A DNA stretch of 64,000 bases from Kaistia hirudinis. Lineage in GTDB: Bacteria > Pseudomonadota > Alphaproteobacteria > Rhizobiales > Kaistiaceae. Shown here one piece after another: positions 1-64,000 of the stretch (position 1 is its first letter; every line of letters begins with the position of its first letter). The position numbers and the translations under genes are program-made. Location of the stretch: NCBI RefSeq assembly GCF_014196455.1, contig NZ_JACIDS010000001.1, positions 682,001 through 746,000 on the forward strand. The letters run 5' to 3'. Under the pieces are notes generated by a model. That model ran no database searches and was not told the DNA's origin. It saw only the letters and a list, made by a program, of their open reading frames with translations.

Positions 1-16
1 CTGGAAAATCACTCAT
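1..16 (-). CDS. Start of a probable YceD/DUF177 gene (partial)
   Basis: Read on the minus strand, an ATG at 16-14 is followed by codons for M-S-D-F-P before the window ends. The ATG overlaps the TGA of the bc1 chaperone gene as ATGA, which indicates translational coupling. In Hyphomicrobiales a DUF177 (YceD) gene often follows this chaperone gene; that is family knowledge. Only five codons are visible, so the identity is inferred from position alone. Confidence 0.4.
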
Positions 17-570
17 GCGGCCACCTGCCTACCACTCCGATCGGGTGGAGGAAACTCCAACCGGCCGGCGAAGAACTGCTCGACCGGCTGATTCGCGAGG
101 GCCGCCGCCGCGGTGCGGGCATAGGACGCAAGGGCTGCGCCGGCCTCGTCCGCCTCCGCGCCGGGAAAGACATTGCGGGCGATCGCGTCGGCGAGCTCGC
201 CGGGATGGGGATCCGCCAGCGCCGAATCATAGGCGCCGACGCGGCCATAAAAGGCCTGCGCCATCTTCTTCAGCCGCTTCGGCACGCCGATATCGCTGAC
301 GCCCATCTCTCGCAGATTGCGGTCCATATCCTTGAGAAAGGCGTCAAATACGTCCTGGCCGAGCTGGCGCTGCTCCTCTGTGGCCGTCTTCATGCGGTTC
401 AGGAACAGGAAGGCGTGCAGCACGATCATGTCGAAGCGCCCATCCAGCGTGTCGGGCACGCCAAAATCGCGATAGAGCGCAGGCTCTCGCGCCTGCGCCA
501 CGATCGCGCCGTAAAGCGTATATGCAATGCTGGCATTGTTGCGGCGACGTGCGAACAGGCGCTGGAACAT
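13..570 (-). CDS. Ubiquinol-cytochrome c chaperone family protein (CBP3-like)
   Basis: The 185-residue product resembles the ubiquinol-cytochrome c chaperone (CBP3) family, which helps assemble cytochrome b into the bc1 complex at the inner membrane. The typical N-terminus MFQRLFARRR and the segment around GRFDMIVLHAFLFLNRM are visible, followed by a helical body. The start at 570 is preferred over the longer frame beginning at 657 because AGGAGG lies five bases before it. The stop overlaps the start of the next minus-strand gene as ATGA. It is divergent from bamE, and the two share a 143-bp control region with an 18-bp palindrome. Family assignment is firm; a direct role in bc1 assembly is inferred. 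Confidence 0.85.
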   Translation of the reverse strand: MFQRLFARRRNNASIAYTLYGAIVAQAREPALYRDFGVPDTLDGRFDMIVLHAFLFLNRMKTATEEQRQLGQDVFDAFLKDMDRNLREMGVSDIGVPKRLKKMAQAFYGRVGAYDSALADPHPGELADAIARNVFPGAEADEAGAALASYARTAAAALANQPVEQFFAGRLEFPPPDRSGRQVAA

Positions 571-660
571 TCGGCCTCCTATCCGGGCGGACATCGAAAG
601 CGGGGACACCGCGATTCCGACGGGTGGTTCCTTCAACGGGACGAGGAACGTTGCCACGAG

Positions 661-678
661 CCCTAGCGCACGCTAGGG
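661..678. promoter_or_regulatory. 18-bp palindrome in the cbp3/bamE divergent region
   Basis: CCCTAGCG-CA-CGCTAGGG is a perfect inverted repeat with 8-bp arms. It lies 36 bp before the bamE start and about 90 bp before the chaperone start. It could be an operator or an mRNA hairpin in the bamE leader. No regulator is known from the sequence. Confidence 0.4.
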
Positions 679-713
679 AGATTGCCAACCCGGGAGTGGT
701 TCAGGAGAATGCA

Positions 714-1259
714 ATGCGATTTGGCGTGACCGCCCCCCCTTCGGTCAATGTCGGAGCCAGGCGCCCTGCCGGCGTCGCCATGCTCGTCCTTGCCGCCGTC
801 GCTTCGATTTCCGGCTGCGGTTCCAGCGGCGTCATGGGCACCAACGGCATCGTGAAGACCAATGTCGTCGGTGGCCTCAACGAGACCTATCATTCCGGCT
901 TCGTCATGCCGGAGAACGGCCTCGACCAGGTTCCGATCGGCGCGAGCCGCGACCAGGTCCAGATCGTGCTCGGATCGCCGTCCACGACGGCCGATTTCGG
1001 CGGCGAGGTCTGGTACTACATCAGCCAGACGCGCCAGCGCACGGCGCTGTTCACGAAGCAGAAGATCGTCCAGCAGCAGGTGCTCGCCATCTATTTCGAC
1101 AAGAAGGGCACCGTCGAGCGCATCGCCAATTACGGCCTGAAGGACGGCAAGGTCTTCGACTTCATCGCGCAGACGACACCGACAGGCGGCAAGGACCAGG
1201 GCTTCCTGGAGCAGGTGCTCACCGGCGCGCTCAATGTCGGCAGCCCGCTCGGCGGCTGA
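714..1259 (+). CDS. bamE: Outer membrane assembly lipoprotein BamE (SmpA/OmlA)
   Basis: This 181-residue lipoprotein belongs to the SmpA/OmlA (BamE) family, an accessory subunit of the BAM complex that inserts beta-barrel proteins into the outer membrane. The N-terminus carries a signal peptide ending in a lipobox, ASISGC, with lipidated Cys at residue 35. The BamE fold follows, with the hallmark stretches IGASRDQVQIVLGSPS and GGEVWYYISQ and the closing strand region QVLAIYFDKKGTVERI. The start at 714 has AGGAG six bases upstream; the open frame reaches further upstream, to 522, but that part overlaps the divergent chaperone gene. The gene ends before a strong hairpin shared with the convergent hppA gene. 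Confidence 0.93.
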   Translation: MRFGVTAPPSVNVGARRPAGVAMLVLAAVASISGCGSSGVMGTNGIVKTNVVGGLNETYHSGFVMPENGLDQVPIGASRDQVQIVLGSPSTTADFGGEVWYYISQTRQRTALFTKQKIVQQQVLAIYFDKKGTVERIANYGLKDGKVFDFIAQTTPTGGKDQGFLEQVLTGALNVGSPLGG

Positions 1260-1285
1260 CGCGAGGCTCCTATCGCTTCCATGAA

Positions 1286-1317
1286 AAAGGGCCGCCGGAT
1301 CACTCCGGCGGCCCTTT
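1286..1317. terminator. Bidirectional terminator between bamE and hppA
   Basis: AAAGGGCCGCCGGA at 1286-1299 pairs perfectly with 1304-1317 around a TCAC loop, a 14-bp stem. The A-rich and T-rich ends give a U tract in both directions, which fits two convergent genes. Confidence 0.85.
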
Positions 1318-1341
1318 CCGCTTCGGGGCGGCGTTCTCGCC

Positions 1342-3486
1342 TCAGTGATGCGCGAGCACCGCGAGCAGCAGCAGCGCGACGATATTGGTGATCTTGATCG
1401 CCGGGTTGACCGCCGGACCGGCGGTGTCCTTGTAGGGATCGCCGACCGTATCACCGGTCACCGAAGCCTTGTGCGCGTCCGAGCCCTTGTAATGGGTCTG
1501 GCCGTTGGCGTCGGTGAAGCCGTCCTCGAACGACTTCTTGGCATTGTCCCATGCGCCGCCGCCCGAGGTCATCGAGATCGCGACGAAGAGGCCGGTGACG
1601 ATGACGCCGAGCAGCATGGCGCCGACGGCCGAGAACGCCTCGCTCTTGCCCGCGATCCAGTAGATCACGAAATAGACGACGATCGGCGCCAGCACCGGCA
1701 GCAGCGACGGGACGATCATTTCGCGGATCGCCGCCTTGGTCAGCAGGTCGACGGCCTTGCCGTAATCCGGCTTCTCCGTGCCCTGCATGATGCCCGGCTT
1801 CTCGCGAAACTGCCGGCGCACTTCCTCCACGATCGCGCCCGCGGCGCGGCCGACGGCGGTCATGGTGATGCCGCCGAAGATGTAGGGGATGAGGCCGCCG
1901 AGCAGCAGCCCGACCACCACATAGGGGTTGGACAGCGTGAAGTCCGGCACGATGCCCTTGAAGTACTGGAACGCCGTCGCCCCTTCCTTGTTTGCCTCAG
2001 CGATGAAGTAGGAGAGATCGTAGTTGTAGGCGGCGAACAGCACGAGGGCGCCGAGACCGGCGGAGCCGATCGCATAGCCCTTGGTCACGGCCTTGGTGGT
2101 GTTGCCGACCGCATCGAGCGCATCGGTGGACTTGCGCACCTCCTTGGGCAGGCCGGCCATTTCGGCGATGCCGCCGGCATTGTCGGTGACAGGGCCGAAG
2201 GCGTCGAGCGCCACGACCATGCCGGCGAGGCCGAGCATCGTCGACACCGCGATCGCCGTGCCAAAGAGGCCGGCGAGCGAATAGGTGACGATGATGCCGG
2301 CCACGATGACGATGGTCGGCATCGCCGTCGCCTCGAGCGAGACGGCGAGGCCCTGGATCACGTTCGTGCCGTGGCCGGTGACCGAGGCCTGGCTGATCGA
2401 GCGGACCGGGCGGTAGCCGATGCCGGTATAATACTCCGTGATCCAGACGATCGCGCCGGTGACGACCAGGCCGGCAAGGCCGCAATAGAACAGGTTGATG
2501 CCGGTGATCGACTTGCCGGCGACCGTGCCGATCTCACCCCAGCCGGTGAGCAGTTGGGTCGCGACGGCAAGGCCGATGACGGAGAGCAGCGCCGAGGCGA
2601 TGAAGCCCTTGTAGAGCGCGCCCATGATCGACTGGTTGGCGCCGAGCTTCACGAAGAAGGTTCCGGCGATCGAGGTCAGGATGCAGGCCGCGCCGATGCC
2701 CATCGGAAACAGCATGATGCTCGGCAGGGCCGGCGAGCTGGCGAAGAAGATCGCCGCCAGTACCATGGTGGCGACCAGCGTCACCGCATAGGTCTCGAAC
2801 AGGTCGGCTGCCATGCCGGCGCAGTCACCGACATTGTCGCCGACATTGTCGGCGATCGTGGCCGGGTTGCGGGGATCATCCTCCGGAATGCCGGCCTCGA
2901 CCTTGCCGACAAGATCGCCGCCGACATCGGCGCCCTTGGTGAAGATGCCGCCGCCGAGGCGGGCGAAGATCGAGATCAGCGAGGCGCCGAAACCGAGCGC
3001 GACCAGCGCGTCGATCACGCCGCGGTCGTTCGGCGCATAGCCGGCGAACGAGGTCAGCACGAGATAGTAGACGGCGACGCCGAGGAGCGCGAGGCCGGCC
3101 ACGAGCATACCGGTGATGGCGCCGGACTTGAAAGCGATCTCGAGCCCCTCCCCGAGGCTCTTGGTCGCCGCCTGGGCCGTGCGCACATTGGCGCGGACCG
3201 AGACGTTCATGCCGACGAAGCCGGCGATGCCCGACAGGATCGCGCCGATGGCGAAGCCGATCGCGACGGGAATCGAAAGAAGCAGCGCGACGATGACGAA
3301 GATGACGACGCCCACCACGGCGATCGTCGTGTATTGACGCTTCAGATAGGCGCTCGCGCCCTCACGGATCGCCGCGGCGATCTCCTGCATGCGCGCCGAA
3401 CCGGCGTCCGCGGCGAGCACTGATCGCGTCGCCCATGCGCCATAGGCGAGCGCGAGCAGTGCGCAGAGAATTATCAGATAGATCAC
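1342..3486 (-). CDS. hppA: K+-independent proton-translocating pyrophosphatase
   Basis: The 714-residue integral membrane enzyme couples PPi hydrolysis to proton pumping across the inner membrane. The substrate loop [20 protein letters not shown], the following [13 protein letters not shown] block and the late motif with [12 protein letters not shown] are intact. The signature [10 protein letters not shown] has Lys and Thr at the two positions that in characterised enzymes separate K+-independent from K+-dependent forms. GTG at 3486 is chosen as start: GGGAGGAAA precedes it and the product has the usual family length. Upstream in-frame codons back to 3672 lie in the control region before the divergent TPR gene. 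The assignment to PPase is very secure; K+ independence follows from the residues. Confidence 0.95.
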
Positions 3487-3741
3487 GTCGTCTTTCCTCC
3501 CGTTGCCGGCCAGGGCACACCGAGATTCAGCGTCGCCGCGCCGGCCGGGCCGCGCGGCGGGAAAAGCGATCGACCTCCCTGCTTTTCCCCCAGCTGAGAT
3601 GAGTTGAGAACGCATTCGCGAATCGGTCAAGCGGATGCTGAAACCGCCTGACTTTTCGGTTTGCCGCTGCACGCCGTCTCCCGCTATTGTTGTATCGCCT
3701 CGCTGGGACGAGGCATCGATCGTTCCAGCCGGGAATTGGAC

Positions 3742-6700
3742 ATGCCGTCGCTTCGTTTGCTCGCCGCGCTCCTGGTCATCGCGACCTTCGTCACGCCGGC
3801 GGCGGCTCGCACTGACCTCATATCGAGGAATGCCTGCGCGTCCGGCGCGCCATGTCGTCCGCTCAAGGCCATGCGCCCGTCCGGTTCGTTGTCTGCGGCC
3901 CCAATCCCTCCGGCGGCCGACGCGCTGTCGCGCGATGCCAACGAACTGCGGCTCGCCGAGATCGAGGCGCAGATTGCCCGGAGGCCGCAGGATGAGTTCC
4001 TGCTTGTCGAGCGTGCCGGTCTGTCAATGGCCCTTGGACGCGTCGCAGATGGGCTCGCCGACTATGACGCAGCGATCAAGCTCAATCCGGCGATACCGGA
4101 TTTCTATGCCTTTCGCGGGCTGGCGCGCTGGGATGGCGGCAGGCTGGAGGCGGCAGCGGAAGATTTCGGGGCGCTGATCAAGATCAATCCCCGCAACCCA
4201 TGGGCTTATGGCAATCGCGGCGACATCGAGAGAACGCTCGGCCATCGCGCCGCGGCCTATGAGGATTACAGTGCTGCGATCGAGATCGAGCCGCGCGACT
4301 CAAAGAGCTACTTCGGACGCGCCGATGTGCTCTTCAGCGCCCGATTCTACGCTCAGGCAGCAGAAGACTATGGCGCCTCCATCGCGCTGGATTCGTCCGA
4401 CTTTGCAGCCTACTACAACCGCGCGCTCTGCTATCGGAACCTCGGGCGATTTGCGGAAGCGGCATCCGATCTCGAGGCGGCGCGCAGGCTGGCCGGCGAT
4501 GATCCTCGCGTGCTGGAAATCCAGGCGCGCAACGCGATCGATCTCGACGATCTGGACGCGGCACTCGTAATCGCCATGGCGCAACTGGATGTGCCCGGCC
4601 GCGCGGCCGATGGCTATCTGACGATCGGGCTCGTGCGCATCAAACAGCGCGACTTCGATTCGGCTGTCGAAGCCCTGAAGTATGCCCGCTCGCTCGGTCT
4701 CGATTCTTCGGAACTCTTTCTCGCGCTCGGCACGGCATTCGACAATCAGAACCGCCTGGACGAGGCGATCGAGGCCTATGGCAAGGCCGCCGAGGCCGAG
4801 CCCCTCGACAGGCGGCCGGTTCGCTGGCGCGGAGAAGCCCAACTGCAGATGGACCGATACGGCCTGGCACTCGTCGATTTCAACCGTCTGATCCGGGACG
4901 ATCCGACGGACGCCGCGGCTCTGCGCAAACGCGCCGCCACCCTGCTGAGGTTGAACCAGACCCAAGATGCGCTCGCCGACGCCACGGCGTCTATCGTCCT
5001 CGATCCCGATTCGTATGAGGGACGGCTCATCCATGGGATGACCCTGCTCGGCGTCGACCGCTATTCCGATGCACTCGCCGCACTCGACCGCGCCCTCGCG
5101 ATCCGTCCCGACAGCGCCTTTGCCATCTATCAGCGCGCCATCGCCCAGGACCTCCTGGATGACCAGCCGGCCGCGCTCGCCGGCTACGACCGTGCGCTGC
5201 AGGCGGATCCGGATCTCGTCGATGCCTATGCGGACCGATGCGATCTCAAGTCCCGCATGGGGCGCCTCGACGACGCCCTTGCCGATTGCGGCAAGGCACT
5301 CGAGCGCGACCCGCAGAGCTTCAACGCTCTCGTTGCACGCGCCGATAACCGGGTGCGCCGCGAAGAATATGCAGCGGCGATCGACGACTTTAGCGCGGCA
5401 CTGCGCATCCGACTCAATGCCACAACGCTCGCCGATCGCTGCAAGGCGTATCGCGGCGCAAACGAGTTGGAACTCTCCCTGGCCGATTGCACGATGGCGA
5501 TCTGGATAGATCCGCATCTGGCGGCGGCTTACGCGCAACGCGGACGAACGCTCCTCTCGCTCGATCGCTACCCAGCCTCGATCATCGATTTCGATCGCGC
5601 CCTCGCGATCGCGCCGGATGATTGGTGGTCCCAGTATTACCGGGCGCGCGCGCTCGATTTGAATGGCGATCGCGACGCAGCCCTCGCCGGATTCAATCAC
5701 GTCATCGAGTTGAACCCCGAGGCGGCGCAGCCCTATGCCCAACGATGCAACCTTCGCGACCGCATGGGTGAGACCGATCTAGCGATCCAAGACTGCGACC
5801 GGGCACTCCTGGCCAACCCAGAATTGACGACAGCACTGGATTTCCGCGGGCAGATTTTTGTCAACGAAGGCCGATACGACGACGCCCTGAAGGACTTCAC
5901 GGCTGTGATCGATATCAAGGGCGATACGGATGCATATCTGGCTCGCTGCGATGCCTACAAGCAGATGGGAGACGCGGAGACCGCGCGCGCCGATTGTCGA
6001 AAAGCCGTCGAGATCAGCCCGAATGACGCAAATGCCCACGAGGCTATGGCGGACGTTCTCGTGGATCTCGGCCTCTACAGCTCCGCGACCGACGAATACG
6101 GGGCTGCAATCGAGCTTAGCCCAGGGCGTGCCAGCCTGTTCGTCGCTCGAGCCGATGCGTTCATCAGAACAGGGCGCCCGGATAGGGCGGCCGACGACGC
6201 ACGCAGTGTCATCAGCATCGACCCCGACAATGCGATGGCTCACAACAATCTAGGAGTTGCTCTCGAAAGGCAGGGCAGTATCGACGAGGCATTCGAGGAG
6301 TATCAGAAGGCCATCCGGCTTGATCCGAGCGATGCACTGCCGCTCATGAATCGGGCCGACATCTACCGACAGCGCGGCCAGTTCGACCTCGCACTGGTCG
6401 ACCTCAACCGCGCGGTGAGCTTAAATTCCGAGAATCCCGACCTGCTGCTGTCACGAGCTTGGGTTTTCCGACTGAAGGGTCAGTTCGATGTGGCCCTCGC
6501 GGACGCTGATCGCGCCCTTTCTATCGATAAGCGCCAGGCGTGGGGCCATTTCGAGCGCGGCGCTGCTCTGGAAGGCCTGGGCCGGAATGGCGATGCTGTA
6601 ACCGCGTACGAACAGGCTATTCTGATCGATCCAGACTACGTGCCTGCGATCCGCAACCGCGGCGGTCTCCTCGGCCGCCTCGGCAATTTCACGGCCGCTC

Positions 6701-7062
6701 TTGCGGATCTGGATCTGGCAATAGCCAAGGATCCCGAGGATGGGACGGCCCTCCTATTTCGCTGCCGCGTGCGGAACAGCATAGGTCGCAATACTGAAGC
6801 GCTTGCCGACTGCGACAATGCCCTGAGGATCGATCCCGGTCGGGCTGAGACACACTATGGACGCGCGCTCGTGCTATTTGATCTTGGCCGAGCCCAGGAT
6901 GCCTTGAAGAGCATTGATCGTGGAATTTTATTATGGCCGGACGATCCGGAACCACGAATAGCGCGGTTTCTCTGGAGCGTAATTCTAATAGACTGGAACA
7001 CAGCCGGCCTCGACTTCATCCATCTTCTGGCTGTGCGAACAGGAAGCGTCCGGAGAGATTGA
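3742..7062 (+). CDS. Large secreted TPR-repeat protein with cysteine-paired repeats
   Basis: The 1106-residue product has a signal peptide (cleavage near TPAAA, residue 22) followed by about 30 tandem 34-residue TPR units (A-x-x-x-Y-D-x-A-I-x-L-x-P pattern), so it should be periplasmic or exported. Five repeats carry a Cys in helix A and a Cys 16 residues later in helix B, in the context RC-x15-DC or close to it: C500/C516, C567/C583, C669/C685, C736/C752 and C1008/C1024. This spacing would allow an intra-repeat disulfide. The C-terminus has a capping segment around [11 protein letters not shown] that recurs in the neighbouring paralogue. The start at 3742 follows only a weak GGGAA element. 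Partner and function are unknown; TPR solenoids usually bind proteins. Confidence 0.85.
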
Positions 7063-7215
7063 ACGGCAGAATTCCCGTTAACATGGTCCGCGTCTTCCAC
7101 CGCAACGCCGCCACAGCGAGAACGAGACGGCGGGGCGAGCAAACTGAGGACTCTGCGTTTTCCCGATCATGACAGGCGGGATTTCACGTTGGCGCGTCGG
7201 TCGAGCGGCTGGCGC

Positions 7216-7237
7216 GGGGCAGCGTCGCCCCCCTTTT
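7216..7237 (+). terminator. Possible terminator after the first TPR gene
   Basis: GGGGC (7216-7220) pairs with GCCCC (7227-7231), followed by CC and TTTT. It lies in the 253-bp gap between the TPR paralogues. The stem is short, so this is tentative. Confidence 0.3.
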
Positions 7238-7315
7238 GCGAACGGACGCTTCTTCCCGCTAGTCTTGCGGAGATTCTCGTCCTGCGTGTTCCTGGTCCGA
7301 TCGGAAAAGTGACTG

Positions 7316-9070
7316 ATGCGAAGCCTGCCGATGTTCGCGATCCTCCTGGCCCTGATCGCGCCGGCGGCTGCCGAGCCGGTCGCCGGTGCGAGCGCTGATT
7401 CTCTGGTCGCGCCTGCAGAAACGCCGTCCGACGCCAAGCGCCTGATCGAGAGCGGCAGCGCGGCATTCGAGCGCGAAGAGTTCGACGCGGCCCTCGCTGA
7501 TCTCGACCGCGCGATCGCCATCGACCCGTCCAATGCGACAGCCCTCGCCCTGCGCGGGTCCGTCTATCGCGCGCTCGCGCGCTATGACGAGGCGATGGCG
7601 GATTTTGATGCGGCGATCGATCTTGATCCCACGCGCGCCACCGCCTTTGCCGGTCGCTGCGATACCTACCGCCGGATGGATCGACCCAATACGGCTGTGC
7701 CCGACTGCGCCCAGGCGCTCATCCTCGACCCCATGAATCCGGATGCCCTGCTGGCCAGGGGACGACTCGCACTCGATCTCGACGACAGCTATTCGGCGAT
7801 CCGCTATTTCACGGTGGTGATAGAGAAGGACGATCGCAATCGTGTTGCGTTTTTCGACCGGTGCGGCGCCTACAACAGCCAGAAGAATGTGGAGCGGGCT
7901 GTTGCGGACTGCAGCCGCGCCATCGAACTCGCGCCACGCTGGGCTGAGGCCTATGCGCGCCGCGCCAATGTCTATCTCGACGACAATCAGCTCGACGCGG
8001 CCATTGCCGATTACTCGAAGGCCATCGCGCTTGATCCGCGCTCGGCCAGCTACAGGATCGATCGCGGGCATACGCGCATTCTGGCAGGGCGCTACGCGCT
8101 CGCCGCCTCGGATTGCGAGGCCGCCTTGCGGCTCGATCCGGAGAGCGCCCTAGCGTTCAACAATCTGGGCTTCGTCCGGGAGCGGCAGGACCGCCCGGAC
8201 GAGGCGCTGCGTCTCTATGCCCACGCGGCGGAGATCGATCGCGGCAATCTTCTGCCGCGATACAACCGGATTGACCTGCTCAAATCGCTGGGACGAAATG
8301 AGGAGGCCATGGACCTCCTCGATGCGCTGATCGCGGATGCGCCGGAGGAATCCGACGCCTATGCCGGGCGGGCCGAACTCAATCTGACGCTGGGACAGAC
8401 ACTGGATGCGCTGAGCGATGCGGGCAAGGCGATCGCGCTCGACCCTCGCAATGCCTGGGCGCACAATATCGAGGGCATGACGCAGGAGCGCGAGGGGCGA
8501 ACCGACGCGGCGCTGGCCGCCTATGGGCGCGCGATCGACATCGATCCGGACTATCAGTCGGCCCGGCGCCAGCGCGCGCAGATCCTGCTCGATCGCGGCG
8601 ACGCCGAGGCCGCCATCGCCGACCTCGACGCGGTAATCGAGGGCAAGGATCCGAGTTCCGCGACGCTGCTGCTGCGGTGCCGCGCGCGCATGCAGATGGG
8701 CGCCCTGCCCGAAGCGCTCGACGATTGCGACCGTGCGCTGGAACTCAATGATTCGAATGCGCGGATCTACGAGCAGCGCGGACAGGTTCAGGTCCGCCTC
8801 AACGACGATGCCGGCGCACTGGCGGATTACGACGCGGCCATCAGGCTGGACCGGCAGTCGGCCGTCGCCTATCGCGGACGGGCCTGGGTGCTCATGGCAT
8901 TGGAGCGCAGTCCGGAAGGGCTGTTGAGCTTCGACCGGGCGGTGGCGCTCGATCCGAACGACTACGAAACGCGAGTCGGCCGACTGTTCTGGAACATCTA
9001 TCTGCTGGACTGGTTCGGCACGGCGTTCGACGCGTCGCGCGTCATCGCGCTGACGGCACGCCGGAACTGA
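7316..9070 (+). CDS. Secreted TPR-repeat protein, paralogue of the upstream gene
   Basis: The 584-residue product has a short signal peptide (APAAAEP near residue 20) and about 16 TPR units. Three repeats show the same Cys pair with 16-residue spacing as the upstream protein: C115/C131, C183/C199 and C455/C471. The intervals 68 and 272 residues between pairs equal 2 and 8 repeats, almost identical to the layout of the last three pairs in the larger protein (67 and 272). A shared C-terminal cap, RLFWNIYLLDW, supports descent of both from one ancestor. It ends 6 bp before the convergent MFS gene. Function is unknown. Confidence 0.87.
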   Translation: MRSLPMFAILLALIAPAAAEPVAGASADSLVAPAETPSDAKRLIESGSAAFEREEFDAALADLDRAIAIDPSNATALALRGSVYRALARYDEAMADFDAAIDLDPTRATAFAGRCDTYRRMDRPNTAVPDCAQALILDPMNPDALLARGRLALDLDDSYSAIRYFTVVIEKDDRNRVAFFDRCGAYNSQKNVERAVADCSRAIELAPRWAEAYARRANVYLDDNQLDAAIADYSKAIALDPRSASYRIDRGHTRILAGRYALAASDCEAALRLDPESALAFNNLGFVRERQDRPDEALRLYAHAAEIDRGNLLPRYNRIDLLKSLGRNEEAMDLLDALIADAPEESDAYAGRAELNLTLGQTLDALSDAGKAIALDPRNAWAHNIEGMTQEREGRTDAALAAYGRAIDIDPDYQSARRQRAQILLDRGDAEAAIADLDAVIEGKDPSSATLLLRCRARMQMGALPEALDDCDRALELNDSNARIYEQRGQVQVRLNDDAGALADYDAAIRLDRQSAVAYRGRAWVLMALERSPEGLLSFDRAVALDPNDYETRVGRLFWNIYLLDWFGTAFDASRVIALTARRN

Positions 9071-9076
9071 GCCCCC

Positions 9077-10312
9077 TCACGCCATCCGCCGCGACCGGAG
9101 CAGCGCCGTCCAGGCGAGAGCGGCAAGGCAGAGGATGGCGACGGGGAAGATGATCGCGTTGATGAAGCCCCAGCCCGGGCCGTTGAACAGGACGCCGGCG
9201 CCGAAGGAGCTGGCCGCGGAGGTGGCGAAGACGAGGAAGTCGTTCAGGCCCTGCACCTTGCCCTTTTCCTGCGGCAGATAGGTCTCCGTCAGCATGGCCG
9301 TCGCGCCCATGAAGCCGAAATTCCAGCCGACGCCGAGAAGGATCAGTGCGCCCCAGAAATGGGCGAGCGAGATGCCGGTGATCGACACCACAGCGCAGAG
9401 CGACAGCAGCGCCAGCCCGGCGATGACGACCCGGTCCTTGCCGAAGCGCGCGATCAGGCGGCCGGTGAAGAAGCTCGGCGCGAACATGGCAAGCACGTGC
9501 CACTGGATCCCCAGCGCCGCGTCGTCCTGCGTCAGCCCGCAGCCGACCATGGCGAGCGGCGCGGCCGTCATGACGAGGCTCATCAGCGCATAGGACGACA
9601 TCCCGCAGAGCACGGCGGCGAGGAAGCGCGGCTGCCGGGCAATCTCGCTGAGCGAACGCGCCGGTCGCCGATCGGCCGCCACGGATTGCGCGTGACTGAT
9701 CGGCCGCAGCAGTGACACGACGGCGGCATTGCCGACGGCGAGGAAGGAAATCGCCAGGAAGGCGCCGGCGAAGGGGATCGGCGCGAAGAGGTCGCGCGTC
9801 AGGATCGCCGTCTGCGGGCCGATGATCGCCGCCAGCACGCCGCCGCCCATCACGAGACCGAGGGCGCGGCTCCGCGCCACCTCGCTGCCGCCATCGACAG
9901 CCGCAAAGCGATATTGCTGGACAAAGGCGGCCGTGCAGCCGGTCAGCAGGCAGCCGAAGGCGAACAGCAGGAAGGAGCCGTGCAGGATCGCGATGCAGGT
10001 GACCACGCCGCCCAGCATGGCCGGCACCGAGCCGATGATGAAGCCGGCGCGCCGGCCGACCCGGGCCATCAGCGTCGCGGCGGGGATGGTCGACAGCGCG
10101 GAGCCGAGCGTCAGCGCCGTGGCCGGGATGGTGGCCAGCGACTTGTCCTCGGCGAGCAGATAGGAACCGACGAGGCCCGCGAACACGATCGCGATCGGCA
10201 TCAGCGAGCCGCCAAAGGCGGTGGCGGCGGTCAGGATGATGGCGTTGCGCCGGACGGTGCGGTCGATCTCGACGCCCGTCGCGCCCGGATTGCCCTCGGA
10301 CAGCTTCGACAC
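9077..10312 (-). CDS. MFS transporter
   Basis: The roughly 411-residue protein has about 12 hydrophobic segments and the MFS loop motif in ARVGRRAGF after the second segment and ARFGKDRV in the second half, so it is a major facilitator of unknown substrate. An ATG at 10390 would add 26 residues, but those codons are the translation of an intergenic palindromic repeat (10326-10383), so the GTG at 10312, preceded by GGGGA eight bases upstream, is the better start. It lies downstream of thiL on the same strand and could be a late member of the rib operon. Confidence 0.85.
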   Translation of the reverse strand: MSKLSEGNPGATGVEIDRTVRRNAIILTAATAFGGSLMPIAIVFAGLVGSYLLAEDKSLATIPATALTLGSALSTIPAATLMARVGRRAGFIIGSVPAMLGGVVTCIAILHGSFLLFAFGCLLTGCTAAFVQQYRFAAVDGGSEVARSRALGLVMGGGVLAAIIGPQTAILTRDLFAPIPFAGAFLAISFLAVGNAAVVSLLRPISHAQSVAADRRPARSLSEIARQPRFLAAVLCGMSSYALMSLVMTAAPLAMVGCGLTQDDAALGIQWHVLAMFAPSFFTGRLIARFGKDRVVIAGLALLSLCAVVSITGISLAHFWGALILLGVGWNFGFMGATAMLTETYLPQEKGKVQGLNDFLVFATSAASSFGAGVLFNGPGWGFINAIIFPVAILCLAALAWTALLRSRRMA

Positions 10313-10325
10313 TTTACGATCCCCA

Positions 10326-10383
10326 AGAGCATTTTCGAGCGAAGTGTGGGAACCGTTCGCATGAAGAAAATGCGTCGAAACAA
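10326..10383. repeat. Rhizobial-type palindromic intergenic repeat
   Basis: GCATTTTC (10329-10336) pairs with GAAAATGC (10366-10373), and inside it GCGAA (10339-10343) pairs with TTCGC (10356-10360). The sequence strongly resembles a short palindromic element found scattered between genes in many Hyphomicrobiales; this match is from memory. It lies between thiL and the MFS gene. Confidence 0.6.
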
Positions 10384-10428
10384 GAACCATGGCGTTTCCC
10401 CGGTGAACCGGAGTTCGCCGGAGAGGCC

Positions 10429-11418
10429 CTAGAAGTGGTCGTGCGAGACGCGACCCATCGAAATCGGACGTCCCGCGCCGTCAATGGCGCGGGGCGCATC
10501 CATGCCGTCGACGATGCGTCCGATCACCGTGAGAGGAATATTCGCCTCTCGGGCTTCGTCCTGGAATGCATCGAATCGCGCCGGCGGCACCGATGCTAGA
10601 ATTTCATAGTCGTCGCCGCCCGTCAGCACGCTTGTGAGCGCCGTGTCGTCGCGGCGGACCAGTTCGCGCGCTGCCGCCGAGAGCGGGACGGACGTCGCGT
10701 CGATCTCGGCGCTCAGACCGGAAGCGCGGGTCATGTGGGCGAGGTCGCCCATGAGCCCGTCCGAAATGTCGAGCGCCGCATGGGCGTGGCGGCCGATCGC
10801 AGCGGCGAGAACCGTGCGCGGCTGCGGATGGAGATAGCGATCCAGAAGATGATCGGCGCCCTCGGCCGGCGGGGCGATCGTGCCGAGCCGGAGGCGCAGG
10901 CCCAGCGCCGCGTCACCGATCGTGCCGGTCACGACGAGCAGGTCCCCTGCCCGCGCGCCGCTGCGGCGGACCATGCGGCCCGTCGGAACCTTGCCAATGG
11001 CGGTGATCGAGAGCGTCAGCCCGCCCGGCGCGCGGACAGTATCGCCGCCGAGCAGCGCGATCCCGTAGCGGGCCTGGTCCTCGCCGAGCGCCGCGGAGAA
11101 CGCCTCCATCCATTCGACCGTCCAGTCGGAGGGCAGCGCCAGGCCGAGCAGATAGCCGATCGGCTCCGCGCCCTTGGCCGCGAGGTCGGAGAGATTGACG
11201 CGCAGCGCCTTGCGGGCGATCGACGCCGGCGGGTCGTCGGCGAAGAAATGGATCCCCGCGGCGACCATGTCCTTGGTCAGGACGAGGTCATGGCCGGGCG
11301 GGGGCGTGAAGGATGCGGCGTCGTCGGTCAGTCCGAAGGCGGCAGGGTCGTCGGCCAGCGGTCGGAGGAAGCGGCCGATCAGCTCGAACTCGCCGGGCCG
11401 CCGGACCTCCCCGGACAT
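10429..11418 (-). CDS. thiL: Thiamine-monophosphate kinase
   Basis: ThiL phosphorylates thiamine monophosphate with ATP to thiamine diphosphate in the cytoplasm. The 329-residue product shows the AIR-synthase-like two-domain layout: FELIGRF near the start, GLTDDAA and HDLVLTKDM for Mg-ATP binding, LAAKGAEPIGYLLGL, GGDTVRAPG, ALDISDGLMGDL, and LTGGDDYEIL in the second half. Length is normal for the family. The ATG begins two bases after the nusB stop, so the two are co-transcribed, as in other Hyphomicrobiales. Confidence 0.96.
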   Translation of the reverse strand: MSGEVRRPGEFELIGRFLRPLADDPAAFGLTDDAASFTPPPGHDLVLTKDMVAAGIHFFADDPPASIARKALRVNLSDLAAKGAEPIGYLLGLALPSDWTVEWMEAFSAALGEDQARYGIALLGGDTVRAPGGLTLSITAIGKVPTGRMVRRSGARAGDLLVVTGTIGDAALGLRLRLGTIAPPAEGADHLLDRYLHPQPRTVLAAAIGRHAHAALDISDGLMGDLAHMTRASGLSAEIDATSVPLSAAARELVRRDDTALTSVLTGGDDYEILASVPPARFDAFQDEAREANIPLTVIGRIVDGMDAPRAIDGAGRPISMGRVSHDHF

Positions 11419-11420
11419 GC

Positions 11421-11939
11421 TCAGCCGCCTCCCGAAGGAGCCGGCGATCCCTCGAACTCGTCGGGGCGAAGGCGGCGCGCGGCCGTGTCCAGCACGCCGT
11501 TCACCATGCGGATCTCGTCGCCCATGCCGAAGAACGCGCGGGCAACGTCGACATATTCGGTGATGATGACGCGCGCCGGCACATCCTTGCGGCCGACGAG
11601 CTCATAGGTGCCGCAGCGCAGGATCGCGCGCAGCGTCACGTCGATGCGCGTCAGCGGCCAGTCGGAGGTCAGCGAGGTATGGATCGCCGGGTCGAGATTG
11701 CGCTGCTCGCGCACCACGCCGGCGATGATGTCGCGGAAGAAACCGGCATCGGCGTTGCGATACTGCTCGCCGTCGAGCTCCTTGCCGAGGCGCAGGTTCT
11801 CGAATTCGGCGACGACCTCGGTCAGCGAGGCGCCGCCGACATCCATCTGGTACAGCGCCTGGACAGCGGCGAGGCGGGCCGCGCCGCGCTGGTTGGCGGG
11901 TCGGGTGGCGCGGTCGGTCGGCGCCCGGTCGGCAACCAC
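11421..11939 (-). CDS. nusB: Transcription antitermination factor NusB
   Basis: NusB binds boxA RNA with NusE (S10) to promote rRNA antitermination. The 172-residue product contains the all-helical NusB pattern with [16 protein letters not shown] at the N-terminus, a central [27 protein letters not shown]-type region and the C-terminal motif [19 protein letters not shown] at 11939 is chosen because longer frames run into ribH; it lies two bases after the ribH stop. A slightly shorter start is possible. Confidence 0.93.
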
Positions 11940-11940
11940 C

Positions 11941-12390
11941 TCAGATACCGAATTTCTTGCGGAGCTCGACCATTGCGAGCGCGGCCTCGGCGGCGGCTCC
12001 GCCCTTGTTCTTCTCGGCGACGCGAGCGCGCGCATAGGCCTGCGCGTCGTTCTCGACGGTGAGGATGCCATTGCCGACGGCGAGCGATTCGATCACGGCC
12101 ATGTCCATGATCGCGCGGGCCGATTCGTTCGCGACGGTGTCGTAATGCGTGGTCTCGCCGCGGATGACGCAGCCGAGCACGACGAAGCCGTCATAATCCG
12201 CCTCGCCGTCTTCCATAGCCGCCAGCGCCATCGACATGGCAGCCGGAATTTCGAGCACGCCGGGAACCGAGACGCGATCGAACGTCGCTCCGGCCTTCTC
12301 CAGCGCGAGGCGCGCGCCGAGGAAAAGCTCGTCGGAGATATCCTCGTAGAATCGTGCGTCGATAACGAGAAGATGGGGAGCGTCGGTCAT
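11941..12390 (-). CDS. ribH: 6,7-dimethyl-8-ribityllumazine synthase
   Basis: RibH condenses 5-amino-6-ribitylaminouracil with 3,4-dihydroxy-2-butanone 4-phosphate, the penultimate riboflavin step. The 149-residue length is normal. Visible signatures are the N-terminal aromatic [35 protein letters not shown] with the catalytic His region, and [11 protein letters not shown]. The start ATG at 12390 overlaps the stop of a 41-codon reading frame as ATGA, which may couple translation. It precedes nusB. Confidence 0.96.
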
Positions 12391-12512
12391 TTCGGGGGCT
12401 CTTCTATCGGTACTGCGCGGTGTCCGAACGGGCGGCAGGTGAACCACGCGCATCCCCCGCTGTAAAGGAAAAAGAGCGTCACGCCCTGCATGCCTGCCGC
12501 GCACAGCAACAT
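12387..12512 (-). CDS. Possible 41-residue leader or microprotein before ribH
   Basis: In the otherwise empty 204-bp gap between ribE and ribH there is an ATG at 12512 with a GGAG-like element just upstream and a 41-codon frame ending in a TGA that overlaps the ribH start as ATGA. The peptide has a hydrophobic middle ([11 protein letters not shown]), three Cys in its first 26 residues and a proline/acid tail. The coupling geometry argues for translation; nothing identifies a function. It could equally be chance coding in a leader. Confidence 0.3.
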
Positions 12513-12594
12513 GGCTCCGATCGCGCATGGCGCGCCGGCCTGCCCAAGCGGGGCCGGCAGCGGCGGAAATGTCGCGATGGCGCGGCGCGCCCGC

Positions 12595-13206
12595 TCAGGC
12601 CGCCTCGGTCAGCCGCGCGACATAGCGGGCCATCTGATCGACCTCGAGATGCACGCGGTCGCCGGCCTGGCGGCTGCCCCAGGTCGTGACGTCGGCGGTC
12701 AGCGTGTGCGGGATCAGGAGGACCGAGAAGCGGTCGCCCTCGACCCAGTTCACCGTCAGCGAGGTGCCGTCGAGCGCGACCGAGCCTTTGGTGGCGATGA
12801 ATTTCGCCAGCCGATGCGGCGCCTCGAAGACGAAGCGCGTCGTCTCGCCGAGATCCTCGCGCGAGACGATCGTCGCGACGCCATCGACGTGACCTGAAAC
12901 CATGTGACCGCCGAGCTCATCACCGAGCTTCAGCGAGCGCTCGAGATTGATGCGCGTCCCGGGCTCCCACTTGCCGACTTCGGTCAGGTCGAGCGTCTCG
13001 GGCGCCGCCTCGACATCGAACAGAACGCGGCCATCCGCCTGCGGGGCGAGCGAGATCACGGTGAGGCATACGCCGGCGCAGGCGATCGACGCGCCGATGG
13101 CGATCGTCGCGGCGTCATAGGCGCTGTCGATGGTGATGCGGTTCACGTCATTGCGCCGCTCCACGGCGGTCACGCGGCCGACATCGGTGATGATTCCAGT
13201 GAACAT
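12595..13206 (-). CDS. ribE: Riboflavin synthase, alpha subunit
   Basis: The enzyme dismutates two 6,7-dimethyl-8-ribityllumazine molecules to riboflavin. The 203-residue product has two tandem lumazine-binding barrels: the first begins MFTGIITDVG and contains IACAGVCLTV; the second begins ELGGHMVSGHVDG and contains VALDGTSLTVNWV. Length is normal. It starts four bases after the ribD stop, so the pair is translated from one transcript. Confidence 0.95.
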   Translation of the reverse strand: MFTGIITDVGRVTAVERRNDVNRITIDSAYDAATIAIGASIACAGVCLTVISLAPQADGRVLFDVEAAPETLDLTEVGKWEPGTRINLERSLKLGDELGGHMVSGHVDGVATIVSREDLGETTRFVFEAPHRLAKFIATKGSVALDGTSLTVNWVEGDRFSVLLIPHTLTADVTTWGSRQAGDRVHLEVDQMARYVARLTEAA

Positions 13207-13209
13207 TGC

Positions 13210-14349
13210 TCAGCTCTTTCTCTCGAAGCGAACCATCCGGTCCTCGCCGAGAAGCGCCTCGTCGGCGATCTCGTAGCGGGGATTGCGATCGATCATGGAG
13301 AGCGCCGCGCCGGCGAGCGCGCGCACCCCGTCCGGCCCGACCACGACCGGCGCGCGATAGAGCACGACGGCGTCGGCGAACCCCTGTGTCACCAGCGAGG
13401 CGGCCACCCGGGCGCCGCCCTCCACGAGAAGATTGTTGATGCCGCGCTCGGCCAGGAAGCGCAGCACGGCGCCGAGGTCGAGCCCGCCGCTGCCGGTGCC
13501 GATCCTGTGAACGCTCGCGCCGGCCGCTTCGAGGACCGCGCAGCGGGCTGCGTCCGCCCCCTCCCCGACCATGACCCAGAGCGGCGCCTCGCGCGCCGTG
13601 GCGACGAGCGCGCTCGCCTCCGGCAACTGCGCCTGGCGGTCGAGCACGACACGGACCGGCGAGAGATGGGATAGGCCGGGAATGCGCACCATGAGGCGCG
13701 GATCATTGGCGAGCGCCGTGCCGATGCCGATCAGCGAGGCATCCGCCTCGATGCGCAGGCGCTGGAGATGATCGAAGGCTTCAGGGCCCGAGACCAGCAT
13801 GCGCTCGCCGCTCCGCCGGCCGATCATGCCATCGGCCGAGACGGCGAGCTTCAGCGTGACATGGGGTCGCCCGACGGCGACGCGCATCAGATAGCCGGCA
13901 TGGACGCGCCGCGCCTCCTCGCCGAGCACGCCGGCCGTCACCTCGATGCCGGCCTCGCGAAGGCGCGCGAAGGTAGCCCGCGTATGACCAGGCCGGGGAT
14001 CCTCGAGCGCCGCAACCAGGCGGCGTATGCCGCTCGCGACGATGGCGTCGGAATCGGAAGTTCCGTCGGCGTGGCGGATCGGCGGTTCGAGGCTCGCATA
14101 GAGCGTGGCCCCCCGCGCGGCCTCGCCCGCCATGGCGAGCGCGGCCTGCACGGCATGCTCGGCTCCGCCGGGGCCGGTGGTGCCGCGGCCGACAATGATC
14201 GGCGCCTGCCCCTGCCAGCGGACGACGAGCGCGCCCACGGCGGGCGCCGGACGGCTGCGCCCGAGCGCGCGACGGCCGAAGCGGATGGCCGCGGCCATCA
14301 GCCTCCGATCGAGTTCGGGATCCGCAGCCTGCCGCTGGTCCAGCGCCAT
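13210..14349 (-). CDS. ribD: RibD-type protein with intact reductase and degenerate deaminase domain
   Basis: Bifunctional RibD deaminates and then reduces the pyrimidine intermediate of riboflavin synthesis. The 379-residue length and two-domain order are normal. The C-terminal reductase (about 155-375) looks intact: VTLKLAVSADGMIG, ALANDPRLMVR and NNLLVEGGARVAASL. In the N-terminal deaminase the HAE zinc/catalytic motif reads HAV, and the two zinc Cys of the LEPC...PPC motif are replaced by Pro and Asp (LEPPIRHADGTSDSD), so this half should be inactive. AGGAG lies six bases before the ATG at 14349. It sits between nrdR and ribE. It may act only as the reductase. Confidence 0.9.
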   Translation of the reverse strand: MALDQRQAADPELDRRLMAAAIRFGRRALGRSRPAPAVGALVVRWQGQAPIIVGRGTTGPGGAEHAVQAALAMAGEAARGATLYASLEPPIRHADGTSDSDAIVASGIRRLVAALEDPRPGHTRATFARLREAGIEVTAGVLGEEARRVHAGYLMRVAVGRPHVTLKLAVSADGMIGRRSGERMLVSGPEAFDHLQRLRIEADASLIGIGTALANDPRLMVRIPGLSHLSPVRVVLDRQAQLPEASALVATAREAPLWVMVGEGADAARCAVLEAAGASVHRIGTGSGGLDLGAVLRFLAERGINNLLVEGGARVAASLVTQGFADAVVLYRAPVVVGPDGVRALAGAALSMIDRNPRYEIADEALLGEDRMVRFERKS

Positions 14350-14448
14350 GGGCCTCTCCTGACGATCTCGCCGCTCGCCCGACCGCGGGACTGCGATTCG
14401 GTCGCCATGCGTCCTACCGGACGCGTGGCGATCTAACTCTTTGTTTTC

Positions 14449-14494
14449 GCATCGGATTGATCCGAAAACCGGATCCCACTTTTCGGTCCGATGC
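14449..14494. repeat. Palindromic intergenic repeat between nrdR and ribD
   Basis: GCATCGGA (14449-14456) pairs with TCCGATGC (14487-14494), and nested inside CCGAAAA (14462-14468) pairs with TTTTCGG (14480-14486). The nested two-stem layout matches the element at 10326-10383. It resembles intergenic palindromes common in Hyphomicrobiales and ends just before the nrdR stop, so it could also stabilise or terminate the transcript. Confidence 0.6.
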
Positions 14495-14495
14495 T

Positions 14496-14969
14496 CTAAA
14501 CCTTGCCGGCCAGCTGTTCCTGGCCCGAGAGCTCGTCCAACACCGCCGAGAAATCCTTGGCCTCGCGGAAATTGCGATAGACCGAGGCGAAGCGGACATA
14601 GGCGACGTCGTCGAGGCCCTTCAGCCCCTCCATAACGAGCACGCCGATCTGCTCCGACGGGATCTCGTTCTCGCCGAGGCTCTCGAGCTGGCGCACCACG
14701 CCATTGACCATGCGCTCGACGCGCTCGGGATCGACCGGCCGCTTGCGCAGCGCGACCTGGACCGAGCGCATCAGCTTGTCGCGATCGAAGGGAACGCGCC
14801 GCCCGCTCTTCTTCAGCACGATGATCTCGCGCAGCTGGATGCGTTCGAAGGTCGTGAAACGGCCACCGCAATCCGCGCAGACGCGACGGCGCCGGATGGA
14901 CGTGTTGTCCTCCGACGGCCGCGAGTCCTTCACCTGCGTGTCATCGCTTCCGCAATAGGGGCAGCGCAT
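14496..14969 (-). CDS. nrdR: Transcriptional repressor NrdR
   Basis: NrdR represses ribonucleotide reductase genes in response to nucleotide state. The 157-residue protein begins with a zinc ribbon ([17 protein letters not shown], then [17 protein letters not shown]) and continues with the ATP-cone ([20 protein letters not shown]). Length is typical. It starts 10 bp after the glyA stop and precedes ribD, the usual order in this group. Confidence 0.97.
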
Positions 14970-14979
14970 GGCGGCGCCC

Positions 14980-16287
14980 CTAGCTGTAGATCGGGAAGCG
15001 CGCCGTCAGGGCGTGAACACGCTCCTTGACCGACGCCTCGACGAGCGGCGCCGCGCCGTCCTCGGACTGCGACACCGCGCCGAGCACCTCGGCGATCAGC
15101 CGGCCGACCTCCTGGAACTCGGCGACGCCGAAGCCGCGCGTCGTGGCGGCCGGGGTGCCGAGGCGGATGCCGGAGGTCACGAACGGCTTCTCCGGATCAT
15201 AGGGGATGCCGTTCTTGTTGCAGGTGAGGCCGGCGCGCACGAGCGCCTTCTCCGAGACATTGCCCTTGACGCGCTTCGGACGGAGATCGACCAGCATCAG
15301 GTGGTTGTCGGTGCCGCCCGAAACGATGTCGAAGCCCGAGCCCTTCAGCGTTTCCGCAAGCGCACGCGCGTTTTCGACGACGTTCTTCGCGTAGATCTTG
15401 AAGTCGGGACGCAGCGCCTCGCCGAAGGCGACGGCCTTGGCGGCGATGACATGCATCAGCGGACCGCCCTGGAGACCCGGGAAGACGGCCGAGTTGATCT
15501 TCTTCGCGATCGCCTCGTCATTGGTCAGGATCATGCCGCCGCGCGGGCCGCGCAGCGACTTGTGCGTCGTGGTGGTCACGACATGGGCGTGCGGCAGCGG
15601 CGAGGGATGCTGCCCACCGGCGACGAGGCCGGCGAAATGCGCCATGTCGACCATCAGATAGGCGCCGACCGAATCGGCGATCTCGCGGAAGCGCTTGAAA
15701 TCCCAGATCCGCGAATAGGCCGTGCCGCCCGCGATGATCAGCTTCGGCTTCTCGCGCTCGGCGATCGCGGCGATCTCGGCGTAGTCGAGCAACTGGTCCT
15801 CGCGGCGCACGCCATAGGGCGCCACCTTGAACCACTTGCCGGACATGTTGACCTGCGAGCCATGGGTCAGGTGACCGCCGGCGGAGAGGTCGAGGCCCAT
15901 GAAGGTGTCGCCCGGCTGCAGCAGCGCCAGGAAGACGGCCTGGTTCATCTGGCTGCCGGAATTGGGCTGCACATTGGCGAACTCGCAGCCGAACAGCTTC
16001 TTGGCGCGCTCGATGGCGAGCGTCTCGGCGATGTCGACGAACTCGCAGCCGCCATAATAGCGCTTGCCCGGATAGCCCTCGGCATACTTGTTCGTCATGA
16101 CCGAGCCCTGCGCCTCGAGCACGGCGCGGGAGACGATGTTCTCCGACGCGATCAGCTCGATCTCGTGCTGCTGGCGACCGAGCTCCTTGGCGATCGCATC
16201 GGCGATCTCCGGGTCTGCTTCGGCGAGGCTGCGGTTGAAAAAGGCTGCGGTCGACGAGGTCATCGTCGCGCTATCCGTCACGGACAT
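14980..16287 (-). CDS. glyA: Serine hydroxymethyltransferase
   Basis: GlyA interconverts serine and glycine with tetrahydrofolate, using PLP. The 435-residue product shows [19 protein letters not shown] near the start, [22 protein letters not shown] and the PLP lysine in [13 protein letters not shown]. Length is normal. Of several clustered start codons, ATG 16287 (nine bases after an AGGA) gives [12 protein letters not shown] 16263 is an alternative. It heads the minus-strand glyA-nrdR-rib block. Confidence 0.97.
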
Positions 16288-16402
16288 GGGCATCCATCCT
16301 GCTGAGAGCGCCGGGTCGGGAGCACCGGACTCGGAACCAGCGCGAAGTACCACATATGGTGGCGCCAAGCCAACCGGCTACGAGCAGCCCAGCAGGATCC
16401 GA

Positions 16403-16420
16403 GCGGCCGAATCCGGCCGC
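16403..16420 (-). terminator. Hairpin downstream of the L,D-transpeptidase gene
   Basis: GCGGCCG (16403-16409) pairs with CGGCCGC (16414-16420) around AATC. It lies 19 bp after the transpeptidase stop. There is no T-run, so it may be a weak terminator or a 3'-end stabiliser. Confidence 0.35.
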
Positions 16421-16438
16421 CCGTGCCTCATGCCGAAG

Positions 16439-17734
16439 TCACTGCTGCAAGGCGAGCTGGCCGGCGCCGTCGCGATTGTAGATGTCGTTGCGGAAATGCA
16501 CGGTCCCGTCGGTCATGGCCCAGGCCGTGATGTATTGCAGGAACACCGGCATTTCCGGCTTCAGATTGACGTCCACCTGCTCGCCGGTCTTGAAGATCTC
16601 GTCGATGCGGGAACGCGGGAACTCCGGATTGTCGCGCAGCAGCCAGCCGATGACCTGGCGGATGTTCTGCACGCGGATGCAGCCCGACGAATCGAAGCGC
16701 TGCTCATGGCCGAAAATGTCCTTGAGCGGCGTGTCGTGCATATAAACCTGCTCGTCATTGTGGAACGAGAGGCGCACGGTACCGAGCGAATTGAAGTCAC
16801 CCGGATCCTGGCGGAACATGTAGCCCTTGGTCGCCTGGTCGGTGTTCCAGTCGATCGAGGTGGACGGGACTTCCTGGCCGGACTGATCGTAGATGCGGAT
16901 GTGCTTCTTCGTCAGATATTCCGGCTCCTTCTGCATCAGCGGGATCAGGTCCTTGCGGATGATCGAGGCCGGCACGGTCCAGTTCGGATTGAAGCTGATG
17001 CGATAGATCTTCGAATTGAGGATCGGCGTCTCGCGATCGATCTTGCCGACGACGGCCGTATGGCGCGACACGACGCGGCCATTCTCGACCACCTCGATCG
17101 CGGCGGCCGGAATGTTGACCATCACATAGCGGTCGGGCAGCGAGGCGGAGGCGGTTCGCACGCGGCTCAAATTGGTCTGGAGCTGGCCGAGGCGGATATC
17201 GGCCGACACATTCATCATCTGAACGGTCGAGCCGCCGACGACGCCATCGGCCGGCAGGCCATGGCGCGCCTGGAAGCGGCGCACCGCGGCGTCGACATAG
17301 GAATCGAAGGTCTGCGACGTCGGAATGCCGGGCGCGAGATCGCCGGTGACGGTGAGGCGCTGGCGCAGCACCGGAACCTGGGGGTCCTTCTTGCCGAGCG
17401 AGAGCTTCAGATCCGGCGACAGCACCGGCCAGCCGCCGCGCGCGACGATGTCGGAATATTGCGTGATCGCCAGCTCGATCGCCTGGGCCGTGGCGGGGGA
17501 GAGGATCGGCTCGGTCGTACGCACCGAGGCCGCGCCGCTCGACGCCGCGTCGAAGCCGTCCGACCAAGCGCCCTGCTGGTTCTGCAGCATCTGCAGGACC
17601 GGATCGTCGCTGGTACCGGCGAAGGCCGCCGTCGAGAGCACCGTCGAAGCGGCGGCGCCGCCAAGCAGCGCCCGCATCACCGCGCGCCGCGAAACGCCAC
17701 GACGGGAGGAAGAGTTCTCAGCAGTACGGCTCAT
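16439..17734 (-). CDS. Exported L,D-transpeptidase (YkuD family)
   Basis: This 431-residue periplasmic enzyme should form 3-3 cross-links or attach proteins to peptidoglycan. A Tat-like N-terminus (SRRGVSRRAVMRALLGG) leads to a peptidoglycan-binding helical region (about 150-190, RRFQARHGLPADGVVG) and then the YkuD domain with catalytic His333 and Cys352 in HDTPLKDIFG...SSGCIRV. The start at 17734 has CAGGA upstream. The next gene upstream on this strand encodes an LdtR-type regulator; in Liberibacter and Sinorhizobium LdtR controls an L,D-transpeptidase of this kind, so regulatory linkage is likely. A 304-bp gap separates them. Confidence 0.92.
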   Translation of the reverse strand: MSRTAENSSSRRGVSRRAVMRALLGGAAASTVLSTAAFAGTSDDPVLQMLQNQQGAWSDGFDAASSGAASVRTTEPILSPATAQAIELAITQYSDIVARGGWPVLSPDLKLSLGKKDPQVPVLRQRLTVTGDLAPGIPTSQTFDSYVDAAVRRFQARHGLPADGVVGGSTVQMMNVSADIRLGQLQTNLSRVRTASASLPDRYVMVNIPAAAIEVVENGRVVSRHTAVVGKIDRETPILNSKIYRISFNPNWTVPASIIRKDLIPLMQKEPEYLTKKHIRIYDQSGQEVPSTSIDWNTDQATKGYMFRQDPGDFNSLGTVRLSFHNDEQVYMHDTPLKDIFGHEQRFDSSGCIRVQNIRQVIGWLLRDNPEFPRSRIDEIFKTGEQVDVNLKPEMPVFLQYITAWAMTDGTVHFRNDIYNRDGAGQLALQQ

Positions 17735-18038
17735 CGCGTCCTGATTCCGATTGAATTGTTCGCACAGAGACCGGGCCAAACCGCCCTCGCCTCCCAGACC
17801 CGCCCAATACGCGGCGGAATTGCCCTAACGCGCACCGACCGGCATCGGCAAGACACATCGCTCTCACGATCCCGGCACTTGGACGCATGATCCATGCCAG
17901 TATGGCGCTTTGATGTCGGGGCAGGACCGCGTCGACGCCGGGCGACGGGCGTTCGCGTCGCGACGTCGGAACGAGAAAAGCCCCGGCGGGGGCCGGGGCT
18001 CTTTGGCGCAGGGGTGGGTTGGTCGAGGAACGGTCGGC
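17735..18038. other. Intergenic region between L,D-transpeptidase and ldtR
   Basis: No coding frame here looks real. The part next to ldtR holds a rho-independent terminator (17979-18000); the rest should contain the transpeptidase promoter on the minus strand, but no convincing -35/-10 pair was found. A TTGCCG...TTAGGG pair with 17-bp spacing is only weak. Confidence 0.5.
17976..18000 (-). terminator. Terminator of ldtR
   Basis: AGCCCCGGC (17979-17987) pairs perfectly with GCCGGGGCT (17992-18000) around GGGG. Read on the minus strand the stem is followed by TTTT, giving a canonical rho-independent terminator 39 bp after the ldtR stop. Confidence 0.8.
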
Positions 18039-18551
18039 TTAGAGCCGGTAGAGGATCTGGTCGGTCCAGAAGCGCTCGAGGCGCTGGAGGGACTTGTTGA
18101 GGCGCTGGAAATCGTCGATTGCGATGCCGCCGACCTGCTGGATCGACTTGATGTGGCGCTCATAGAGGCGGCTGACGATGTCCGCGATCTCCTGGCCCTT
18201 CGGCGTCAGGCTGACGCGGACCGAGCGGCGGTCCATTCGCGAGCGCTGGTGATGGATATAGCCCATCTCGACCAGCTTCTTCAGATTGTAGGAAACGTTG
18301 GAGCCGAGATAGTAGCCGCGGGTGCGCAGTTCACCGGCGGTCAGTTCCGCGTCGCCGATGTTGAACAGCAGCAGCGCCTGCACCGAGTTGACGTCCGAGC
18401 GGCCGGAACGGTCGAACTCGTCCTTGATCACGTCGAGCAGACGACGATGAAGACGTTCGACAAGCGTCAGGGCTTCCATGTAAAGCGGCTTCAATTCCGG
18501 AGCGGCGGTCGGTTGAGCCTGCGAATCCACTGCCCGTTTCGCGGTGTTCAT
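18039..18551 (-). CDS. ldtR: MarR-family regulator LdtR
   Basis: The 170-residue protein closely resembles LdtR, a MarR-family winged-helix regulator described in Liberibacter and Sinorhizobium that activates an L,D-transpeptidase gene and cell-envelope functions. The central region carries the winged helix: SVQALLLFNIGDAELTAGEL, GYYLGSNVSYNLKKLVEMGY as recognition segment and the RMDRRSVRVSLTPKG wing. ATG 18551 is preferred to the TTG two codons upstream. An AT-rich leader with an 18-bp inverted repeat precedes it, a candidate self-control site. It is followed by its own terminator and then the transpeptidase gene. Confidence 0.9.
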   Translation of the reverse strand: MNTAKRAVDSQAQPTAAPELKPLYMEALTLVERLHRRLLDVIKDEFDRSGRSDVNSVQALLLFNIGDAELTAGELRTRGYYLGSNVSYNLKKLVEMGYIHHQRSRMDRRSVRVSLTPKGQEIADIVSRLYERHIKSIQQVGGIAIDDFQRLNKSLQRLERFWTDQILYRL

Positions 18552-18670
18552 CTTCAAAACCCTTCTGTTGCCTGTGCGGTGTTCTTCCCGCCTCGTGTAG
18601 GGCCAACTTAGAGGGGCCGTTTGAAAATCACCTTAAGCAGCAGCCTTAACGCGGGCTTACCTTGCATTTC

Positions 18671-18688
18671 AGATTTCGAAACGAATCT
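18671..18688. promoter_or_regulatory. Inverted repeat upstream of ldtR
   Basis: AGATTTCGAAACGAATCT has perfect 5-bp outer arms (AGATT/AATCT) and further partial pairing inside, and sits in an AT-rich stretch (18620-18706) about 120 bp before ldtR. MarR proteins bind palindromes of this size, so it is a candidate LdtR site. AACGA-N6-TCGTT overlaps it at 18680-18695. Confidence 0.4.
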
Positions 18689-18786
18689 TATCGTTAAAGA
18701 GTCGCTATCCGCCGGGGCGAAAGGCAGGGCCATCGTCCGCCGAGGCGGCGGATTTCCGCGAAATCAGTGCCGCTCGTCCGCGCCGC

Positions 18787-19209
18787 TCAGGCGGCCTTCG
18801 CGGCGTAACGCTTCTCCAGGATCACCAGCGCGGCGAAGCCGGCGAGCGAGGCGACGTGGAAAAGGACGATGATCAGGTCGAGCCCGAAGGTCTGCTCGAA
18901 GACCGTGTGCAGCGCGATCTCGAAGACCGCGGCATAGATCCACAGCACATTGCCCCAGGAGACGCGCATCCAAAGGCCCACGGCGGCGACGAGATCGACG
19001 ACGGCGAGATGGATGGTGACGAACTGCCACTGCGTCGTCATCGTCTCGAGCGACCAGCCGGGCTCATCGAAGACGCCGGCGATATAGATCCATTGGCGCA
19101 GGCCCAGCAGCATGAGCACCGCCGCGATGCCGCGCAGATAGACGGTGATCGCGAGCGCATAGGGATTGTCGGGCTCGTTCGGGAGCTGGGTGATGCCGGT
19201 ATCGATCAT
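18787..19209 (-). CDS. Small membrane protein, DUF6163-like
   Basis: This 140-residue protein has about four membrane segments (YLRGIAAVLMLLGL, VTIHLAVVDLVAAVGLWM, VLWIYAAVFEIALHTVF, LIIVLFHVASLAGFAALVIL). It resembles uncharacterised DUF6163 proteins of Hyphomicrobiales; that match is from memory. Its ATG overlaps the stop of the 3-hydroxyisobutyryl-CoA hydrolase gene as ATGA, so the two are co-expressed. No function is known. Confidence 0.75.
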   Translation of the reverse strand: MIDTGITQLPNEPDNPYALAITVYLRGIAAVLMLLGLRQWIYIAGVFDEPGWSLETMTTQWQFVTIHLAVVDLVAAVGLWMRVSWGNVLWIYAAVFEIALHTVFEQTFGLDLIIVLFHVASLAGFAALVILEKRYAAKAA

Positions 19210-20252
19210 TCGAGCTCCAGATCCCCGTCGGCGGGGGTGACGAAATGCGCCTCGACCGCCCTTGCATCGACCTCGGCGAGGCCCGCTGGGCGCCAGCGCG
19301 GCTGGCGGTCCTTGTCGACCAGGGCCGCCCGCACGCCCTCATAGAAGTCGTGTCCGGTCAGAATATGGCTGGCGATGCGGTAGTCGAGACGGATGCAGTC
19401 GTCAAACGACAGCTCCCGCGCCGCCCGCACCTGGCGCAGCGTGACCTTGAGGCTGGTGGGGGATTTCGTGCGGATGTCCGCCGCCGCCTTCTCGGCGAAG
19501 AGGGCATGCGGACCCTCCGCCGCATCGAGCCGCGCGAGGATCGCTTCGACGCCGCCGGTCGCGAAGATGCGCTCGATCTCCGCATCGACGGCGTCGAGCG
19601 TTTCAGGCGCGATGCTCTGCGGCACATAGGGCGCGAGAACGGCGTCCACGTCGCCGGTCGACGCCAGCGCCTCGACGATCGCGTCGAAGTCACCGGCGGG
19701 CGCGGCATGGGTCGCGATGCCGGCATGGAGCGAATCGCCACGCGCGAGCCGCGCCGAAGCGAGCGCACAATACACGCCGATCTCGTGCGGCAGGCGCGCG
19801 AGCGCATGGCTGACGCCGACATCGGGGAAGAAGCCGATGCCGGTCTCCGGCATGGAGAAGACGGCGTCCTCCGCGAAGACGCGATGCGAGCCATGCACCG
19901 AGATGCCGGCGCCGCCGCCCATCACATAGCCATGCACGAGCGCGACATAGGGCTTCGGAAAATGCCGAACCGCGGCGTTGAGGCGGTATTCGTCGCGGAA
20001 GAAGGTGGTGAGCGGCGTGCCGTCGCGGCCGACATCATAGGCGCGGCGCACATCGCCGCCGGCGCAAAAGGCGCGGCCCTTGCCGCGCACGACCACCGCG
20101 GCGACCGCATCGTCGTGCTGCCATTCGCGCAGCTTCTCCGCGAGCGCGACGACCATCGCCTCCGTCAGCGCGTTGAGCGCGGCGGGTCGGTCGAGCGTCA
20201 CGAGGCCGATCCGGCCACGCCGCTCGAAAAGGATCTCCGCATCTGCGCTCAT
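19206..20252 (-). CDS. 3-hydroxyisobutyryl-CoA hydrolase / enoyl-CoA hydratase family
   Basis: The 348-residue crotonase-fold protein matches the HIBCH branch, which hydrolyses 3-hydroxyisobutyryl-CoA in valine breakdown. Features are GLVTLDRPAALNALTEAMV at the N-terminus, AFCAGGDVR for the first oxyanion-hole strand, VMGGGAGISVHGSHRV and MPETGIGFFPDVGVSHAL. The long C-terminal extension beyond a normal hydratase is typical of HIBCH. ATG 20252 has GGAG seven bases upstream. It overlaps the downstream membrane-protein gene by four bases. Confidence 0.9.
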   Translation of the reverse strand: MSADAEILFERRGRIGLVTLDRPAALNALTEAMVVALAEKLREWQHDDAVAAVVVRGKGRAFCAGGDVRRAYDVGRDGTPLTTFFRDEYRLNAAVRHFPKPYVALVHGYVMGGGAGISVHGSHRVFAEDAVFSMPETGIGFFPDVGVSHALARLPHEIGVYCALASARLARGDSLHAGIATHAAPAGDFDAIVEALASTGDVDAVLAPYVPQSIAPETLDAVDAEIERIFATGGVEAILARLDAAEGPHALFAEKAAADIRTKSPTSLKVTLRQVRAARELSFDDCIRLDYRIASHILTGHDFYEGVRAALVDKDRQPRWRPAGLAEVDARAVEAHFVTPADGDLELE

Positions 20253-20531
20253 CAAGTACTCCCTGTCCAAGGCCGCCCGATCCTAGGCAGGCGCGCCGAG
20301 TCGGCAAGGGTCGATCGGCAGTTGGTGCATTGATGAGACGTCCTGCGCACGCCGTTGCGCTGGATACTGGCGAGCGGCGCGCCAGTCCGGTATCATCTTC
20401 AACGCCATGTCCACACAAACGACGAACGGATCATCCGACGCCGCCCTTGAAAGCGCGTCGCGCCGAAACATGCACCCTCCCCCAATCGACGCTTGCTTCA
20501 TCCCGACGGACCCTGCCTGCCGGGGGGAATC

Positions 20532-21836
20532 ATGATCTGGGCCGATCTTCTGATCATCGCCGCCCTTATCGCCTTCAACGCGTTCTTTGCGCTTTCCGAG
20601 ATCGCCGTCGTGTCGGCGCGTCCCGCCCGCCTGCAGGGCATGGCGAACGACAATGTCCGCGGCGCTGCCGCGGCGGTCCGCCTCGCTGAGGATCCGACGG
20701 GCTTCCTGTCGGCGGTGCAGATCGGCATCACGCTGGTCGCCATCCTCTCCGGCGCGTTCGGCGAGGCACAGCTCGCCGATCCGCTGAGGGCTTTCCTGCT
20801 CGAGGTGTTCCCCAGCCTCGGCCGCAACGCCAACACGATCGCGACGGTCGTCGTGGTCTTCGGCCTCGCCTATTTCTCGCTGATCTGCGGCGAGCTGGTG
20901 CCGAAGCGTCTGGCACTCACCAATCCCGAGCGCGTCGCCTGCTTCGTGGCCGGGCCCGTGGGCCTCGTCGCGCGGGTTGCCGCGCCGATCGTCTGGTTCC
21001 TGCGCCTCAGCACCGAGGCCATCCTCCGCCTGCTCGGCCGCAGCGTGAACGACGAGCGTGCCGTGACGGAAGAGGAAGTGAAGACGATGATCGCCGAGGG
21101 CACCGAGGCGGGCGTCTTCCATCAGGCCGAGCGCGAGATGATCGAGGGCGTCATCCGCGTCGCCGATCGCTCGGTGCGCTCGATCATGGTCGCGCGGCCG
21201 GATGTCGTCTGGATCGATTCCGACGATCCGCCGGATGAGGTCTTCCGGACGATCGTCGATTCGGGTCATTCGCGCTTCCCGGTCAGCCGCGGCGAGGTCG
21301 ATGCCGTGCTCGGCATCGTCCATGCGAAGGACCTGTTCCAGCAGATGCGCAGCGGCGTGCCGATCGATCTCGCTCCGGCGATCCGCGAGCCGCTCTATGT
21401 CGACGAGCGCATGCCGATCCTGCGCATGCTGGATCGCTTCAAGACGTCGAACGTCCATATGGCGATCGTGCTCGACGAGTATGGCAGCTTCCAGGGCGTC
21501 GTGACGCCGATGGACATCCTCACCGCCATCGCCGGCGATATGCCGGAGCGGGCGGAGGACGAGGAGCCCGACGCGATCCAGCGCGACGATGGCTCCTGGC
21601 TCATCGACGGCAGCGCGCCGATCGATGTCGTGGAACGCACCCTCGGCCTCAAGGCCATGACGCAGGACGATGATTTCGCGACGGTGGCCGGCTTCATGCT
21701 CCACCATTTCGGCCACATCCCGGATCCGGGCGAATCCTTCGCCTATGAAGGCTGGCGCTTCGAAGTGGTCGACCTCGACGGCCGGCGCATCGATAAGGTG
21801 CTGGCCGAACGGCTCGAGCCGATCCCGGTATCGTGA
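20532..21836 (+). CDS. CNNM/CorC-type transporter-like protein (hemolysin family)
   Basis: The 434-residue protein has an N-terminal DUF21 membrane domain (about 1-190, beginning MIWADLLIIAALIAFNAFFALSEIAVV), a pair of CBS domains (about 205-330, starting at SVRSIMVARPDVVWID) and a C-terminal CorC_HlyC transporter-associated domain (about 345-430). Relatives are linked to Mg2+/Co2+ efflux or homeostasis; older annotation calls them hemolysins. The start has GGGGG five bases upstream. A long hairpin ends the transcript before hemB. Confidence 0.9.
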   Translation: MIWADLLIIAALIAFNAFFALSEIAVVSARPARLQGMANDNVRGAAAAVRLAEDPTGFLSAVQIGITLVAILSGAFGEAQLADPLRAFLLEVFPSLGRNANTIATVVVVFGLAYFSLICGELVPKRLALTNPERVACFVAGPVGLVARVAAPIVWFLRLSTEAILRLLGRSVNDERAVTEEEVKTMIAEGTEAGVFHQAEREMIEGVIRVADRSVRSIMVARPDVVWIDSDDPPDEVFRTIVDSGHSRFPVSRGEVDAVLGIVHAKDLFQQMRSGVPIDLAPAIREPLYVDERMPILRMLDRFKTSNVHMAIVLDEYGSFQGVVTPMDILTAIAGDMPERAEDEEPDAIQRDDGSWLIDGSAPIDVVERTLGLKAMTQDDDFATVAGFMLHHFGHIPDPGESFAYEGWRFEVVDLDGRRIDKVLAERLEPIPVS

Positions 21837-21841
21837 TCGCG

Positions 21842-21879
21842 AGGGCGCAGGCGTCCGGGAGTAGGACGTTCTGCGCCCT
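21842..21879 (+). terminator. Terminator between the CNNM-type gene and hemB
   Basis: AGGGCGCAG (21842-21850) pairs with CTGCGCCCT (21871-21879), and the stem continues inward with GCGTCC against GGACGT (one wobble pair, one bulged T). Only a short T follows, but the stem of about 15 bp is very stable. Confidence 0.65.
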
Positions 21880-21903
21880 TGCCACATGGGCCGGTGGTGC
21901 TAA

Positions 21904-22956
<1,053 letters not shown>

Positions 22957-22986
22957 GCCCGCGAGGACAGAGGCGGCCGGCAGGAA

Positions 22987-24357
22987 ATGATGTCGGCCCG
23001 CGCAATCCTCACCCTGCTGTCGCTCCTCACCGCTCTCGTCCTGGCCGGATGCAGCCCGGTAGACCGCCAGCAGGCCGGGGTCTGCGTCGCCGTCGCAACT
23101 GCGATCGGGCCCGAAAACCGCGCGATCACCGTCCAGTCCGTCGCGCCGCTCGACGGCATCCCGCATGCCCTCCGCGTCGAATTCTCGGCCGCCGGTGATC
23201 CCGCCCCGCATTTCGCGGACTGCGTCTTCGCGGGCGGCGTGCTCGATGCCGGCCGCGGCGAGGTGATCGCCGTGCGGGGCGATCGCGGCGTCCTCGACGA
23301 CAGGGAGATGGCGAATCTGCGCCGGTGGTTCCTCGACCAGCCGGGCGCCATCGCCGCCGCGATCGAAGAGACGAATTTCAGGGCCGAACGGTTCTCCCTC
23401 CTTCCGGTCGCGCCGCCGAAATGGCTCGGCTTCGCGCTCCAGCAGGCGACTAACACGCTCAACGTTGCGGCATTCTATGTGCCGCTCGCCCTCGCCTTCG
23501 CGCTCATCTACGGCCTGATCGGCCGCATCAACCTCGCCTTCGGCGAGATCGCCATGATCGGCGCCTATGGTGCCGTGTTCGGGATCGAGACGGCGATCCT
23601 GTCCGGCCTGGCCGGTCTTGTTCCGGCGATCCTGCTCGCCTTCACCACGGCGGTCGCGCTGGCGGCGCTGACGGGCTGGCTGGTCGGGCGCGTGGTAGTC
23701 ACCCCGCTCGCCGAGGCGCCACCGCGCCCCTTCATCGTCGCGACGGTCGGCCTGGCCCTCGTCCTCTCAGAAGGCGTCCGCCTCGCCCAGGGCGCGCGCG
23801 AGGTCTGGCTGCAGCCCATGCTGGAGACGCCGATCGAGATCACCGGCGGGGAATTCCCGGTCGTGGTGACGCTGATGCGGGTCCTCATCATCGCCGGCGC
23901 GCTTCTCGTGCTGCCGCTCGTGCTTCTGCTCATGCGGCGCTCGGGCTTCGGCCGGGCCTGGCGCGCAGTGGCCGACGACCGGCTGATGGCGCGCCTTTGC
24001 GGCGTGGACCCGCTGGCGGTCACCGCGGCGACCTTCGTGCTCGCCTCGTCGCTTGCCGCGGCCGGCGGGGCGGTGCTGGCGCTTTCCTATGGCGGAACGT
24101 CGTATTCGCTCGGCTTCATGATCGGGCTCAAGGCGCTGTTCGCAAGCCTCGTCGGCGGGGCCGGTTCGCTGCTCGGCGCTGTGCTCGGCGGCCTCCTGAT
24201 CGCCGCGATGGAGACAGGATGGACGGCCTATTTCGGCAGTACGAACCGCGATATCGTCGTCCTCGCCGTGATCACGATCCTGTTCGTGCTGCGCCCGAAC
24301 GGGCTCCTCGGCCGCGGGCGTGCGGTCGAGGAAGGGCGGACAACGCGCCTTTCCTGA
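22987..24357 (+). CDS. LivH-type ABC permease fused to an N-terminal lipoprotein-like domain
   Basis: The 456-residue product has two parts. Residues 1-150 start with a lipoprotein-type signal (LTALVLAGC, Cys22) and a soluble region of no recognised family. Residues 155-450 match branched-chain amino acid ABC permeases of the LivH type: FYVPLALAFALIYGLIGRINLAFGEIAMIGAYGA, then the cytoplasmic loop RAVADDRLMARLCGVDP and GLKALFASLVGGAGSLLGAV. No ATPase, second permease or binding protein is adjacent. Tandem ATGs at 22987 and 22990 are both possible starts. It ends 16 bp before threonine ammonia-lyase, so an amino-acid role is plausible. The fusion is unusual. Confidence 0.82.
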   Translation: MMSARAILTLLSLLTALVLAGCSPVDRQQAGVCVAVATAIGPENRAITVQSVAPLDGIPHALRVEFSAAGDPAPHFADCVFAGGVLDAGRGEVIAVRGDRGVLDDREMANLRRWFLDQPGAIAAAIEETNFRAERFSLLPVAPPKWLGFALQQATNTLNVAAFYVPLALAFALIYGLIGRINLAFGEIAMIGAYGAVFGIETAILSGLAGLVPAILLAFTTAVALAALTGWLVGRVVVTPLAEAPPRPFIVATVGLALVLSEGVRLAQGAREVWLQPMLETPIEITGGEFPVVVTLMRVLIIAGALLVLPLVLLLMRRSGFGRAWRAVADDRLMARLCGVDPLAVTAATFVLASSLAAAGGAVLALSYGGTSYSLGFMIGLKALFASLVGGAGSLLGAVLGGLLIAAMETGWTAYFGSTNRDIVVLAVITILFVLRPNGLLGRGRAVEEGRTTRLS

Positions 24358-24373
24358 TGGGAATTCCTGACCG

Positions 24374-25609
24374 ATGGACCAGCCGCTCCCCCCGATCCCG
24401 ACCCTCGACGACATACGCGACGCCGCAAAGCTGATCGCCGGCGAGGTCCTGCGCACGCCGATCCTGCCCGCGCCGCGCCTCTCGAAGCTCACCGGCGCGC
24501 ATATCGCCGTCAAATACGAGAACCTGCAGGTCACGGCGTCGTTCAAGGAGCGCGGCGCGCTGGTGAAGCTACTCTCGCTCGATGCCGCGGAGCGCCGGGC
24601 CGGCGTCGTCGCGATGTCCGCCGGCAATCATGCGCAGGCCGTCGCCTATCACGCCGCGCGGCTCGGCATCCCCGCGACGATCGTCATGCCGAAGACGACG
24701 CCCTTCGTGAAGGTCGAGGCGACGCGCTCGTTCGGCGCCCGCGTCCTCGTCGAGGGCGACACGCTGGTCGAATGCCATGCCATCGCCTCCGGTATCGCGG
24801 ACACAACCGGTGCCGTCTGGGTGCACCCCTATGACGATCCGCACGTCATCCGTGGTCAGGGCACGATCGCGCTTGAGATGCTGGAGGACGGGCCGCCGCT
24901 CGACGTTCTGCTTGTGCCGATCGGCGGCGGCGGATTGATCTCGGGCATCGCGATCGCCACGCGGGCGCTGTCGCCGGATACCGAGATCATCGGCGTCGAG
25001 ACGGAGCTCTATCCCTCGATGCGCGCGGCGCTGGACGGAACCGAGGCGCGCTGCGGCGGCAATACGCTGGCCGAGGGCATCGCGGTCAAGGAGGTCGGCC
25101 GCTTGACGCGGGAAATCGTGCGCACGCATGTCGACGATGTCGTGCTGGTGCCGGAGAGTGCGATCGAGCGGGCTGTGAACGCCTATCTGACGCTGCAGAA
25201 GACCATGGCCGAAGGCGCCGGTGCCGCAGGGCTCGCCGCCCTCCTCGCCGATCCCGATCGCTTTGCCGGGCGAAGCGTCGGACTGGTGCTGTGCGGTGGC
25301 AATATCGATCCGCGACTCGCCGCCTCGATCATGGTGCGCGAGCTGGCGCGCTCGGAGCACATTGTCGGGGTGCGCATCGTCATCCCCGATCGGCCCGGCG
25401 TGCTCGGCGACATTGCTGCGACGATCGGCGCGAAGGGCGGCAACATCCTTGAAGTGCTGCACCACCGCACGCTGCTCTCGGTCCCGGCCAAGGGCGCCAG
25501 CGTTGACGTCACGATCGAGACCCATGGCCACGACCATGCGGCTGAAATCGTGGCCGCGCTGGAGGAACGCGGCTACGCCGTCCGCCGTCTCGATGGTCCG
25601 GAGGCCTGA
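24374..25609 (+). CDS. Threonine ammonia-lyase with C-terminal ACT domain
   Basis: This 411-residue PLP enzyme deaminates L-threonine to 2-oxobutanoate. The PLP lysine is Lys58 in SFKERGA; the phosphate loop is PIGGGGLISG near residue 183. An ACT domain spans about 330-405 (VRIVIPDRPGVLGDIAATIG), which suggests allosteric control by an amino acid. It has one regulatory domain, like the shorter biosynthetic or catabolic forms (ilvA/tdcB type). It lies 16 bp after the LivH-like gene and converges on the membrane-protein gene. Serine or other hydroxy-amino acids may also be substrates. Confidence 0.92.
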   Translation: MDQPLPPIPTLDDIRDAAKLIAGEVLRTPILPAPRLSKLTGAHIAVKYENLQVTASFKERGALVKLLSLDAAERRAGVVAMSAGNHAQAVAYHAARLGIPATIVMPKTTPFVKVEATRSFGARVLVEGDTLVECHAIASGIADTTGAVWVHPYDDPHVIRGQGTIALEMLEDGPPLDVLLVPIGGGGLISGIAIATRALSPDTEIIGVETELYPSMRAALDGTEARCGGNTLAEGIAVKEVGRLTREIVRTHVDDVVLVPESAIERAVNAYLTLQKTMAEGAGAAGLAALLADPDRFAGRSVGLVLCGGNIDPRLAASIMVRELARSEHIVGVRIVIPDRPGVLGDIAATIGAKGGNILEVLHHRTLLSVPAKGASVDVTIETHGHDHAAEIVAALEERGYAVRRLDGPEA

Positions 25610-25627
25610 AGCGTTCCGGTCCCAGCC

Positions 25628-27388
25628 TCAGAACGGCGTGGCGCCCGGCAGGCAGGCCGTCCGCTCGAACAACCAGAGCGGCGCGCCGCCGACCGCGCCC
25701 ATCACACGGCCAGTCCAGACCGGATCGCGACTAAGCCGGGCGAGCAGGTCGGCCTCGAAGGCCGTTCCCGGTAAGAAGTCGGTGCGGCCAGGCATGGCTG
25801 GATCCGGAATGAGCACCAGATCGGCATTGCCGACGAGGGCATCGACCTCGCTGGCGGTTCGCGCCAAGGGCGAGGTGCTGTAGTCGACGTTGATTCCGCG
25901 CAAGGCAAGTTCGAGCAGGATCGCCTCGGGCGGGAATGGCTCGGGATTGGTCGTGAGCAGCCTCGGATTGCGCCCGCTGCAGATTGAGCCGGGACTCTGC
26001 GTTGCGCCGAATTTGGCAATCTCGTCCGCGGTTCGCGTCAGCAGCGACCGGAGTTCCGATGCCGAGGCCGGCAGCCCCGAAAAAGTGGTTACGATCGGCC
26101 GCGTCGCCAGCAGAACCAGCGCAAGGGCGGCCAGCGCCAGTGTCACGTTGCGGCTCGGCCAGATCTGGCGCGCCACCGCACCGACCCGCGCCATGGCCCC
26201 GGCAAGGACGAGGACGAAGGGGCAATAGAAGAAACTGCCCTGAAAGGGTGTCTTCTCCGCCGACGTCGCCATGGCGATGTAGAGGACGACAAGGGTCAGA
26301 TAGAGCGCATGGGCAATCTGGCGCTCACGGCTGGGACCAGCGCGGGACAGGAGAAACAGGTCGGCCGCGATGACCGGGATCGCGATCCAGTTGAACGGTT
26401 TGAGCGCAGCGCGCCCGCCTTGGTCGAACGAATGGTAGAGCGCATGAAACAAGAAGCCTCCATCCGTCCGCCAGATGTCCTTGTTGCCGACCAACGCCTG
26501 GTAGATGTACCGGGCCGTAGGTTGTCCCCATACGATCGCAAAGGGCGCAAGCAGCACGACATACGTCGCGGCAGGCAGGAGCGCGCCACGGAGTACACGA
26601 ACAAAAGGGACGCCCGTCGCACGGGCCTGCACAAGCGCGGTCATTGCGACCGCGATCCCGATCCCGGGGATCACCAAGATAACGCCGCTCGGCTTGACGA
26701 TCGTCGCCGCGACGCAGAGCGCAGCAACCCCGATCCGCCGCCAGCGAGATGATGTCAGCAGGTCCGTCGCTGCGATCGCAATGAGCGCGAGCGCAAAGAC
26801 GAGACCAGCCGCCATGTCGGGTCGGAACTCGGTGATCATCACGTGGCTGATCGGGACGAAAAGCAGGATCGCGACGAGCAGAAACCGCGCGGGAAGGCTG
26901 ACGAGCGGCCGGCTCATCACGGCAAGCGCGGCGATGAAGAGCGCCAGGATCCAGCCATTGGCGAGATAGGCCGACTGAACTTCGTGTCCGAACAGCGTAA
27001 AGCCCAACATAGCTGTTAGCGTGCTCGCCGGGGCGTGGGGCGGGTTGGCGAGGATGCCGTCGGCAAACGAGCCGAACCCGCCCGGCATGTCGAAGGTCAG
27101 TCGTCGAACGGCGTCGAGCAGATAGACGACATCGTCATAGCGCGGGACGGTCGAAAGGCGGGAACGCAGTGCACTGAACGCTATGTTCCGTTCGAACACG
27201 AAAGCAAAGAGGCCGACGAGGCCGATCCCGAACGCGACGCGGCGCCAGATGCCCACCCGTGGCGGTGCCTCGGCCGAGGCCACGCTGGCACCGGTGAGGC
27301 TGGCGACCAGAAGGGGCATGTGGACGGAGGGAGCGCCGGGCGCAGACAAAGCCGTCCCGTACGCTGACCGGATCATTTCGCGGACCAT
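25628..27388 (-). CDS. Large polytopic membrane protein, GT-C glycosyltransferase-like (paralogue 1)
   Basis: The roughly 586-residue protein has about eleven membrane segments and a C-terminal soluble domain. After the first segment a luminal loop carries RYDDVVYLLDAVRRL, with an Asp-Asp pair in the place where GT-C transferases (PMT, ArnT, ALG families) keep their catalytic acids. PPHAPASTLTAMLGF, YLANGWILALFI and ITEFRPDMAAGLVFA are shared with the neighbouring paralogue, as is the end GAPLWLFERTACLPGA. The start is uncertain: ATG 27388 is weakly supported, ATG 27376 is an alternative. A good promoter lies 140 bp upstream. Function is inferred from topology only. Confidence 0.7.
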   Translation of the reverse strand: MVREMIRSAYGTALSAPGAPSVHMPLLVASLTGASVASAEAPPRVGIWRRVAFGIGLVGLFAFVFERNIAFSALRSRLSTVPRYDDVVYLLDAVRRLTFDMPGGFGSFADGILANPPHAPASTLTAMLGFTLFGHEVQSAYLANGWILALFIAALAVMSRPLVSLPARFLLVAILLFVPISHVMITEFRPDMAAGLVFALALIAIAATDLLTSSRWRRIGVAALCVAATIVKPSGVILVIPGIGIAVAMTALVQARATGVPFVRVLRGALLPAATYVVLLAPFAIVWGQPTARYIYQALVGNKDIWRTDGGFLFHALYHSFDQGGRAALKPFNWIAIPVIAADLFLLSRAGPSRERQIAHALYLTLVVLYIAMATSAEKTPFQGSFFYCPFVLVLAGAMARVGAVARQIWPSRNVTLALAALALVLLATRPIVTTFSGLPASASELRSLLTRTADEIAKFGATQSPGSICSGRNPRLLTTNPEPFPPEAILLELALRGINVDYSTSPLARTASEVDALVGNADLVLIPDPAMPGRTDFLPGTAFEADLLARLSRDPVWTGRVMGAVGGAPLWLFERTACLPGATPF

Positions 27389-27533
27389 CGTCAATTCAAT
27401 CTATTCAAGAGGCCACGAGCGGCCCTGGGCGAAGCCCACAGCCCGTCGGGACATCGGCTGAGGCTCCCCGATCGGCCGTCTCGGGAAGACCCGAGACCGG
27501 CACCGCGCCAGGGCAACGACGCTCTTCTAAGGC

Positions 27534-27562
27534 AAGATATGTGGGTAAAATTCCCACGTCAA
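27534..27562 (-). promoter_or_regulatory. Promoter with an operator-like palindrome in the spacer
   Basis: On the minus strand TTGACG (27562-27557), a 17-bp spacer and TATCTT (27539-27534) form a good sigma-70 promoter for the gene starting at 27388. The spacer holds GTGGG-N7-CCCAC (27541-27557), placed where a repressor would block RNA polymerase. Confidence 0.55.
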
Positions 27563-27680
27563 TCTGATGCGCGCAATAAACCGCGCGCGCCGTCGCAGAG
27601 CCGCGAGCGGTTCGCGTCCGCGCTTCCTTCAGAGGATTGCTGCCGACCGTGATTGGCGGCCCGCCCTGTTTGTCTTGCGG

Positions 27681-29414
27681 CTAGGGCGTGTTTCGCTGCC
27701 CAGCGGCGGCGCCCGGTAAGCAGGCCGTCCGCTCGAACAACCAGAGCGGCGCGCCATCTACCGTTCCGACAATCAGTCCGGACCAGGTTGGATCGGTCTG
27801 GAGGTCGTGGAGGACGTCGCCGCCGAAAACGCTGCCCGGGAGCTTCTGGCCGAGCCCCGGCATGGATGGGTCGGGCGCGAGCACGATATCGGCACCGTCA
27901 ATCGTCTGCTGGATCGCCTCGCGCGTTCGCAGGAGGTAGACGCTGTCGAACCTGGCGATATGGCCACGCACGGCCAGCTCGAACAGCACGCTTTCCGGCG
28001 TCAGCGGCGCCGGATACGTCGCGCTCAGCACAGGCATCCGGTCCGGACAGCCCGGCCCGATGGTGCGGCGGGACAGGAAGTCGGCCGTGCGGTCTGCCAC
28101 GCTCTGGAGGAGGACCGGCAACTGCGGCGCGAAGGCCGGCACAGGCGTATAGCTAGATCCGAGCGGGCGTGAGAATGCGAGCGCGGCGACGAGACACGCC
28201 AGGACCGCGTCGGCCCCCCAGGACGGCAGGAGCATCGCCCGCAGCGTGACGAGGACGCGCACCATCGCGAGGGCCACCGCCAGTAGATATGGCAGATAGA
28301 AGAAGCTGCCCTGGAACAGCGTCTTCTCAGCCGACAGGGCCATGGCGGCATAGAGCATCGCGATGGTGAGGTAGAGCGCGAAGGGCGCGATGCGCTCCGC
28401 GCGGGGCCGATATCGCACCAGCAGGCAGATATCGGCGCAGATCAGCGCGAATCCGAGCCCGTTGAAGGGCCGCAGCGCCAGCGTGCCGCCATATCCGGAA
28501 TAGTGGAAGGTCCAGTGGTAGTAGCGGCTGCCTTCGGTACGCCAGACATCGGCATTGCTGACAAGAGCCTGGTAGATGTAGGCGATGGTCTGCCCGCCCC
28601 AGACGAGCGCGAACGGGACCATCAGCACAACATAGGCGACGATCGGCAACAGGGCCCGCCGCAGCAGCGCGCCGATCGGTGAGCAGCCGATCCATGCCCG
28701 CAGCGCGAGTGAGAACACGAAGGCAAGGCCGAGGCCCGGGATGACGATGACGATGGCGCTCGGCTTCACGATCGTGGCCGCCACGGCCACGGCGGCGACA
28801 GCGATCCGGCGGCCGACGCTGGCCCGGCTGAGATCCACCGAGACGATGGCAACGAGCGCGATGGCGAAGATCAGCCCCGCCGCCAGATCCGGCCGAAACT
28901 CCGTGATCATGGCGTGGCTTGCCGGCGCGAAGAGCATCGCGGCGACGAACAGCAGGCGCGCCGGGATCGTGGCCAGTGGCCGGCTGACATACGCCATCAC
29001 ACCGATATAGAGGGCGAGGATCCAGCCATTGGCGAGATAGGCGGACAGCGGCGTGGGCCCGAACAGCGCGAAACCCAGCATCCCCGTCAGCGTGGTCACG
29101 GGTGCGTGCGGCGGCCCGTGGACGAAGCCGGATACGAACGTTCCGACGCCGTTTGCGAGTTCGAAGTTCAACCGCCGGATCGCGTCGAGCAGATAGGTCG
29201 TGTCGTCATAGCTCGGCGTGGTCGAAAGCCGCGAGTGATTCAGGCTGAAGGTGATGTTGCGCTGCAGGACCAGCGCGAACAGCGCGACCAATCCGGCTAC
29301 GAAGACGGCCTGCCGGGCCAGACGCTGTTCGCCGAGACATCGTAGGACCTTCGACGACGACCGCTCGGTCGAGCGCTGCAAGGCCGGCTCGTTCGATGAA
29401 GAAGATGCCGTCAC
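27681..29414 (-). CDS. Large polytopic membrane protein, GT-C glycosyltransferase-like (paralogue 2)
   Basis: The roughly 577-residue protein is a clear paralogue of the next gene: same topology, SYDDTTYLLDAIRRL after the first membrane segment, PPHAPVTTLTGMLGF, YLANGWILALYI, ITEFRPDLAAGLIFA and the C-terminal GAPLWLFERTACLPGA. The GTG at 29414, with AAGGA seven bases upstream, fits better than the longer frame. The Asp-Asp loop again suggests a GT-C fold. It probably transfers a sugar from a lipid carrier to an envelope acceptor, but no acceptor or donor gene is beside it. Confidence 0.7.
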   Translation of the reverse strand: MTASSSSNEPALQRSTERSSSKVLRCLGEQRLARQAVFVAGLVALFALVLQRNITFSLNHSRLSTTPSYDDTTYLLDAIRRLNFELANGVGTFVSGFVHGPPHAPVTTLTGMLGFALFGPTPLSAYLANGWILALYIGVMAYVSRPLATIPARLLFVAAMLFAPASHAMITEFRPDLAAGLIFAIALVAIVSVDLSRASVGRRIAVAAVAVAATIVKPSAIVIVIPGLGLAFVFSLALRAWIGCSPIGALLRRALLPIVAYVVLMVPFALVWGGQTIAYIYQALVSNADVWRTEGSRYYHWTFHYSGYGGTLALRPFNGLGFALICADICLLVRYRPRAERIAPFALYLTIAMLYAAMALSAEKTLFQGSFFYLPYLLAVALAMVRVLVTLRAMLLPSWGADAVLACLVAALAFSRPLGSSYTPVPAFAPQLPVLLQSVADRTADFLSRRTIGPGCPDRMPVLSATYPAPLTPESVLFELAVRGHIARFDSVYLLRTREAIQQTIDGADIVLAPDPSMPGLGQKLPGSVFGGDVLHDLQTDPTWSGLIVGTVDGAPLWLFERTACLPGAAAGQRNTP

Positions 29415-29514
29415 GCCACGTCCTTGCCCTCTCAGGAAGGGCTCGACACCGGCCCTCCGCCCCCATGACCTACGCCGTCTGCGACCCGCGATGCGTCTGA
29501 ACAGCACAGGATTG

Positions 29515-29544
29515 AATATACGTCAGAGGCCCCACCCGGCTCAA
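29515..29544 (-). promoter_or_regulatory. Promoter of membrane paralogue 2
   Basis: On the minus strand TTGAGC (29544-29539), an 18-bp spacer and TATATT (29520-29515) form a plausible sigma-70 promoter about 100 bp before the GTG at 29414. The surrounding 29415-29694 gap shows no other gene. Confidence 0.5.
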
Positions 29545-29694
29545 AGTGAAGTCAGAAAGGTTACGGGATCGGACATTGTCCACAGGTCGGCCCATCCCAC
29601 TCTGCGCGACCCGCCCTTGCGACAGGGCTCCCGGCATTGCAGCGGCGCGGTTGACGCACCATTTTCTCGCTGTGACGGTTTCATGGAGATCACG

Positions 29695-30192
29695 ATGGCG
29701 CAGCGCGACGCGGTCTATTACGGCGAAGAGGTCTTCGATCCCGCGCGGGAGCCGGAACTCTTTTCGGGCGTGCTGTCGAAGCGCGTTCTCGCCTTCATCG
29801 TCGACGTGATCCTGCTCGGCGTGTTCGAACTCCTGGCGGTGCTCGTCGTCTTCGCGCTCGGCATCTTCACGCTCGGCTTCGCCTGGCTGCTCTTCGCCCT
29901 GCCCTTCTTCGCGATCGTCGCCGTTCTCTACGTCGCGCTCACGCTCGGCGGTCCGAAGGCGGCGACGCCCGGAATGCGGCTCGCCGGCGTCACGATCCGC
30001 TTCATAAATGGCGAGCGGATCGGCTTTTTCTTCGCCGCCGCCCACGTCATTCTCTACTGGGTTCTGCTCTCGTTCCTGACGCCGCTGGTGCTGATCGTGG
30101 GTCTCCTCTCCAATCGCAAGCGTCTCCTGCACGACATGCTGATCGGTACGATCGTGCTCAATGCCGATCCGCTCGTCCGCACAAGGCGGTGA
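29695..30192 (+). CDS. RDD family membrane protein
   Basis: The 165-residue protein carries the RDD domain: KRVLAFIVDVILLGVFELL supplies the Arg and Asp of the first segment, GGPKAATPGMRLAGVTI the central loop, and a last segment with NRKRLLHDML precedes the C-terminal tail. RDD proteins are small polytopic membrane proteins, some linked to sodium or proton exchange. The ATG at 29695 has GGAG six bases upstream, better than the ATG at 29683. It reads towards bpt with 79 bp between them. No substrate can be named. Confidence 0.85.
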   Translation: MAQRDAVYYGEEVFDPAREPELFSGVLSKRVLAFIVDVILLGVFELLAVLVVFALGIFTLGFAWLLFALPFFAIVAVLYVALTLGGPKAATPGMRLAGVTIRFINGERIGFFFAAAHVILYWVLLSFLTPLVLIVGLLSNRKRLLHDMLIGTIVLNADPLVRTRR

Positions 30193-30271
30193 TCTGCTCT
30201 TTTCCCTTCCGATCCGACGCGACGGCGTATTATCGTCAGGGCTTCGGTGAAGCGCGTCGGCTGCAGGAGCG

Positions 30272-31027
30272 ATGACTCATCACTCGACCGATACCCCGCA
30301 GTTCTTCCTGACGGCCCCCTCGCCGTGCCCCTATCTGCCGGGGCAGATGGAGCGCAAGGTCTTCACGCATCTCGTCGGCGGCCGGGCCTCCACGCTCAAC
30401 GAGGTGCTGACGCAGGGCGGCTTCCGCCGCAGCCAGAACATCGCCTATCGGCCGGCCTGCGAAACCTGCAAGGCCTGCATCTCGGTCCGCGTCCCCGTCG
30501 AGCGCTTCCGCATGACGAAGAGCTTCCGCCGCGTTATCGACGGCAACCGGGACGTAATCGGAACGCGGGTCGAGGCCGCGCCGACCTCGGAGCAATATTC
30601 GCTCTTCCGCGGCTATCTCGACGCGCGGCACGCCGAAGGCGGCATGGCCGACATGTCGGTGCTCGACTACGCCATGATGGTCGAGGACACGCATGTCGAG
30701 ACGATGCTGGTCGAATATCGCTTCCGCGGCCCGGACACCGCGTTCACGGGCCAGGGCGAGGGGCCGCTCATCGGGACAGCGCTGACCGACGTGCTCTCGG
30801 ATGGCCTGTCGATGGTCTATTCGTTCTACGAGCCGGACATGCCCGACCGCTCGCTCGGAACGATGATGATCCTCGACCATATCGCCCGCGCGCGCCGGAT
30901 GGGGCTGCCCTACGTGTATCTCGGCTATTGGGTGAAGGGCTCGCGCAAGATGGGCTACAAGGCCCGCTTCCGCCCACAGGAACACCTCACCGGCCAGGGC
31001 TGGGAGCCGGCGGCCGACGTCGAGTGA
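30272..31027 (+). CDS. bpt: Arginyltransferase (Bpt/ATE type)
   Basis: Bacterial Bpt enzymes move leucine from Leu-tRNA to N-terminal Asp or Glu of target proteins, marking them for ClpS/ClpAP; annotation often says arginyltransferase. The 251-residue protein shows [24 protein letters not shown] at the N-terminus, the Cys cluster CETCKACIS, the GNAT-like core [17 protein letters not shown] and [25 protein letters not shown] precedes the start. It converges on the minus-strand gene with 9 bp between stops. Confidence 0.93.
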
Positions 31028-31036
31028 AGCCTCGCC

Positions 31037-32131
31037 TCAGCGTAACAGGCCAGCGATCTGCCGGCGGAGGCGGCTCGTCTCTCGGCGCGCCTTCTGAAGG
31101 ATCGACAATCGCGGACGGGCTGCCTGCGCCGGTGTCTGCAAGGGCACCTCGGACATTGCGTCCGGCACCGGCATAGTGGCGTCGGCGATCGGCGGAGGAT
31201 CGAGCTCGGGCAGGGTTTCGACGACCGCTTCGGCCTCGACAGCCTGTCCGAGATCCATGAAAAGGTCGGCCGGGCCGGAAGCGTCGACATCCTTGACGGG
31301 GTGATGCAGCCGGCCGCGTTCCGGGAACAGCTCCGGCGCCTCGTGGAAATACTGGAAGCTGAAAGGCGGCCTGTAGCCGAAATGCGGCGAGAGCTGCGTC
31401 GGACCGGTTGGCGGACGATAGTGCCGCCCCTCCCACCCGTTAGGCACGAACGCGCCGCTGCCGCCGAGATCGACGACCGACAAGCCGTGATGCGCCGCGA
31501 TCGTCGGATAAAGCGCCTCGGTATGCCCGGCCCAGTCGCCTTGCTCGACCGCATTTGCATAGACTTCGAGGAAGCGGCGCGAGAAGCGCGCGACCGGATG
31601 GAACGATGCGAGATGCGTCGCCGGGTCGGTCTCCGGTGGCGTCTCGAGGGTCCGCCAGTGCCACCAGTCCGGATCATCGGTGCGCGAGCGCAGATGGGTC
31701 GCGACATAGTCGCCCGGCAGCGCGGCGACGGAGCGGAAGAAATCGCCCCAATGGCCCGAGAAGTCGACGTCATATTCGACGAACCAGACGTGCTCGAGGC
31801 CGCGCAGCGGCCCCAGCATCGCCGGAAAGCTGAACCGGTCCGCCGAGCCCGTCCAGATGCCGTAGCGTTCGGCATAGGAGGCACGGCGCGGCAGAACGGC
31901 GGCACCATCCGATGGCCGGACGACGATGTCGGGCACGCAGCCCTCGGGCACCGTCGCGTCGTCATGCGGAAGGCTGTAGGCGAGATAGACCGACATCATC
32001 GTGCCGGCTTCTGCTTTCAGGCGGTCGATGTGCGCGCCGATGCGTGGCGACCAGCGATGGGCCAGAACCATCGCCGCCTGCTCCCCGCCGAAAGTGCGCG
32101 GGGCATCGAAGGAAGCCAGCAATCCCGTCAC
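31037..32131 (-). CDS. Predicted glycosyltransferase-like protein of unknown function
   Basis: The 364-residue protein is soluble and of no family I can name with confidence. [15 protein letters not shown] in the middle looks like the acidic donor-site strand of a GT-A transferase and recalls DUF3405 proteins; [28 protein letters not shown] and LHHPVKDVD lie downstream. The C-terminal third is Pro/Ala-rich, ending in a basic helix. A GTG at 32131 overlaps the parC TGA as GTGA; the longer frame reaches into parC and is unlikely. Coupling to parC is positional; no functional link is evident. Confidence 0.65.
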
Positions 32132-34386
32132 GGCAGCGTCGGTGTACCGAAGCTGTTCGATTTCGGGAACTTCTCGGGCGGCAGGCGCCCGGCCTGGCCC
32201 CGTTCCGCGATGAAGTCTTTCAGTTCCTCCATAGAGCGGGTGAACGAGCGTCCGGACGAATCGACCCATATCAGTCCGTCCGCCTTGGCGAAGACGCGCA
32301 TATCGGCCGGCCCGCCGTCGCGATAGCGCTGCAGCCGAACGCCCTTGCCGCGCGTCATCTCCGGCACCTGCTCGAGCGGGAAGATCAGGAACTTCCGGTT
32401 CTGGCCGATGATGGCGACCATGTCGCCCTTCGCCTCGACGCAGAGCCGCGCCTCGTCGGGCGCCTCGACATTGAGGACCTGCTTGCCCTTGCGCGTGTTG
32501 GCGACCAGCTCCGCTTCCGGAACGACGAAGCCGCGCCCGTCGGTCGCCGCGAGCAGCAACTTGCGCTCCGGCCGGTGGACGAAGACCGAGACGATGTCCG
32601 TCTCATTGTCCATGTCGACCATGAGACGGATGGGCTCGCCATGGCCGCGGCCGCCCGGCAGCTTGTCGGCCGCGAGCGTGAAGAACTTGCCGCCGGTGGA
32701 GAAGACCAGGATCTTGTCCGTCGTCTCCGCATGCAGGGCGAATTTGAGCTGGTCGTCCGTCTTGAAGGTCAGCGTCGAGAGATCGGCCTGATGGCCCTTC
32801 AGCGCGCGGATCCAGCCCTTTTCGGACACGATGACGGTGATCGGCTCGCGCTCGATCATCGACTGCTCGATGTCGACGGCATCGTGGGTCGGCGCCTCGG
32901 CGAAGGTGGTGCGGCGCTTGCCGAGCGGCGTGTCGGGTCCGAAGGTCTTGCGAACCTCGCCGATCTGCCACGCGATCGTCTGCCACTGCTTCGGCTCGGA
33001 CTCCATCAGAGCCTCGATCTGCGCCTGCTCTTCGGTGAGCGCGGCGTGCTCGCGGCGGAGTTCCATCTCTTCGAGCTTGCGCAGCGAGCGCAGGCGCATG
33101 TTCAGGATCGACTCGGCCTGAAGGTCGGTCAGCTCGAAGACCCGCATCAATTCGGCCTTCGGCTCATCCTCCTCGCGGATGATGCGGATCACCTCGTCGA
33201 GGTTGAGGAAGGCGATGATGTAGCCGCCGAGCACCTCGAGGCGGTGACGGATCTGCCCGAGGCGGAAGCGCGAGCGGCGCAGCAGCACTTCGCGGCGATG
33301 GTCGAGCCACTCCCGCAGCACCTCGCCGAGGCTCATCACCTTCGGGACGATGCCCTTGGAGAGCACGTTCATGTTGAGCGAGATGCGACTCTCGAGGTCC
33401 GAGAGCTTGAACAGCGATTCCATCAGCAGCGCCGCGTCGACCGTGCGGGCGCGCGGCTCCAGCACGACGCGGATATCCTCCGCCGACTCGTCGCGCACAT
33501 CGGCCAGCAGCGGCACGCGCCGCGTCTGCACGAGTTCGGCAAGCTTCTCGATCAGGCGCGATTTCTGCACCTGATAGGGAATCTCGGTCACCACGATCAC
33601 ATAGGTGCCGCGGCCTTGGTCCTCGACATGCCAGCGCGAGCGGACGCGAAAGCCGCCGCGGCCGGTGCGATAGGCCTCGGTGATCGCGGCGTGGTCGTCG
33701 ACGATGATGCCGCCGGTCGGAAAATCGGGGCCGCGAACGATGGCTGCCAGTTCCTCGACCGACATCTCCGGCTTCTTGATCAGCGCGAGCGCGGCGTCGC
33801 AGAGCTCGGCGACATTGTGCGGCGGGATCGACGTCGCCATGCCGACCGCGATGCCGGAGGAGCCATTCGCCAGCAGATTCGGGAAATTGCCCGGGAGGAC
33901 GATCGGCTCCTTGTCCTCGCCGTCATAGGTCTCGCGGAAATCGACCGCGTCCTCGTCGAGCCCTTCCAGCAGAAGGGCCGCGACCTCGGTCATGCGCGCT
34001 TCGGTGTAGCGCATGGCCGCCGCGCCATCGCCGTCGACATTGCCGAAATTGCCCTGGCCGTCGACGAGCGGATAGCGGACGGCGAATTCCTGCGCGAGGC
34101 GGACCAGCGCGTCATAGACCGACTGGTCGCCATGCGGGTGGTATTTGCCGATGACGTCGCCGACCACGCGCGCGCACTTCTTGAACCCGGAATTGGGATC
34201 GAGCTTGAGCTGGCGCATCGCATGCAGGATGCGCCGATGCACCGGCTTCAGCCCGTCGCGCGCATCCGGCAGCGCGCGGTGCATGATGGTCGAGAGCGCA
34301 TAGGCGAGATAGCGCTTCTCCAGCGCTTCACGCAGGTTGATGCCCTCGACGTCACCGCCGGGCGGAGGAATCACCTCTTTTCCCAT
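32128..34386 (-). CDS. parC: DNA topoisomerase IV subunit A
   Basis: ParC is the DNA breakage subunit that decatenates daughter chromosomes. The 752-residue length fits ParC rather than the longer GyrA. The N-terminus has [28 protein letters not shown]; the catalytic Tyr lies in [12 protein letters not shown]; the C-terminal beta-pinwheel starts near residue 500. In the quinolone-determining segment [16 protein letters not shown] the position of the usual Ser is Gln. The gene is followed with a 4-base overlap by the glycosyltransferase-like gene. Confidence 0.95.
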
Positions 34387-34419
34387 ACCCTATCCGACTA
34401 AACGCCGGAGAGCAGGGTT

Positions 34420-35178
34420 TCAAGGCGTTGCGACGGCCTCACTCTTCCGCGAGCGGCGCGCGGGCGCGGAACGCTTCGGCGCGGCGGCATCCTTCTTGGG
34501 CGCCTTGGCTGGCTTGGCGGCCTTGGCGGACACAGGCTCGGATGATTTCGCGCTGCGCTTGCGCGCGGCCGGCGCAGCGGCGGAAACGACGTCTTCATGC
34601 ACGATGCGCGTGCCGAGCACCTTCAGGCATTCGCGCATGAAGGCGGCGAGCGCGGTCCAGCCCTTGGCCGAGACCATCGTGCCGTCGACATAGGCCTCGG
34701 TGGGCGAGAGGTCGATATAGGTGCCGCCGGCGAGCGTCACTTCCGGCTCGCAGGCGCCGAGCGCCGCGACCTTCTTGCCGCGCACCACGCCGTCCACCGC
34801 GATCAGGATCTGCACGCCGTGGCAGATCGTGAAGATCGGCTTCTGCGCCTCGTGGAAATGGCGAACCAGCGCCTGCACGCGCTTGTCGGTGCGGATATAT
34901 TCCGGCCCACGGCCGCCGGCGCAGTAGACGGCGTCGTAATCCGCCGGATCGACCTTGCCGAAGCTCTTGTTGATGACGAAGTTGTGCCCGAGCTTCTCGG
35001 TATAGGTCTGGTCGCCCTCGAAATCGTGCAGCGAGGTCCGCAAGATGTCGCCGGCCTTCTTGTCCGGGCAGACGACGTGGACCGTATGCCCGACCGCCTC
35101 CATGCCCTGCTGGAACACGAAGATCTCGTATTCCTCGGTGAAATCGCCGACGAGCATCAATATCTTCTTGGACGCCAT
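34420..35178 (-). CDS. DJ-1/PfpI family protein with a basic Ala/Lys-rich tail
   Basis: Residues 1-190 form a DJ-1/PfpI domain: MLVGDFTEEYEIFVFQQGME, the YCAGGRGPEYIR segment and the nucleophile Cys in TICHGVQ with a DVVSA end region. Members act as glyoxalases, deglycases or proteases. The last 60 residues (after HEDVVSAAAPAARKRSAK) are rich in Ala, Lys, Pro and Ser, like an H1-type histone tail, and are not part of the family. Total length is 252. The gene stands alone between parC and the allantoinase gene. Confidence 0.88.
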   Translation of the reverse strand: MASKKILMLVGDFTEEYEIFVFQQGMEAVGHTVHVVCPDKKAGDILRTSLHDFEGDQTYTEKLGHNFVINKSFGKVDPADYDAVYCAGGRGPEYIRTDKRVQALVRHFHEAQKPIFTICHGVQILIAVDGVVRGKKVAALGACEPEVTLAGGTYIDLSPTEAYVDGTMVSAKGWTALAAFMRECLKVLGTRIVHEDVVSAAAPAARKRSAKSSEPVSAKAAKPAKAPKKDAAAPKRSAPARRSRKSEAVATP

Positions 35179-35286
35179 GTCCGTCTCCTCCCGGTGAACT
35201 GCCTCTGCGCCGCCATCATTCGCGGTCTGTGGGTCCGATGATCATGTTCATCTTCGTCGCGGGAGACAATAGGCAGACATGAGGGC

Positions 35287-35311
35287 GCCTGCCGCTTTCG
35301 CAGCGGCAGGC
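35287..35311 (-). terminator. Hairpin after the PuuE-type gene
   Basis: GCCTGCCGCT (35287-35296) pairs perfectly with AGCGGCAGGC (35302-35311) around a TTCGC loop. It lies 11 bp after the gene's stop. No T-run follows, but the 10-bp GC stem should stop or protect the transcript. Confidence 0.6.
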
Positions 35312-35321
35312 ATTGTGCCGA

Positions 35322-36233
35322 TCAGGCGGGCTTGTGATGCGCGTGCCAGTGCCAGGCGATGTCGATGCGGCGGGTGATCCAGGCCTTGTCCTTGGAAGCG
35401 ACGTAGTCGACGAAGCGCTCCAGCGCCTTGATGCGCCCGGGGCGGCCGACGAGGCGGCAATGGAGCCCGATATTCATCATCTTCGGCGCGCCCTCGGCCC
35501 CCTCCTCGTAGAGCACGTCGAAGGCGTCCTTGAGATAATTGAAGAACTGGTCGCCCGCATTGAAGCCCTGCGGCGTCGCAAAGCGCATGTCGTTGGTGTC
35601 GAGCGTATAGGGGATGATCAGATGCGGGCCATGCGGGCCCGCGATCCAATAGGGCAGGTCATCGGCATAGCTGTCCGATGTGTAGAGGAAACCGCCCTCC
35701 TCCATCAGGATCTTCAGCGTATTGTCGGACGGCTTGCCCTGGTAGAAGCCGAGCGGGCGCGAGCCGGCGACCTCGGTGTGCAGGCGGATCGCCTCATGAA
35801 TGTGGCGACGCTCCTCCTCCTCCGGGAAATCCTTGTATTCGAGCCAGCGGAGGCCATGGCTGGCGAGTTCCCAGTCGGCTTCCTTCATGGCCGCGACGGC
35901 CTCGGGATTGCGCGCCATGGCGAGCGTCACGCCATAGCAGGTCACCGGGATCTTGCGGCTCGCGAACAGCCGCCACAGGCGCCAGAAACCGGCGCGCGAA
36001 CCATATTCGTAGATCGATTCCATGTTGAGATTGCGCTGCCCCGGCCAGGGCTGCGCGCCGACGATCTCCGACAGCAGCGATTCCGACGCCTTGTCGCCAT
36101 CGAGGATGCTGCTCTCGCCACCCTCCTCGTAATTGACCACGAACTGCACGGCCACATGAGCGCCGCCGGGCCATTTCGGATCGGGCGTGGTGCGGCCATA
36201 GCCGATGAGGTCGCGCGGATAGGGTGTCGTCAT
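35322..36233 (-). CDS. puuE: Allantoinase of the polysaccharide-deacetylase fold (PuuE)
   Basis: PuuE is a metal-free allantoinase that opens allantoin to allantoate in purine breakdown. The 303-residue product matches its length and layout: RDLIGYGRTTPDPKWPGGAHVAVQFVVNYEEGGE near the start, SIYEYGSRAGFWRLWRLF, PVTCYGVTLAMARNP, ELASHGLRWLEYK and a C-terminal WHWHAHH segment. ATG 36233 replaces a longer frame that extends into the upstream control region. No other purine-degradation gene is nearby. The assignment to this deacetylase subfamily is firm; substrate is inferred. Confidence 0.88.
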   Translation of the reverse strand: MTTPYPRDLIGYGRTTPDPKWPGGAHVAVQFVVNYEEGGESSILDGDKASESLLSEIVGAQPWPGQRNLNMESIYEYGSRAGFWRLWRLFASRKIPVTCYGVTLAMARNPEAVAAMKEADWELASHGLRWLEYKDFPEEEERRHIHEAIRLHTEVAGSRPLGFYQGKPSDNTLKILMEEGGFLYTSDSYADDLPYWIAGPHGPHLIIPYTLDTNDMRFATPQGFNAGDQFFNYLKDAFDVLYEEGAEGAPKMMNIGLHCRLVGRPGRIKALERFVDYVASKDKAWITRRIDIAWHWHAHHKPA

Positions 36234-36367
36234 CGAAAGTCTCTCTCGCGAGGCCTTCCTCAAGAAGGCTGTTCGGTGCGGAGAGTGCCGCAGGCGGACG
36301 CCAGCGGGCAAGCGTCAAGCATGCGCATCGCGCTGCATGTTTTCGCAATCCCGCGTGCACGACCCGC

Positions 36368-36395
36368 TAACCTTTACGTGACGTTAACCTTCGTG
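36368..36395 (+). promoter_or_regulatory. Tandem TAACCTT repeats upstream of the 68-residue gene
   Basis: TAACCTTTACGTG and TAACCTTCGTG start 17 bp apart, about 60-85 bp before the small gene. The halves resemble alphaproteobacterial CtrA-type TTAACC sites, but the standard spacing is not present. An AT-rich tract follows at 36400-36414. Confidence 0.3.
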
Positions 36396-36454
36396 GATCA
36401 AGTTTTAATCAAATGAGTTCTGAACGCTGACCCGCCGCCGAGGAGCCTTAGCCG

Positions 36455-36661
36455 ATGTCCGCCGTCCATGCCTTCGAAAGCGCAACCCTTCCCGCCGACG
36501 ATCCGCGCTTCATCGCCGCGCTCGATCTGCAGATCGCGCAGATGCGCCGCGTTCTCGACCTGATGGCGCCCGTCTCGGATTCGGAAGCGCTGCGCTCGCT
36601 GCGCGACGCCTTCCCGGATGCGCCGTTCGAGGAGCGTGCCCGCGCCGTCGCCGGCGCCTGA
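36455..36661 (+). CDS. Small conserved-looking protein, 68 residues
   Basis: A short protein of unknown function with the pattern LPADDPRFIAALDLQIAQMRRVLDLM, a helix that could pair or bind, and an acidic-to-Ala C-terminus. GAGGA lies about 11 bases before the ATG. The preceding 220-bp region is AT-richer with tandem repeats. It converges on pssA with 5 bp between stops. No family is recognised; codon pattern and isolation suggest a real gene. Confidence 0.55.
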   Translation: MSAVHAFESATLPADDPRFIAALDLQIAQMRRVLDLMAPVSDSEALRSLRDAFPDAPFEERARAVAGA

Positions 36662-36666
36662 AACGC

Positions 36667-37494
36667 CTAGGGCGAGGGAGAGTTCTCGCTCGCCCGGCGT
36701 TCGGCCTCGGCATAGCGATGCCAGAGGCGCCAGCCGAAGGGCAGCGCGGCGAGATATAAAATGGCCCCCGCGGCAAGCACGTGCCACGGGTAGGACAGAA
36801 GCAGCGCCGCCACGACCACCACCACGACGAACAGCGGCAGCACCGCGTCACGCGGCACGCGCGAGCCGAACTTCTTGCCGGACCATGTCGGCAGGCTGCT
36901 GACCATGAACAGGCCGATCACGATCGTATAGACGAGGACGATCGGCAGCGTCGCAACGCCGACCGGCACTTCGAGCTTGTCGAGATAGAGCGGCAGCAGC
37001 ACGACCAGCGCGCCGGCGGGCGCCGGGATGCCGGTAAAGAAATTCGCGTGCCAGTCCGGTTTCGGACCGTCGATCGAGACGTTGAAGCGCGCGAGGCGCA
37101 GCGCCGCGCAAATGGCGAAGATGAGCGCCGCGATCCAGCCGAAGGAACGCGCGCCGTCGAGAATCCACACATAGAGCATCATCGCCGGCGCGACGCCGAA
37201 ATTGACGAAATCGGCAAGCGAATCGAGCTCCGCGCCAAAGCGGGACGTCGAGCGCAGCAGGCGCGCCACGCGTCCGTCGATGGCATCGAGCACGGCGGCG
37301 AGCACGATCATGCCGATCGCCTCGCCATAGCGCCCCTCGATCGACATGCGGATCGCCGTCAGCCCGGCGCAGAGGCCGAGCAGCGTGATGAGGTTGGGCA
37401 GGATCATCCGGATCGGGATCTGCCGCACCTGTCGCAGGCGCGGCCTCCGGACATTGTCGTCGTCCGGATCGAAGGGCGGAAAGAGCGTTTCCAT
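36667..37494 (-). CDS. pssA: CDP-diacylglycerol--serine O-phosphatidyltransferase
   Basis: PssA makes phosphatidylserine from CDP-diacylglycerol and serine at the membrane. The 275-residue CDP-alcohol phosphatidyltransferase has the motif DAIDGRVARLLRSTSRFGAELDSLAD, with the Asp residues of D-x2-DG-x2-AR...G-x3-D-x3-D, followed by several membrane segments. The ATG at 37494 overlaps the psd stop as TGATG. Together the pair makes phosphatidylethanolamine. Confidence 0.95.
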   Translation of the reverse strand: METLFPPFDPDDDNVRRPRLRQVRQIPIRMILPNLITLLGLCAGLTAIRMSIEGRYGEAIGMIVLAAVLDAIDGRVARLLRSTSRFGAELDSLADFVNFGVAPAMMLYVWILDGARSFGWIAALIFAICAALRLARFNVSIDGPKPDWHANFFTGIPAPAGALVVLLPLYLDKLEVPVGVATLPIVLVYTIVIGLFMVSSLPTWSGKKFGSRVPRDAVLPLFVVVVVVAALLLSYPWHVLAAGAILYLAALPFGWRLWHRYAEAERRASENSPSP

Positions 37495-38195
37495 CACTCG
37501 ATCCTGACGGCTGGATCCGCCAGGCCGCCACCGAAGCGCGCCAGCGTCGTCTCACCGGCGATCGCGATCTGCCCGACGGCGACGATCGGCTCCGCCCCTT
37601 CGGGCAGATAGACGTCAAGCCGCGAGCCGAAGCGGATCAGGCCGAAGCGCTGGCCGACGGAAAGCTGTTCCGCCTCGCGGCTGAAGCAGACGATGCGGCG
37701 CGCGACGAGGCCGGCGATCTGCACGACGGCGACCGTGCCGTGCTGGCTGTCGAGCACGAGGCCGTTGCGCTCGTTGAACTCGCTGGCCTTGTCGAGCTCG
37801 GCATTCAGAAACTTGCCGGGCTTATAGGCGATGCGGCGGATCCGTCCCGAAACCGGCGCCCGGTTCACGTGGCAATTGAAGACATTCATGAAGACGGAGA
37901 TTCGGAGGCGCGGCGCCGGCCCGAGCTCAAGCTCCGGCGGCGGCACGGCCGGTCCGACCTGCGACACGCGACCATCGGCAGGCGAGATCACCAGCGAGGG
38001 ATCGAGCGGGGTGACGCGCGGCGGATCACGGAAGAAATAGATGCACCACGCCGTGACGACGAGGCCGAGCCAAAAGAGCGGCCCCCAGAGCCAGCCGAGG
38101 AACAGCGAGAGAAAGGCGAGAATCGCGATGAAGGGGTATCCCTCGCGATGGATCGGAACCAGGGACGCCCTGATCGATTTGAGCACCGAATCCAT
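37494..38195 (-). CDS. psd: Phosphatidylserine decarboxylase (PsdA-type)
   Basis: This enzyme decarboxylates phosphatidylserine to phosphatidylethanolamine. The 233-residue length is that of the short proenzyme form with an N-terminal membrane segment ([22 protein letters not shown]). [11 protein letters not shown] and [17 protein letters not shown] are family signatures; self-cleavage to a pyruvoyl group should occur at the Gly-Ser of [11 protein letters not shown]. It lies directly before pssA with one base of overlap. Confidence 0.95.
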
Positions 38196-38243
38196 GCCCT
38201 ACCTCTTGTCGCAACGCACACTGAGGCGCTCATAAAACACGGA

Positions 38244-38267
38244 TGGGGCGCCCTGTGAAGCGCCCCA
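38244..38267 (-). terminator. Hairpin between the ABC exporter gene and psd
   Basis: TGGGGCGC (38244-38251) pairs with GCGCCCCA (38260-38267) around an 8-base loop. It lies 15 bp after the ABC exporter stop. No T-run follows, so it may terminate only in part. Confidence 0.45.
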
Positions 38268-38281
38268 GCGGTGGCAGATCG

Positions 38282-40252
38282 TCATGCCGGGAGCGCGGCG
38301 TCCTCCGCCTTCGTCCCGCGCCGCACGATGCCGAGATCGTCTTCGTCCTCGACTTTCCTGAGCCGCTCCGCGGCCTCCGCCGCCTCGCGCTGGCGATTCC
38401 ACATCGAGGCATAGAGCGCGCCGCGCGCCATCAGTTCCTCGTGCCGGCCGCGCTCGACGATCCGCCCGGCTTCGAGCACCAGGATCTGGTCGGCATGGAC
38501 GACGGTCGACAGGCGATGCGCGATGACGAGCGTGGTCCGCCCGCTCGAGACGCGATCGAGCGCGCCCTGGATCTCGCGTTCGGTATGCGTGTCGAGCGCC
38601 GAGGTCGCCTCGTCCAGGATCAGGATCGGCGGCGCCTTGAGGATCGTCCGCGCGATCGCGACGCGCTGCTTCTCGCCGCCGGAGAGCTTCAGTCCGCGCT
38701 CGCCGACCTCGGTCTCGAAACCATCCGGCAATTGCTCGATGAAGCCCGCGATCTGCGCCATCCGCGCCGCCTCGCGCATCTCGGCCTCGCTCGCGCTCGG
38801 CCGGCCATAGCGGATGTTGTAGGCGATCGTATCGTTGAACAGCACGGTGTCCTGCGGGACCATGCCGATCGCCGCGCGGACGCTGTTCTGCTGCACGTCG
38901 CGAATGTCGTGGCCGTCGATGGTGATACGGCCGCCGGTCGCGTCATAGAAGCGGAAGAGCAGGCGCGAGATGGTCGACTTGCCGGCGCCCGAGGGACCGA
39001 CGATCGCCACGGTGTGGCCCGCGGGCACGTCGAACGAGATACCCTTCAGGATCGGCCGCGCGGCGTCATAATGGAAGGCGACGTCCTCGAAGCGCAGCGC
39101 GCCCGGACCGGCTGGCAGCGCTGGCGCGCCCGGCTTGTCGCGGACTTCCTCGCCTTCGTCCAGCAGGTCGAACATCGCCTCGACATCGGCGAGGCCCTGC
39201 TTCAGCTCGCGATAGATCATGCCGATGAAGTTCAGCGGGAAGGAAAGCTGGATGAGCAGCGCATTGATCATGACGAAATCGCCGAGCGTCTGCTCGCCGC
39301 GCAGGATCGCGAGGCCGGAGAGCACCATGCAGGTCGTCATGCCGATGGTGAAGATCACCGTCTGGCCGATGTTCAGCCAGGCGAGCGACGTCCAGGTCTT
39401 GATCGAGGCGGCCTCGTAGCGCGCGAGCGAACGATCGTAGCGCTCGGCCTCCAAATCCTCATTGCCGAAATATTTCACCGTCTCGTAGTTGAGCAGCGAG
39501 TCGACGGCCTTCGAATTCGCCTCCGTGTCGGAAGCGTTCATCTCGCGGCGGAGCGCGATGCGCCAGTTCGAGGCGACGATGGTGAACCAGACATAGGCGA
39601 CGACCGTCGCGACGATCACGCCGAGATAGGTGAAGTTGAACTGCCAGGCGATGATCGCTGCGGCGAGCAGGAACTCCAGCACGGTCGGCACGGTGTTGAG
39701 GATGATGTGGTCGACGATCGAATCGACCCCCTTCATCCCGTGATCCATGGTGCGCGACAGACCGCCGGTGCGCCGCTGCAGATGGAAGCGCAGCGACAGG
39801 CGATGCATGTGCACGAAGGCGCGATGGCCGAGCTGGCGGATCGCATGCTCGCTGACGCGCGCGAACAGCGCATCGCGGAGCTGGTTGAAGAGGTTGAGCA
39901 GGATGCGGCCGCCGCCATAGGCGATGACCAGCAGGATCGGCACGGTCAGCACCGTGGCGATCCCCGCGCTCGTGTCGGCGCCACGCGCCGCCGTCAGCGA
40001 GTCGGCGGCCCATTTGTACGCATAGGGCACCATGACCGTGACGAGCTTCGCCGCGACGAGCACGACCAGCGCCAGGGCGACGCGCATCTTGAGGTCGGGG
40101 CGATCGCTCGGCCAGATGAACGGCCAGAGCCGCTTGAGCGTGGCGAAGGCGGCGCGCTCGTCAGTCGCCTTGGGCCGGGGCGGCGCAGCGCCTGTGGTGG
40201 CCGTGGAGGCGGGTTCGGCCGGACCCGGCACGGCGCCGTTTGCTGCGCTCAT
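38282..40252 (-). CDS. Atm1/HMT1-type ABC transporter (fused permease-ATPase)
   Basis: The 656-residue half transporter has a 6-helix membrane domain and one ATPase domain. Its membrane helices carry RRTGGLSRTMDHGMKGVD and NYETVKYFGNEDLEAERY, typical of Atm1/ABCB7 proteins, which export glutathione conjugates or metal-glutathione species. The ATPase has GPSGAGKST, LSGGEKQR and LILDEATSALD. ATG 40252 is used instead of a longer frame. The N-terminus adds a 50-residue low-complexity stretch. In Hyphomicrobiales relatives protect against heavy metals; here no regulator is adjacent. Confidence 0.92.
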   Translation of the reverse strand: MSAANGAVPGPAEPASTATTGAAPPRPKATDERAAFATLKRLWPFIWPSDRPDLKMRVALALVVLVAAKLVTVMVPYAYKWAADSLTAARGADTSAGIATVLTVPILLVIAYGGGRILLNLFNQLRDALFARVSEHAIRQLGHRAFVHMHRLSLRFHLQRRTGGLSRTMDHGMKGVDSIVDHIILNTVPTVLEFLLAAAIIAWQFNFTYLGVIVATVVAYVWFTIVASNWRIALRREMNASDTEANSKAVDSLLNYETVKYFGNEDLEAERYDRSLARYEAASIKTWTSLAWLNIGQTVIFTIGMTTCMVLSGLAILRGEQTLGDFVMINALLIQLSFPLNFIGMIYRELKQGLADVEAMFDLLDEGEEVRDKPGAPALPAGPGALRFEDVAFHYDAARPILKGISFDVPAGHTVAIVGPSGAGKSTISRLLFRFYDATGGRITIDGHDIRDVQQNSVRAAIGMVPQDTVLFNDTIAYNIRYGRPSASEAEMREAARMAQIAGFIEQLPDGFETEVGERGLKLSGGEKQRVAIARTILKAPPILILDEATSALDTHTEREIQGALDRVSSGRTTLVIAHRLSTVVHADQILVLEAGRIVERGRHEELMARGALYASMWNRQREAAEAAERLRKVEDEDDLGIVRRGTKAEDAALPA

Positions 40253-40306
40253 TCTTGTAACACTCCCGTAGGCGGTCCCGAGGCATGGCACCCCGGAAAT
40301 GCAGAC

Positions 40307-40334
40307 ACCCGCCCCACGCAAGCGTGGAGCGGGT
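40307..40334 (-). terminator. Hairpin after the LysM gene
   Basis: ACCCGC-C-CCACG (40307-40318) pairs with CGTGG-A-GCGGGT (40323-40334) around CAAG, with one C-A mismatch. It lies between the LysM gene and the ABC exporter gene on the minus strand. No strong T-run follows. Confidence 0.5.
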
Positions 40335-40385
40335 CAGGGCCGGGCGGCCCGACTCCGATCGGACCTTGCAGATAGGGAGTGACGG

Positions 40386-42074
40386 TCAGTTCGTCCAGCG
40401 GGCATCGCCCGCCGGCAGCACGAAGATCTGGCCGGGATAGATCCAGTGCGGATCGCGGATCTGGTCCGTGTTCGCCTCATAGATCGTCGAGAAGCGGACG
40501 CCCTTACCGTAGAGGCGCCGCGAGATCGTCCACAGATTGTCGCCACGACGGATGATGACGTTCTGCGGTCCGGGCATGGTGCCGGCGGCGCTCACACCGG
40601 CGCTGCCGCCGCCTTCCGTCGTCACGGGCGCCAGGATCGCGACATCGGCGCTCTGCTCGAACGGCACCTCGGCGCGGACGACCACATTGCCGGTGTCCTT
40701 GTCGATCTGGTCGGCGCGGACCGTATGCTGGCCCGGCTTGATCTCGTGCTTCTTCTCCAACAGCCAGCGGCCGCCCTCGCCGGTCGCAACATCGCCGACC
40801 GGCACGCCATCGACATAGATGCGCACGGTGCCGCCGGTCGCAGCCGAGCCGGCGATATAGATGGTGCCGTTCTCGAATTCGACGGCATCGACGGTAACCT
40901 TTGGCGCGACGGCCGGCTGGGCAGCCGCTTCGGTATTGGCAGACGGCGTGGCGCCAGCGGTCGCGGCGGCAGGTGCGGTCGCGGTGTCACCCGAGGTCGA
41001 TGCGGCCGCGTCAGGCGCCGACGCGGTCTTGTTCTCGGCTGTCGTGGCATCCGGCGCTGCCGGCGTGGACTTGTTGTCGGCGGCGGCCGCAGCGTCCTGG
41101 CCCGCAGGCGCGGTGCCAGCGGCAGGCTGCGACGCCTGCGCAGCGTCGGTCGATCCCGGCGCGGCCTTGTCGGCCGCAGCGGCACCCTGCGGCGCTCCGT
41201 CGGCGGAATTCGGCGACGGCTCGGCAGTCGCGACCTGCTGGTCCTGCGACTTCGCGACGCCCGGCGTGGTCTTGTCGCCGCCCGGCACCTGCATCACGCG
41301 GCTCGGCGCATCCGGCGCGTTCAGCACGACGAGCGCATCGCCCTTGCCTGGCTCGGGCACTTCAACCGCGACGCGCTGCTCGGAAAGAGCCTGCGTCTTG
41401 CCGTCGGGCGAGGTGGTACGGATCGAGAGGTCGTGCGTTCCGGGCGGCAGCGGCTTGTCGACCACGATGGCCCATTCGCCGCGCTCATTCGCCTCGCCCT
41501 TGCCGACGGTGCTCGAGCCGTCGAGCACCTCGACTGTGGCCTTGGGCGCCGCGAGACCGGCGACAACCGCTTCGCCCGTCGGCTCGACACGCACGACATC
41601 GAAGCTCGGCGCTTCGGAGGCGGCAGAAGCCGCGGCCTGACCGTCGGCGGGTGCGGCACCAGCACCGGCAGCGGCTTCCTTGCCGGCCGTGCCCTGCCCT
41701 TCGGCATTCTTGGCAGCAGCGGCGTCGCCAGCGGCAGCATCCGCGCCGGTCTTCGGCTCGCTCGTCGCGCCCGGCGCGGCGGCGGTCTTGTCTTCGGCAG
41801 CGCCCTTGTCTTCGGCAGCGCCCTTGGCCGCGTCAGCCGCAGCCTTCGGCGCTTCGGCGCCAGCGGCATCCGTCTGAGCCGCCTCGGATTTGCCGGCTTC
41901 GGCCGACCCGCTCTTGGCGGCGTCCGGCGCCGCGGCGGTCTCTTTTCCGGCATCTTCCTTGTGGATGGGCCCTGCGGTCACCGCGTAGTAAAGGCCGAGG
42001 ATCAGCGCAACCAGAGCGATCACGCCGGCAATGCGGCCGGACGTGCGTGGACCCGGCGGTGTCTGGTCAGCCAT
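40386..42074 (-). CDS. Membrane-anchored Ala/Pro-rich protein with C-terminal LysM
   Basis: The 562-residue protein has one N-terminal membrane segment (GVIALVALILGLYYAV), a long Ala-rich, low-complexity stretch (about 40-150), two Ig-like or Big-type modules (VVRVEPTGEAVVAGLAAPKATVEVLDG and the segment after VTVDAVEFENGTIYIAG), a second Ala-rich linker and a LysM domain (RRGDNLWTISRRLYGKGVRFSTIY...PGQIFVLP) at the C-terminus. It should span the periplasm from the inner membrane to peptidoglycan. Such proteins are common in Hyphomicrobiales but not characterised. Two palindromes lie in its leader. Confidence 0.87.
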   Translation of the reverse strand: MADQTPPGPRTSGRIAGVIALVALILGLYYAVTAGPIHKEDAGKETAAAPDAAKSGSAEAGKSEAAQTDAAGAEAPKAAADAAKGAAEDKGAAEDKTAAAPGATSEPKTGADAAAGDAAAAKNAEGQGTAGKEAAAGAGAAPADGQAAASAASEAPSFDVVRVEPTGEAVVAGLAAPKATVEVLDGSSTVGKGEANERGEWAIVVDKPLPPGTHDLSIRTTSPDGKTQALSEQRVAVEVPEPGKGDALVVLNAPDAPSRVMQVPGGDKTTPGVAKSQDQQVATAEPSPNSADGAPQGAAAADKAAPGSTDAAQASQPAAGTAPAGQDAAAAADNKSTPAAPDATTAENKTASAPDAAASTSGDTATAPAAATAGATPSANTEAAAQPAVAPKVTVDAVEFENGTIYIAGSAATGGTVRIYVDGVPVGDVATGEGGRWLLEKKHEIKPGQHTVRADQIDKDTGNVVVRAEVPFEQSADVAILAPVTTEGGGSAGVSAAGTMPGPQNVIIRRGDNLWTISRRLYGKGVRFSTIYEANTDQIRDPHWIYPGQIFVLPAGDARWTN

Positions 42075-42095
42075 CGATGTTCGAACCTTGCCAAG

Positions 42096-42126
42096 AACGG
42101 GCGATCAGCCCGTTGCCCGATCGGGC
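42096..42126. promoter_or_regulatory. Adjacent palindromes in the LysM/LOG divergent region
   Basis: AACGGGC-GATCA-GCCCGTT (42096-42114) is followed at once by the perfect palindrome GCCCGATCGGGC (42115-42126). They lie 22-52 bp upstream of the LysM start and could be operators or leader hairpins. Confidence 0.35.
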
Positions 42127-42282
42127 GGTTGCAGCGCAGCCGGTGCGGAAACCCGCCCCTTTGCGCGAAACTCTATACGAGTATTCCGCGACGCGACAAG
42201 GCTCGGAAATGGTTGATTCCCCCGACAAATCGTCCCGCCCTCGGCGCTTGACGCCCCGCGGCCGCGATGCGAGGACAATTCG

Positions 42283-42894
42283 ATGGCCAACATTTCCACG
42301 ATCTGTGTCTATTGCGGTTCCTCCTCGGGCGGCGACCCGGTCTATGCCGAGGCGGCCGAGGCGCTCGGCCGTGCCATGGGCGCGGCCGGCATCGGCCTCG
42401 TCTATGGCGGCGGCTCCATCGGACTGATGGGCATCGTCGCCCGCTCCGTGATGGCGGCCGGCGGCCACGTGACGGGAATCATCCCGCAATTCCTGAAAGA
42501 GCGCGAAGTGATGCTGGAGACGGCGCACGAGCTGCACGTCACCGGCGACATGCATGAGCGCAAGCGCGCCATGTTCGATCGCGCTGACGCTTTCGTCGCG
42601 CTTCCCGGCGGCATCGGCACGCTGGAAGAGCTGGTCGAGATCATGACCTGGGCCCAGCTCGGCCAGCATCGCAAGCCCGTGCTGATGGCCAATATCAACG
42701 GCTTCTGGGATCCACTCGTCGCCCTGCTGCGTCACATGGGCGACGAGGGCTTCATCCGCTCGGGATATGAGGTGAGCTATCTCGTCGCGGAACGGATCGC
42801 CGATGTCGTGCCGATGCTGCGATCTGCGGCGGCCGCTGTGCCGTCACGGCCGAAGCCGGCTGCAGCGGAATCGATCCCGATCGCCGATCTCTGA
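42283..42894 (+). CDS. LOG-family phosphoribohydrolase (TIGR00730)
   Basis: The 203-residue protein is a LOG/YvdD-type nucleoside 5'-monophosphate phosphoribohydrolase, which in some organisms releases cytokinin bases. The family signature PGGIGTLEE is present in full, together with CVYCGSSSG at the N-terminus and VYGGGSIGLMG. GAGGA precedes the ATG by six bases. A strong hairpin ends the gene. Whether it acts on cytokinin or on ordinary nucleotides cannot be told from sequence. Confidence 0.92.
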   Translation: MANISTICVYCGSSSGGDPVYAEAAEALGRAMGAAGIGLVYGGGSIGLMGIVARSVMAAGGHVTGIIPQFLKEREVMLETAHELHVTGDMHERKRAMFDRADAFVALPGGIGTLEELVEIMTWAQLGQHRKPVLMANINGFWDPLVALLRHMGDEGFIRSGYEVSYLVAERIADVVPMLRSAAAAVPSRPKPAAAESIPIADL

Positions 42895-42900
42895 GCGGGG

Positions 42901-42930
42901 GCGGCGCGGGCCGTGTGCGGACCGCGCCGC
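42901..42930. terminator. Bidirectional hairpin between the LOG gene and the small protein gene
   Basis: GCGGCGCGG (42901-42909) pairs with CCGCGCCGC (42922-42930), with inner CCG (42911-42913) against CGG (42918-42920). The genes on both sides converge here. Confidence 0.65.
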
Positions 42931-42936
42931 GAGAGC

Positions 42937-43278
42937 TCAGGCTCCGGTGTCGAGCAGCAGGCGCGGCATCGGCCCGGGCGGCGGCGCGGCTAGGTCGACG
43001 CCGTGGATCGCGTTCACCTCCGAGCGGAACCACGTCGTGAAGGGGTCGGTTCCTGCGCCGAACTTCGCGAAAGCGCCGGCCGGATCGTCGCCCTCCAGTG
43101 TGACGACCACGAAATCGCCCATCGGCGTATGCTGATGGAACGTTCGTTCGCGCACGCCCAGTCGCTTCCGGCTGGCCGTGAATTCGGCTTTCTTGTCGCC
43201 GTTCAGATGTCCAATGAAGCTCTCGAAATGCGCCAGCTGACCTGACGCGATCGGGATAGCGATAGCCATCATAGCCAT
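42937..43278 (-). CDS. Small alpha/beta protein of unknown function
   Basis: The 113-residue protein has the look of a dimeric ferredoxin-like (alpha-beta barrel) fold: an opening strand AIPIASG, helix LAHFESFIGHLNGDKKAEFTASRKRLG, strands VRERTFHQHT and GDFVVVTLEGDDP, and a final helix ending at FTTWFRSEVNAIHGVDL. It recalls small DUF6176-type proteins, weakly. ATG 43278 has GGGAGG six bases upstream. A TATAAT (43332-43327) lies 49 bp upstream. No function can be assigned. Confidence 0.6.
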   Translation of the reverse strand: MAMMAIAIPIASGQLAHFESFIGHLNGDKKAEFTASRKRLGVRERTFHQHTPMGDFVVVTLEGDDPAGAFAKFGAGTDPFTTWFRSEVNAIHGVDLAAPPPGPMPRLLLDTGA

Positions 43279-43326
43279 TTGCATCCTCCCACTCCGAGCG
43301 GCCTCCCTGGGCCCTCGGAGCGGAGA

Positions 43327-43355
43327 ATTATACGCTTGCATACAATCCTGCGAAA
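43327..43355 (-). promoter_or_regulatory. Candidate promoter of the small alpha/beta protein gene
   Basis: A perfect TATAAT is read on the minus strand at 43332-43327. The hexamer 17 bp upstream is TTTCGC, a poor -35, so an activator may be needed. Transcription would begin near 43320 and reach the ATG at 43278. Confidence 0.4.
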
Positions 43356-43362
43356 GCGGCGA

Positions 43363-44967
43363 TCAGGCCGGCTGGACGCCGGCCCGGACGAGCTTGAACA
43401 CGATCGAATCGATCAGCGCCTCGAACGAGGCATCGACGACGTTCTCGGAGACGCCGACGGTCGACCAGCTCGCGCCGGTGCCGTCGCGACTCTCGATGAG
43501 AACGCGCGTCACCGCCTCGGTGCCGCCGTTCAGGATGCGCACCTTGTAGTCGATCAGTTCGAGGTCGGCGATGACGTCCTGATAGACGCCGAGATCCTTG
43601 CGCAGCGCCCGATCGAGCGCGTTGACCGGACCGTTGCCCTCGCCGACGGTGAGCAGCCGCTCGCCGCCGACACGCAGCTTCACCACCGCCTCCGACTCGG
43701 AGAAGTGGCGCCGCCGTCCCTCGGCATCGAAGCGCCGCTCGACGGTGACGTGGAAGCTCTCGACCGTGAAATACTCCGGCACGGTACCGAGCGTGCGCCG
43801 GGCGAGCAGTTCGAACGAGGCGTCGGCGCCCTCATAGGAATAGCCGACCGCCTCGCGCTCCTTGACCGCGCTCAGCAGCGTCTCGAGCCGGGTATCCGCC
43901 TTGTCGACGGCGATGCCGAGGCGGGACAGCTCCGCCAGCAGGTTGGACCGTCCGGCCTGGTCCGAGACGAGGACACGGCGGCTGTTGCCGACCGACTCCG
44001 GCGGGACATGCTCGTAGGTGCTCGGGTCCTTGACGATCGCCGAGGCGTGAATGCCCGCTTTGGTCGCAAAGGCCGAGGCGCCGACATAGGGCGCCTGCCG
44101 GTTCGGAGCCCGGTTGACGATCTCGTCGAAGCGATGCGACAGCGCCGTCAGGCCCTTGAGCGCCTCCAGCGACACGCCGATCTCGAAGCGCTCGGCATAG
44201 AACGGCTTCAGCAGCAGCGTCGGGATGATCGAGACGAGGTTCGCATTGCCGCAGCGCTCGCCGATGCCGTTGAGCGTGCCCTGGATCTGGCGTACGCCGC
44301 CGCGCACGGCCGCCAGCGAATTGGCGACGGCCTGCTCCGTGTCGTTATGGGCGTGGATGCCGAGATGCCCGCCGGGGACGACCTCCGTCACGGCGCGCAC
44401 GATCGCTTCCACCTCGGCAGGCTGGCTGCCGCCATTCGTGTCGCAGAGCACGACCCAGCGGGCGCCGGCCTCATAGGCGGTGCGCGCACAGGCGAGCGCA
44501 TAATCCGGATTGGCCTTGTAGCCGTCGAAGAAGTGCTCGCAATCGACGAGCGCCTCCTTGCCCGCCTCGATCGCGGCGTGCACGGACAGGCGGATGCCTT
44601 CGAGGTTCTCCTCGGTGCTGGTGCCGAGCGCGAGGCGGACCTGATGGTCCCAGCTCTTCGCAACATAGCAGATCGCATCCGACTGGGCGCCGATCAGCGC
44701 GGCGATGCCCGGATCGTTGGAGACCGAGACGCCGGCGCGCTTGGTCATGCCGAACGCGGTGAACTTCGCCCGCTTGGTGCGCCGCTCGGTGAAGAGGCGG
44801 TTGTCGGTCGGGTTCGCACCGGGATAGCCGCCCTCGACATAATCGAGGCCGAGCTCGTCCAGCAGGCCGGCGATCAGGACCTTGTCCTCGACCGAGAAGT
44901 CGACGCCATTGGTCTGCGCGCCGTCGCGCAGCGTGGTGTCAAACAGAGTGAGGCGCTCGCGTGTCAC
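43363..44967 (-). CDS. cimA: Citramalate synthase
   Basis: CimA condenses pyruvate and acetyl-CoA to citramalate, a threonine-independent route to isoleucine. The 534-residue product has the DRE-TIM core FDTTLRDGAQTNGVDF, the HxH metal site in GIHAHNDTEQAVANS, GGVRQIQGTLNGIGERCGN and a C-terminal LeuA-type regulatory domain (from about residue 400). Its long-form length and VDFSVEDK near the N-terminus match the CimA group. GTG 44967 has GGAGG eight bases upstream and overlaps the stop of the upstream mini-gene as GTGA. Confidence 0.93.
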   Translation of the reverse strand: MTRERLTLFDTTLRDGAQTNGVDFSVEDKVLIAGLLDELGLDYVEGGYPGANPTDNRLFTERRTKRAKFTAFGMTKRAGVSVSNDPGIAALIGAQSDAICYVAKSWDHQVRLALGTSTEENLEGIRLSVHAAIEAGKEALVDCEHFFDGYKANPDYALACARTAYEAGARWVVLCDTNGGSQPAEVEAIVRAVTEVVPGGHLGIHAHNDTEQAVANSLAAVRGGVRQIQGTLNGIGERCGNANLVSIIPTLLLKPFYAERFEIGVSLEALKGLTALSHRFDEIVNRAPNRQAPYVGASAFATKAGIHASAIVKDPSTYEHVPPESVGNSRRVLVSDQAGRSNLLAELSRLGIAVDKADTRLETLLSAVKEREAVGYSYEGADASFELLARRTLGTVPEYFTVESFHVTVERRFDAEGRRRHFSESEAVVKLRVGGERLLTVGEGNGPVNALDRALRKDLGVYQDVIADLELIDYKVRILNGGTEAVTRVLIESRDGTGASWSTVGVSENVVDASFEALIDSIVFKLVRAGVQPA

Positions 44968-45173
44968 GGAGTGTCCTCCCCGGCCGTTCGCACTTCCCAC
45001 GTCGTCCAGAACTCGCCGGTCGCCTCGTCCTTGCCGTCAATAATCATCAGCCCCATCCCGTCGAGCGTCTTGCGAATGCTGTCGGCCTTGGCGAAGTCGC
45101 GCGCGCGGCGAGCTTCGATGCGGTCCTGGATCAGCTGTTCGATGAGCGTTTCGTCGAGCTTGGCGGCGGTCAT
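44964..45173 (-). CDS. Mini-protein resembling the C-terminus of cysteinyl-tRNA synthetase
   Basis: This 69-residue frame resembles the end of CysRS: LIQDRIEARRARDFAKADSI followed by RKTLDGMGLMIIDGKD and a final FWTTW, the region that recognises the tRNA anticodon stem in full-length enzymes. It has its own ATG at 45173 with GAGAAAGA upstream and couples to cimA by a GTGA overlap. No catalytic CysRS domain is adjacent. In Hyphomicrobiales cysS often lies near cimA, so this may be the remnant or a detached domain. Confidence 0.7.
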   Translation of the reverse strand: MTAAKLDETLIEQLIQDRIEARRARDFAKADSIRKTLDGMGLMIIDGKDEATGEFWTTWEVRTAGEDTP

Positions 45174-45278
45174 TTGGTTCTTTCTCTTGCGCGCCCAAGT
45201 GAGGCGCGGAATGGAAGGCGACGGTCATACTCCCCCGGCCCCGCCAGACCAAAGGTTTTTTGCACCGATGGCGTGAAC

Positions 45279-45293
45279 GCGCCATTTTGGCGC
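45279..45293. promoter_or_regulatory. Inverted repeat between the mini-gene and the DHA2 transporter gene
   Basis: GCGCCA-TTT-TGGCGC is a perfect palindrome in the 272-bp divergent gap (45174-45445). It could be an operator for the transporter gene. No other gene was found in the gap. Confidence 0.3.
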
Positions 45294-45445
45294 CTGTCGA
45301 CTCCGCACGATTCCCGGTCCGGCGCCCCTTGCCTTTTGATAAGGCGACAATAGTTTCCACCACGGGCCGGCACTCCACCCCCGCCGCCGGCCCGGGTGAC
45401 GACGAGCGGCACGACGCTTCGCCACGCCATTGCCTGGAAGCGACC

Positions 45446-46891
45446 ATGCCTGCCCGCCTGCTGCCCGATCGTATCCTCCTGCCTTTGATCGTCGCCTGCG
45501 CGCTGTTTATGGAGAACCTCGATTCGACGGTTCTTTCGACGGCGCTGCCCACCATCGCCAAGGATTTTGGCGTCAGCCCGATCAATATGAAGCTGGCGCT
45601 GACGTCCTATCTGCTGACGATCGCCGTCTTCATCCCGGCGTCCGGATGGCTCGCGGACCGCTTCGGCGCGCGGACGGTGTTCCGGCTCGCCATCGTCCTG
45701 TTCACGGCCGGCTCGATTTGTTCCGGCCTCTCCCATTCCATCGGCGAAATCGTCGCCTCGCGCGTGCTGCAGGGCATTGGCGGCGCGATGATGGTGCCGG
45801 TTGGCCGCCTCGTGATCCTCAAATCCGTCTCGAAGGCCGAGCTCGTCGGCGCACTCGCCTGGCTCACCGTGCCGGCGCTGATCGGCCCCGTGGTCGGCCC
45901 GCCGCTCGGCGGCTTCATCACGACCTATTTCGACTGGCGCTGGATCTTCTGGATCAATGTGCCGATCGGCATTCTCGGTCTCTTCCTCGCGACGCTCTAT
46001 ATTCCCGACGTGCGCGGCGAGGAGCGCGTGGCCTTCGATTATCTCGGCTTCGTGCTGTCGAGCCTCGGCATCGCCGGCTTCGTCACCGGCTCGACCTCGC
46101 TCGGCCTCAATCTGATGCCCTGGCCCTATGTGCTGGCGATCCTGTTCTCCGGCGCGGCCCTCCTGATCCTCTACGTCCTTCACAGCCGGCGCATCGACAA
46201 TCCGATCCTGGACCTTTCCCTGTTTCGCATCCCGAGCTTTGCGGCCAGCGTCATCGGCGGGCTGCTCTTCCGGACCGGCATCGGCGCCCTGCCCTTCCTG
46301 CTGCCGCTGATGTTGCAGCTCGGCTTCGGCCTGACGCCGTTCCAGTCCGGCTCGATCACCTTCGTCTCGGCGATCGGCGCCATCGCGATGAAGTTCGTGG
46401 CGCCGCCGCTGCTGCGCCGCTTCGGCTTCCGCAGCGTTTTGATCGCGAATTCGTTCATCGCCGCGATCTTCATCGCCATGCCGGCGCTGTTCGACGTCGG
46501 CACGCCGCTCGCCGCCATGACGGTGCTGCTCTTCATCGGCGGCTTCTTCCGCTCGCTGCAATTCACCAGTGCCAATGCGCTCGCCTTTGCGGACGTGCCG
46601 CAGAACCGCATGAGCCGGGCGACGAGCCTCACCAGCGTCTTCCAGCAGCTCTCGATGTCCATCGGCGTGTCGATTGGCGCCATCTCGCTGGAACTCACGC
46701 TGCATTCGACCGGCGGCCAGATCGAAGTCGCCACCTTCCACCCGGCCTTCATCGTCATCGGGCTGATCTCGATGAGCGCGGCGATCTTCTTCATCCGCAT
46801 GCCCGCCAGCGCCGGCGAGGAAATGTCCGGCCGCGGCAGGCGCCCGCCGCTGGCGCCAGATCCCGTCACGGCCATGCGCGAGCGCGCCTGA
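45446..46891 (+). CDS. DHA2-type MFS drug/metabolite exporter
   Basis: The 481-residue protein fits 14-helix MFS exporters of the EmrB/QacA (DHA2) group: the N-terminal FMENLDSTVLSTALPTIAKDF carries the D-x-T-V-x-x-x-A-L-P signature, GWLADRFGARTVFRLAIVLF the loop 2-3 motif and VLQGIGGAMMVPVGRLV, and GLVGPVLGGxL-type VGPPLGGFI follows helix 5. GGAAG lies six bases before the ATG. The substrate is unknown; no efflux regulator or membrane-fusion partner is adjacent. Confidence 0.9.
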   Translation: MPARLLPDRILLPLIVACALFMENLDSTVLSTALPTIAKDFGVSPINMKLALTSYLLTIAVFIPASGWLADRFGARTVFRLAIVLFTAGSICSGLSHSIGEIVASRVLQGIGGAMMVPVGRLVILKSVSKAELVGALAWLTVPALIGPVVGPPLGGFITTYFDWRWIFWINVPIGILGLFLATLYIPDVRGEERVAFDYLGFVLSSLGIAGFVTGSTSLGLNLMPWPYVLAILFSGAALLILYVLHSRRIDNPILDLSLFRIPSFAASVIGGLLFRTGIGALPFLLPLMLQLGFGLTPFQSGSITFVSAIGAIAMKFVAPPLLRRFGFRSVLIANSFIAAIFIAMPALFDVGTPLAAMTVLLFIGGFFRSLQFTSANALAFADVPQNRMSRATSLTSVFQQLSMSIGVSIGAISLELTLHSTGGQIEVATFHPAFIVIGLISMSAAIFFIRMPASAGEEMSGRGRRPPLAPDPVTAMRERA

Positions 46892-46901
46892 TTGCGCACA
46901 G

Positions 46902-46920
46902 TTTGTCGGCATCCGACCAA
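46902..46920 (+). promoter_or_regulatory. Upstream activator-like palindrome of the Rieske operon
   Basis: TTtGTCGGcatCCGACcAA is an imperfect palindrome with a perfect GTCGG-CAT-CCGAC core (46905-46917). It lies about 75-93 bp before the -24 element of the sigma-54 promoter, a normal place for an enhancer-binding protein. Confidence 0.5.
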
Positions 46921-46993
46921 TTTGCCGCCGTCTGCCTAAGCTGAAGTCATTCCAGACATGAGGCGGCGGCCGGATCCCCGGACGGTTCGCGGC

Positions 46994-47009
46994 TGGCACC
47001 AGACTTGCT
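46994..47009 (+). promoter_or_regulatory. Sigma-54 (RpoN) promoter of the Rieske-ABC operon
   Basis: TGGCACCAGACTTGCT matches the sigma-54 consensus TGGCAC-N5-TTGC exactly, with GG at 46995-46996 and GC at 47007-47008, ten bases apart. Transcription would start near 47020, 20 bp before the Rieske ATG. Confidence 0.75.
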
Positions 47010-47040
47010 GATCACTCCCGGCCTGAAAAGGAGACCGGGA

Positions 47041-48048
47041 ATGAGAGTGACCCAGGAGCCGCTCCTGCGGAAGTTCTGGTATTGCGTGATGCCGATGTCG
47101 GCGCTCGCCGACAAGCCGATCGGGATGAAGCTGCTCGGCGAGCCCATCGTGCTGTGGAAGGATGCAAGCGGGGCGCCGCGCGCGGTCAAGGACCGCTGCC
47201 TCCACCGCACCGCCAAGCTGTCGCTCGGCACCGTCGAGGACGGCAACATCGTCTGCCCGTATCACGGCTGGGCGTTCGACGGCGGCGGCGCCTGCGTCAA
47301 GGTTCCGCAGGATGTCGTCGAGAAGCCGCATCCCTTCGGCGTCGCCGGCTATCGCTGCGTCGAGCGGTACAATCACGTCTGGGTGGCGCTCGAGGAGCCT
47401 TTCCACGACATCCCGGTGATCCCCGAATTCGGCGCGCCCGGCTATCGCCAGGTGATCGAGTTCTGCGACGACTGGAACTGCGCGCCGCTGCGTATCATGG
47501 AGAACGCGTTCGACAACGCGCACTTTGCCTTCGTCCATAAGGGCAGCTTCGGCGATACCGATCCAATCCCCCCGCCCTTCACGCTTGACGAGATGGAAGA
47601 CGGCTTCGTCATGCGTACCGAAGTGCCGGTGCGCAATCCGGAAGGGATGCGCGACGCGATCGGCATGACCACGGAGCGCACGGTGCGCCGCACCGCGAAC
47701 CGTTTCTTCGTGCCCTTCTTCCGGACCGGCAAGATCACCTATCCGAACGGGCTCGAGAACATCCTCTGCACCGCCGCCACGCCGATGGACGAGGCGCGCA
47801 CGCGCTTCGTGCAATGGGTGATCCGCAACGACACCGAGGAGCAGGTGCCGTCCGAGAAGGTCATCGCCTTCGACAAGCGGGTCAGCGAGGAGGACAAGCT
47901 CATCCTCGAATCCACCGACGAGAACGTGCCGCTCGACGCGTCCGAAGGGCGCGAGCTGCATATGACGTGCGACCGTCCGGGCATGATGATGCGCGTCAAG
48001 ATCAGGGAGCTGCTGCGCCCGCGTCCGGGCCAGTCGTCGGCGGCATGA
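47041..48048 (+). CDS. Rieske aromatic-ring/N-demethylase-type oxygenase, alpha subunit
   Basis: The 335-residue protein is the terminal oxygenase of a Rieske non-haem iron system. The [2Fe-2S] ligands are Cys53/His55 and Cys72/His75 (RCLHR...CPYHGW). The mononuclear iron site is ENAFDNAHFAFVH with Asp158, His161 and His166. AGGAG lies eight bases before the ATG. It heads an operon with an ABC transporter; the ATPase start overlaps its stop as ATGA. No reductase or ferredoxin gene is present, so electrons must come from elsewhere. The substrate is unknown; related enzymes act on aromatic acids or demethylate quaternary amines. Confidence 0.92.
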   Translation: MRVTQEPLLRKFWYCVMPMSALADKPIGMKLLGEPIVLWKDASGAPRAVKDRCLHRTAKLSLGTVEDGNIVCPYHGWAFDGGGACVKVPQDVVEKPHPFGVAGYRCVERYNHVWVALEEPFHDIPVIPEFGAPGYRQVIEFCDDWNCAPLRIMENAFDNAHFAFVHKGSFGDTDPIPPPFTLDEMEDGFVMRTEVPVRNPEGMRDAIGMTTERTVRRTANRFFVPFFRTGKITYPNGLENILCTAATPMDEARTRFVQWVIRNDTEEQVPSEKVIAFDKRVSEEDKLILESTDENVPLDASEGRELHMTCDRPGMMMRVKIRELLRPRPGQSSAA

Positions 48049-48845
48049 GCGCAGCCCTCGCTCAGGAGTCCGGCGGCCATTTGCCGGCGATTTCGATCGC
48101 GGGCGTGTCGATGGTGTTCGACTCGCCGAGCGGCCCCGTCACCGCGCTCAAGGGGATCGATCTTGCGATCCCGAAGAATCGCTTCGTCTCGATCGTGGGG
48201 CGGAGCGGCTGCGGCAAGTCCACGCTGCTGCGCCTCATCTGCGGGCTGGTCCGGCCGACGGTGGGCCAGGTCACGGTCGACGGCATGACCCCCGACCTCT
48301 ACCAGCGCGACCGCCGCTTCGGCTTCGTGTTCCAGGAAGCGACGCTGCTGCCCTGGCGCACGGCGCTCGAAAATGTCGCGCTGCCGATGAAGATCCAGAA
48401 GGTCGTGCAGCCGGCGCGGCGCGAGGAGCGGGCGCGGGAGCTGCTGAAGCTCGTACGCCTCCAGGGCTTCGAGGGCCATTATCCCAGCCAGCTCTCCGGC
48501 GGCATGCGCCAGCGCGTCTCGATCGCCCGCGCGCTCAGCTACGATCCCGAGATCCTGCTGATGGACGAGCCCTTCGGCGCGCTCGACGAGTTCACCCGCC
48601 AGGAGATGAACGAGGAGCTGGTGCGCCTCTGGCAGGAGCAGAACCGCACTATCGTCTTCGTCACCCACAATCTCGCGGAGGCGCTCTACCTCTCCGACAT
48701 CGTCGTCGTGATGGCGCCGCATCCCGGCCGCGTGCGCGCGGTGATCGAGGTCGACCTGCCGCGGCCGCGCCGGGCGGCGATCCGGCAGGGCGGCGATTTC
48801 ATCGCGCGTCTCGCCCGTCTCGAGGAGGTCATCAGCCATGACTGA
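48045..48845 (+). CDS. ABC transporter ATPase, SsuB/TauB/NrtD type
   Basis: The 266-residue ATPase powers uptake by the adjacent permease and binding protein. Walker A is GRSGCGKST, the signature LSGGMRQRVSIARAL and Walker B ILLMDEPFGALD, followed by FVTHNLAEAL. It belongs to the nitrate/sulfonate/taurine/HMP group. The ATG overlaps the Rieske stop as ATGA and the stop lies within the permease gene by eight bases, a single translated unit. Confidence 0.95.
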   Translation: MSAALAQESGGHLPAISIAGVSMVFDSPSGPVTALKGIDLAIPKNRFVSIVGRSGCGKSTLLRLICGLVRPTVGQVTVDGMTPDLYQRDRRFGFVFQEATLLPWRTALENVALPMKIQKVVQPARREERARELLKLVRLQGFEGHYPSQLSGGMRQRVSIARALSYDPEILLMDEPFGALDEFTRQEMNEELVRLWQEQNRTIVFVTHNLAEALYLSDIVVVMAPHPGRVRAVIEVDLPRPRRAAIRQGGDFIARLARLEEVISHD

Positions 48846-49671
48846 AGCGACCGGCGAAGCGGCGAGCGAGGTGCTCGCACCGTCCCCCGGCAAGGGACCC
48901 GGCCGGCTGCGGACCCTGCTCTCGGCCTATGCCCCCGCCATTCTCGTCTTCCTCGCTGTGGGTTTCGCATGGGAGGCGGCCGTCGCCTTCTTCAGGATCC
49001 CGAAATTCCTGCTGCCCGCACCGAGCGTCGTCATCCAGCGGATCATCGCCGACGCCGAGCCGCTGGCGCAGAACGTCTTCGTCACCATGCAGGCGGCGGT
49101 GGCGGGGCTCATCCTCGGCACGATCATCGCGCTCGCTTTTGCGCTCATCTTCCTGATGTCGCGCATCCTGGAGCGGGCGCTTTTCCCCTGGGCGATCATC
49201 GTGCAGACGGTGCCGATCCTAGCCATCGCGCCGCTTTTGACGATCTGGCTCGGCTTCGGCATCGCGCCGAAAATCGCTGTCTCCGCCATCATCACGATCT
49301 TCCCGATCCTCGTGAACACGGTGCGCGGTCTTCGCTCGGTCAACCGGCAGGTGTTCGAGCTGATGCGCGTGATCGGCGCCTCGCCCGGCCAGACCTTCCG
49401 CGAGGTGCGCGTCTTCGCGGCGATGCCCTACACCTTCGCGGGCCTGCGCATCAGCGCCGGCGGCGCCGTGATCGGCGCGATCGTCGCCGAGTTCACCGGC
49501 GCCAATCTCGGCATCGGCACCGTGATCGTGAATGCCGGCTACCGCCAGGACGCCACCATGCTGTTCTCGGCGATCTTCTGCTCCTGCGTGGCGACGATCG
49601 CCCTCTTCTACGTCGTGGTCGCGCTGGAGCGGCTCTGCCTGTTCTGGCCCGACGCGCGCCTCGAAAGCTGA
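48838..49671 (+). CDS. ABC transporter permease, SsuC type
   Basis: The 277-residue permease has about six membrane segments (APAILVFLAVGFAWEAAVAFF, GLILGTIIALAFALIFLM, VQTVPILAIAPLLTIWLGFG and later segments) with the EAA-type loop in LMRVIGASPGQTFREVRVFAAMP. It belongs with the nitrate/sulfonate/taurine importers. The 21-residue soluble N-terminus before the first segment is Ala/Glu-rich. It overlaps the ATPase gene by eight bases. Confidence 0.94.
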   Translation: MTEATGEAASEVLAPSPGKGPGRLRTLLSAYAPAILVFLAVGFAWEAAVAFFRIPKFLLPAPSVVIQRIIADAEPLAQNVFVTMQAAVAGLILGTIIALAFALIFLMSRILERALFPWAIIVQTVPILAIAPLLTIWLGFGIAPKIAVSAIITIFPILVNTVRGLRSVNRQVFELMRVIGASPGQTFREVRVFAAMPYTFAGLRISAGGAVIGAIVAEFTGANLGIGTVIVNAGYRQDATMLFSAIFCSCVATIALFYVVVALERLCLFWPDARLES

Positions 49672-49714
49672 CGCTTCCCCTCCCCTTCCTCCCCACAAGA
49701 AACCAAGGGAACAC

Positions 49715-50707
49715 ATGATGAAGCCAAACGTCCGAAACCTCGTCCGATCGGCGGCTGCCGCGGCGCTTGCCGGCGTGGTCGCGCTCTCGGCTGGCCACGC
49801 CTCGGCCGCCGACAAGGTGTCGCTACGCCTCGCCTGGCTGCTCAACGTCCAGGGCGCCGGCTATGTCATGGCGAAGGAAAAGGGCTTCTACGCCGATGCC
49901 GGCCTCGACGTCGACATCCTGCCGGGCGGCCCGAACATCAACTCGACGGCGCTCGTCGCGACCGGCGCCAACACCTTCGGCACCAATGATTCCGGCCAGG
50001 TGATCTTCGGCAAGGCCGAGGGCATGGACCTCGTCATCGTCGCCGCCTGCTTCCAGAAATATCCCGGCGGCGTCCTCTCGCTCGAGAAGACGGGCATCAA
50101 GACGCCGAAGGACCTCGAAGGCAAGACGCTCGCCTACAACGAGGGCGGCCCCTGGGCGTTCACGCAGGCCATGCTCGCCAAGGAAGGCGTCGACATGTCC
50201 AAGGTGAAGGCGGTCGTCGCCATGGGCAACGAGATCCTGATGAACGGCAATGTCGACGCCAAGACGGCCTTCATCGTCAACGAGCCGATCTCGGTCGAGC
50301 TCGCCGGCTTCAAGACCGCGACGCTCGCCCCGGCGGATTACGGCGTCAACGCCTATGCCGAAGCGATCTTCACGGCCAAGGACTTCGCCGAGAAGAACCC
50401 GGATGTCGTGAAGCGCTTCGTCGCCGCCACCGTGAAGGGCTGGGACTATGCGCTCGCCCATCAGGACGAGGCCGTCGCGGCCGTGCTCAAGCTCGGCGAA
50501 CAGCTCGATCCGGAGCAGCAGAAGCGCCAGCTCGCGCTGCAGAAGGACTTCATCGTCTCGCCCTTCACCGAGAAGAACGGCACCTGCGCGTTCAGCGGCG
50601 ACACGATCAAGGAGACGCAGGACGTCCTGCTGAAGTATGGCGGCCTCAAGGCCCCGATCGCGATCGACGAGGTCTATTCGACGGCGTTCCTGCCCAAGAA
50701 GGACTGA
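49715..50707 (+). CDS. NMT1/THI5-type periplasmic binding protein
   Basis: The 330-residue protein has a signal peptide cleaved near AHASA|ADK (about residue 31) and an NMT1-like binding domain starting VSLRLAWLLNVQGAGYVMAKEKGFYADAGLDV, with NSTALVATGANTFGTNDSGQV lining the site. This family binds sulfonates, HMP, riboflavin-like and other small aromatics. AAGGGA lies before the tandem ATGs at 49715 and 49718. Gene order suggests it feeds the Rieske enzyme. Ligand unknown. Confidence 0.93.
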   Translation: MMKPNVRNLVRSAAAAALAGVVALSAGHASAADKVSLRLAWLLNVQGAGYVMAKEKGFYADAGLDVDILPGGPNINSTALVATGANTFGTNDSGQVIFGKAEGMDLVIVAACFQKYPGGVLSLEKTGIKTPKDLEGKTLAYNEGGPWAFTQAMLAKEGVDMSKVKAVVAMGNEILMNGNVDAKTAFIVNEPISVELAGFKTATLAPADYGVNAYAEAIFTAKDFAEKNPDVVKRFVAATVKGWDYALAHQDEAVAAVLKLGEQLDPEQQKRQLALQKDFIVSPFTEKNGTCAFSGDTIKETQDVLLKYGGLKAPIAIDEVYSTAFLPKKD

Positions 50708-50720
50708 GCCGCGGCCACCG

Positions 50721-50752
50721 GGTGGGTCGCCGTTCCAGTGCGGCGACCCGCC
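50721..50752. terminator. Bidirectional terminator between the binding protein gene and the GST gene
   Basis: GGGTCGCCG (50724-50732) pairs perfectly with CGGCGACCC (50741-50749) around TTCCAGTG, and the stem extends to GGT/GCC with one wobble. The stops lie on both sides of it. Confidence 0.7.
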
Positions 50753-51418
50753 TCAGGCCGGCTTCCGAGCCCGCTCGCTGGCCAGCTGAACGACGGGCAG
50801 CTGCGGTGCCTCCAGCCCGGCGAACGGATCGGCCCAGGCCGGAATGGCCTGAAGCCGGTCGTACCACGCCTGCAAGGCCGGAAATTCCTCGAGCGGCAGG
50901 CCAGCGACATCGTTGTAGGGCAGAAACGTCGCCATGCGGAAATCCGCATAGGAGAGGCCGCTTCGCAGCAGGAAGTCGCGGCCCGACAGTTCCGACTCCA
51001 GCATGACGGCCGACTGGCGGAACTGGGCGATCCCCTCCTCGACCTTGGCCGCGTCGACCGGCCCGAAGCCGTAGCGCTGCTTGGTGCCGAACTCGAAACT
51101 CACCTTGTCGCAGGCAGCGACGAAGCGGCCTTGGCCCCAGCTCAGCCAGCGGATCATGTCCGGCTCCTCGTCGTCGGTACGCCAGAATCCGGTCCCGGAG
51201 AGCCGCGACAGGCGGCAGGCGATGGCGTCGGCCTCCCAGAGCGCGCCCGTCGGCTCTTCCAGGATGGGAAGCAATTGGCTCGGGTTCAGCATCCGGAACT
51301 TTTCCGCCTGGTCCGGCGCGAACGGGGAGGCAAACGAAAAGGCAACCGGCGAGCCCAGATGCCGGGCGACCGCCACGGCGAGCCGCGGATTGGGATTGCG
51401 ACTGAAATACAGTCTCAT
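50753..51418 (-). CDS. Glutathione S-transferase family protein
   Basis: The 221-residue protein has an N-terminal thioredoxin-like half (MRLYFSRNPNPRLAVAVARHLG, LNPSQLLPILEEP and WEADAIACRLSRL) and an all-helical C-terminal half (WLSWGQGRFVAACDKVSFEF, FLLRSGLSYADFRMATFLPYND, ERARKPA). Substrate is unknown. ATG 51418 replaces a longer frame; a GGGGGA element lies upstream. It converges on the Rieske operon and could belong to the same detoxification or catabolic context, but that is weak inference. Confidence 0.85.
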   Translation of the reverse strand: MRLYFSRNPNPRLAVAVARHLGSPVAFSFASPFAPDQAEKFRMLNPSQLLPILEEPTGALWEADAIACRLSRLSGTGFWRTDDEEPDMIRWLSWGQGRFVAACDKVSFEFGTKQRYGFGPVDAAKVEEGIAQFRQSAVMLESELSGRDFLLRSGLSYADFRMATFLPYNDVAGLPLEEFPALQAWYDRLQAIPAWADPFAGLEAPQLPVVQLASERARKPA

Positions 51419-51546
51419 GGCGTCCGTTCCCCCAGCGATGAACTCGACGCTCAGCAGGCTGCCCCCATGACGTGGTTTATTCAACCGTCCGGGTATCCAA
51501 GACAGCAGGATGGCAGATCGGACGCCCAGGCCGACGGCATCGCACC

Positions 51547-52302
51547 TCAGGGCTGCCAGCCGCTCCCGTCCTCACCCGCATCGCCCGGCTCCGCGTCCGC
51601 GTCGACATCCGCCTTGCGGCCTTTGAAGCCCTTGGCCAGCACGAACAGCTCGACCGAGCCGGCGCGGCTTGCCGGCGGCTTGATGTGGTGCACGGTCGCG
51701 AAGTTCTGCTTCAGCGTCGTGAGCAGGCTACCCTCGGCGCCGCCGCGAAACACCTTCGACAGGAAGTGGCCGCCGGGCCGCAGCACGTTGAGCGCGAAAT
51801 CGGCGCCGACCTCGGCGAGGTAGATCGTGCGCAGATGGTCGGTCTGCTGGTGGCCGGTGGTCGGCGCGGCCATGTCGGAGAGCACCACGTCCGCCGGACC
51901 GCCGAGCGCCTGTTCGAGCAGGGCCGGGGCGTCCTCGTCGAGGAAATCCTTGATGAACAGCTTCACGCCGGGAAGCTCGTCCATTTCGAGATAGTCGATC
52001 GCGACCACGCGCGGATCGGCGTCGGTCGAGCCCACGCGCTGCACGGCGACCTGCGACCAGCCGCCCGGCGCGGCGCCGAGATCGACCACGCGCTTGCCCG
52101 GCGCCAGAATGTGATGCTTGTCGTCGATCTCGATCAGCTTGTAGGCGGCGCGCGAGCGATAGCCCTCGCGCTTGGAGCGCGCGACATAGGGATCGTTCAG
52201 CTGCCGTTCCAGCCAGCGCTGCGACGAGGCGGTGCGCCCGCGTGCGGTCTTGACCCGGACCGTGAGCTCGCGCCCGCCTGATCCCTTGACTGGTCCCTTC
52301 AT
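51547..52302 (-). CDS. rlmE: 23S rRNA (uridine-2'-O-) methyltransferase RlmE
   Basis: RlmE methylates U2552 in the A loop of 23S rRNA. The 251-residue protein has [14 protein letters not shown], the SAM loop [27 protein letters not shown] and [12 protein letters not shown], which include the K-D-K-E active-site residues. A 25-residue acidic tail rich in Asp and Ala ends the protein. The ATG overlaps the stop of the Ppx/GppA gene as ATGA, the usual pairing in this group. Confidence 0.96.
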
Positions 52303-53630
52303 GCCGGACGTTCCGTTCTCGGTGTCTGCGGACGGCGCCAGACGCCGTCCTCCGTCATCATTTCAACCAGGATGCCTTCGCGCAGGCCCCGGTCCGCCAC
52401 GCGCAGCCGCTCGCAGGGCCAGCGCCGCCGGATCGCCTCGAGGATCGCGCAGCCGGCGAGCACGAGGTCGGCGCGCTCGCGTCCGATGCAGGGATTGGCG
52501 ATGCGCGCCTGGTAATCCATGCCGGTGACGAGCGTCATCATCCGGTCGACCTCCCCGGCCGACATCCAGGTGCCGTCGACCTTGCGCCGATCATAGCGCG
52601 GCAGCCCGAGATGGACGCCCGCCAGCGTGGTCACCGTACCGGACGTGCCGAGCATGTGCAGCTTGCCGGCCGAGACCGCCGTATCGAGCGCGGCGGCGTC
52701 GGGAAAGGCGAGCAGCATGTCGGCGACTTCCGCGACCATCGCCTCGAACACATCCGGCGTCACCATCTCGCCGCCATGGCGCTCGGAGAGCGTCACCACG
52801 CCGACGGGCAGCGACGCCCAGGTGCGGATCCGATCCGACATGCGCCGCCGGTGGCGCTCGGCCGGCCGCGTCAGGTCGACCCAGACCAGTTCCGACGAGC
52901 CGCCGCCAATATCGAACAGCAGCGCTCCATTGGTGGTCGGGTCGATCAGCGACGCGCAGCCAGAGACGGCGAGCCGTGCCTCGGTCTCGCGCGAGACGAT
53001 TTCGAGCGACAGGCCCGTTTCGCGCCGGACCCGGTCGAGGAAGGTGCGGCCATTGTCCGCGAGGCGGCACGCCTCGGTCGCGACGAGGCGCGTGCGGCGC
53101 ACGCCGCGATCCTTGAGCTTGGCGGAGCAGATGCGCAGCGCCTCGACGGCGCGCTCCATGGCCGCTTCCCCCAGACGACCGGATGAGCCGACGCCCTCGC
53201 CGAGCCTCACGATGCGCGAAAAGGCATCGACGACGCGAAACCCGCGCTCGCGCGGCTGCGCGATCAGCAGGCGGCAATTATTGGTGCCGAGGTCGAGCGC
53301 CGCATAGAGGCCGTCACGGCCACCGGACCGCATCGTGACCGGGTTCGATACGGCGGAGTTCGGTCGCGGCGCGGCCGCGGGGGCCGCCTTCTGCGCCGCC
53401 GGCCTTGCGTCCTCGGCCCGTCCCGCCGGGGGACGCGGCTGGCCGGGCGCGAACACGGGTCCGCGCTTCTTGCTGCGGCGCCGTCCCTTGCGCTTGCCGC
53501 CGCCGGGCGCACCGCCCTCAGGCGGACGCGCAGCTACGCCCTTCCCGACAAGGTCCGCCCGGTCCACGGGCGGTCCTGTGACGGGCGCACCCGAATCCGC
53601 GCGGTGCGGATCCTCGCCCGATATGGTCAA
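52299..53630 (-). CDS. Ppx/GppA family phosphatase with Pro-rich N-terminus
   Basis: The 443-residue protein belongs to the exopolyphosphatase / pppGpp phosphatase family: [43 protein letters not shown] and [12 protein letters not shown] are visible. Residues 1-95 form a basic, Pro/Ala/Lys-rich extension ([21 protein letters not shown]) not seen in enterobacterial members. The TTG start at 53630 has GAGG eight bases upstream; the next ATG would remove the extension. It is followed by rlmE with a four-base overlap. Confidence 0.9.
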
Positions 53631-54274
53631 TGTTCGATCCTCGGCCGCGCAGGCTCAAACCACGAGAAAGGCTCGGCGCGCAGCTCATCACGAGTGCCTT
53701 AGTTGGCTCCAAGTGTAAGCATGCGAACCACCCCGCACAAGGCGCATGCGGACATGCCCCGCCGGCCGTGGCCGCAGGGTTTCGAGAGAAGAGGTCGCGC
53801 GGGGCGGCCGAGTGCCTGCGCGCGGGCGGCGCGCCGGCTGAAGATGATGGATGAGGTGCCCGAGCCGCCCGCTTGAGGCAGCCGGCGCCCCACGCCGACG
53901 AGATCTGCGACCGGTACCGATGGACCGTGGGTGTTTCGTTGCTGGGTCACCCGGCGGCAAGTCCCACGCCAGCCTCCTCCTTACGGAAGAAGCCGAACGC
54001 CCGCCGCTGGCCCGCGTGTACGGACCCGGCGCATCGGAGTTCCGGCCGCCCTTTGGAGCGAGGCTCGTGACCCCTCGCCCCCAAGGCCCGCCGAGCCCCA
54101 CCCGCAAACGGAACGACCGGTTCGCCCTCTTCGGTGGGTGGGGATGAGGCAAGTATGCGCCCGGCGAGAGGGGGCGGGGATAGATTATTTTCCCGCGAGG
54201 CAGAAAGCCTGGCGTGCGCAAGCGGCTTCCGCCGCCCGACCGAGTGCGAAGCCACCCACAGGCGCTCCCCACCG

Positions 54275-54305
54275 TTGACGAGCGCTGTCCCGAAGGCGCT
54301 AGACT
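54275..54305 (+). promoter_or_regulatory. Candidate promoter of the P-type ATPase gene
   Basis: TTGACG (54275-54280) and TAGACT (54300-54305) are separated by 19 bp, somewhat long for sigma-70. The adjoining palindrome overlaps the end of the -10, the usual arrangement for a repressed promoter. Confidence 0.4.
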
Positions 54306-54318
54306 GGAATCATTCCAG
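54304..54318. promoter_or_regulatory. 15-bp perfect palindrome at the P-type ATPase promoter
   Basis: CTGGAATCATTCCAG is a perfect palindrome with a single central base, placed 26 bp before the ATPase start and overlapping the candidate -10. A metal-responsive repressor is plausible because the gene is a metal-type ATPase, but the motif is not a recognised Fur, Irr, Zur or MerR box. Confidence 0.5.
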
Positions 54319-54344
54319 GTCTTGGCGGAGATCGGCGGCCCATC

Positions 54345-56171
54345 ATGAAGACGATCTCGCGGCGGGCGCTGGCGCTGGCCGCCATCCCGGCCCTCTCGCT
54401 CGTCATCGGCCTCGTGCTCTATTTCGCGGGCCTTGCCGACGCGGCCGGGTGGGCCTGGACCGCCGGCATCGTGCCGGTGCTCGCCTATCTGCTGTGGACC
54501 ATCGTCACCAGCCTCGCCAAGGGCGACATCGGCCTCGATATCATCGCGGCGCTGGCCATGGGCGGGGCGATCGTCGGCGGCGAGCCGCTGGCCGGCGTGG
54601 TCGTCGCTATGATGTATGCCGGCGGCGGCGCGCTGGAGGATTTCGCGCAGGGCCGGGCACAGGCGGAGATGACCGCCCTGCTCGCCCGCGTGCCCCGCGC
54701 CGCCATGGTGTATCGCGCCGGCGAGCTGGTCTCCGAGCCGATCGAGAAGCTGGCGCCGGGCGATCGCATCCTCATCCGCCCCGGCGATGTCGTGCCCGCC
54801 GACGGCGCAATTGCCGGCGGGCCGGCCGTGCTGGACGAATCGGCGCTGACGGGGGAGTCGCTGCCGGTGACACGGGCGGACGGGGCGCAGGCGCTCAGCG
54901 GCGTGACCAATAGCGGCGCGGCCTTCGACCTGATCGTCACCAAGAGCGCCGCCGACAGCACCTATGCCCAGATCACGCGGCTGGTCGAATCGGCCCGCCG
55001 CTCCAAGGCGCCGATGGCCCGCCTCGCCGACCGCTATGCGCTCGGCTTCCTCGCCGCCACGCTCGCGATCGCCGGGGCGGCCTGGGTTCTTTCCGGCGAG
55101 CCGCTGCGTGCCCTCGCCGTGCTGGTCGTCGCAACCCCCTGCCCGCTCATCCTCGCCGTTCCGGTGGCGATCGTCGCCGGCATGTCGCGCTGCGCCGGGC
55201 GGGGCATCATGATCAAGACGGCGCGCACGCTCGAAATGCTGCCGCGCGTGAAGACCCTGCTCGTCGACAAGACCGGCACGGTGACCGAAGGCCATCCCGG
55301 GATCGAGCGTGTCGAGCCCGCCGGAGGACGCGACGAGGGCGAGCTGATCCGCATCGCCGGCTCGCTGGCGCAGGCCTCCCAGCACGTCATCTCCGAGGCG
55401 CTGGTCGAGGCCGCCCATCGCCGCGCGATCGCGCTGGTGCCGCCGCAGGACGCCGCGGAGCAGCCCGGCGAGGGTGTGTTCGGCACGGTCGAGGGGCATG
55501 TGGTGAAGATCGGCCGCCACGCCTTCACGGCGGGGCGGCACGGCAGCGACGGCGACGTCGCCCCGCTGCCGCCCGGCGTCACCGCCCTCTCCGTCTCCAT
55601 CGACGGCGCGCCGGCCGGCCGCATCCTCTTCGCCGACCGGCTCCGTGACGAGGCGCCCGCGACGCTCGCGGCGATGCGCGAGCGGGGAATCGACCGCATC
55701 GTCCTGCTGACCGGCGACCGCGCGGATGTCGCGGAGGGGATCGGCGCGCGGCTCGGCGTCGAGAAGGTGATCGCCGACGCGTCGCCGGAGGACAAGGTCG
55801 CCGCCGCCATGGCGGAGAAGAAGCTGGCGCCGACGATGATGATCGGCGACGGCATCAATGATGCGCCGGTGCTCGCCTATGCCGATGTCGGCGTGGCCCT
55901 CGGTGCCCGCGGCGCGGTCGCAGCGTCCGAGGCCGCGGACATGATCGTCATGGTCGATCGGCTCGACCGCGTCGCCGAGGCGCTGGCCATCGCCGGACGC
56001 GCCCGGCGCATCGCGCTCCAAAGCGTCTTCGCCGGCATCGGCTTGTCGGTCCTCGGCATGATCGCCGCGGCGCTCGGCTATCTGCCGCCGGTGGCCGGCG
56101 CGCTGGCACAGGAGGCGATCGACCTCGCTGTGATCCTGAACGCGCTGCGCGCCCTGCGCGGCGGCCGCTGA
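54345..56171 (+). CDS. P1B-type (heavy-metal) P-type ATPase, divergent
   Basis: The 608-residue protein has four N-terminal membrane segments before the actuator domain, as in P1B ATPases, and no N-terminal metal-binding domain. Phosphorylation motif DKTGT, actuator TGES and hinge GDGINDAPVLAYADVG are intact. The transmembrane metal motif is TPCPL rather than CPC or SPC. The HP dipeptide of the P1B nucleotide domain is missing: SEHPLA reads SQHVIS. Substrate metal is therefore uncertain. It is followed by an MgtC/DUF4010 gene at 42 bp. Confidence 0.87.
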   Translation: MKTISRRALALAAIPALSLVIGLVLYFAGLADAAGWAWTAGIVPVLAYLLWTIVTSLAKGDIGLDIIAALAMGGAIVGGEPLAGVVVAMMYAGGGALEDFAQGRAQAEMTALLARVPRAAMVYRAGELVSEPIEKLAPGDRILIRPGDVVPADGAIAGGPAVLDESALTGESLPVTRADGAQALSGVTNSGAAFDLIVTKSAADSTYAQITRLVESARRSKAPMARLADRYALGFLAATLAIAGAAWVLSGEPLRALAVLVVATPCPLILAVPVAIVAGMSRCAGRGIMIKTARTLEMLPRVKTLLVDKTGTVTEGHPGIERVEPAGGRDEGELIRIAGSLAQASQHVISEALVEAAHRRAIALVPPQDAAEQPGEGVFGTVEGHVVKIGRHAFTAGRHGSDGDVAPLPPGVTALSVSIDGAPAGRILFADRLRDEAPATLAAMRERGIDRIVLLTGDRADVAEGIGARLGVEKVIADASPEDKVAAAMAEKKLAPTMMIGDGINDAPVLAYADVGVALGARGAVAASEAADMIVMVDRLDRVAEALAIAGRARRIALQSVFAGIGLSVLGMIAAALGYLPPVAGALAQEAIDLAVILNALRALRGGR

Positions 56172-56213
56172 GGCGCGTTTCGCCCGACACGGCGTTTGGC
56201 GTATCAAGGACCT

Positions 56214-57464
56214 ATGGATACGGATCTCGCCCTGCGTCTGCTGCTGTCGCTCGCCATCGGCCTCGTGGTCGGCCTCGAGCGCGGCTGGCGCGAGCGCACC
56301 GCCGAGCCCGGCAGCCGGACCGCGGGCCTCCGCACCTATATGCTGATCGGGCTCCTTGGCGGCGTCTTCGCCGCGCTCGGTCGCGTGCTGCAATCGCCGA
56401 TCCTGATCGGGATCGGCTTTCTCGGCTTCATCGTCGTTTTCGCCTGGTTCAAGCGCGCGGAATCGCGGGCGGACGAGGATTTCAGCGTCACCGGCACGAT
56501 CGCCGCGATGCTGGTGTTCGCGCTCGGCGCGCTCGCCATTCTCGGCGACGCGGAACTCGCCGCAGCCGGGGCGATCGTGACGGCGGCCGTGCTGGCGAGC
56601 CGCGAGAGCCTGCATGCCTTCATCGCCGAGATCACCTGGGTCGAGCTCCGCGCCACGCTGCTTCTGCTCGGCATGGCGCTGATCGTGCTGCCGATCCTGC
56701 CGGACCACGCCTATGGCCCCGGCGGCTCGCTCAATCCGCGCGAGATCTGGATGTTCAGCATCCTCATCGCCGGTCTCTCCTATGCCGGCTATGCCGCTAT
56801 GCGCATCATCGGCCCCTCCAAGGGCATCGTCGTGACCGGGCTGACGGGCGGCCTCGTCTCGTCGACGGCCGTCGCCGTGGCCTTCGCGCGTCGCGCCGCA
56901 ACGGGAGAGGATGCGCGGCTGCTTTCGGCCGGTGCCGCGATCGCGGGCGCCGTCTCGCTCAGCCGCGTCACCGTGGTGGTCAGCCTTGTCGAACCGACGC
57001 TCGTGCCGTATCTGGCGCCGCCCGCCATCGCCGCTGCCGCGATCTTTCTGGCGCCCGCGCTGTGGTGGGCGCTGAAGAAGGGCCCCGCGGGCGAAGGCGG
57101 CATGAAGCTCGGCAATCCGTTCGAGCTGACCCCCGTGCTCGGCTTCGCGGCCCTGCTCGGCGCCATCGGCTTCCTGAGCGGCTGGCTCAGCGCCAATTTC
57201 GGCGCGAGCGGCCTGTTTCCGCTCGCCGCGATCTCCGGCCTCGTCGATGTCGATGCGATCTCGCTGTCGACGGCGCGCCAGGCAAGCCAGGGGCTGGACC
57301 TCTCCACGGCGGCGACGGCGATCCTGATCGCGCTCGGCGTCAACGCCACCGCGCGGGCCGTCTATGCCGCGATCATCGACCATGGCGCGTTCGCGATCCG
57401 CCTCGGCCTTGTCTCGGCGGCGGCCATTCTGGTTGGCGGCGCGGTAACCCTCGCGATCGGCTGA
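56214..57464 (+). CDS. MgtC/SapB family membrane protein with DUF4010 domain
   Basis: The 416-residue protein joins an N-terminal MgtC-like membrane domain (about 1-150: SLAIGLVVGLERGWRER, GLRTYMLIGLLGGVFAALG) and a C-terminal DUF4010 domain (about 170-410: GIVVTGLTGGLVSSTAVAVAFARRA). Related proteins affect Mg2+ or envelope homeostasis. ATG 56214 follows AAGGA closely. It lies directly after the P-type ATPase gene, so joint metal or ion handling is plausible. Its substrate is unknown. Confidence 0.9.
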   Translation: MDTDLALRLLLSLAIGLVVGLERGWRERTAEPGSRTAGLRTYMLIGLLGGVFAALGRVLQSPILIGIGFLGFIVVFAWFKRAESRADEDFSVTGTIAAMLVFALGALAILGDAELAAAGAIVTAAVLASRESLHAFIAEITWVELRATLLLLGMALIVLPILPDHAYGPGGSLNPREIWMFSILIAGLSYAGYAAMRIIGPSKGIVVTGLTGGLVSSTAVAVAFARRAATGEDARLLSAGAAIAGAVSLSRVTVVVSLVEPTLVPYLAPPAIAAAAIFLAPALWWALKKGPAGEGGMKLGNPFELTPVLGFAALLGAIGFLSGWLSANFGASGLFPLAAISGLVDVDAISLSTARQASQGLDLSTAATAILIALGVNATARAVYAAIIDHGAFAIRLGLVSAAAILVGGAVTLAIG

Positions 57465-57542
57465 GCATCGCGGCGCTGGTCCGACGGACGCGGCTGGCGC
57501 ATAGTCTATCCGCGACCCCCGACCGGCCGCAGGAGAGCTGGC

Positions 57543-59051
57543 GTGCTCAAGCGATTGTCGTCTGCCCCGCCTTCGCTCGGTGTCGAACGCGAGATTAAAT
57601 TCGCGCTCGATGCACGGGCGGCCGGGCGTCTGCGCGGCGACCCGCTGCTCGCCGATATCGCGCCCACATCGCGGCGTCAGGTCTCGCAATATTGGGACAC
57701 CGAGGATCGGGCGCTGCGCGCCGCCGGGCTGTCGCTACGGCTGCGGCACTTCGACGACAGGACCATGCAGACGATCAAGCGCGAGGCCGACCTCGCCGCC
57801 GGCCTGCTCGCGCGCGTCGAGGACGAGATACCGCTCGACGGCACGACGCCAGACCTCGACGCCCTCGCCCGCCATGTCACGCCGGAATTCCTGGCGGCAG
57901 TCTCGAACCGCTTGCAACCCCTCTTCGATGTCGATGTCGAGCGCACGCAATGGCGCTTGCAGCGGGTCGGCAGCGTGCTGCAGTTCGACCTCGACGAGGG
58001 CGTGATCCATGCGGGAGAGCGCGAGCAGGCCGTGCTCGAACTCGAGATCGAGCTCGCCGAGGGCGGTGCCGCGCCGCTATTCGAGGTGGCGCGCGAACTC
58101 GGGCGGCGCATCCCGCTGACCCTCGTCTTCTGCACCAAGTCGGATCGCGGCTACAGCCTCGTCGGGGGCGCGCCCTGCACGCCGCGACGCCCGCAATCAG
58201 TGCCCCTCGGGCCGGCAGCGACGCGCGCCGACGCCTTCCGCGTCACCGCGATGGCGGCGGTACGCGCCTTCGCCATCCATGCCGCGACCTTCACCGAGCA
58301 GGCCGAGGCGGAGACCGTCCACGCCATGCGCGTGGCGCTGCGCCGGCTGCGCACGCTGATCCGCTTCGATGCGGACCTCTTTTCGGCGCGGGAAGCGCGG
58401 GCGCTGCGCCGCGAGATCGGCTGGATCTTCACCCGGCTCGGCGCGGCGCGGGATCTCGACATCCTGATGGCCGAGACGGCCGCCTGGCCGCCCTCGACGC
58501 TTTCCGACCACGCGCTTGCGCAGTTGCGCCGCGCCCGCCATGTCGCCTATCACGCCGTGGCCGAGGCGCTGGCCGCCCCGCGCTATCGCCGCGGCCTGCT
58601 CAATTTCGTGGCGCTGGTCGAATGCGGCGCCTGGGCCAGCCGCCCCGCAGCGACGAAGCCGGCGCGCGAAGGCGCCGACGCGGCGCTTGCGCGGCAATGG
58701 CGCGCGATCCATGACGCCGGACGGCCGTCGAAGCTCTCCGAAAAGCGCCGTCACAAGCTCCGAATTCACGCGAAGCGGCTCCGCTATGCCACTGATTTCT
58801 ATAAGACGCTCTATGACGACGATCGCGCGGCCAAGCGCAGCGCCGCCCTGATTTCCGCGACGACGGCGCTGCAGGATCTTCTCGGCCTGCTCAACGACCG
58901 CGCGATGATGAAGGCGCTCATCGCCGAGCGGCTGCCGTCGATCGCGCGGCGGAGCCTGCCGCCGCCGACCGGGCGGAACGAGGCGGAACTGCTGGCCGAG
59001 GCCGACGAGGCCTATCGCCGGCTGCGCGGCCGGAAGCCGTTCTGGGACTGA
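57543..59051 (+). CDS. CYTH-CHAD domain protein (inorganic triphosphatase-like)
   Basis: The 502-residue protein starts with a CYTH (triphosphate tunnel) domain (about 12-210) opening with the EREIKF motif and continuing through SQYWDTEDRALRAAGLSLRLR; a CHAD helical domain (about 220-495) follows, with conserved His residues in VHAMRVALRRLRTLIRF and HKLRIHAKRLRYATDFY. CYTH domains hydrolyse triphosphate and CHAD binds polyphosphate. GTG 57543 has AGGAG upstream. It lies 78 bp after the MgtC-like gene and converges on the acyltransferase gene. Confidence 0.92.
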   Translation: MLKRLSSAPPSLGVEREIKFALDARAAGRLRGDPLLADIAPTSRRQVSQYWDTEDRALRAAGLSLRLRHFDDRTMQTIKREADLAAGLLARVEDEIPLDGTTPDLDALARHVTPEFLAAVSNRLQPLFDVDVERTQWRLQRVGSVLQFDLDEGVIHAGEREQAVLELEIELAEGGAAPLFEVARELGRRIPLTLVFCTKSDRGYSLVGGAPCTPRRPQSVPLGPAATRADAFRVTAMAAVRAFAIHAATFTEQAEAETVHAMRVALRRLRTLIRFDADLFSAREARALRREIGWIFTRLGAARDLDILMAETAAWPPSTLSDHALAQLRRARHVAYHAVAEALAAPRYRRGLLNFVALVECGAWASRPAATKPAREGADAALARQWRAIHDAGRPSKLSEKRRHKLRIHAKRLRYATDFYKTLYDDDRAAKRSAALISATTALQDLLGLLNDRAMMKALIAERLPSIARRSLPPPTGRNEAELLAEADEAYRRLRGRKPFWD

Positions 59052-59081
59052 GCCCGAGCCGACCGGGACGTTTCTTCCGCG

Positions 59082-60044
59082 TCAGGGAATGGCGGCCGAT
59101 GCCTTGGCGGCGCGGGCCGCCGCCACCAGCACGGCGACCGCGCAGGAGGCGAGCCGCGTCAGCTCCGAATCGGCCCGGCTGGTCAGGATGATCGGCACGC
59201 GCGCGCCGAGAATGATGCCGGCGGCATCGGCGCCCGCGAGGAAGGAGAGGCTCTTCGCCAGCATGTTGCCGGCCTCGAGGTCGGGGACGACCAAGACGTT
59301 GGCGCGGCCCGCGACGGGCGATGTGATGTGCTTGATCTCGGCCGCTTCGACATTGATCGCATTGTCGAGCGCGAGCGGCCCGTCGATCAGCGCGCCGGTG
59401 ATCTGGCCGCGATCGGCCATCTTGCACAATGCTGCGGCCTCGATCGTCGACGGCACTTTCGGATTGACCGTCTCCATCGCGCTCAGGATCGCGACCCGCA
59501 CCTCCTCGACGCCGAGCGCATGGGCGAGGTCGATCGCGTTCTGGACGATGTCGACCTTCTCCTCCAGCGTCGGCGCGATGTTGACGGCGGCATCCGTGAT
59601 GATGAGCGCGTCGTCGTGGCCCGGCACGTCCATGATGAAGCAATGGCTGATGCGGCGCGCGGTGCGCACGCCCGTGTCGCGCGCGACGACGGCGCCCATC
59701 AGTTCGTCGGTGTGCAGGCTGCCCTTCATCAGGCCATCGGCGCGGCCGGCGCGCACCAGCGCCACCGCCTTGTCCGCCGAATCGTGGCTGTGCTCCGATG
59801 CCACGATCTCGAAGCCGGCGAGGTCGAGCCCAGCGCGCGCCGCGACATCCATGAGACGCGCGGGCGGCCCGACGAGGATCGGCACGATCAGGCAGAGCTT
59901 CGCCGCCTGGATGGCGCTTTCCAGCGAGACCGCGTCGCAGGGATGGGCAACGGCGACGCGAAGCGGCTTCAGCGCCTTGGCGGCGGCGACGAGCTGCTCG
60001 TATTTGCGATGGTCGGAGCGCTGCGGCGCGGGCATGTCGGGCAT
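59082..60044 (-). CDS. Phosphate acetyl/butyryltransferase family protein
   Basis: The 320-residue protein matches phosphate acetyl/butyryltransferases, which exchange CoA and phosphate on acyl groups. SLESAIQAAKLCLIVPILVGPP, the long KGSLHTDELMGAVVARDTGVR region and GHDDALIITDAAVNIAPTLEEK are typical. It lacks the N-terminal regulatory part of large Pta enzymes. ATG 60044 has AAGGA seven bases upstream. No acetate kinase gene is next to it. It may act in acyl-phosphate recycling. Confidence 0.88.
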   Translation of the reverse strand: MPDMPAPQRSDHRKYEQLVAAAKALKPLRVAVAHPCDAVSLESAIQAAKLCLIVPILVGPPARLMDVAARAGLDLAGFEIVASEHSHDSADKAVALVRAGRADGLMKGSLHTDELMGAVVARDTGVRTARRISHCFIMDVPGHDDALIITDAAVNIAPTLEEKVDIVQNAIDLAHALGVEEVRVAILSAMETVNPKVPSTIEAAALCKMADRGQITGALIDGPLALDNAINVEAAEIKHITSPVAGRANVLVVPDLEAGNMLAKSLSFLAGADAAGIILGARVPIILTSRADSELTRLASCAVAVLVAAARAAKASAAIP

Positions 60045-60173
60045 CGGGACGTTCCTTGCTGCCGGTCGAGCGTGCCGAAGTCGCGCGCCACAAGCAATGC
60101 TAACGGCGCCCCTGCCACAGGGTTTGACATGGCGCAACGGCCTGCGGCGAAGAGAACCGGCATGAGTTTTCTT

Positions 60174-60185
60174 TTCACATGTGAA
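60174..60185. promoter_or_regulatory. Perfect 12-bp palindrome upstream of the ABC operon
   Basis: TTCACATGTGAA is a perfect palindrome directly before TTGCAA, the possible -35 of the sugar ABC operon. A regulator bound here would touch the polymerase. No regulator gene lies in the window. Confidence 0.45.
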
Positions 60186-60308
60186 TTGCAATCCGCGCCG
60201 AAATTCTGATTAAGATCGTCGCGACCGGGATGGCGAGAGGAGACCGAGCAATCGGGCTCGCGGTCCCGGAGGGGGAGGAGCATTTCGCGGCCGTTTCAGG
60301 CCTTGCGA

Positions 60309-60320
60309 TGTTAGCGCTCA
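60309..60320 (+). promoter_or_regulatory. LacI-type half-operator near the ABC operon
   Basis: TGTTAGCGCTCA matches the left ten bases of the rhizobial LacI-family operator TGTTAGCGCTAACA; the right arm is partly lost. It lies about 75 bp before the binding-protein gene. Confidence 0.35.
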
Positions 60321-60390
60321 TCCTGCTCGCATAGGAGGGTCGCCCGGGCTGTCATCCGACACCCGCAAGCGACGTCAAAGGGAGAGAGAC

Positions 60391-61518
60391 ATGAAGGTCA
60401 AAGCACTTCTGATCGCAGCCGGCGTCGGCCTCGGCATGCTGTCGAGCACCGCATTCGCCAAGGGTCCGGAGGTCGTCAGCGGCCCCGGCTATGAAGAAGC
60501 CTGCTTCAAGCCGTGGAATGCGGAAACGAAGTTCTTCAAGTGGCCGGCCAAGCCCGGCCCGTACAAGATCGCCCTGGTCAACGGCTTCGTGGCCAATGTC
60601 TGGCGCATCCAGATGATCCAGACCGCCAAGGCCTATGCGGCCCTGCCGGAAGTGGCCAAGGAGCTCAAGGAGTTCAAGGTCGTCTCCGTCGGCACCGACA
60701 TGGCCGCCCAGCTCGGCGCCGTCGAGGACTTCATCAACCAGGGCTTCGACGCCGTCCTGATCGACCCGAACACGCCCACCGGCTGGGATCGCGTCATCCG
60801 CCTCGCCAACCAGAAGGGCACCGTCCTCGTCGGCTTCGACAACGGCATCGAGTCGAAGGACATCCCGGCGGTCGCGCAGGACCAGATCGACCTCGGCAAG
60901 ATCTCCGGCGAGTGGATCGTCAAGAACGTCGGCAACAAGGGCAAGCTGCTCGAAGTGCGCGGCGTTGCGGGCACCTCGGTCGACAATGAGCGTCACCAGG
61001 GCTTCCGCCAGGTCGTCGAAGCGCCCGGCAACTCGTTCGAAGTCGTCGAAGTCGTCGGCAACTGGGCACCGGGCGACTCGCAGAAGGCGACCGCCGACGC
61101 GATCGCCGCGCATGGCAAGTTCGACGGCATCTTCACGCAGGGCGGCTCCAACGGCACCGTCCAGGCCTTCCTCGATGCGGGTCAGCCGCTCGTTCCGATG
61201 GCCGGCGAAGGCGAGAACCTGTTCCGCGTCCAGATGGCCGAGCTGCAGGACAAGGGCCTGAAGGGCCTCTCCTACGGCCAGTCGCCTGCCCAGGTCGCGA
61301 TCGCCATGAAGGCGGCCATCGCCGCGCTCCAGGGCCATCCGATCCCGCAGCTGACCTCGGTTCCGAACCCGGTCGTCGACTACACGACCCAGAAGGCCGG
61401 CGAGGACTACTTCCCCGAGCTGAAGGGCGACTTCTTCGCCGCGAATGCGTTCCCGCCCTGCGACATCAAGTTCACGGCGCCGCAGATCATGTCGCAGTCG
61501 GGCGACAACACGAAGTAA
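60391..61518 (+). CDS. Sugar ABC transporter substrate-binding protein (ribose/xylose type)
   Basis: The 375-residue protein has a signal peptide cleaved near AFA|KGP (residue 23) and the periplasmic binding protein fold of the RbsB group: ALVNGFVANVWRIQMIQTAKAY, DAVLIDPNTPTGWDRVIRLAN, VLVGFDNGI and FDGIFTQGGSNG. It delivers a sugar to the following ATPase and permease. A GGGAG-type site lies before the ATG. A 10-bp hairpin follows the gene, likely leaving more binding protein than transporter. Sugar unknown. Confidence 0.93.
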   Translation: MKVKALLIAAGVGLGMLSSTAFAKGPEVVSGPGYEEACFKPWNAETKFFKWPAKPGPYKIALVNGFVANVWRIQMIQTAKAYAALPEVAKELKEFKVVSVGTDMAAQLGAVEDFINQGFDAVLIDPNTPTGWDRVIRLANQKGTVLVGFDNGIESKDIPAVAQDQIDLGKISGEWIVKNVGNKGKLLEVRGVAGTSVDNERHQGFRQVVEAPGNSFEVVEVVGNWAPGDSQKATADAIAAHGKFDGIFTQGGSNGTVQAFLDAGQPLVPMAGEGENLFRVQMAELQDKGLKGLSYGQSPAQVAIAMKAAIAALQGHPIPQLTSVPNPVVDYTTQKAGEDYFPELKGDFFAANAFPPCDIKFTAPQIMSQSGDNTK

Positions 61519-61540
61519 TCCGTCTCGGATACCGCCATTG

Positions 61541-61564
61541 CACCGCCGGCTGACGCCGGCGGTG
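61541..61564 (+). terminator. Attenuator-type hairpin between binding protein and ATPase genes
   Basis: CACCGCCGGC (61541-61550) pairs perfectly with GCCGGCGGTG (61555-61564) around TGAC. It sits 23 bp after the binding-protein stop and before the ATPase start, with no T-run, so it may stabilise the upstream message or partly stop transcription. Confidence 0.6.
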
Positions 61565-61584
61565 TCCCTTCGTCGCGGAACATC

Positions 61585-63156
61585 ATGCCGGGAACGTCCG
61601 CAATGACCATTGCCACCACCGCGCCGCGCCTCAAGCTCTCGGGCATCTCGAAAGCCTATGGCGGCGTGCGCGCCCTCACCGACGTCGAATTCTCTGCCGC
61701 GCCCGGCTCTATCCATGCCGTTCTCGGCGAGAACGGCGCGGGCAAATCGACCCTCATCAAGATCATTTCCGGCGTGGTCGTGCCCGATCAGGGCACCATC
61801 ACCTTCGAAGGCCAGAACGTTCGCTTCGCGACGCCCAAGGATGCCAATAATGTCGGCATCGTCTCGGTCTTCCAGGAACTCTCCGTGCTGCCGGACCTTT
61901 CGGTGGCTGACAACATCTCGATCGTCGGCCCGCCGAAGCGGATGGGCCTCATCGATCAGCGCGCGCAGCGCCGCCGCGCCGAGGAGCTTCTCGCCCGTGT
62001 CGGCTGCGAGGACATCAACCCGCTCGAGCGCGTGCGCAACCTGCCGCTGTCGCGCCGGCAGATGGTCGAGATCGCCAAGGCGCTGGGCCGCGATCCGAAG
62101 CTGCTCATCCTCGACGAGGCGACCTCCGCCCTCACCGCCTCGGATGTCGAGCGCGTCTACGAGATCCTGCACAAGCTTCGCCGCGACGGGCTGACGCTGC
62201 TCTACATCTCGCACCGCATGCACGAGATCCAGGAACTCGCCGACACGATCTCCGTGTTCCGCAACGGCCGCTACGTCTCGAGCTTCGCCACCGGCGACAA
62301 GACCGAGGACGAGGTCGTGCAGATGATGATCGGCCGCGAGGTCACGAGCGTCTATCCGCCGAAGCCCGTCCGCACCGCGCCGGTCAAGCCTGCCCTCGAA
62401 GTGAAGAACCTTTCCTGGACGGACCGGCTGAAGAACATCTCCTTCGGCGTCGGCCCCGGCGAGATCGTCGGCCTCGGCGGTCTCGACGGCCAGGGCCAGC
62501 GCGAACTGCTGCTGGCGCTGTTCGGCGTGCTGAAGAGCGTCGAAGGCCAGGTGACGGTGAATGGCCGCAACGCCAAGGTCTCGAGCCCGCGCGCCGCGAC
62601 GCGGTCCTCCGTCGGCATGGCGCTGATCCCCGAGGACCGCAAGACCGAGGGCCTGATGCTGCCCATGTCGATCGGCGACAACATCTCGCTGACGATCCTC
62701 GGACGCATCGCGAAGGGCTTCGTGATCGATCGCTCGGAAGAGGCGAAGCGCATCGCCGAGATGATCCAGAAGATGCAGATCAAGATCGGCGCCGTCGGCG
62801 ACGCCGTCGGTACGCTCTCGGGCGGCAACCAGCAGAAGGTCGTCATCGCCAAATGGCTGCTGACCGGCGCCAAGATCCTGCTGCTCAACGATCCGACGCG
62901 CGGCATCGATGTCGGCACCAAGCAGGAGATCTATCGCCTGTTGCGGAACCTCGCCGACGCCGGCACTGCGATCGTGCTCTATTCGACCGATTATGACGAG
63001 CTCATCGGCTGCTGCGACCGCGTGCTGATGCTCTATGACGGCTCGATCGTGCGCACGCTCGAAGGCGACGCGATCTCCGAAACCAACATCCTCGCCAGTT
63101 CGTTCAACTTGTCCGTCGGGGCAAAGACCTCCGGACGGGAGCCCGTCTCCGCATGA
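61585..63156 (+). CDS. Sugar ABC transporter ATPase with two ATPase domains (RbsA type)
   Basis: The 523-residue protein carries two ATPase domains. The first has Walker A GENGAGKST, LPLSRRQMVEIAKAL and LILDEATSALT; the second has a degenerate Walker A (GGLDGQGQREL) and the signature LSGGNQQKVVIAKWL with LLLNDPTRGIDVG. This tandem form is typical of ribose, xylose and galactose importers. ATG 61585 gives the longest product; ATG 61603 is equally possible. The stop overlaps the permease start as ATGA. Confidence 0.93.
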   Translation: MPGTSAMTIATTAPRLKLSGISKAYGGVRALTDVEFSAAPGSIHAVLGENGAGKSTLIKIISGVVVPDQGTITFEGQNVRFATPKDANNVGIVSVFQELSVLPDLSVADNISIVGPPKRMGLIDQRAQRRRAEELLARVGCEDINPLERVRNLPLSRRQMVEIAKALGRDPKLLILDEATSALTASDVERVYEILHKLRRDGLTLLYISHRMHEIQELADTISVFRNGRYVSSFATGDKTEDEVVQMMIGREVTSVYPPKPVRTAPVKPALEVKNLSWTDRLKNISFGVGPGEIVGLGGLDGQGQRELLLALFGVLKSVEGQVTVNGRNAKVSSPRAATRSSVGMALIPEDRKTEGLMLPMSIGDNISLTILGRIAKGFVIDRSEEAKRIAEMIQKMQIKIGAVGDAVGTLSGGNQQKVVIAKWLLTGAKILLLNDPTRGIDVGTKQEIYRLLRNLADAGTAIVLYSTDYDELIGCCDRVLMLYDGSIVRTLEGDAISETNILASSFNLSVGAKTSGREPVSA

Positions 63157-64000
63157 AAGACCTGAAGCTTCGCATCACGCAGAATATCGGCCCGATCCTG
63201 GCGCTGATCCTGTTCCTGATCCTCTACGTCTTCTATTCGAGCCTGCATCCGCGCGGCTTCACCTCAGACCTGTTCGTCCAGAACTCGAACGAGGCGCTGA
63301 CGCTGATCCTGCTCGGCATGGCGCAGACGCTGCCCGTGCTGCTCGGCGGCATCGACCTGTCGGTCGGCCCGCTGATGACGCTGGTCAACTCGCTCGCCTC
63401 GCACCTCGTCTCCGGCTCGGCGGTCGAGATCGTCGCCGGCATGATCGCCTGCCTCGTGGTCGGCGCGCTCGGCGGCCTGCTGAACGGCCTGATCGTCGTC
63501 TATGGCCGGCTGCAGCCGATCGTGGTGACGCTGGCGACCGGCGCCGTCTTCTCCGGCATCGCGCTGTTCCTCCGCCCGACGCCGGGCGGCACGGTCGACC
63601 CGGACCTCAACTGGGTCGCGACCAACGCGCTCGCCGAACTGCCGGCCACCTATGGCTGGTGGCCCAATGGCTCGCCCGCCTGGTTCCAGTTCATCCAGGG
63701 CATCCCGATGCCGATCATCATCCTCGTCGTGATCGTGCTCGTGGTCTGGATCCCGTTCCGTCGCTCCGAGACGGGCCGCGCCTGCTATGCGGTCGGCTCG
63801 AATGAGGGCGCGGCCTATATGTCGGGCGTCAAGATCGAGCGGGCCAAGCTCGCGGCCTATACGCTGGGCGGCCTCTTCGCGGGCCTCGCCGGGCTCTATT
63901 TCGCGATCCAGACGGGCAGCGGCAATGCCGATCCGATCCAGGCCGGCACCTATACGCTGAACTCGATCGCCGCCGTGGTGATCGGCGGAACCTCGCTCTT
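63153..64000 (+). CDS. Sugar ABC transporter permease, RbsC type (partial)
   Basis: The gene starts with ATG at 63153, overlapping the ATPase stop as ATGA, and runs past the end of the window; about 282 codons are visible. The product is a polytopic permease of the RbsC group: MKDLKLRITQNIGPILALIL, then GMAQTLPVLLGGIDLSVGPLM, and later RACYAVGSNEGAAYMSGVKI. It is the third gene of the importer. Three more genes or a kinase might follow outside the window. Confidence 0.93.
   Translation, partial: MKDLKLRITQNIGPILALILFLILYVFYSSLHPRGFTSDLFVQNSNEALTLILLGMAQTLPVLLGGIDLSVGPLMTLVNSLASHLVSGSAVEIVAGMIACLVVGALGGLLNGLIVVYGRLQPIVVTLATGAVFSGIALFLRPTPGGTVDPDLNWVATNALAELPATYGWWPNGSPAWFQFIQGIPMPIIILVVIVLVVWIPFRRSETGRACYAVGSNEGAAYMSGVKIERAKLAAYTLGGLFAGLAGLYFAIQTGSGNADPIQAGTYTLNSIAAVVIGGTSL

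Follow-up and report, generated by a model that had tools for sequence, protein, structure and literature searches.

Loss of the RibD deaminase active site across the genus Kaistia within a retained riboflavin operon

Comparison of the RibD protein of Kaistia hirudinis with its homologues points to a real and clean loss of a core enzymatic activity, at the level of the genus, from a riboflavin operon that is otherwise preserved. The gene lies in the window, i.e. the whole 64,000-nucleotide stretch of DNA that was analysed. Both zinc Cys, the substrate Asn and the zinc-loop His of the deaminase half are absent from RibD in all 14 Kaistia genomes. Either another enzyme fills the deamination gap, or Kaistia no longer relies on the usual riboflavin synthesis. 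The explanation preferred here, tentatively and at slightly less than even chances, is that the deaminase activity was lost in an ancestor, that this half has been kept as a folded pseudo-enzyme and that the pathway runs via another deaminase. The open-access literature searched yielded no paper describing a bacterial RibD with a dead deaminase, and none dealing with riboflavin in Kaistia.

Active-site loss and retention of the deaminase fold

The comparison covered 14 genomes of the window's genus (including K. dalseonensis, K. soli, K. terrae, K. defluvii, K. granuli and K. adipata), 14 other genomes of the family from 8 further genera, and 71 non-Kaistia RibDs among 80 Rhizobiales loci fetched; the family and wider Rhizobiales sets overlap in some genomes and are not independent. 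The features of the locus are given in Table 1. The genes ribE and then ribH1 follow ribD downstream on the same strand, and ribD still adjoins both at the loci read. The real start of ribH1 is probably near 12390, and the upstream regulator is presumably of nrdR type, a name given from recall of the sequence.

Table 1. Coordinates of the ribD locus and of the RibD residues discussed, in positions of the window
Feature	Position	Strand	Basis
ribD, RibD-type protein, 379 aa, predicted dead deaminase half and reductase half	13210..14349	-	ORF and translation, ATG at 14349
RibD deaminase half, residues 14-148, active site predicted lost, fold predicted kept	13906..14310	-	AlphaFold2, PDB match
RibD A35, at the substrate-binding Asn of relatives (E. 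coli N24)	14245..14247	-	alignment
RibD V67, codon GTG, at the catalytic Glu of relatives (E. coli E52)	14149..14151	-	sequence, alignment
RibD P90, at the first zinc Cys of relatives (E. coli C75)	14080..14082	-	alignment
RibD D99, at the second zinc Cys of relatives (E. coli C84)	14053..14055	-	alignment
RibD reductase half, residues 160-375	13225..13872	-	invariant positions kept
RibD K167, kept (E. coli Lys152)	13849..13851	-	K in all sequences compared
RibD N215, at the reductase Asp position (E. coli Asp200)	13705..13707	-	alignment
ribE, riboflavin synthase, intact	12595..13206	-	NF006767, 222.5 bits, cut-off 155
ribH1, lumazine synthase ORF	11941..12528	-	TIGR00114, 95.1 bits, cut-off 84.6
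nrdR-type regulator gene (presumed), upstream of ribD	14496..14969	-	ORF

The RibD of Acinetobacter baumannii is described with the motif PCXHXG(R/K)TPPC, a His and two Cys as zinc ligands, and an Asn and a Glu (PMC3668577). The initial annotation, made from the window alone, had placed a lost deaminase site at 13901-14349, which is indeed the deaminase half of ribD, and had read HAV for HAE and the loss of both zinc Cys. These readings are borne out: H65-A66-V67 stands in place of HAE, V67 being encoded by GTG at 14151-14149, and P90 and D99 replace the two Cys, so that the His is the zinc ligand kept in the window protein. The substrate Asn (35), R63 and H92, which had escaped that annotation, are also gone in all 14 Kaistia.

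Each Kaistia genome contains exactly one RibD match, and in none of the 14 does it carry either Cys. Residue 35 is Ala throughout the genus, and Asn in 14/14 other family genomes and 71/71 other Rhizobiales RibDs. The catalytic Glu persists in seven Kaistia and the zinc His of HAE in ten. The Glu position reads E in 7, T in 3, V in 2, S in 1 and I in 1 of the 14 genomes; the Glu-to-Val change proposed earlier as a single-base change is therefore not a private event of that kind. The deaminase residues are intact in all 14 other family genomes and in all 71 non-Kaistia Rhizobiales RibDs, and the nearest relative of Kaistia, Prosthecomicrobium pneumaticum, likewise has an intact RibD. The 14 relatives share 55 invariant positions in the deaminase half. 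Every Kaistia genome retains 25 of them, and just five, namely N35, R63, C90, H92 and C99, are missing throughout the genus; four of these are active-site or zinc-loop residues, and R63 shares the loop with HAE. The former zinc loop (14053-14082, residues 90-99) shows a new common pattern, with Gly96 and Ser98 in 13/14 Kaistia and Asp95 in 10/14.

The RibDs of the rest of the genus are 57-76% identical to the window protein, and a tree of the reductase half alone recovers Kaistia as monophyletic (support 100/99). The restricted distribution, in all Kaistia and none of the relatives, together with this monophyly, is most simply explained by a single loss in the common ancestor of Kaistia, in which the zinc site and the substrate Asn disappeared in one episode. 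Two genomes deposited as Bosea sp. (G011) and Mesorhizobium sp. BR1-1-16 (G012) group with Kaistia, also by RibD, and their deposited names look wrong. An artefact of sequencing, assembly or contamination has practically no probability left, since 14 genomes agree on the loss of both Cys and nothing was found in its favour; for the genus it is refuted. The rejection of sequencing error in the initial annotation is thereby upheld, and the intact close homologues within the genus that would have spoken for such an error do not occur in these genomes.

The deaminase half has evolved faster in Kaistia than elsewhere, as evident from the mean pairwise identities of 0.652 for the deaminase half vs 0.753 for the reductase half in the genus, as compared to 0.699 vs 0.640 in the relatives. 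It is the more divergent half in 85 of 91 Kaistia pairs vs 9 of 91 relative pairs, with a median dN ratio (deaminase to reductase half) of 1.47 in Kaistia vs 0.82 in the others. The deaminase dN/dS of the ten pairs closest by reductase dS is 0.07-0.25 in nine and 0.45 in one distant pair, and the median is 0.32 in one Kaistia group and 0.23 in the other. All dN/dS values were estimated by the Nei-Gojobori method, and many of the pairs approach saturation. On these rates the half is under continuing purifying selection rather than in free decay. An AlphaFold2 model built from 38 sequences has a pLDDT of 89-98 per ten-residue block over residues 11-160, and its best PDB fold match is B. subtilis RibG (2b3z, TM 0.82, E 3.8e-36); the deaminase fold is thus predicted to be retained despite the loss of the active site. 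Model and rates together indicate that the half persists as a folded pseudo-enzyme fused to the reductase, probably kept for reductase stability or partner contacts.

The retained fold and the selection on the domain would also agree with an altered domain that still deaminates, zinc-free or with different ligands. This is highly improbable, because both Cys and the Asn are lost in 14/14, the His and the Glu of HAE each vary within the genus, and no other residue set of such kind is fixed across the genus. The whole window protein nevertheless scores 205.7 bits against TIGR00326 (bifunctional RibD), above the cut-off of 156.35, and annotation pipelines would therefore name it bifunctional RibD, although deaminase activity is impossible by any known mechanism.

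Reductase half and order of reactions

Zinc-ligand mutations in RibD are reported to leave the reductase activity unaffected (PMC3668577). The reductase half has 59 positions that do not vary among the 14 other family genomes, and 46 of these are retained throughout the 14 Kaistia; K167, E310 (E. coli 299 in the alignment) and G312 are likewise kept in 14/14. The initial annotation had called this half normal, which does not hold in detail, because the Asp200 position is N215 in the window. Across Kaistia this position reads D in 7, N in 5, A in 1 and H in 1 of the genomes, and it is D in 14/14 other family genomes and 71/71 other Rhizobiales RibDs. In yeast RIB7 the equivalents of Asp200 and of the Glu are both needed for activity (PMC3631187). 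The seven Kaistia with Asp200, K. adipata among them, form one clade (100/99), and the tree gives no order for the other seven. The branch leading to G000 and G002 is long in the reductase tree (0.32), and these two genomes carry extra reductase changes. The median reductase dN/dS is 0.10 in the seven-species Asp200 group and 0.27 in the other seven. The changed Asp200 in 7/14 together with the long branch to G000 and G002 fits with decay or with a change of function.

A change of function would mean that RibD, altered in both of its catalytic centres, has been repurposed in Kaistia as a scaffold or to act on a different substrate. Such a reading would account for the loss of both Cys and the Asn in 14/14 and of Asp200 in 7/14 while both halves remain under purifying selection, and for the new zinc-loop pattern with Gly96 and Ser98 in 13/14. 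It is nonetheless considered quite unlikely, since Asp200, the Lys and Glu310 are all kept in seven species and the gene still stands beside ribE and ribH1 at the loci read. Furthermore, RibD is the sole PF01872 protein in G004 and G008 and must therefore be their reductase if riboflavin is made. Spare RibD-type reductases were also sought among 20 further PF01872 stretches, of which 19 belong to the seven species lacking Asp200. Most of the 20 look DHFR-like by eye, and none is common to all seven species.

The order of the two reactions may be judged from K167. The Lys152-type residue is described as the bacterial determinant for the deaminated substrate, being Thr in fungi and Asn in archaea (PMC3631187). 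Neither Asn nor Thr of the archaeal or fungal type was found at this position, which is Lys in 14/14 Kaistia. A swapped order, with the reductase acting first on DAROPP and a Rib2-like deaminase second, is known from archaea and fungi (PMC8256712) and might be reflected in Ser187, which replaces Thr (E. coli T172) in 14/14 Kaistia vs 2/14 family genomes and 2/71 other RibDs. However, the retained Lys gives no support to the fungal order, and the swap is regarded as very unlikely. Retention of the Lys for the deaminated substrate suggests instead that deamination probably still precedes reduction, and the missing deaminase would then act before the reductase.

Remaining pathway and riboflavin uptake

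The flanking rib genes, called normal in the initial annotation, look intact as far as RibE and RibH1 are concerned: of the 63 invariant RibE positions, 59 are unchanged throughout the 14 Kaistia, and RibH1 keeps 44 of 45 in the nine Kaistia open to comparison. The RibB part of the RibBA-type proteins looks complete by eye. In 26/26 family proteins aligned (L129-L154, own genome L141), Kaistia and others alike, the zinc Cys are missing from the GTP cyclohydrolase II half of RibBA, so that in most of the family no enzyme can be recognised for the first step of the pathway. A further GTP-cyclohydrolase-II-like protein, ∼430 aa long and with the zinc Cys, was found in 13/14 Kaistia and otherwise only in Prosthecomicrobium (G027). 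In the own genome it is located at C4:765407-765841 (L156; others L155, L157, L158); it is possibly of the uracil-catabolism type and possibly relevant to the missing first step.

Riboflavin formation in Sinorhizobium and Brucella requires BrbF, a formamidase of the creatininase family; the cyclohydrolase that would go with it is described as still to be discovered (PMC9478397). A BrbF-like protein is present in all 14 Kaistia and forms one clade (100/99) that groups with the rhizobial BrbF trio, with moderate support (90/80, 91/90) and long branches flagged. The Kaistia brbF-like cluster, with its ABC transporters and amidohydrolases, looks catabolic, which, like the moderate support for orthology to rhizobial BrbF, weighs against the preferred explanation. 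This cluster (L200, 8368-12112, and equivalents) contains one or two 8-oxoguanine-deaminase-type genes, a RidA-type gene and two ABC transporters, and in some species also a cytosine-deaminase-like gene.

Retention of RibE, RibH1 and the BrbF-like protein is the main reason to think that riboflavin is still made, and suggests from gene content that the Kaistia pathway still runs. With the RibB part of RibBA retained as well, the pathway most likely operates, in which case DAROPP deamination must fall to another enzyme, which would not be a second RibD.

The main rival to this explanation, and a third option beyond the two readings of the initial annotation, is riboflavin uptake. An FMN riboswitch (RF00050; 111.6 bits in the own genome, gathering score 66.2) stands upstream of an EamA-type, RibN-like transporter in 13/14 Kaistia vs 1/14 other family genomes, which could allow the loss of synthesis; the transporter is 70-100% identical among Kaistia. 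In these 13 Kaistia the riboswitch and transporter (L125 in the own genome, C6 about 193142-194295; also L115-L128) adjoin an ATP-dependent DNA ligase-like gene. If Kaistia, having gained or kept this transporter, lived largely on imported riboflavin, the constraint on RibD would be relaxed, the deaminase would have been lost first and the reductase would now be failing in part of the genus, as the changed Asp200 in 7/14 and the extra reductase changes in G000 and G002 may indicate; the other rib genes would persist because the loss is recent or through side roles.

Several observations make this reading unlikely, though it carries appreciable weight. G002, listed as 100% complete and the closest relative of the window's genome by RibD, lacks both the riboswitch and the RibN-like transporter but has kept ribD, ribE and the BrbF-like gene. 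The invariant positions kept in RibE and RibH1, the median reductase dN/dS of the two groups of seven and the deep divergence of RibD within the genus also argue against it. Moreover, RibN-type uptake commonly coexists with riboflavin synthesis. If Kaistia nevertheless makes no riboflavin, the genus would offer a staged picture of biosynthetic enzyme loss in which fold and operon persist.

Candidate deaminases and comparison with known systems

As between the two readings of the initial annotation, another deaminase is favoured by the retention of RibE, RibH1 and the BrbF-like protein although none has been pinpointed, and a new use of RibD gains some weight from the Asp200 position. The search suggested there, for a second RibD or a cytidine-deaminase-like gene, returned no second RibD in any of the 14 Kaistia genomes. 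The own genome holds four other PF00383 proteins, namely a TadA-like protein, Cdd and two short nucleoside-deaminase-like (GuaD-like) proteins. In K. soli (listed as 100% complete) the PF00383 matches besides RibD are TadA-like and Cdd only (E ≤ 0.001), and therefore the genus as a whole shares no spare protein with this fold apart from those two.

Individual candidates of the fold were set aside on these and similar grounds. The GuaD-like pair of the own genome does not extend to all Kaistia, since K. soli has no such match. The 14 Kaistia Cdd proteins show by eye no Kaistia-specific motif change against 8 relatives, and promiscuity is still possible for them. Weak PF00383 matches of 330 aa occur in G001, G007, G008, G010 and G013, and by eye those of G001, G008 and G013 look like cytidine deaminases with two domains. 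Relatives with an intact RibD also have the cytosine-deaminase-like gene close to brbF.

Outside this fold, two amidohydrolases beside the Kaistia brbF, here termed A and B, score 593.8 and 613.2 bits against NF006055 (cut-off 532). Enzymes of the 8-oxoguanine/isocytosine deaminase family deaminate isocytosine at C2, acting on free bases (PMC6186785). Copy A is present in 13/14 Kaistia, 82-100% identical to the copy of the window's genome, and forms its own clade (100/100) on a long stem of 0.34, in a tree that held one duplicated row (the B copy of G008). In 9/14 other family genomes one amidohydrolase of the A/B type is found, outside the A clade. It is conceivable, though decidedly doubtful, that the non-homologous paralog A removes the C2 amino group of DAROPP, the RibD active site having been lost after A arose, on the same branch. 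No A copy was found at E ≤ 1e-90 in K. terrae, where RibD is just as dead, and the count of fixed differences in A is ordinary, with 13 as compared to 10 in the control (Kaistia B vs outgroup), counted without the duplicated row; for these two reasons A stays a guess. The window's A copy has APNAPF, and B, the outgroup and the one other A copy shown have APCAPF; together with the absence in K. terrae and the fixed differences, this led to the rejection of A as a proven substitute. The case of K. terrae is the opposite of that of G002, in that it has the transporter and lacks A; if A deaminates DAROPP, K. terrae would need uptake, for which it has the RibN-like transporter, or a further enzyme. 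The A copy (C6, L265) of G008, a fragmented MAG with 6% contamination, falls among different species than the RibD of that genome, which suggests that the bin is mixed.

Should Kaistia make riboflavin, an unrecognised deaminase must be present for a step regarded as settled in bacteria. Since the family also has no GTP cyclohydrolase II that can be recognised, Kaistia would be a compact genus in which genetics could uncover missing riboflavin enzymes.

The Kaistia protein resembles E. coli RibD and B. subtilis RibG in its two-domain architecture, its fold and its operon with ribE and ribH, and it retains the Lys, Thr211 and Glu310 positions of the bacterial reductase. It differs from them in the absence of PCxHxG(R/K)TPPC, of the Asn and, in half of the species, of the Glu, and the Asp200 of the window protein is Asn. 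The BrbF-dependent Rhizobiales are similar to Kaistia in having a creatininase-family protein of this kind, found in 14/14 Kaistia, and a RibBA without the cyclohydrolase Cys (26/26). However, RibD is not reported as altered in those bacteria in the papers considered here, and Kaistia adds a second missing step; brbF of S. meliloti adjoins cobW, whereas that of Kaistia lies in a larger cluster. Copies A and B resemble the 8-oxoguanine/isocytosine deaminases of NF006055 by score, and C2 deamination of isocytosine is the chemistry that DAROPP needs (PMC6186785). The known substrates of that family are free bases, unlike DAROPP, a ribotide, and a riboflavin role of A is a guess.

The closest precedent for a half-dead RibD is plant PyrR, for which a partner deaminase is known. 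PyrR is described as a full-length RibD homologue whose deaminase half is kept but catalytically empty (PMC9678776), and the window RibD is likewise a deaminase-like half without catalytic residues fused to a reductase. Plants possess a separate PyrD deaminase, whereas none was found in Kaistia, where 14/14 genomes have one RibD, and the reductase Asp is changed in 7/14 Kaistia, unlike in plant PyrR.
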